Shown: piece after piece, positions 1-24,737 of the stretch
How the letters are laid out: every line of letters starts with the position of its first letter
Position numbering within the stretch: position 1 is the stretch's first letter
IMG/VR virus record: IMGVR_UViG_3300048121_000225
Coordinates: 1 to 24,737 of that record
Strand: one strand, 5' to 3'
DNA: 24,737 bases
From: a virus
Program-made: the position numbers and the translations under genes
The notes under the pieces: generated by a model
Databases searched by the model: none
What the model saw: the letters and a program-made list of their open reading frames with translations, nothing else
What the model was told of the DNA's origin: nothing

Positions 1-540
1 GCCAGTTTGAACTGAGGCTATTGCAGCTCCTCTTCTATCTGGATACTGAACACGACTAAAGGCTATAGATGCACCATATACGTTATCACCACTTGTAGCA
101 TCTGAGACTAAATAAATGTTGTCGCAATTACCGTTTGTCGCAGTGTTAAAGTCATCGCCATTAAAGACGTTTAAAAAACCTCTAAAGTTATCAGTAATCC
201 CAATACCAGTGCGACCACTGCTGTCAATACGGAAATGTTCTTGACCACCTGACCTAGACACAGTAAATGTATCTGTTGCAGGTGAGCCAACAAAAACTCC
301 AGCAGTACTAGTATTATATCTTAAATAAAGTGCAAAGGCATCTGAATTTGCTGAAAAATAAGAACGACCTCCATCAACTTGAAATTTTCCTGAAGGACTA
401 GTAGTACCTATGCCAACTTTATTATTTGTGCTATCAACATGAAGTGTGTCTGTGTCTACAGTTAAGTCACCTGTTACATCAAGAGTACCACTGAGGTCTG
501 CATCAGTGACTATCTTGGATATGTCTTTTGCTCTTGTCAT
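1..540 (-). CDS. Partial fibre-like structural protein (N-terminal 180 residues)
   Basis: The start codon is at 540 and the frame stays open to the window edge, so the C-terminus is missing. AGAGGTG lies just upstream of the ATG, and the upstream gene's TAG ends one base away. The first residues (MTRAKDISKIV) lead into a stretch with the motif VGIGTTSP around residues 40-47 and later FRIDSSGRTGIG. Similar motifs (VGIGTTNP, MRIDSSGNLLVG) occur in the C-terminal half of the large tail fibre at 851-3871. Such repeats are common in phage fibre and adhesin-like proteins. Being last of the visible late genes, it is probably a second fibre, fibre-tip or accessory receptor-binding protein. The exact role is inferred. 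Confidence 0.75.
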   Translation of the reverse strand, partial: MTRAKDISKIVTDADLSGTLDVTGDLTVDTDTLHVDSTNNKVGIGTTSPSGKFQVDGGRSYFSANSDAFALYLRYNTSTAGVFVGSPATDTFTVSRSGGQEHFRIDSSGRTGIGITDNFRGFLNVFNGDDFNTATNGNCDNIYLVSDATSGDNVYGASIAFSRVQYPDRRGAAIASVQTG

Positions 541-541
541 G

Positions 542-802
542 CTACACCTCTTGGTTAGCTAAATGTTCTGCATAGGCTGTCTTGATTGCATCTGTATGTA
601 CTGCATTGCATATTGCTTGTACTTCTGCACTCTCATTGGCTAAGTCATCTGCACTTATATCAGGTGCAACAACGTGCCTTGAGAAGCTTCTGCTTATCTC
701 TGTGCCATCTCTCTTGATGACTGTGGCAGTTCTTACTTGAACGTGCTTAAAGTCACCTACGATTTCTATCTTGTCTTGTATTGTCTCTTCTGTTAAAGCC
801 AT
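542..802 (-). CDS. Small conserved phage protein between two fibre genes
   Basis: This 86-residue protein has a clean start: GGAG lies 6 bases before the ATG. It starts MALTEETIQDKIEIVGDFKHVQVR and is acidic, with no signal peptide or membrane segment. I recall similar short proteins next to tail fibre genes in marine phages, but I know no function for them. Its position between two fibre-like genes suggests a fibre accessory, assembly or connector role, which is inference from context only. It ends one base before the next gene starts. Confidence 0.75.
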   Translation of the reverse strand: MALTEETIQDKIEIVGDFKHVQVRTATVIKRDGTEISRSFSRHVVAPDISADDLANESAEVQAICNAVHTDAIKTAYAEHLANQEV

Positions 803-828
803 TTTTATCTCCTTTGGTTTGGACTGAC

Positions 829-849
829 TACCCTATGTCCAATAGGGTT
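829..849. other. Short hairpin between tail fibre and 86-residue gene
   Basis: ACCCTAT (830-836) pairs perfectly with ATAGGGT (842-848) around a 5-base loop in the 48-base gap after the tail fibre stop codon. Neither strand shows a clear T-run right after the stem, so it is not a convincing terminator. It could be a processing or mRNA-stability hairpin. Confidence 0.4.
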
Positions 850-850
850 A

Positions 851-3800
851 TTATGAATCTGTTAAATAAAAACCTGCAACCATTGCATACCTTGTTCCAT
901 TCACATAAGTAGCAGAATTTGTGTTATTATCAGTTATAAAAGTCATATGTGTAGCATTTTTTGAAACAAAACCACCTTTTGAATTACTAACTGCTGTTCC
1001 GTGAACATAAGTAAATAACCCATAATTTTGAGAAGAATTTGATGAAGTAAAAGGTAAGCCATTAATTAGTGCAGAACCACTAGCACTACTTATAGTCATT
1101 GCATCAGTGTAATAATTAAAAAAAACCGTACGACCAATTTTAGTATAATAACCTGTTGTATTTATGGCTGAAACAGTCGCACCTTGAAAACCTGCTGTCC
1201 AAGTTCCCTCTTCATAGTCATCAAGATAATTAGCTGAACCAGTGCCACCTAAGTATACACCACCTGATAGGTAGAGGTTTTTCCAACGTGCAGAAGCACT
1301 ACCTAAATCAATAGCATTATCTCTTAATCCGCCTGTTGTTGTAACTGGTAAAACAGTACTGTTACCAACACGCAAACCTGCATCTGTACCATCTGGAGAT
1401 GAAATATAAAGGGCTGAACCAAAAGTACCAATACTTCCTACATCAGTTCCTGCTTTTTTAAATTTTATAATATTACCATCATCAGTCATTCTATTGAGAG
1501 TAAGTGCATTATTAGCATTTGCTGAAAATTGAGCATTGTTTGTTTTTAATGCTATACCTTGTACATTACCATTAGCAGGACTAACGTTAGTAGTACCCAC
1601 CAACAAGTTGCCACTGCTGTCTATTCTCATGCGTTCTGTGGCGGCAGTGAAAAATCGCATATAGTCGCCATTGTGGTGATACTGAACAAATCCTCTATAT
1701 TCAGCATCACCAGATGTTCCATCAGCAAAAGCCAAGGTTCCTGCAGTAGAAGTGCTACTATAAATGGTAATACCTTCATCGCTGGAACCAGTCCCAACTA
1801 CAAGTCTATTTGCAGGTATTGCTGAAAAGGTAGCAGGGTTTGTCGTACCAATGCCCACGTTGCCGCTGCTGTCTAGTGTAATTGCTGTACTTGAAGCATT
1901 ATCATCTATACCAGTAGATGCAAAGCTAGTTAATGTACCAACACTAGTAATACCAGTATATGCACCACTTACCCTAGCACTTGGCACTGTGCCACTGTCT
2001 AGGTTATCTGCGTTCAAACTGGCTACACTAAATGTACCATAGCCAACTATATCTACCTCATCTCCATCAGCTAGAGCTTCTGTAAATGTTACTGTGTCTC
2101 CACTGGTAACTGTAATATCAGCATCTGACATACGCACACCATTGACGTACACATCTACATAACCTGCATCATATGTTAATGTATTACCATTAGCATCTGC
2201 TCCAGTTACACTTGTTGGAGTACCACTAATATCATAGTGATATCTTTGTGATGTACCATTTATAGATGACCCAGCACTCTGCCATCCACTAGCACCATAC
2301 ACTTTTAGTGTATCTGAGGTTGTATCAAAGTATAAGTCACCTACATCTAATGATGTGGTAGGTGCTGAAGATGCAATGCGATAGGTATTAGCAAAGCTAT
2401 TTACTGAAGCAAGGTTGCTTGCCACTGTGTTTACGTTGGCTATAGAACCACCAACAGAGTTAACATTACTAATAGACCCTGCAACAGTTCCTATAGTATC
2501 TGTGCCATTAAGATTTGTAGCCAGTGTTCCAATATTTGCTGTATCACCTGCAACAGTCGTTACGTTAGCAGATATACCTGCCACAGTATTTACGTTAGCA
2601 ATGTTTGTTGACACAGTTCCTATATCAGTTGCATCATTAGCAACAGTATTTATTGCAGTAGTATCCCCTGCAACTGTGTTTATGTTTGTTGCATTTCCTG
2701 CTACTGAAGTAACATTAGCTGATATACCTGCAACAGTTGTTACATTTCCGCTAACACCTGCAACTGTATTCACGTTAGTAATGTTAGTTGCGACTGTTCC
2801 TATATCTGTTCCATCATTTGCAACTGTTGTAACATCACTACTTATTCCTGCAACTGTAGATACATTTCCGCTAATCCCAGCCACTGTTGTTACATTGCCA
2901 CTTATTCCTGCTACAGTAGTTACGTTAGAGCTAATACCAGCTACTGTATTTACATTGGCTATGTTTGTTCCAACTGAATCGACATTGCTTATACTACCTG
3001 CAACAGTATCTATCTCTGATACTGCTTCATTTAAATCATCAGCTACAGTTACAACCTCAGATACAGCTTCATTAAGATCGTTGGCTACTGTAATTACATC
3101 TGCAATATTTGTAGCCACTGTATTAACACTAGCTATATTTGTAGCTACTGTACCAATATCAGCTTCGTCTGATACTACAGAGGCTATGTTAGCTGTTATT
3201 CCTGCGACTGTTGTCACATTTGCTGAGATACCTGCGACTGTAGTAACGTTACCTGATATCCCTGCTACTGTTTGAATAGCATCTGTTGCATCTGTGCCAT
3301 CTTCAATATCAGCTAGTGTTGATATATCTGTTGTTATCTGTGCTAGTGAACTAACATCAGCTATTGTAGGCCCTGCTTCTGCAGCACCAGTAGTAGCATT
3401 AAAACCTAAAACAGTTCCTAATCTATCTGCCTTTAATGGTAAGGTAAGACTAACTGCTGAGTCAGAATCTTGTAATCTTAATGCTCTTGAGTTTTCGTCA
3501 TCAGCATCAGTTATCATAGTAAGTAAAGTATCAAGCTCAGTATTTAACTTGGCTATCTCAAATGCACCTGATGAAGGAAAGTCTGTAGTACGTGCTAGTG
3601 GTACATCTCTAGTTATAATAACTGTACTGCCACCTGTAGCACCTGTTACTGTAGTTGTTACTGTTCCTGTAGAGCCACTACCACCACTAACAGTGTATAA
3701 TGTAGTGTTAGAAGTAGAAGCATCATATGTTCTTTCTACGTTATCAACATATACATTTAAATCTGAAGATCCATCAAAGAAAACAAATGGAACTGTAAAT

Positions 3801-3871
3801 GATGTCTGTGTTACACCCTGACTTACAGAGTAACTTATTCGTGGTGTGTTATCACTTAATGCTATAGTCAT
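851..3871 (-). CDS. Tail fibre protein with T7 gp17-like N-terminus
   Basis: This 1006-residue protein probably binds the host receptor at the end of the short tail. Residues about 1-140 look like the T7 tail-fibre N-terminal domain (PF03906), which attaches the fibre to the tail: an early FTVPFVFF, then VIITRDVPLARTTDF and ELDTLLTMI. Residues 201-491 are 28 tandem units of about ten residues with consensus TVAGISxNVT. Residues about 572-613 (DVYVNGVRM through DIVGYGTF) resemble a domain common in marine phage fibres. A VGIGTT motif sits at 672-677, and LDDYEEGTW near 883 begins the final 126-residue domain. No S74 endosialidase chaperone motif was seen. The start overlaps the previous stop as TAATG. 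Confidence 0.92.
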   Translation of the reverse strand: MTIALSDNTPRISYSVSQGVTQTSFTVPFVFFDGSSDLNVYVDNVERTYDASTSNTTLYTVSGGSGSTGTVTTTVTGATGGSTVIITRDVPLARTTDFPSSGAFEIAKLNTELDTLLTMITDADDENSRALRLQDSDSAVSLTLPLKADRLGTVLGFNATTGAAEAGPTIADVSSLAQITTDISTLADIEDGTDATDAIQTVAGISGNVTTVAGISANVTTVAGITANIASVVSDEADIGTVATNIASVNTVATNIADVITVANDLNEAVSEVVTVADDLNEAVSEIDTVAGSISNVDSVGTNIANVNTVAGISSNVTTVAGISGNVTTVAGISGNVSTVAGISSDVTTVANDGTDIGTVATNITNVNTVAGVSGNVTTVAGISANVTSVAGNATNINTVAGDTTAINTVANDATDIGTVSTNIANVNTVAGISANVTTVAGDTANIGTLATNLNGTDTIGTVAGSISNVNSVGGSIANVNTVASNLASVNSFANTYRIASSAPTTSLDVGDLYFDTTSDTLKVYGASGWQSAGSSINGTSQRYHYDISGTPTSVTGADANGNTLTYDAGYVDVYVNGVRMSDADITVTSGDTVTFTEALADGDEVDIVGYGTFSVASLNADNLDSGTVPSARVSGAYTGITSVGTLTSFASTGIDDNASSTAITLDSSGNVGIGTTNPATFSAIPANRLVVGTGSSDEGITIYSSTSTAGTLAFADGTSGDAEYRGFVQYHHNGDYMRFFTAATERMRIDSSGNLLVGTTNVSPANGNVQGIALKTNNAQFSANANNALTLNRMTDDGNIIKFKKAGTDVGSIGTFGSALYISSPDGTDAGLRVGNSTVLPVTTTGGLRDNAIDLGSASARWKNLYLSGGVYLGGTGSANYLDDYEEGTWTAGFQGATVSAINTTGYYTKIGRTVFFNYYTDAMTISSASGSALINGLPFTSSNSSQNYGLFTYVHGTAVSNSKGGFVSKNATHMTFITDNNTNSATYVNGTRYAMVAGFYLTDS
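2399..3271 (-). repeat. Tandem decapeptide repeat in the tail fibre (28 units)
   Basis: The fibre codes here for about 28 consecutive units, mostly ten residues long, with consensus [TS]VAGISxNV[TN]. Variants include TVATNIxxVN and TVANDxTDIG. Two adjacent units are 14 residues (TVANDLNEAVSEVV and TVADDLNEAVSEID) and one is 13. The DNA copies differ at many wobble positions, so this is an old, diverged protein repeat and not recent slippage. The regular spacing of hydrophobic V/I residues fits a trimeric beta-helix or fibrous shaft. Confidence 0.9.
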
Positions 3872-6800
3872 TAGAATCTATTCCTTAAAATTCTATTTAT
3901 GTCACCCTCATCTGTATCCTGCAGCATCCTACCTAATTGATTCATTTCATCACGAATAAACCATAATCGCATATAAGGCAAGTTTTTTATGAATTGTGAG
4001 GCTCCCTTCATATCGCCATCTACTGCAAATTTATAAGCTCCTTCTGCTAAATCATAACCTATACTTGGCCCTGCACCACCTATTCCAGTAAATGCATCAA
4101 CATAACTTTTTTCTTGTGGAAACTTAGGCTGAAGCAATCCCATAGATATATCAGGGCCACCTAAAGCTAAAGATGTTTGCATACTTGTATAAAATAAATC
4201 ACTGTACATTGCACCTAAACCTGATGAATCAAACGATCTAGCCATTTTATCTTCAATAGACATTTTATCCCAAATATAACTTGTTCCTGCTAAATCATAT
4301 TTAATTGATAGTGACATATAACCAAGACCCATAGCTGTAATTGCTGCTACTGCCCTGTTTTTTGCCTGTCCAGTAGCCATTGCTGCAGTAATCTTATTTG
4401 CAGCAGCAAAGCTATATGACCAAAATTGAAATGGCAATCCTGCTAAACCAGTTTCTATTCTGCTATATCCTCTATATCTAGTATCTTCTTTCATACCAAA
4501 CTTTTTACCTATCCATGATGGTATATAAGCAACTCCATCTGCAATAATAGGTTTGTCTGCAGGTGTACCCATGACAACAGTGTTACTTACACCTGAGTTT
4601 ATTGCTACTCTAAACTTATCTAATGTTTCTTGTGAGGTAGTCCATTTTTCAGTATTAGCCAAATACATACCACTGTCAGACTTTTCCCAATTAGCATTAG
4701 ATATTTCTATAGAGGCTTGTTTATCTATGCCGTATCTTCTTAGATACATTATATCTTTAGATGTTGCTGTGCCATTTGCATCTTTAATAGCAAATTCAAT
4801 TAACTCATGCTGTCTTATTATACCATCTAGTTTCTTAATAATATTAGTAATAGGAGCAAGTCCATTAAGTATATAAAATGTAGATCTTGCTTTAGTTCTA
4901 AATCCACTTTCCAATGGATTATTAGTAAGGTCTTCAACATACTTCATATGTGCATCACCTTGAAGTATTTCCAATGCTTCTGCGGCAACACGAAGTTCTT
5001 TTCTTGTCATTCTTACTTTGTTGTCTGAAAGTATTCCGTATAATCCTTTAAAAACATTCTTCATTTCGTGTTCCATAAATATTTTAGCAACATCAGGAAT
5101 ACTACTTATACCTGCAGAACCTAAGTAATTAAGCTGTGCTAGATCTCTTAACATATTAGCAAATCTTAGATCTAATCTTGTTGGATCTGTCAAAACACGA
5201 CCCACTACTCTATCGTAAGAGTGTAAAAAGTTTTTACGTAGTTTGTTAATTTCATTTTCAGATCTACCTGCTTTTAGCATATCATCATCAAGATCATCCA
5301 AAACATCATCAATAGATCTGCCACCATACTTTTTAGAAAACTCATACTTTGGTGCAACTCTTTGTGTATATATTCTCATTACCTGTACTGGATTAGTTTC
5401 AATAAATTCAGTAACAAGTTTGTTAGGAATATCTAATTCTCTGTGTCTAAAATGTTTTGATTTACCATAACCATAAAAAGCAACAGTATCATCAGTAAGA
5501 TCTGTAGCTTCATTAGTAAGTTTTTTAATTACAGAACCAACTCTTTCTTGTACAGACTTAGCATTTGTGGCTCTAATGATTTCATCAGGTGTTCTTGCAG
5601 GAACTCTTTCTGTTAATCCTTTAGCATTTTTAATAGTAATTGTTGGATTAGATATAAACCAATCAGTAAGTATTTGTGCAAACTTTTCTCTGTTTTCTTT
5701 TATTTTATCTGCTGACCAGTATCGAGGAAAAAAGAACTCTTCATTTGCAGGTAATACAGGTGTTTCTTTAGCTATTTTTAAATTAGCATCAAGATCTATT
5801 AACTCATTACTGTTTCTTTGTATTCTTCTTATCAATGCATTCTTCTTAAACTGCATATTTTTTGATAGAAATACACCTTTTTTTTGTTGTAACTTTAATG
5901 ATTCTAAAAATTCTATTTGTTTAGGAGTAAGTCCTATTTTGTCACCAACTCCCATAAACCTATCATTTAAATCTTTTAATATAAGATCATACTTATCTTG
6001 TGCTTGTTTATTAAGTACAGCAATTTCTTGTAGTTCTTTTACATCCCTGTAAACTCTAAGATTCTTTGCATTTACTTCTTTTTGCAAAGACTTTACATCA
6101 CCAATAATGCCTTCATCTCTTAATCGCTTTTCCCATCTTTGCATAAACCCATCTATTTGTCCTTTAACTCTTTTTTCAATGTCCGTTAATGGCTCTTCTT
6201 TTAAAATCTTTTGATAGGTTTCTGATAACCAATCATGATATGTAGTTTTTTTTCTAACTCTTGATACAATATCATCAACATCTATATCCATAGCATATAA
6301 ATTCTTACCATATTGTTCTTTGTAAATAGTACGTAAAAGATCGTGAACAGCCACCCATTCACCTTCTCTTATTTTAGATAATTGATAAACTGAGTTTTCA
6401 GATGCCAAACCAAACTTAGTTTTAGCTAAGTTCATACCACTATCACCAATTAGATTGTACATAATTTCTTTTATTGTAGTAGGTATTTTCGAATCTTGAA
6501 GAACAGTCTTAATTGGTGTTGGTATAGCTTTGTAAATAAAACTATCTAAGAACCAATTCTTTTCTAATGCCATTGGATCTTGGATACCCACATTTTTTTG
6601 TGCATCTTCATCAACTCTTCTAACTGCAAGTTCGGCATCTATTTGTGATAATATTCTTTGATTAGATCCAATATCATCTAATGTTTTATTATAAGAATTA
6701 CCTAATTCAATTTGTTTATTTATATCTTTAATAGTATTTAAATTAGTTTGTTTTTGTTCTTCAGTAATTTTAGGTGATTTGTTTTTTGTTTCTAGTTCAA

Positions 6801-7725
6801 TTTTACGTTCATTTAAACCTTTAAGTTCTGCTGCATAAACATCTGCACTTTTTGCTTTTAAATTTGCTAATCTTTTTTCATTACCAAATCTTTCAAGAGG
6901 CAATGCATTCTTTAAACCTATTAAATATTCATTTGTATATACAGGTTCTGCATCACCTTTTTTGTTAACTTTAAGTTCCTTAGTAATTTCAAAAGGTCTT
7001 TCTTTCCCACTATCTTTTGCTTTTTGCAACAAAGTTTTATCAGGGCCTTTTTCTGTTTGCTTAATTAAATCAATACTTTCCTTTTCTAACTGTTTTAAAG
7101 CAGCAACTCTCTTGCTCATTACTGCACCAACAGCACCACCAATGATAGCACCACCACCAAAAGCCATAGCAACATTACCGAAAGACTCTTCTACAGTACC
7201 TAAAGGATCAAATGGCAGTCTTGCAGCCTCAAGACCTACTTGCAAACCTGCAACCTGCGTTCCTACTTTCAATGCTGCTCTAGTAGGGCCTAAAGCAAAT
7301 CCACCAAAAGGCAAAGCAACAAGATTAATAGGATCAAATATACCTGCTATAAGTTGTTTAGGAATACTAGACTCAAGAAGCACTTGCCTTCTTTCTTTAT
7401 TTTCATCTATTTCTTTTTTTAATTCCCTCATATGCTCTTCATTTTTAGCATCTATAAGGTCAACAGCATATTCTTCATAACCTATCATATCTCTTGTTGA
7501 GTCATAATCAGGATCTTCTTCATCTCTAAATCTAATAGCATTGATTGTAGCATCTATTAAAGGTGCATATGTGTATCCTAATTGTGCAGATACCACATCA
7601 CCAAAACTAGGGCTATCTTGTGTAGGTAATTGATATTGAGGAGTGCTACCTCTAGTTTGCAGCCTAAATATTTGATCTTCTTGTATTAATTTAGGTGCAA
7701 TATAATTACTATCAAATGGATTCAT
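3871..7725 (-). CDS. Large internal virion protein, T7 gp16-like by position
   Basis: This 1284-residue protein occupies the slot of T7 gp16 (internal virion protein D), between the gp15-like protein and the fibre. In T7 these proteins leave the capsid and help form the channel that carries DNA across the cell envelope. It is largely helical and charged, with hydrophobic Gly/Ala-rich stretches near residues 124-164 and 183-203 and another toward the C-terminus (AITAMGLGYMSLSI). These may be membrane-interacting. I did not find the N-terminal lytic transglycosylase signature that T7 gp16 carries. The assignment rests mainly on gene order and size. The start overlaps the preceding stop as TAATG. 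Confidence 0.75.
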   Translation of the reverse strand: MNPFDSNYIAPKLIQEDQIFRLQTRGSTPQYQLPTQDSPSFGDVVSAQLGYTYAPLIDATINAIRFRDEEDPDYDSTRDMIGYEEYAVDLIDAKNEEHMRELKKEIDENKERRQVLLESSIPKQLIAGIFDPINLVALPFGGFALGPTRAALKVGTQVAGLQVGLEAARLPFDPLGTVEESFGNVAMAFGGGAIIGGAVGAVMSKRVAALKQLEKESIDLIKQTEKGPDKTLLQKAKDSGKERPFEITKELKVNKKGDAEPVYTNEYLIGLKNALPLERFGNEKRLANLKAKSADVYAAELKGLNERKIELETKNKSPKITEEQKQTNLNTIKDINKQIELGNSYNKTLDDIGSNQRILSQIDAELAVRRVDEDAQKNVGIQDPMALEKNWFLDSFIYKAIPTPIKTVLQDSKIPTTIKEIMYNLIGDSGMNLAKTKFGLASENSVYQLSKIREGEWVAVHDLLRTIYKEQYGKNLYAMDIDVDDIVSRVRKKTTYHDWLSETYQKILKEEPLTDIEKRVKGQIDGFMQRWEKRLRDEGIIGDVKSLQKEVNAKNLRVYRDVKELQEIAVLNKQAQDKYDLILKDLNDRFMGVGDKIGLTPKQIEFLESLKLQQKKGVFLSKNMQFKKNALIRRIQRNSNELIDLDANLKIAKETPVLPANEEFFFPRYWSADKIKENREKFAQILTDWFISNPTITIKNAKGLTERVPARTPDEIIRATNAKSVQERVGSVIKKLTNEATDLTDDTVAFYGYGKSKHFRHRELDIPNKLVTEFIETNPVQVMRIYTQRVAPKYEFSKKYGGRSIDDVLDDLDDDMLKAGRSENEINKLRKNFLHSYDRVVGRVLTDPTRLDLRFANMLRDLAQLNYLGSAGISSIPDVAKIFMEHEMKNVFKGLYGILSDNKVRMTRKELRVAAEALEILQGDAHMKYVEDLTNNPLESGFRTKARSTFYILNGLAPITNIIKKLDGIIRQHELIEFAIKDANGTATSKDIMYLRRYGIDKQASIEISNANWEKSDSGMYLANTEKWTTSQETLDKFRVAINSGVSNTVVMGTPADKPIIADGVAYIPSWIGKKFGMKEDTRYRGYSRIETGLAGLPFQFWSYSFAAANKITAAMATGQAKNRAVAAITAMGLGYMSLSIKYDLAGTSYIWDKMSIEDKMARSFDSSGLGAMYSDLFYTSMQTSLALGGPDISMGLLQPKFPQEKSYVDAFTGIGGAGPSIGYDLAEGAYKFAVDGDMKGASQFIKNLPYMRLWFIRDEMNQLGRMLQDTDEGDINRILRNRF

Positions 7726-10616
7726 TATTCAATATTACCTAATACTTTAGTTACTTCAGCCTTACTTCTTTCTTCAGGACTAGTAAATACATCTAGGCTT
7801 GAATTAATTTCTTTTGTTGTTTTAATTTCATCTAATAAAGACTTCATATCAAATATGAAATATTCACCATTATGAATCAATGGCTGTAATGTTCCATACT
7901 CATTTAAGGTTGCAACTTGATATTGTACATTTCTATTTTGCACATCTCCACCTGTAAAGGCAGTAGTGTAGGGAACAAGATAAGCAACATTTTTAACTGT
8001 TTGAATAGCTTCTTTTGTTTTCTTTCTTCTCAATGGCTCGGCTATATCTCTTAATTCCATTCTAGCCATTAAAGATTCTGATGTATCTGTACCAATTCTA
8101 AATGATGATGCTCCAGTTCTTTTACCTACAAACTCTTCATCCGCAATACCTAATTCTTCTTGTATAGTAGAAACAGAATCTTCAGCATCTTCTACACTAT
8201 AGGTTGTATTATTTAACATTACATCATCAGGTAATTTACTATTAATTAAATTTTTAATCTGTTCTCTTTTAGCATCATCAGGAACAGTATTAGTTAATGC
8301 ATATCTACTCCTATCTAAAGATGTGGAATGAAACACATCTACAACTATGCCTTCTGTTTCACCATAAACATTATCTCTAATCTCGTTCATTAAATCATCT
8401 AATGTTTCTTTTTCTATACCCAGTGACATACCTATTTTAGCAGCTTCATCAAGGTCTTGTATTTCAAATGTCTTGTATCCTAACTTAGCTAAATAGTCTT
8501 TTGCACTATTAACTTTGTCACCATATCTTTCATAATTAATTTTAGGTGGATTTGTTTTGTTGCTATTAACTTTATTAATTATATCCACAAGTTGAATTTG
8601 ATCGTTGGCACCAGTTCCTTTAATATCAAAAAAAGATGTTTGACCTTGTGCTAAAGAATACAATTCTGTTACAACAGATAATGTTTGATTAACCTTAGTA
8701 GACATACCTCCTAAAACTAAATTATTTTTAGAAGTTAAAGTATTACCAGTTCTTACTTGAGAATACCTACTAAAAGCTGACAATAATCTCATTGCTTCTT
8801 GATTATTAGTAATACGACCATCAGCTAATGCACTCATACTTTTAATTAATGTTTGAGGCACAACTGCTTTTTTAATAATGTGATAATCTATTGATCTATG
8901 ATTATCATCATTTTGTGGATCATATGAACCATCTTTAAAAAGATTTGGGTTAGTTATCGCAAATACATTATCAACTATTTCTCTATCTTTTTTGCTTGAA
9001 GTGTCAAAAAGATCATTATCAATATCTTTTATTACTCTATCAGTTTCTCTTATCTGTGTATTGTTACGAGCATCAGCACCTGATTGACTAATAACTTTAT
9101 TTAAAACATCTTGTATTGCACCTTGAGTAGATGATTTATTTATATGACCACGTTCAGATATATCATTAACTAAGTTATAAAACTTTTCTTCGCCTTCAGT
9201 AAGAGATATGTTTTTACTAGGATTGGCTACCTTTGCTATAATTTTACCAAGACTTTGTGCGTTATTTATTATTTCCCCACTTTGAAAAACCTTTCTAACT
9301 GTTTCTGTTAAAACCAGTTCTTTTATTGCACCTGCCTGTTTTAAACTTAAATTTACAAAACCATTACCTTTTCCATACTTTTTAACTAGTTCAGGATCTT
9401 CGCTTTTTACACCTACAGCATTATCTATTCGATTATAAAATTGAGTAATTTTATTAATGTTAATGTTACCAGTTTCTACATATTCACTAGCCAAATCATC
9501 TGTTTGTAACTCAAGTGATTGTGTAAATTCTGTATAATTAATTTGCGTTTGTGGATCTTTTTTTCTTTCTTGTTCAATTTTATTTTCTAATTCATCTTGT
9601 TGATTTTGCTTAACTCTTCTTCCTGATTCTATATTAGAAACATTACTAGAAACTTGTCTTGCTTCATCAACAATTATATCTATATTAGATCCTGATTCTT
9701 TTTTAATTAAATCTAAGTTTTTATAATCATCAGCGTTTAATTCTTTTATTTTTACGCCTGCGTTTAGATACCTTACAGCACCTCTCATTTGTGTAGTGTC
9801 TTTATCTGTTGAAAAACTTTTTAATAACCCTAAAGGTATTGCTGTTTGTATATCTCTTTTTTGATTATTGTATTGCGTTCTTGTAATTCCAACACCATTA
9901 CCATTGCTGTAGGCAGCATCTAAATTATTTAATAAATCGATTTGCACACCTTTTAATGACTTTAATTCATTATCAATATTATCAAATGAATATATTTGTG
10001 TAGCTTCTGCACTTAAATCTCTTGTTGAATTACCAATAATTTCTATTGTATTAAAACCTTCTTCAATAAGGTTTTGTTTATTTTCTTTTAATGCCATATC
10101 AAAGAAGTGTTGAGTAGATAACTTAGCTACACTTTCTCTAATTTGATTTACATACTCCCCACCACCAAGATTAGTTATTTGTTTCTCATACTCAGGTATA
10201 AATGTATCTATTTTTTCTTGAAACTCTGCTGATGTCTTTGATCCAAGCCTAAGTTTATTTATATTTTTGTTAACATCATTTGCTAAAGCAATTCCATACT
10301 TCTTTTTTAATAAAGGCTCTGCTGTTTGTTGTGCAACTTTACTTAAAGAAGTGTCTAGTTTTTGAAAATTAAGTTGATATTGACCTGTGCCTACACCTAA
10401 CTCATCAACTATTTCTGTTCTTGTTGGTAAAGACGATACATAATCTCTGCCCTTTTCCATTTCTTTTTCAGTGGCTTCTTTAAAATACATAGTAGCTAAA
10501 TCACCAGAAACTCTTGATAAAGTTTGTGCAGCTTGTATCGCACCTGTATCTACAGGCACAACACCTAATGGTCTGTTTACAAACGTAGTTTTTTTAGCTT
10601 TTAAAAATTCTACCAT
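7725..10616 (-). CDS. Internal virion protein, T7 gp15-like by position
   Basis: This 963-residue, mostly helical, charged protein sits where T7 has gp15 (internal virion protein C). It lies between a small gp14-like protein and a very large gp16-like protein. In T7, gp15 is part of the internal core and the ejected DNA-translocating conduit. No catalytic motif, signal peptide or membrane segment stands out. Residues about 1-60 (MVEFLKAKK to FKEATEKEMEKGRDY) resemble the start of many podovirus core proteins that I recall. The assignment is from synteny, size and composition. TAATG overlaps link it to both neighbours. Confidence 0.72.
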   Translation of the reverse strand: MVEFLKAKKTTFVNRPLGVVPVDTGAIQAAQTLSRVSGDLATMYFKEATEKEMEKGRDYVSSLPTRTEIVDELGVGTGQYQLNFQKLDTSLSKVAQQTAEPLLKKKYGIALANDVNKNINKLRLGSKTSAEFQEKIDTFIPEYEKQITNLGGGEYVNQIRESVAKLSTQHFFDMALKENKQNLIEEGFNTIEIIGNSTRDLSAEATQIYSFDNIDNELKSLKGVQIDLLNNLDAAYSNGNGVGITRTQYNNQKRDIQTAIPLGLLKSFSTDKDTTQMRGAVRYLNAGVKIKELNADDYKNLDLIKKESGSNIDIIVDEARQVSSNVSNIESGRRVKQNQQDELENKIEQERKKDPQTQINYTEFTQSLELQTDDLASEYVETGNININKITQFYNRIDNAVGVKSEDPELVKKYGKGNGFVNLSLKQAGAIKELVLTETVRKVFQSGEIINNAQSLGKIIAKVANPSKNISLTEGEEKFYNLVNDISERGHINKSSTQGAIQDVLNKVISQSGADARNNTQIRETDRVIKDIDNDLFDTSSKKDREIVDNVFAITNPNLFKDGSYDPQNDDNHRSIDYHIIKKAVVPQTLIKSMSALADGRITNNQEAMRLLSAFSRYSQVRTGNTLTSKNNLVLGGMSTKVNQTLSVVTELYSLAQGQTSFFDIKGTGANDQIQLVDIINKVNSNKTNPPKINYERYGDKVNSAKDYLAKLGYKTFEIQDLDEAAKIGMSLGIEKETLDDLMNEIRDNVYGETEGIVVDVFHSTSLDRSRYALTNTVPDDAKREQIKNLINSKLPDDVMLNNTTYSVEDAEDSVSTIQEELGIADEEFVGKRTGASSFRIGTDTSESLMARMELRDIAEPLRRKKTKEAIQTVKNVAYLVPYTTAFTGGDVQNRNVQYQVATLNEYGTLQPLIHNGEYFIFDMKSLLDEIKTTKEINSSLDVFTSPEERSKAEVTKVLGNIE

Positions 10617-11098
10617 TAACTAAATATTCCCTGCTTAGAAGATGGATTTGAGGTAAGTTTGCTTGCAGTTGAAAATCCTTTTAACAAAGAACCAAATGCT
10701 TGATAGCGATAAGCCCTTGCTAAATTATTACCTTTCATAATAGCCATTGATTGTGCTAAACTTCTGTTTGCTTGTTCACCTAATAACTGCACATTTGCTC
10801 TAGCTACTTCTGTAGATGTTTCCTTTCTTGCTTTATCTATTATTTTACCAAGACTTCTATCAGTGCCTATATCTCTACCGAGAACACCTGCTAAAGATCT
10901 GTTTGTGCCTATAAATGTATTAAGGTTTGACATACGGATATTATGTTCTTGTAATGCTTGTAATTGAGCTTGTTTCTTTTGTGTTTCTATTTGTCTAGCT
11001 CTTAAAGCAGCTTCTCTTTTGGCAGCCTTTGCTGCACTTCTTGACCCCATAAACTGAAATATTGTTGAGCCTATAGCTAATGCTGTTGTTGGTTCCAT
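10616..11098 (-). CDS. Small internal virion protein, T7 gp14-like
   Basis: This 160-residue protein lies between tail tubular protein B and the gp15-like protein, the T7 gp14 position. It starts with a short hydrophobic segment (TALAIGSTIFQFMG), then an Ala/Lys/Gln-rich helix (about residues 20-55, AAKAAKREAALRARQIE) likely to be a coiled coil. This pattern is usual for internal virion protein B in podoviruses, which in T7 inserts into the outer membrane during ejection. It overlaps the upstream stop and the downstream start by TAATG junctions. Confidence 0.75.
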   Translation of the reverse strand: MEPTTALAIGSTIFQFMGSRSAAKAAKREAALRARQIETQKKQAQLQALQEHNIRMSNLNTFIGTNRSLAGVLGRDIGTDRSLGKIIDKARKETSTEVARANVQLLGEQANRSLAQSMAIMKGNNLARAYRYQAFGSLLKGFSTASKLTSNPSSKQGIFS

Positions 11099-13362
11099 TA
11101 AAATGCCACCTCTACTATCATACCATTAATTTGAAGATCCAAAGGAAACGACTGAGATACTGTTACTCTTGGATCACGACTGTAACCTAACATCCTAAAC
11201 TCTTCCTTACCTGTAACTGCTACCCTATCTAAACTCATATCATCTGTAACATTTCTAATAATAAGATCTCTTGTTGTAGATGTATCCTTTGGCCCTGTAA
11301 CACTTACTGCAGTTGTTTCAAATAAATCTAATACAACTTTAGGAATCTGTCTAGGCTCACCTGTCAATGGGCCACCTTGTATAGCTGCATCAATAGGTAG
11401 TGTTTTAATTGTAGGAGTAAATGCATAACCAATATAGGCTTGTGTAATACCACTCTTTACAGAGGATGCATCTATCTGACCACCTGATATAGTAAACTCA
11501 CCAAGATAGTCATTACCATTTGTAGCCTTAACCACAGCATCATTAGCAAAATGTGACGTAGCCAAACCTGTAAATACACTAGCACTTCCTGTAAAACTAT
11601 CACAGAAGTCCATAGGCATATCATCTTGGAACTCTTCTAAGAAATACTTAGTTGTGCCTGATCCATCATCCCTAGCTGCAACAACAAACAATCTTTCATG
11701 TACAGAACATATACTATGCCATGTTCCTTGTGTATTCCATAATGCCCAACCTGCTTTCTGATCTCCTCTTACGGAGTAAAAGACAGCGATTGTTCCATCA
11801 TTATTTATAAGAAAGGCATAAGATTCACTTCGATTCAAAGCACCTTTAATAGATGTCATTTGTACTGGATCTAATATTAGATGTGGTGCAAGTCCTGATA
11901 CAGCAACAGAGGTATAAGCTGCTTCTGCATCTGTAAATAGAAACTCTCTTAATGCACTACCAGTTTTCTGTATAAACAAAGTAGCACCATCAAACACACT
12001 TGGCTTTACAAATGAAGCACCATAAGGTGTTTGTCTGCGTATCTGTGCATTAGCAGGTGTAACTGGTTTATCAACTGGTGCTTGCACAAATAGTTCTGCA
12101 CCTGTAGTAAATACCTGTAAATCTCTGTTAGATACTAAATGTCTTATAGTAAATATCTCACCTACGTTTGCTGTTAAGTCTATAGCATCATCATCTTCTG
12201 CATCACCAATATCAAAGTTAAAATACTGACCAGACTTACTACCCCATATACCATCAGGTTGTGCTAGTGTGCCACCAAACCATAACCTATTCTGATGAAA
12301 TGTAACTGCAGCAGGATAACCTCTTAATGCAGAATAACTTTGCTCTTGCCATTCAGATGTAGCTGCACCACTAATTATTCTTGGTGAGCCACCACCTATA
12401 GCAGTTGATGATGCTGTATTACCACAATCATACTCATAACTATTTTCATCAATAACTGTAATAGTATGTGTTCCGTTTATGTGGCTATTTGTTATACCGC
12501 CTAATGATCCTGCTCTTTCTACAGTAACAGATGCTCCAGTAGCAAGTCCATGTAAAGCATCTGTAACCTTAATTATACTAGAGTTTTCTATAGTTTCCAA
12601 AGAGTCAATGGGTAACTGTCTTCTAATAGCTCCATGTAAAGTTCCTGTAGCTGTAGTTGCATTTGTCACTGCTGTTATAGTGCATCTTGTTTCTCCTATT
12701 AACAAATTTACACCTACATGATCTGCAGTAAAATAGTCATCTGATGTAGTCAATATTGTACTTGCAACACTTACACCTGTTGAAGAGGAAGATATAGTAG
12801 TGCCTAATGCTTGAAATGGAAAATATGGCTGATATATTTCATTCCCATCTCTTGATTCATCAAAGTTAAATGTACTAACTGCAAATGTTGTTAATGATGT
12901 TCTTGTAAGCAATCTAATCATAAATGTTTGATGTGCTATAAACATAACATCACCTTGCTGTGCAAAGGTAATCTCTTCAAGGTAAGGTGCGGCAGTTGTG
13001 TTTACTAACCAAGACTGCCCAGTAATTGATTGTATAGAAGATATATCACCAGTAGTAGGGCTTATCTGAAATATCTCTATCCTAGTATTGCTAAATGCTA
13101 TTATATATTTTTCATCATCCGAAAATATAAAAGGTTCTATTCTTACTGATTGTCTAAGATCTGATGAGTGTGCAGGATTACTACCAAAGTTTGCCCATCT
13201 CTTTGTACCTGTTCTCTTTTTCAAGCCGCCTTCTGATCGTATAAAGAAGTTGCGAACTTCTTCTGCTGCGTTTGTGTAAACCTTTGTATCTGTTCTTGAT
13301 GTTAATGATGGGCTTACCTCTCCAAATTGAAAGTTATTTAATGGCACTCTTACTCTAGCCAT
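11098..13362 (-). CDS. Tail tubular protein B (T7 gp12-like)
   Basis: This 754-residue protein follows tail tubular protein A and has the size and opening typical of podovirus gp12 nozzle proteins: an N-terminal NNFQFGEVSPSL, then NAAEEVRNFFIRSEGGLKKRTGTK. Near residues 350-390 it has YPAAVTFHQNRLWFGGT and WGSKSGQYFNF, motifs I recognise from this family. It forms the nozzle of the short tail, through which DNA leaves. AGGAG lies 6 bases before the ATG, and the upstream stop TAA directly touches the start. Confidence 0.92.
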   Translation of the reverse strand: MARVRVPLNNFQFGEVSPSLTSRTDTKVYTNAAEEVRNFFIRSEGGLKKRTGTKRWANFGSNPAHSSDLRQSVRIEPFIFSDDEKYIIAFSNTRIEIFQISPTTGDISSIQSITGQSWLVNTTAAPYLEEITFAQQGDVMFIAHQTFMIRLLTRTSLTTFAVSTFNFDESRDGNEIYQPYFPFQALGTTISSSSTGVSVASTILTTSDDYFTADHVGVNLLIGETRCTITAVTNATTATGTLHGAIRRQLPIDSLETIENSSIIKVTDALHGLATGASVTVERAGSLGGITNSHINGTHTITVIDENSYEYDCGNTASSTAIGGGSPRIISGAATSEWQEQSYSALRGYPAAVTFHQNRLWFGGTLAQPDGIWGSKSGQYFNFDIGDAEDDDAIDLTANVGEIFTIRHLVSNRDLQVFTTGAELFVQAPVDKPVTPANAQIRRQTPYGASFVKPSVFDGATLFIQKTGSALREFLFTDAEAAYTSVAVSGLAPHLILDPVQMTSIKGALNRSESYAFLINNDGTIAVFYSVRGDQKAGWALWNTQGTWHSICSVHERLFVVAARDDGSGTTKYFLEEFQDDMPMDFCDSFTGSASVFTGLATSHFANDAVVKATNGNDYLGEFTISGGQIDASSVKSGITQAYIGYAFTPTIKTLPIDAAIQGGPLTGEPRQIPKVVLDLFETTAVSVTGPKDTSTTRDLIIRNVTDDMSLDRVAVTGKEEFRMLGYSRDPRVTVSQSFPLDLQINGMIVEVAF

Positions 13363-13950
13363 TTAACTTCTCCTATTTGTTATAAACCTTGATGTTGATA
13401 ATCTTCTTGTAGTCTGTTGTTGTGAATCAAGATTTCTTGCTTTAGCCATAAGCTGAGTGCCTTTAGCTTCCATTACCTGCATCAACCCATCATCTCTTGC
13501 TATTGATGTAGCAAATATAGATGCTAATGCATACTCAACTGCTAAAGAAAAGTAACTAGGCCATGTGTCTTCTGTGGCTCTGTATGTATAATCAGCAATT
13601 AAAGTATCTTGTGTTGTGGAATCAGAGAATACTTTATCTCCATATACAGTATATTCTATTAATCTATCATTTGTTGTAACACCATGTAACACTAAAAGGT
13701 CACTTGGTAATTGATGTGCGATAGCAAATCTACCAGTAGGCACATCTGTTAATTGATTTAAAACTGCTTGCTCTGTAGCAAATCGCCATCTTGCTGAAGA
13801 AAGTGTTGCTCTAACTGTGTCTTCATACATATTAGATGCAACTAAGGCTTCCGTACTTGCAGTATCAAAAGATGTAATAGGCTCTGATCCTATAAGAACT
13901 AATGCCCTTGATGCTATATCTATTGATGAATTTGCTGCAGTACTTGTCAT
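13363..13950 (-). CDS. Tail tubular protein A (T7 gp11-like)
   Basis: This 195-residue protein has the gatekeeper signature near its start (residues about 9-30, SIDIASRALVLIGSEPITSF), typical of podovirus tail tubular protein A. It sits between the portal/connector ring and the nozzle (gp12). Further family-like features are SARWRFATEQAVL (about residues 51-63) and HQLPSDLLVL. It lies immediately before tail tubular protein B, as in T7. Unusually, no Shine-Dalgarno site precedes the start: the 8-bp hairpin and T-run at 13951-13977 occupy that position. Confidence 0.9.
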   Translation of the reverse strand: MTSTAANSSIDIASRALVLIGSEPITSFDTASTEALVASNMYEDTVRATLSSARWRFATEQAVLNQLTDVPTGRFAIAHQLPSDLLVLHGVTTNDRLIEYTVYGDKVFSDSTTQDTLIADYTYRATEDTWPSYFSLAVEYALASIFATSIARDDGLMQVMEAKGTQLMAKARNLDSQQQTTRRLSTSRFITNRRS

Positions 13951-13977
13951 AAAAGATTAGGGGGATTGCTCCCCCTA
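13951..13977 (-). terminator. Intrinsic-terminator-like hairpin between capsid and tail genes
   Basis: TAGGGGGA (13958-13965) and TCCCCCTA (13970-13977) form a perfect 8-bp stem with a TTGC loop. Read on the minus strand, ATCTTTT follows and the ATG of tail tubular protein A comes directly after. A strong stem plus a short U-tract fits a leaky intrinsic terminator that lowers tail gene expression relative to capsid. T7 has its terminator at the equivalent place, between gene 10 and gene 11. The T-run is only four bases, so termination is probably partial. Confidence 0.65.
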
Positions 13978-13980
13978 CTC

Positions 13981-14244
13981 CTAATCTGTGTCAGTTACTG
14001 TAATTGCAGTACCATCTGCAATATCAACAACAGAACCAGTGTTAGATAAAACAACTGATAAAGCGATTGTAGGTGCATCACTATCGTATACGATAACTAA
14101 GTCACCAACATTCATCATACCTGCTGCATCATTAAAATAACCAGAGGCACGGACTACTGACAATGCATCAGTACTTGAGTAGTACCACATATTGTAGCCA
14201 CCACCACCTGCCATGCGTGTTAATCCAGTCGCACTATAAGCCAT
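13981..14244 (-). CDS. Small probable head decoration or stabilising protein
   Basis: This 87-residue protein lies directly downstream of the major capsid gene. It starts MAYSATGLTRMAGGGGYNMWYY and continues with a Val/Ile/Asp/Thr-rich, probably beta-structured half (NVGDLVIVYDSD, GTAITVTDTD). I recall similar short proteins next to capsid genes of other podoviruses, usually left as hypothetical. Its size, beta-rich composition and position suggest a capsid decoration protein made in amounts close to the capsid protein, since the hairpin comes only after it. The function is inferred. Confidence 0.7.
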   Translation of the reverse strand: MAYSATGLTRMAGGGGYNMWYYSSTDALSVVRASGYFNDAAGMMNVGDLVIVYDSDAPTIALSVVLSNTGSVVDIADGTAITVTDTD

Positions 14245-14255
14245 GATCTATCTCC

Positions 14256-15071
14256 TTATGAGTTGTTGTCAAGGACTTCATAGATACCATTGTCATCTAT
14301 GACAGTAGCACCCATTGACATCATTGAAGTTGCTAAGTGTGAAACTTTCTCAGGTACATAATTTAACTCAGTAGTTACATCTGCACCAATACCTAGACCC
14401 ACAGAAGAAGTGTGGTAGCCTATGTTCTTACCTGCAGTAACAGCACTAGTTGAGAATACCTTAAATCCTAAGAACTCTTTCATAGACATACCACCTGCAT
14501 ATGGTAGGTTTTGCTCTCCGACAAAATCAGATGAAGCAAACTCTGTGATAAGGAATAAGTCAGCATATCCTTTTGGATTCATAGCTAAATATCTTCCACC
14601 ATCTTCAGGTATATCTGCAGCACCCATTGTTTCAAACAATGAAAGCAAGTCTGCTTTTTCTAAAGCTGAACCTGTGTCATGTATTTGTGTTGAGTTTGCA
14701 CCTGCGTCCATTGCAGTGATAAGTAACTCATCAGTCTTACGACCTAGAGCAGCAGCAGCAGATTGTGCTACAGCTTGTCTTTCGTCTATGTTTGTCTTTA
14801 ACTCATCCAATTTGTCAATGTACTCTGCAGCATAGTAGTCTGAGAGTGTTACATCAACTGTGGTGTGAGTTAATTCCATTGGTGTAACCATACCATTTCT
14901 TGATTTGGTTGAGGCAGAACCAGTACCAATCTTTTGGAAACGTACTGTACTTCCATTCACATTACTTACAGTACGGACAGTATTTCTTAATTTACTACCC
15001 ATTCTTTGATAAGCTAGATGAACTTCAGTTTCAAACTGCCTAATAAAGGCTGTATCAATTGTATTAGCCAT
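14256..15071 (-). CDS. Major capsid protein
   Basis: This 271-residue protein follows the scaffold and gp13-like genes. It has a strong ribosome binding site (AGGAG, 7 bases before the ATG). Its composition and motifs (FETEVHLAYQRMGSKLRNTV near the N-terminus, VTLSDYYAAEYIDKLDELKTN around residue 75-95, LNPKG-like AMNPKGYADLF near 163-173) fit a compact HK97-fold capsid protein of the podovirus type. It is shorter than T7 gp10A (about 345 residues), which is usual for several marine podovirus groups. No protease gene or cleavage site was seen. Confidence 0.88.
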   Translation of the reverse strand: MANTIDTAFIRQFETEVHLAYQRMGSKLRNTVRTVSNVNGSTVRFQKIGTGSASTKSRNGMVTPMELTHTTVDVTLSDYYAAEYIDKLDELKTNIDERQAVAQSAAAALGRKTDELLITAMDAGANSTQIHDTGSALEKADLLSLFETMGAADIPEDGGRYLAMNPKGYADLFLITEFASSDFVGEQNLPYAGGMSMKEFLGFKVFSTSAVTAGKNIGYHTSSVGLGIGADVTTELNYVPEKVSHLATSMMSMGATVIDDNGIYEVLDNNS

Positions 15072-15104
15072 GATTAGATCTCCTGTTTAAAATTAAAATT
15101 ACTA

Positions 15105-15146
15105 ATTTCCAGTTATCCGTCTTTAGCTTCATCTGGTTATCCGTTT
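15105..15146 (-). promoter_or_regulatory. Spaced direct repeat in the capsid leader
   Basis: The 81-base gap upstream of the capsid gene is one of the few real gaps in the late operon. It contains GTTATCCGT twice (15112-15120 and 15136-15144, 24 bases apart), then an AT-rich stretch and the capsid ribosome binding site. A capsid-specific promoter or activator site is possible, but no convincing -10/-35 pair is visible. Confidence 0.3.
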
Positions 15147-15152
15147 GGGCCA

Positions 15153-15686
15153 TCAGCTTATAACAGGCTGTTCTTTATCCTTTAACAAAAATTTATTGTC
15201 TTTGCAACGTATAAATCTTAAAACCTGATAACCATTGATCATTACTGGCTCTTCTAGGATAGTAAATCCTAAAAAATCAAGCCAATCTATAGTTCTTGTG
15301 TGGTCTGCAGGTACTACATTTTCTAGTTGATAATATTGTTTTTGGAAGTAATCTACTACTTTTCTACTCCAAAAAAGAAACTTTCTTGAATGATCTTCAA
15401 TACGATAAGTGCCTAATGCCCATATCTTTCCAATCATATGTTCATAAACAGGTGTTACACCAAACATCATAGCAGGTTTGCCATCTAATATAACTGTGTA
15501 AGTTTCGGCTTTATTCTCTCTAAAACCTGCCATTAATGCACGAAAGGGAGTAGCACCATGTATCATGCACTCCCTTACATCTGTATCTCTTAAATTATCC
15601 TGTAAATAATTAATGTGAGATATATCTGCTTCTACAATGGATTGCCCACTGTAGACACCACTACCCATAAAGTTTTTGGAAGTCAT
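15153..15686 (-). CDS. T7 gp13-like GNAT-fold virion protein (DUF2833)
   Basis: This 177-residue protein matches the pattern of the phage T7 gp13/DUF2833 family (PF11090), an acetyltransferase-like fold. Residues about 88-141 carry KIWALGTYRIEDHSRKFLFW, then a YYQLENVV segment and IDWLDFLGFTI, and a final GYQVLRFIR strand. T7 gp13 is needed for normal virion assembly; enzyme activity has not been assumed here. In T7 the gene lies after the nozzle gene, whereas here it sits between scaffold and capsid. The first ATG is preferred because AGGTG lies 6 bases upstream; the in-frame Met7 has no such site. It overlaps the scaffold gene by 26 bases. Confidence 0.75.
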   Translation of the reverse strand: MTSKNFMGSGVYSGQSIVEADISHINYLQDNLRDTDVRECMIHGATPFRALMAGFRENKAETYTVILDGKPAMMFGVTPVYEHMIGKIWALGTYRIEDHSRKFLFWSRKVVDYFQKQYYQLENVVPADHTRTIDWLDFLGFTILEEPVMINGYQVLRFIRCKDNKFLLKDKEQPVIS

Positions 15687-16404
15687 TATTCACCTGATCT
15701 ACAAAGCCTCTATCTCTTCTAGCAGGATCATAATAACGTGGATCTCTCATTCTAGCCTCAACGTCTTCTTGAGTCAGACCTGCAGGAACAGTCGCTTGAT
15801 TTGAAATTGTTGTGCTTTGCATTTGTTTCTGTATATATTCTACAGCCTTAATACCTTCTGCAGAAGTACCTAGTTGTGCTATTGCATCTTGCATTTCTGT
15901 CGGAAAAAACTTTTGCAAAAATAACTGAGCAGACTCAACTCTTTGATTAGCATTGTCACCTAGTTCTTGTTTAATCTGATTTAAATCAGGCTGTTGTGCC
16001 TCTTGATATTCAGCAAACTTATTTACCCAATGAGAAAACTCTTCTTGAGAATATCCGTTTTCCCAAGCATACTCTGCCCATTCCTTAAGAAGTGGATTAG
16101 TTGCAGCCTCTTCTTCACTTAATACTTCAGGTATTTGATAGTCACCTGCACTAGCAGGTCTTTGTGAAAAGGCTTCTTCTTCTAGTTTCTCTTGTAGTTT
16201 TTTTTCTATTTCTTCTTCTTTTTGACCTATCTTAGTAGATAACTCAGAATAAGATTTAGCTAAATCTTCAGGTGTCTGAAACTTTTCAGGCAACCATTCA
16301 GGTCTAGTTGTGGTATCTGCTACAGCTTCCGTAGGTGGGACTGTGGAGGCAGAGGTATTTTCTACAGAAGTTTCTGTAGCAGATTCTTGTGGTGCTTCAT
16401 TCAT
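15661..16404 (-). CDS. Capsid assembly scaffold protein (T7 gp9-like)
   Basis: This 247-residue protein is strongly acidic and rich in Glu and Gln, with a low-complexity N-terminus (SATETSVENTSASTVPPTEA) and a coiled-coil-like stretch (GQKEEEIEKKLQEKLEEE). This is the usual look of podovirus scaffold proteins, which fill the procapsid and leave before DNA packaging. WLPEKFQTPEDLAKSYSEL near residues 38-56 is a motif I recognise from such scaffolds. It lies between portal and capsid as expected. Its start overlaps the upstream stop as ATGA. Confidence 0.85.
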   Translation of the reverse strand: MNEAPQESATETSVENTSASTVPPTEAVADTTTRPEWLPEKFQTPEDLAKSYSELSTKIGQKEEEIEKKLQEKLEEEAFSQRPASAGDYQIPEVLSEEEAATNPLLKEWAEYAWENGYSQEEFSHWVNKFAEYQEAQQPDLNQIKQELGDNANQRVESAQLFLQKFFPTEMQDAIAQLGTSAEGIKAVEYIQKQMQSTTISNQATVPAGLTQEDVEARMRDPRYYDPARRDRGFVDQVNNDFQKLYG

Positions 16405-16658
16405 TTCTTTGTCCTTTGTGCGTGATTGATTCGTTTAACAATAAGGGCAACAAGATATCGCTGCCCTTCTAAATGCCTTAGTTCGGCATCAGTTATATTA
16501 GGCCCTGCTACTGCATCTACAGTAATGGACTTAAGGTATTGCAACACACTCTGACCTACAGGTGTATTGAATAATGCTAATGTATCTTGTGATAATTTTT
16601 CGTCTTGTTCACGAGGTCGTTGGTATCCATCAACCCCCAAGTATTTCGGCTGGGCCAC
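16401..16658 (-). CDS. Small Bbp19-like protein between portal and scaffold
   Basis: This 85-residue protein overlaps the portal gene by 29 bases and the scaffold gene by 4. It contains LSQDTLALFNTPVGQSVLQYL and then AELRHLEGQRYLVALIVKRI. This pattern (F..P.G..vL..L, then a GqR.lv..I helix) resembles the Bbp19-type structural domain found in other phages near capsid genes. The comparison is from memory. It is likely a minor head-assembly protein; the role is unknown. Confidence 0.7.
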   Translation of the reverse strand: MAQPKYLGVDGYQRPREQDEKLSQDTLALFNTPVGQSVLQYLKSITVDAVAGPNITDAELRHLEGQRYLVALIVKRINHAQRTKK

Positions 16659-18183
16659 TAGGCATCTCTCCTTGCTGTTGGGCTTGTTGCATCTGCTGTG
16701 CCATTTGAACTAGTTGCTGTCTTTCATCAGCATCTCTAATTAATGCATCAGGCACACCAAACTTCTTGGCTAAGTACAGTGCAGTATCCTCTGAAGAAAT
16801 TAAGATATTTAATACTTCAGGGCCAAATGATCCTGCTACTGTCTGTAAAAATCTATTTAGAGAAACTATATCTTGATTAGATTGAGCTTGTGCAAGGGGA
16901 GACACACTCCTAATCTTTACTTCTCTTCCATTAACTGTAGGCATTTCTATTCGGCCCTGTTGCCTGAGAATGTAAATCACCCTCTGCAATACTGGCTGAA
17001 CCATTTCTGCTTGTAGTCTACCAAATGCTGATCCAATCTTTCTTGATAGATCAGCCATACGTTCAGCAACCTCAGTAGCAGATGCAGGTGTTTTATTTGG
17101 ATCACCTAGCATATCATTATATAATGCCCTTTTAATATTGTTTCTCATATCATTTAAAATTAGATTAGCTACATCAAAAGACCCTGCTGATCTAATTGGT
17201 TGTAGTCCTTGAGTATTAGGTGCTTTAGGAATTACAGTTCCAGGGACTAAGTTTATTGTATCTACGTTAACTACACCATCATCATCTATCTGATAGATAC
17301 CTGATATAGCCATCTGTGCATTTTCAAGTATCATTTCTATAGTAAGATTGCAGGTTTTAATTGCACTTAATGCATTTACAGCAGGGCCTCTGCCATATAT
17401 TTCACCACTAGCTTTACTCCATCTAAAAGCAATAAATGGATTTGACCCAACACCTTTAAATATTTCCTGCATAATCAATTCTTTGTTAGCCATATCAATG
17501 ACCATATAAGAATACTTTTCTTCATTAATATCATCATATAATCTGCAAGATACTTCTAGTATTTTACATTTTGACTCAGGATAATTATTTATCCTTTCTA
17601 ATATATTTGGTGTTAATACTGCTTTTGGATATGCAACCATTATATCTGCATTTTTAATCATGCGTTCTCTAAATACATGATCTACCCTACCATCAGGGCC
17701 AGTATCTAAAACAACATGAGGTAATGGAATAGATTGAAATCTAATTGGATTTACGGCATCACCTTCTGTAACAAGTAAGACTGCAGTACCTAAAGCTAAA
17801 TCTATAAAGCACTCATGTATCTCTTGAGCAAAGTTTGATGTTTGTAATATCTCAAATACATAATCAGTAACTTTATCAAGCTCATTATTAATATCATCTC
17901 TTTCTTCTTCAGGAACTTCAGAGCCAGTAATAAAATCTGCCCATCTAGCAAAGTTAGGTGTTAAACCTGCTTGCAGTCGTGAAGCAAACTCTTGAATACC
18001 AACAACTGCAGTTTCATCAAAGATCTTATCATCTCGCCTTTGGCCGGGGGTATAATTTTTAAATCCTTGTCTTTGGGGAAGACAATACTCAAAGATCTCA
18101 TCATAAAGCTCCTCAAACTCTCGTCTGACAGTAAGAGCCTTCTCATATCTTTGGATCATACCCTCTGCAGTTTTTTCATGCAT
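16630..18183 (-). CDS. Portal / head-tail connector protein (T7 gp8-like)
   Basis: This 517-residue protein fits the podovirus head-tail connector family (PF12236) in length and sequence. It has an N-terminal helix with YEKALTVRREFEELYDEIFEY, FDETAVVGIQEFASRLQAGLTP around residues 55-76, and later FRWSKASGEIYGRGPAVNAL near 255-275. A Gln-rich tail (QMAQQMQQAQQQGEM) follows. As a dodecamer at one capsid vertex it serves as the channel for DNA packaging and ejection and as the docking site of terminase and tail. Its start overlaps the upstream stop as TAATG. Confidence 0.93.
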   Translation of the reverse strand: MHEKTAEGMIQRYEKALTVRREFEELYDEIFEYCLPQRQGFKNYTPGQRRDDKIFDETAVVGIQEFASRLQAGLTPNFARWADFITGSEVPEEERDDINNELDKVTDYVFEILQTSNFAQEIHECFIDLALGTAVLLVTEGDAVNPIRFQSIPLPHVVLDTGPDGRVDHVFRERMIKNADIMVAYPKAVLTPNILERINNYPESKCKILEVSCRLYDDINEEKYSYMVIDMANKELIMQEIFKGVGSNPFIAFRWSKASGEIYGRGPAVNALSAIKTCNLTIEMILENAQMAISGIYQIDDDGVVNVDTINLVPGTVIPKAPNTQGLQPIRSAGSFDVANLILNDMRNNIKRALYNDMLGDPNKTPASATEVAERMADLSRKIGSAFGRLQAEMVQPVLQRVIYILRQQGRIEMPTVNGREVKIRSVSPLAQAQSNQDIVSLNRFLQTVAGSFGPEVLNILISSEDTALYLAKKFGVPDALIRDADERQQLVQMAQQMQQAQQQGEMPSGPAEILGG

Positions 18184-18410
18184 TATCTATTGTACTCATT
18201 ATAAAAGCCAATACCACCACCAGAACCACGAAGAAGTGATCTACGACCTGACCCCTTACGTCTTCTTGTAATGTTTTCTTCAAGAACATCTTGCCTTGCT
18301 TCAGTTCTTTTTGCTGTTTCTTCTTCTTTTTGAGCTTCTCTTTCCATTTCAGCTTCTTTCTCCTCCTTAGTTGGAGGAGGAGGACTTGAGCTACCACCAC
18401 CTATGCACAT
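18183..18410 (-). CDS. Small proline-rich/acidic and basic protein between terminase and portal
   Basis: A start at 18410 gives 75 residues beginning MCIGGGSSSPPPPTKEEKE. I prefer it to the longer open frame from 18482 because AAGGAG sits 6 bases before this ATG and overlaps the terminase stop codon, and because the upstream extension would lie entirely within the terminase gene. The protein has a Ser/Pro-rich start, a Glu/Lys helix, and an Arg/Gly-rich end (RRRKGSGRRSLLRGSGGGIGF). I recall similar short proteins in this position in podoviruses. The function is unknown; its mixed charge suggests a disordered head-assembly or connector helper. Confidence 0.72.
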   Translation of the reverse strand: MCIGGGSSSPPPPTKEEKEAEMEREAQKEEETAKRTEARQDVLEENITRRRKGSGRRSLLRGSGGGIGFYNEYNR

Positions 18411-18420
18411 AGCAATCTCC

Positions 18421-19941
18421 TTACATTCTTGCCCATAAACCTTGACGTTTAGCTTGTTTAGGTCTGCGATTAAAAACATCATACTCTACTCTAGCATTAA
18501 ATGTCTCTATTTTATTTCCCATGCCTAACACTTGCCTTCCTTCACCTGCACCCAACATAAGATACTGCATAGCATCATGTATATGTGAGTACCTGTCTTT
18601 GAGAGGTTTATCCTCATATCGCTCCCCTGACACTTGAAGTCGGCGATATTGATAACCACCCTCAAATCCTTTTACCAACTCTTTGCACCTAAAGTCAATC
18701 AAAATTCCTGATAAGCCATCAACCATCCTATTTAATACCGAAGAAACTGACTCTATTCTTAGCGAAACATCATTACTATTTGTAGGTCTAGCTGTTAATC
18801 CTGCACCCCTTAATATCTGAAAAGGTGTGGATTCATCTGTCTGTGATCTAAAGTCACCTGCAGGATCACCAAAAATATTAACCTCAAGGTTGTTATATCG
18901 TGTAGCTATTTCTGCCCTTAATAGTTCAGCAAATCGAACTATGCCCATATCAAAGGCTACAATCTCTTGTAGTATTAACCAACGACCCCTAACCTTTTGT
19001 CCGAAAACAGCAGCAGGTGTAAGACCAAAGTCTAAACCTATATACAGTGGTACACCATCAGCTATAGGTATTTCTTCTTTTGAAACGTGGGTATCTGCTA
19101 CAAACATATTGTAAACTGGTTTACCATCTTGAATAGAACCTAATCTATTCATTACATACACATCTATCCAACTCTTTGTTTTACCTTGAACCAAGTTAGG
19201 ATAATATGAGTCTAAAATATTTTTTCTATTCTCTGCATCCTTGTTAGGTTTATATCCAGTTATAGCACCATCCTCATCTTTTTCTTCAATCATTCCACTA
19301 GGCTGAGTAAAGAATATCCAGTTGTCAGGCTTAACTAACATCTTACTTTCTTCCTTAGAAATATGATCAGGAACAGGAACTTCGCCTGACATGATTGGCC
19401 ACCAGTGATCTTCTTCAGGACTGTTAGTATCACAGATTACACCTGACCAAGTAGCACCACCCTCCCTCATAGAAGGGTATCGACCAACCCTCATAGTAGT
19501 AGCATCAATAATTGACTTGGGTATCTCTCTTGCTTCATTCACCCATACTCCTGTCAATTCAAGGGAGAGAAGTTTCTTGACATCTTCTGGCCGATCTAAA
19601 GCAAGAAAGATTACTTCCATATCAAGATCAGCCTGTGTAATATGATGAGTGTAAGGAACAGACCATTGGAACTTACCCCAATCTTCCTCTGGAAACCAAT
19701 CAAGCCAAGTCTTAATAGTTGTTGTTCTAAGTTGTGGATTCGTGTTTCTGATAATTGCCCAACGACTTTTGCGTTTACCATTCTCAGATTTCTTCTGCAT
19801 TAATGCACGTCTAAAAATTTCTATACAACATCCAACAGATTTACCACTTCCTACTGGGCCTCGTATCCCACGAAAGAAAGTATCGTCTTTCATAAATGCC
19901 TTAAGAACTTCACCATCAGGTTTGTATTTAAACGTTATCAA
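18421..19941 (-). CDS. terL: Terminase large subunit (packaging ATPase and nuclease)
   Basis: This 506-residue protein powers DNA packaging through the portal and cuts concatemers. The ATPase has a Walker A loop GPVGSGKS at residues 28-35, a Walker B-like strand GVWVNEAR at 131-138 with Asn135-Glu136 in place of the usual Asp-Glu, and a coupling motif CDTNSP near 170-175. The C-terminal RNase H-like nuclease shows acidic residues at D304 (GLDFG), D359 and D363 (FGDPAGD), and the H455-D456 pair. The start codon is TTG at 19941: an in-frame TAG lies six codons upstream and no ATG or GTG intervenes. No strong ribosome binding site is evident. It overlaps the upstream small gene by 14 bases. Confidence 0.95.
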   Translation of the reverse strand: MITFKYKPDGEVLKAFMKDDTFFRGIRGPVGSGKSVGCCIEIFRRALMQKKSENGKRKSRWAIIRNTNPQLRTTTIKTWLDWFPEEDWGKFQWSVPYTHHITQADLDMEVIFLALDRPEDVKKLLSLELTGVWVNEAREIPKSIIDATTMRVGRYPSMREGGATWSGVICDTNSPEEDHWWPIMSGEVPVPDHISKEESKMLVKPDNWIFFTQPSGMIEEKDEDGAITGYKPNKDAENRKNILDSYYPNLVQGKTKSWIDVYVMNRLGSIQDGKPVYNMFVADTHVSKEEIPIADGVPLYIGLDFGLTPAAVFGQKVRGRWLILQEIVAFDMGIVRFAELLRAEIATRYNNLEVNIFGDPAGDFRSQTDESTPFQILRGAGLTARPTNSNDVSLRIESVSSVLNRMVDGLSGILIDFRCKELVKGFEGGYQYRRLQVSGERYEDKPLKDRYSHIHDAMQYLMLGAGEGRQVLGMGNKIETFNARVEYDVFNRRPKQAKRQGLWARM

Positions 19942-20122
19942 TGTTTGTATTAACCCCTATTCTTAACAAAGTATCTACAGTCTCAGGGCCTATAACAGAT
20001 ATAACTTTATCAGCCTCTCGATCTGTACAAAATTGTTCAGGGTGATGTTTGAGGTGAACTCTCTTTACCACCTCACGAAGTATTCTTCTTTCTTCTTTTT
20101 TTAACGTATGGAGAAAACTCAT
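19928..20122 (-). CDS. Small hypothetical protein upstream of terminase large subunit
   Basis: This 64-residue protein (MSFLHTLKKEERRILREVVKRVHLKHHP...) has AGGA 8 bases before its ATG and overlaps the terminase start. It is basic in its first half and contains CTDREADKVISVIGPETVDTLL, a likely small helical domain. I recall related short proteins just upstream of terminase in marine podoviruses, without known function. Translational coupling to the TTG-started terminase is plausible. Confidence 0.7.
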   Translation of the reverse strand: MSFLHTLKKEERRILREVVKRVHLKHHPEQFCTDREADKVISVIGPETVDTLLRIGVNTNIDNV

Positions 20123-20131
20123 TCTTTTATC

Positions 20132-20392
20132 CTATGAATAAGATCTATAACTTCTCGTTTTTGCTGCGATCTTTTTGGGCTGTTTAGATACCTGTTTACC
20201 TCTTCTAATTGCTTTTCGTTTAGCAGCCGAAGAGGCTGCGTATTCACTGGAAGATAAAGCTTTAATTGCTTTCTCAGGTAGATAACGTTCACCAGTTGCT
20301 TTCGGCCCTTGTGTACTAGGTTTGCCTGATTTCGTTCTCCACTTCTGCCTAGTCCAAGCACGAAGAGATCTCTGTGTTTTCTTTAAAGCCAT
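20132..20392 (-). CDS. Small basic protein, DUF5872-like
   Basis: This 86-residue, Lys/Arg-rich protein contains RQKWRTKSGKPSTQGPKATG, then RYLPEKAIKALSSSEYAA and GKQVSKQPKKIAAKTRSYR. This is a pattern I recognise as the family called DUF5872, found widely in marine viruses; the family name is recalled and unchecked. The function is unknown. High positive charge suggests binding to DNA or RNA. This frame is preferred over the overlapping 80-codon frame (20119-20361) because of the family match. Its ATG overlaps the upstream stop as TAATG and has no Shine-Dalgarno of its own, so coupled translation is likely. Confidence 0.8.
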   Translation of the reverse strand: MALKKTQRSLRAWTRQKWRTKSGKPSTQGPKATGERYLPEKAIKALSSSEYAASSAAKRKAIRRGKQVSKQPKKIAAKTRSYRSYS

Positions 20393-20559
20393 TAAGAAGT
20401 ATAACCCCCACCTTTAGCTTTGTATTGTTTTGCCAACATCTGTGCTTTCCTTGCACTCCATTGACCTGACTTACCACCCTTATTACTTGCCTTAATCCTA
20501 TTAAACAAGGCTTTCCTCATAGCAGGTTTGGTATAGTTTCCTGCAGCATTAACAGCCAT
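20392..20559 (-). CDS. Tiny basic protein of a marine virus family
   Basis: This 55-residue protein begins MAVNAAGNYTKPAMRKALFN and continues RIKASNKGGKSGQWSARKAQ, ending AKGGGYTS. I recognise the TKPxMRKxxFxRIKA...GKxGQWSARKAQMLAK pattern from many environmental phages. The function is unknown; it is strongly basic. It starts directly after the upstream stop (TAAATG) without a clear ribosome binding site and ends in a TAATG overlap with the DUF5872-like gene, so the three small genes appear to be translated together. Confidence 0.78.
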   Translation of the reverse strand: MAVNAAGNYTKPAMRKALFNRIKASNKGGKSGQWSARKAQMLAKQYKAKGGGYTS

Positions 20560-20688
20560 TTACTTTTTCTTCGACTTCATAATTTTTGCCTGTAATGATT
20601 TAGGCAATGTCTTTTGCTTGCCAGTAAGACCTGTCTTCTTTGGTGGTCTACCTTTAGTTTTTCCGTAAGTTCCTTTACCCATTGGCAT
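20560..20688 (-). CDS. Tiny Lys-rich protein with AT-hook-like motif
   Basis: The start at 20688 (42 residues) is chosen because AAAGGAG lies 6 bases upstream; the longer open frame reaching 20844 lies inside the next gene. The sequence is MPMGKGTYGKTKGRPPKKTG, then a Lys-rich tail ending in SKKK. KGRPPKK resembles the core of an AT-hook (RGRP), a minor-groove binding motif for AT-rich DNA. Binding is inferred from that motif and composition. Similar short proteins recur next to the other basic proteins in marine phages, as far as I recall. Confidence 0.72.
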   Translation of the reverse strand: MPMGKGTYGKTKGRPPKKTGLTGKQKTLPKSLQAKIMKSKKK

Positions 20689-20716
20689 AGTCGTCTCCTT
20701 TTCTAGTTGAATAAAC

Positions 20717-21022
20717 TCATGCTGACTTCTTCTTAGCCTTATTACGTTTGCTAATTGCTCTAGCTTTCGCCCTAGCATCTGCCTTACTACTCGCACCCCA
20801 TGCACGAAGCGATAATAATAATCTTGTAGGTTTACCTTTAGCATCTTTCTCTGGCCCTCTCATTCCTGCCATCCGAGCCAAAAAAGAAGCTCGTCTAGGA
20901 TTATCACCACTCTTAACAGGTGCTTTCAATGTACCACCTTTATAAGAAGCACGACCCTTTGCATTTAACCCACCCTTAGGATTCTTTCCTTCTTTGCGTG
21001 TCCATGCAGGTGTCTTAGCCAT
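20717..21022 (-). CDS. Small basic protein, DUF6321-like
   Basis: This 101-residue protein starts MAKTPAWTRKEGKNPKGGLN and continues with GRASYKGGTLKAPVKSGDNP, RRASFLARMAGM, and a Lys/Arg-rich C-terminal helix (SSKADARAKARAISKRNKAKKK). The WTRxEGKNPxGGLNxKGRxSY...NPRRxSFxARM pattern is one I associate with DUF6321, a family of marine viruses and bacteria; the name is recalled and unchecked. The function is unknown. AAGG lies 6 bases before the ATG. With its neighbours it forms a run of basic proteins directly downstream of the terminase small subunit. Confidence 0.8.
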   Translation of the reverse strand: MAKTPAWTRKEGKNPKGGLNAKGRASYKGGTLKAPVKSGDNPRRASFLARMAGMRGPEKDAKGKPTRLLLSLRAWGASSKADARAKARAISKRNKAKKKSA

Positions 21023-21024
21023 GT

Positions 21025-21126
21025 CTACCTTCCTTGCTTTCTATGTAGTCCTCTACAGTACTTCCCATAGAAGTAGTTACTAAACCTATTGAAGAGTTTA
21101 AACAATCTAAAATGTATTTCAATCAT
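21025..21126 (-). CDS. Possible 33-residue protein
   Basis: A short frame (MIEIHFRLFKLFNRFSNYFY, then GKYCRGLHRKQGR) begins with AAGG 7 bases before its ATG and ends two bases before the DUF6321-like start. It is aromatic and basic. The spacing and ribosome binding site support it, but its length is within what chance allows. Confidence 0.4.
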   Translation of the reverse strand: MIEIHFRLFKLFNRFSNYFYGKYCRGLHRKQGR

Positions 21127-21202
21127 AACGTACCTTTTTGAACTATAATGTTTGAGTAGGACCACTGTCATATAAACGAACAGACTTTTTTAACCCCCCT
21201 AT

Positions 21203-21574
21203 CTATGTCAAGTCTATGCTCACAGATATATTACCCTGAACTAAATGCATTGCTTTATCTACTGGCTTATATCCTGCCCTATCTAGTATATCCTTACTCG
21301 CTTCTAGCTGTACGTACTCAGACTTAGCACTACTCGCTAAGTCCAGTACCTTCCTAGAAGCTATCGTAGCATTAAGACCAATACTATCTCTTATTCTCTG
21401 TTGCATATATTCTTGGACATGAGGCAATCGCAAAGTCTTACTGGCTGTCACTCTACCTGACTCACCTTTTGCGTATCCTGACTTTGCGGCTGCCTCTTTA
21501 ACACTACAACCAGTTGCTACAATCGTATCAACTAGACTCATCTGTTTATTGGTTAACTTAAGCTGTTTTAACAA
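21203..21574 (-). CDS. terS: Terminase small subunit
   Basis: This 123-residue protein has an N-terminal helix-turn-helix of the small-terminase type: LTNKQMSLVDTIVATGCSVK at residues 7-26, then EAAAKSGYAKGESGRVTASK, LRLPHVQEYMQQRI, and a helical middle. Small terminase binds the packaging site on the phage DNA and activates the large subunit. The start codon is TTG, with GGGGGA 5 bases upstream. The first ATG would cut into the helix-turn-helix and lacks a ribosome binding site. It is the first gene of the late operon, right behind the promoter at 21595-21624. Confidence 0.85.
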   Translation of the reverse strand: MLKQLKLTNKQMSLVDTIVATGCSVKEAAAKSGYAKGESGRVTASKTLRLPHVQEYMQQRIRDSIGLNATIASRKVLDLASSAKSEYVQLEASKDILDRAGYKPVDKAMHLVQGNISVSIDLT

Positions 21575-21594
21575 GAGAATCCCCCTTACCCCCT

Positions 21595-21624
21595 TTTATG
21601 ACACAGCCCTAAATTTGCTGTCAA
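21595..21624 (-). promoter_or_regulatory. Sigma70-type promoter for the late operon
   Basis: On the minus strand a perfect -35 box TTGACA (21624-21619) is followed after 18 bases by CATAAA (21600-21595), a 4-of-6 match to TATAAT. Transcription would begin about 10-15 bases before the TTG start of the terminase small subunit, leaving a short leader that contains its ribosome binding site. The -35 box lies in the loop side of a 6-bp inverted repeat (AGCCCT at 21605-21610, AGGGCT at 21624-21629), which could be an operator. Confidence 0.55.
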
Positions 21625-21847
21625 GGGCTTTTTTATTCTCCTTTTATTACAATGACTTAAGGGGGTAAGAGGGATACTGGAAAAGATGGGAAAAGAGTAT
21701 TGGTGTTGTTCCGTCATTCTAAGATTCCGTAAATCTATTAGTTTCTTGCTGAGTACTTCCAAGTATTAAGTTAGTCTTTTGAAGTATTTTGTAAGACCTC
21801 CTGCAGTGAAAATTGAACATAAGGCTTTGGTCTATCATAGTTGTTAT

Positions 21848-21908
21848 ATGTAAAGTAAAAACAACGTATCCACCCTTTGGGCGGACCCTCGTGGTTTTTG
21901 CTTTACAT
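21848..21908 (+). other. Long extended hairpin in the divergent control region
   Basis: ATGTAAAGTAAAAAC (21848-21862) pairs with GTTTTTGCTTTACAT (21894-21908): 15 bp with a single U-G wobble on the plus strand. The stem continues through an A/G mismatch into ACG/CGT, then an internal loop, then TCCACCC (21869-21875) against GGGCGGA (21879-21885) with one mismatch and a TTT loop. This could be a regulatory RNA structure, a protein binding site, or an origin-like DNA structure. A possible promoter (21813-21841) would start transcription right at its edge. Confidence 0.55.
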
Positions 21909-21915
21909 CTCTATT

Positions 21916-21952
21916 GTGTCACGCTTAGGCGTGACGCTATTAGTAGTATAAT
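21916..21952 (+). promoter_or_regulatory. Probable rightward promoter with palindromic operator
   Basis: A consensus -10 box TATAAT lies at 21947-21952. There is no good -35 box; in its place lies the palindrome GTCACGC-TTAG-GCGTGAC (21918-21935). A palindrome covering the -35 region suggests control by a dimeric repressor or activator. Transcription would begin near 21959, giving a leader of about 40 bases before the gene at 22001. Confidence 0.5.
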
Positions 21953-22000
21953 AACTATGCTTGACCGAGCTTATTGTTAATTTTACTACAGGAGGACAAA

Positions 22001-22465
22001 ATGACAATTCAAAACACAAACTTAATGGAAGTACTAATCAATAACCTAACAGATACTACATCTAAGAATGACTCCAAGTTAGAGAGTAAGATGAAGTATA
22101 TCTATAAATGTCATATTGGTACATTGAATAGATTAATTGCAAGCATGGAAACAGAATATGAAACTGGGTCAGCTATGTTGCTTGAGATTATTGATGACGA
22201 CTACGACCTAGACGCTAAAGGTGGCTATGGTCGTGGTGCTTTTGAACGTTATACTGGCTTTGGATTCCCAAATGACTTTGATAAACTTGATACTTATCTT
22301 GGTGAGTTGAGAGTTCGTATCGATCAGATGACTGGCTACAAAGCTATTGAACAGGAAAACTTCGAGTCCAAGTGGGGTATGCTAACGTTCAAGAATGGTT
22401 CTTCTACTAACAAGCTAACTGATAAGCAGAAAGCTAAACTCAAAGAAAAGTATGCTAAGGCTTAA
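22001..22465 (+). CDS. Hypothetical protein, first rightward gene
   Basis: The start at 22001 is preferred because AGGAGG lies 5-6 bases upstream; a longer TTG-started frame from 21974 would read through that site. The 154-residue product is not one I recognise. It has a helical N-terminal half (MEVLINNLTDTTSK, KYIYKCHIGTLNRLIASMET), an acidic and Gly-rich centre (IIDDDYDLDAKGGYGRGAFE) and a Lys-rich C-terminus. There are no membrane segments. As the first gene after the probable rightward promoter, it is likely expressed early and strongly. Its stop codon lies in the loop of a hairpin. Confidence 0.8.
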   Translation: MTIQNTNLMEVLINNLTDTTSKNDSKLESKMKYIYKCHIGTLNRLIASMETEYETGSAMLLEIIDDDYDLDAKGGYGRGAFERYTGFGFPNDFDKLDTYLGELRVRIDQMTGYKAIEQENFESKWGMLTFKNGSSTNKLTDKQKAKLKEKYAKA

Positions 22466-22524
22466 CAGCCTTAGCAATCTCTACTCAGTTCTACTGAGTA
22501 GAGATATTATATCTTTTTCTTTTT
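22454..22524 (+). terminator. Tandem hairpins, probable terminator, after the first rightward gene
   Basis: GCTAAGGCT/AGCCTTAGC (22454-22475) forms a perfect 9-bp stem whose TAAC loop contains the stop codon. A second perfect 12-bp stem, ATCTCTACTCAG/CTGAGTAGAGAT (22477-22505), follows with a 5-base loop. A T-rich tract (TTTTTCTTTTTC) begins 8 bases after the second stem, a little far for a classical intrinsic terminator. The pair probably terminates or stabilises the upstream message. Confidence 0.6.
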
Positions 22525-22584
22525 CAAAAATGGTTGGGCTAGTTCAACACAGAATAGATTGGTTTCGTGTTGCTTGAATTAAAT

Positions 22585-22590
22585 TATAAT
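22585..22590 (+). promoter_or_regulatory. Possible -10 box for the next transcription unit
   Basis: TATAAT stands in the 127-base gap after the tandem hairpins and 43 bases before the next ATG, where a new promoter would be expected. No recognisable -35 box lies 16-18 bases upstream, so it would be weak or activator-dependent. Confidence 0.35.
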
Positions 22591-22632
22591 AAAGTTAAAC
22601 TCATAGTTAATTTTTTATACGGAGGATAAATT

Positions 22633-22788
22633 ATGAACAATAAATATATTAAATTACACATACAAAATACCAGTGATACTGGTTACAAATCTAAGTACTA
22701 CAAGGAGATGCTTGTAGAATTAGGTCTGTCATGCACATTGTTTTGTATCTTTGGATACATACTGTACGTAGTATGGCATATATTTTAA
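22633..22788 (+). CDS. Small membrane protein, 51 residues
   Basis: The ATG is preceded by GGAGG with a 7-base spacer. The product MNNKYIKLHIQNTSDTGYKS continues KYYKEMLVELGLSCTLFCIF and ends GYILYVVWHIF. The last 20 or so residues are a strong single transmembrane helix, preceded by a polar, Lys-containing N-terminus. No family is recognised. A single-helix protein in an early region could modify the host membrane or exclude other phages; there is no direct evidence for either. Confidence 0.7.
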   Translation: MNNKYIKLHIQNTSDTGYKSKYYKEMLVELGLSCTLFCIFGYILYVVWHIF

Positions 22789-22809
22789 CGATTCAATATG
22801 GAGGACAAC

Positions 22810-23703
22810 ATGAATCATATGACTAAATCAAGTATTGAAAGACTAGCTACAGATCATTGGGAAGACTACAATTTTCCAATAGAATCTGTGCCAATCAAAG
22901 CTAATGTAGATGATGATCCATCAGGTGATATACATATACCTGATCGTGTTGCATTGGTACGAACAGATACAAATGAGTATCTAGCAACACACTCATTGCA
23001 ATACAGACCAGTACTACACAAAGATGTAGTGAATCCTGTAATGAATATCCTTGATCGTATATCTATGGATTATCATGTCAATGTAAGGCTGCATGACAAT
23101 GGTGCATTGATGGTAGCTAAGTTTACTTGCAGAGATATAATGATAAAAGATCCGTCACTCAATGATTACATTGCTTATCAAGTGACACTACGTAATTCAT
23201 ACAATGGTATGTGGTCAGTCATGATCAATGCGTATGGCTTGCGTATGTTCTGCATGAATGAATGTACTACACCTGATAAGATTGCCAACTTCAAACTCAA
23301 GCACAATGGTATCTTCAACTATAACTTTGAGCATCTTGAACATTCACTTGATGTCTTTCGTAATAGTGAAGAGAAGTACAAAGCATGGCATGGTATGCGT
23401 GTTGATGAAGATGATGCTGATCGATTGTTTCAAAAGGTATGCTACTCAGCACGACCAACAATAGATGGTAAGCACTACAATGCAACACAAGTATACAACC
23501 TTCAAAGACTATGGTCACAATACAAAAGCGAAATGGGTAGCACAGTATGGAGTCTGTACAATACAGTAACACACTGGGCATCACACCCAACAGAAGTATC
23601 ACGACCAGAGAAGACAAAGGTTGAACGTAACAATGCATTCACTAAATACTTGCAACACAACAACAATATATTTCTTGACATAAAGGAGGTAACAAATGTC
23701 TAA
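22810..23703 (+). CDS. DUF932 family phage/plasmid protein
   Basis: The start at 22810 is chosen because GGAGGACA lies immediately upstream; the in-frame ATG at 22798 overlaps that site. The 297-residue product fits DUF932 (PF06067), found in phages, plasmids and integrated elements: an N-terminal VALVRTDTNEYLATHSLQY segment (about 47-65) and a core with LRNSYNG (127-133) followed by GLRMFCMNEC (143-152) and KHNG (164-167). The C-terminal part has LYNTVTHWASH. No enzymatic activity is established for the family that I know of. It ends in a short overlap with the next gene. Confidence 0.85.
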   Translation: MNHMTKSSIERLATDHWEDYNFPIESVPIKANVDDDPSGDIHIPDRVALVRTDTNEYLATHSLQYRPVLHKDVVNPVMNILDRISMDYHVNVRLHDNGALMVAKFTCRDIMIKDPSLNDYIAYQVTLRNSYNGMWSVMINAYGLRMFCMNECTTPDKIANFKLKHNGIFNYNFEHLEHSLDVFRNSEEKYKAWHGMRVDEDDADRLFQKVCYSARPTIDGKHYNATQVYNLQRLWSQYKSEMGSTVWSLYNTVTHWASHPTEVSRPEKTKVERNNAFTKYLQHNNNIFLDIKEVTNV

Positions 23704-23866
23704 TCAATATTACGAACAATTATTAGAAACAACTTTGACTAAAGTGCAAGCTATGTCATTTGATGAATTTCAAAATGCTTGTGAAGAATATTTAATAGAA
23801 TGTCATCATCTTGATAGTATTGCACAAGAATTAACATACAGAATAGTGGAGGCTAGAAGCGAATGA
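23696..23866 (+). CDS. Small acidic hypothetical protein
   Basis: This 56-residue frame starts with AAAGGAGG 6 bases before the ATG and overlaps the end of the DUF932 gene by 8 bases. The product (MSNQYYEQLLETTLTKVQAM, then SFDEFQNACEEYLIECHHLD) is acidic and probably all-helical, with two Cys. No family is recognised. Its stop overlaps the next start as ATGA, so it sits inside a coupled trio. Confidence 0.75.
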   Translation: MSNQYYEQLLETTLTKVQAMSFDEFQNACEEYLIECHHLDSIAQELTYRIVEARSE

Positions 23867-24120
23867 TTACATACACAACAAAAGAACTCAAACTATGCAC
23901 TGAGATATCACGCATTGCATCACCAGAAAACTATCGATCTATGTTTAAACATATGGTTGATGTAGCACAGCCATATGGCAATGAGAACTCAGAAGTGTGG
24001 GTCAACAAGATGACTGTCAAAACCACAAAGATGTGGGAGACCATGTATGCAGATCAACTTGACGATTCACATGAGTTGTGGCTTGATGAACAATTACGTA
24101 AACAGTATCAAGCTGTATAA
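23863..24120 (+). CDS. Hypothetical protein, 85 residues
   Basis: The start overlaps the preceding stop (ATGA), with GGAGG 10 bases upstream. The product MITYTTKELKLCTEISRIAS continues with PENYRSMFKHMVDVAQPYGN and is polar, with several Trp in the C-terminal half (VWVNKMTVKTTKMWETMY, LWLDEQL). No membrane segment or known motif is visible. It is the last gene before the structured gap at 24121-24355. Confidence 0.75.
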   Translation: MITYTTKELKLCTEISRIASPENYRSMFKHMVDVAQPYGNENSEVWVNKMTVKTTKMWETMYADQLDDSHELWLDEQLRKQYQAV

Positions 24121-24129
24121 GTATTCACT

Positions 24130-24255
24130 CTAACAAGCCGAAAGGTCACAGTCTTTAAAAGGCCTATAGTCTATCCTGTAAGCTGACATTAAGTTCACTT
24201 GTGATGACAGATAGGTAGATATTGTTAGAGCGATGCTGCTTGCTAGTGCAATCAT
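24130..24255 (-). CDS. Possible 41-residue protein opposite the structured RNA
   Basis: On the minus strand AGGAGGACATA directly precedes an ATG at 24255, and the frame MIALASSIALTISTYLSSQV continues NLMSAYRIDYRPFKDCDLSAC to a TAG. The ribosome binding site and start match those of the gene at 22001 in 13 of 14 positions, which is hard to ignore. The N-terminus is hydrophobic, like a weak signal or membrane segment, and the C-terminus has two Cys. Against it: all neighbours run rightward, no promoter or terminator serves this strand, and the ribosome binding site sits in a hairpin loop. Confidence 0.35.
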   Translation of the reverse strand: MIALASSIALTISTYLSSQVNLMSAYRIDYRPFKDCDLSAC

Positions 24256-24312
24256 TATGTCCTCCTATGCCTAATGATTGGTTGCACCACTAGTAAGTAG
24301 CACAAATTAATA

Positions 24313-24343
24313 GGGGATAATAGGGAGGGTTATCCCCCTTTTT
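24313..24343 (+). terminator. Intrinsic terminator abutting the next ribosome binding site
   Basis: GGGGATAA (24313-24320) and TTATCCCC (24330-24337) form a perfect 8-bp stem with a 9-base loop, followed by CTTTTT. The GGAG of the next gene begins only 3 bases after the T-run. A terminator this close to a start codon either ends the upstream RNA or acts as an attenuator for the downstream gene. Confidence 0.65.
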
Positions 24344-24355
24344 ATGGAGATAAAT

Positions 24356-24577
24356 ATGCAAACACCTATAGAAAAAAGAAGACAAAACTATCTATCATTC
24401 TTCAAAGATGGAGTTGCTGATGGATTAATTTATGGAGAAATAGATGAAACAAAAAGGTTTTCAACTTATTACAAACAAGGTTATGATTATGGTTTGACTT
24501 TGTATGAAGAGCAAGCTAATCAACCAAACCAAGTAATTTATGAAACATGGGAGAAAAGAAATGGAAGAAAGATTTGA
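24356..24577 (+). CDS. Hypothetical protein, 73 residues
   Basis: The start at 24356 is supported by GGAG 6 bases upstream; the in-frame ATG at 24344 overlaps the terminator's T-run and this GGAG. The product MQTPIEKRRQNYLSFFKDGV continues ADGLIYGEIDETKRFSTYYK and QGYDYGLTLYEEQ. It looks like a short soluble helical protein with two FKDGxxDG/YKQGYDYG-type segments, a pattern seen in small phage proteins whose function I do not know. The message reaching it must pass the terminator hairpin or start inside the gap. Confidence 0.7.
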   Translation: MQTPIEKRRQNYLSFFKDGVADGLIYGEIDETKRFSTYYKQGYDYGLTLYEEQANQPNQVIYETWEKRNGRKI

Positions 24578-24734
24578 AGATGTACCACAAGAGCTAGATG
24601 AACTAGATCGTGCAGGTCATGTAAAGATACAAAGCTATTATGATTTTTATCAGACAATGTTATTCTATCCTGAAAAGAATGATAAGCTACAACCTGCAGG
24701 TATGACAGCTACGAATAGAAATTACACGTACTGA
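24561..24734 (+). CDS. Hypothetical protein, 57 residues
   Basis: The start at 24561 is preferred because GGGAG lies 7 bases upstream; an in-frame ATG at 24540 has no such site. It overlaps the previous gene by 17 bases. The product MEERFEDVPQELDELDRAGH continues VKIQSYYDFYQTMLFYPEKN and is acidic with a Tyr/Phe-rich middle. No family is recognised. It ends with two TGA codons close together just before the window edge. Confidence 0.65.
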   Translation: MEERFEDVPQELDELDRAGHVKIQSYYDFYQTMLFYPEKNDKLQPAGMTATNRNYTY

Positions 24735-24737
24735 TGA

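Follow-up and report, generated by a model that had tools for sequence, protein, structure and literature searches.

The window analysed here is a 24.7-kb viral contig (24,737 nt) that carries terminase, portal and major head protein genes on its minus strand and, from 22.0 kb on, a DUF932 gene and small genes on its plus strand. Among cultured phages, Pelagibacter phage EXVC031P Hodr is the closest by portal protein (57%), and plus-strand genes diverging from the structural genes are an arrangement common to the window and Hodr. It is because of this genome layout that we take the plus-strand genes to be early. Phage records searched with the window DNA and with DUF932 yielded zero matches in both cases. 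The DUF932-domain gene occupies 22810..23703 on the plus strand (Pfam PF06067, E 7e-17). Upstream of it, gene 22001 is followed by a strong intercistronic hairpin with a terminator-like tail (22477-22515). Downstream lies a non-coding 220-nt stretch, 24121-24343, made up of three parts: a folded module, the main hairpin and a terminator-like hairpin.

The main hairpin spans 67 nt of the plus strand (24235..24301). Its 14-bp lower stem pairs 24235-24248 with 24288-24301, its 9-bp upper stem pairs 24249-24257 with 24272-24280, and the remainder consists of a 7-nt bulge (24281-24287) and a 14-nt apical loop, UGUCCUCCUAUGCC (24258..24271, plus strand). Folding of 24121-24346 gave -72.6 kcal/mol on the plus strand (z -4.1 against shuffles) and a weaker structure on the minus strand (z -2.6); the hairpin that the preliminary description had placed at 24234-24302 is thus real, the fold being recovered at 24235-24301. 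Searches of viral contigs located it in 16 contigs besides the window, and the alignment comprises 12 distinct versions from marine phage relatives, all with the same fold. Stem pairing holds up in these phages: all 14 of the 14 lower pairs are intact (100%) across the 12 versions, and at the base of the upper stem L002 carries a C-G to U-A double change, the only compensatory pair in the window-type alignment. When hairpin and terminator were searched for together with a covariance model, neither the window nor the relatives yielded a second copy, and a search of genome contigs for host copies returned neither the hairpin pattern nor a DUF932 relative.

Which strand is used? Two imperfect stem pairs had been read as G-U in plus RNA and as mismatches in minus RNA, favouring a plus-strand function, and the relatives bear this out: both positions alternate between G-U and A-U and are never mismatched in plus RNA. 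Because the one-sided changes are wobbles in plus RNA only, and because the opposing frame is unconserved, the functional strand of the hairpin is, as judged from sequence, the plus strand. The converse, that the minus strand is the functional one and AGGAGGACAUAAUG serves a small protein gene as ribosome binding site (RBS) and start, is barely credible. A perfect Shine-Dalgarno (SD) sequence and ATG do stand on the minus strand in all relatives, and unrelated viral matches (L056-L064) mostly resemble opposite-strand gene starts; against this, the stem substitutions mostly alter the amino acid encoded in that frame while preserving plus-strand pairing, and the surrounding genes lie on the plus strand. 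The opposing 41-codon frame (24130..24255, minus strand) measures 41, 21, 15 or 9 codons in relatives, and the minus-strand small protein was rejected on account of this shrinkage to 9-21 codons. A minus-strand frame kept while stem pairing is lost, the pattern that would have spoken against the hairpin, was not seen; the relatives show the reverse. The unrelated matches are the nine further viral contigs that a looser hairpin pattern retrieved; as most of them resemble RBS-plus-ATGATT gene starts on the opposite strand, we read them as chance and do not count them as hairpin relatives.

Conservation of the loop is confined to its centre. Positions 24259-24268, GUCCUCCUAU, are invariant in all relatives, and this 10-nt core is constant while 15 of 40 unpaired columns vary (P 0.004), the variable columns lying in the bulge, the linker and the loop flanks. 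These patterns support a constraint on the loop at the level of its sequence. As previously described, the plus-strand loop displays UGUCCUCCU at 24258-24266.

To follow the locus beyond the close relatives, a DUF932 profile search was used; it returned 80 loci, and 77 contigs were examined for a hairpin. A stable hairpin is present at the corresponding place downstream of DUF932 in 45 of the 77, and 38 of these 45 syntenic loops contain CUCC or UCCUU (among distinct pairs 23 of 29, where shuffling gives an expectation of 5.0). This family-wide scan is the strongest of the results. Counted as distinct loops, 9 of 17 at the DUF932 place bear an anti-SD motif as against 2 of 95 other hairpins on the same contigs, although the Fisher P of 2e-7 is optimistic because the loops share descent. 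That the loops are anti-SD in character is a firm result. Place and loop type are common to the window and sister-group hairpins, but stem sequence is not. The sister phages have 15 distinct stems, which are 100% paired and show 22 double changes, and the one-sided changes are all plus-sense wobbles; the stem covariation score is 0.40, a value that 0 of 500 shuffles attained (0.15 in shuffles), and slid partners score at most 0.07. Since the sister stems covary and keep all their pairs, the stem evidently changes while the loop remains anti-SD. Loop length between the arms ranges from 4 to 19 in these phages, and some loops, of 4-6 nt, are short for stable pairing. It had been suggested that the loop might mimic the anti-SD tail of 16S rRNA. 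For the window loop this is unlikely, because UGUCCUCC and the DUF932 leader deviate alike from the 16S tail (CACCUCC) and the standard SD; the loop core of the sister phages, CUCCUU, is nevertheless identical to the 16S tail.

The main sister group has the hairpin GUAGCYA...GCUAC, and ~9 nt separate its end from the start codon of a small gene without a visible SD, whose homologue in both L003 and L008 encodes an HTH_3 protein. Such a gene, HTH_3 by these homologues, begins ~9 nt after a long hairpin downstream of DUF932 in L014, L067, L074, L080, L092, L102 and L120. Could the loop be recognised by a protein of phage or host, or could the inverted repeat act as a DNA operator, for instance of the nearby HTH_3 protein? 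Strong loop conservation and the HTH_3 gene next in the operon are what one would expect, but a loop length of 4 to 19 between sister arms would break operator spacing, the one-sided changes are wobbles of RNA, and the asymmetric loop is conserved rather than the arms alone. We consider this explanation very improbable.

The second hairpin (24312..24343, plus strand) resembles an intrinsic terminator: 9 pairs of a G+C-rich stem precede UUUUU, and its loop, UAGGGAGGG, is purine-rich. The L002 counterpart (L002:6513-6546) has had its sequence replaced, with the stem kept and the U-tract lost. On the other side of the main hairpin lies the upstream folded module of ~100 nt (24128..24230, plus strand), closed by CUCUAACAA/UUGUUAGAG and flanked by 8-bp inverted ends, TCTAACAA/TTGTTAGA. 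It has two alternative inner parts, one in L011/L002 and one in the others, and may be a structured element that is mobile, or a further RNA. The module is absent in L003/L005/L022, which keep the main hairpin, and present in L065/L066, the sisters of L028/L029, without the main hairpin, terminator or next gene; hairpin and terminator together thus act like a cassette that can be exchanged. A clean case of presence and absence is offered by two near-identical sister phages, of which one has the hairpin, the terminator and a small gene as a unit and the other does not (L028:5172-5502 versus L065:10250-10318).

Such a setting recalls the early region of the podovirus T7, which has bulged intercistronic RNase III hairpins and an early terminator. 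The likeness to the window lies in the bulged intercistronic hairpin with a terminator in the early region; the T7 hairpins are not known to have a conserved anti-SD loop. The main rival to a regulatory RNA is an ordinary intercistronic hairpin, serving as an RNase III-type processing site or mRNA 3'-end stabiliser and followed by a leaky terminator that sets early-gene ratios, with the RBS match secondary. The position between early genes, the terminator with its U-tract and the long bulged stem, which is compatible with an RNase III processing signal, all fit, and relatives without the main hairpin often have another long one there, in some cases without the anti-SD core. What an ordinary hairpin does not predict is an invariant loop core amid a variable bulge, linker and loop flanks, or anti-SD loops on unrelated stems; moreover, L002 is without the U-tract yet keeps both hairpins. 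We judge this account doubtful, although it deserves to be taken seriously.

A further alternative keeps the action local. The loop would pair within its own transcript, with the purine loop of the second hairpin or the next RBS (AUGGAG), or would control the SD-less HTH gene in sisters, gating termination or translation in cis. The replaced second loop of L002, GGUAGGAG, pairs over 8 bases with that phage's own main loop (P 0.001 against random loops; 0.01 against random purine loops), and the sister hairpin ends ~9 nt before the start of an SD-less HTH_3-type gene. The loop-loop match of the other relatives, however, is no better than that of random purine loops (P 0.12-0.69), and the downstream genes vary among relatives while the hairpin stays. 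Kissing of the two loops was thus discarded as a conserved feature, only L002 standing out, and the cis reading as a whole is unlikely.

If the loop pairs with early RBSs, as the reading of a regulatory RNA holds, which RBSs are they? The first candidate is gene 22001. As had been claimed, UGUCCUCCU is exactly complementary to AGGAGGACA before this gene (21990-21998), and 13 of the 14 bases of AGGAGGACAAAAUG, covering its RBS and start codon (21990..22003, plus strand), pair with CAUUAUGUCCUCCU. The hairpin's own antisense strand aside, the match between UGUCCUCCU and AGGAGGACA is the sole perfect 9-mer match in the window. Of 28 gene starts tested, that of gene 22001 pairs best, at -20.8 kcal/mol (P 0.002 against shuffles of the flanks that preserve the TCCTCC core, with no correction for how many starts were tried). 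Conservation of this target together with the loop found no support: apart from the window, only L005/L006/L012 and L010 have gene 22001, and the other hairpin-bearing relatives have a different gene with a non-matching RBS in its place. As it is limited to so few relatives, gene 22001 cannot explain hairpin conservation, and we rejected it as the conserved target.

The DUF932 leader (22790..22816, plus strand) is the second candidate. The preliminary description had located the eight-base match of the loop to its RBS correctly, at 22800-22807; only the start codon had to be moved, to 22810. The pairing of the main loop with this leader extends over 8 bp plus 3 bp across a bulge, and the DUF932 start ranks third of the 28, at -18.1 kcal/mol (P 0.04 in core-fixed shuffles, uncorrected for starts). 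Its SD, GGAGGACA, can fold into the loop of a GAUUCA/UGAAUC hairpin, which makes a loop-loop contact plausible. The leader UUAACGAUUCAAUAUGGAGGACAAYAUGAAUCA is near-identical in all close relatives having the DUF932 gene, and GGAGGACA is kept in every close relative holding both hairpin and gene. This includes even L017, with a DUF932 protein from a different clade (82% to that of the hairpin-less L038, 49% to that of the window). Evidence against DUF932 as the target comes from L028/L029, which keep the hairpin with a DUF932 gene that is distant (31%) and without GGAGGACA.

Does the loop follow its leader through evolution? Single cases suggest so. The L015 loop, CUCCUUGU, is the 8-nt complement of ACAAGGAG before its own DUF932 gene; in L014, GAUCUCC in the loop faces GGAG-G-AUC of the leader. 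That L014 combines a well-pairing leader with a different hairpin speaks, on the other hand, against the regulatory reading. Own loop-leader pairs also outperform swapped ones (P 0.0008; 0.014 with a slightly different leader window). With the window's class left out, however, the swap test gives P 0.42, and a control gene of the same operon gives P 0.007. Specificity for DUF932 therefore lacks support, as relatedness can explain the signal, and DUF932-specific covariation was set aside apart from the suggestive cases of L015 and L014. Perfect runs of loop match are longer at early plus-strand than at late minus-strand starts (one-sided P 0.027), a difference that is partly trivial because any anti-SD core matches strong SDs. 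Likewise, CCUCC pairs with any SD core, which counts against specific pairing. In many relatives (leaders of L014-L043 and L067-L131) the start region of DUF932 closes a short hairpin whose loop contains the SD, the closures being GAUUCA/UGAAUC, GUUCAU/AUGAAC and AUGGUU/AACCAU; such folds suggest that the gene is structurally controlled in its own right.

The hairpin was also compared with known RNAs. Rfam gave no match at the gathering threshold in the window or its relatives, other matches being at chance level, and no known RNA family was assigned. The c4 antisense RNA derives from the same operon as its target. In phages P1/P7 it blocks the translation of a phage mRNA, its loops base-pairing in the region of the RBS (PMC12197685). 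The c4 target is an antirepressor and its phages are temperate; here the target would be DUF932 or another early gene and the loop is of the anti-SD type, and no sequence relation between the two is known. The cuckoo/alpha-r14 small RNAs of Alphaproteobacteria, among them NfeR1 and CcsR, carry an ultraconserved anti-SD motif in loops whose stems diverge, and RBS blocking by NfeR1 has been demonstrated by reporter assay (PMC10746234). These RNAs are host-encoded and have three hairpins, each with CCUCCUCCC, whereas the phage operon has one hairpin with GUCCUCCUAU (CUCCUU in sisters), the second having a purine loop; CCUCCUCCC was not found in unpaired regions, the loop being UGUCCUCCUAUGCC in the window and of CUCCUU types in sisters. 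The phage element thus resembles cuckoo/alpha-r14 and c4 in its proposed way of working and belongs to neither. Yfr1 of marine cyanobacteria is a small RNA whose conserved C/U-rich unpaired motif inhibits translation initiation (PMC6778093); the motif is ACUCCUCACAC (PMC2190773). It differs from the window hairpin as a host gene with another motif and architecture, and SD blocking as the usual route in cyanobacteria has been doubted (PMC6778093).

What, then, might the hairpin do? The loop has what a base-pairing repressor needs, an accessible stretch complementary to RBSs with perfect matches of 9 bp and 8 bp, and the hairpin is probably a translation switch, as far as comparative sequence data can tell. 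The fuller reading, a regulatory plus-strand RNA of the early operon that pairs with RBSs and controls translation, is the best of the explanations, and we put it at slightly less than an even chance. Such an RNA would either be released from the early transcript by termination or processing or remain part of it; a convincing promoter for the hairpin RNA was not found. Its anti-SD loop would pair, loop-to-loop first, with strong early RBSs, that of DUF932 here and that of 22001 where present. This pairing would block 30S binding, and early genes would be translated less with rising levels of the transcript; late genes, with their weak SDs, would escape the effect. The shut-off of early translation proposed earlier is possible on this scheme.

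A broader proposal is more tentative, and we hold it to be considerably less probable than the regulatory RNA itself: that the window hairpin belongs to a widespread class of phage intercistronic anti-SD hairpins with varied stems in the DUF932 operon of marine podoviruses, forming an RNA-only early-to-late switch that would act through RBS pairing, perhaps on host mRNAs too. Several stem and loop versions exist, each with its own leader. The RNAs with anti-SD loops among the systems compared above are host RNAs, and the one described here is phage-borne. A phage lineage that rebuilds the stem and retains an anti-SD loop points to control of early translation at the RNA level in marine phages.
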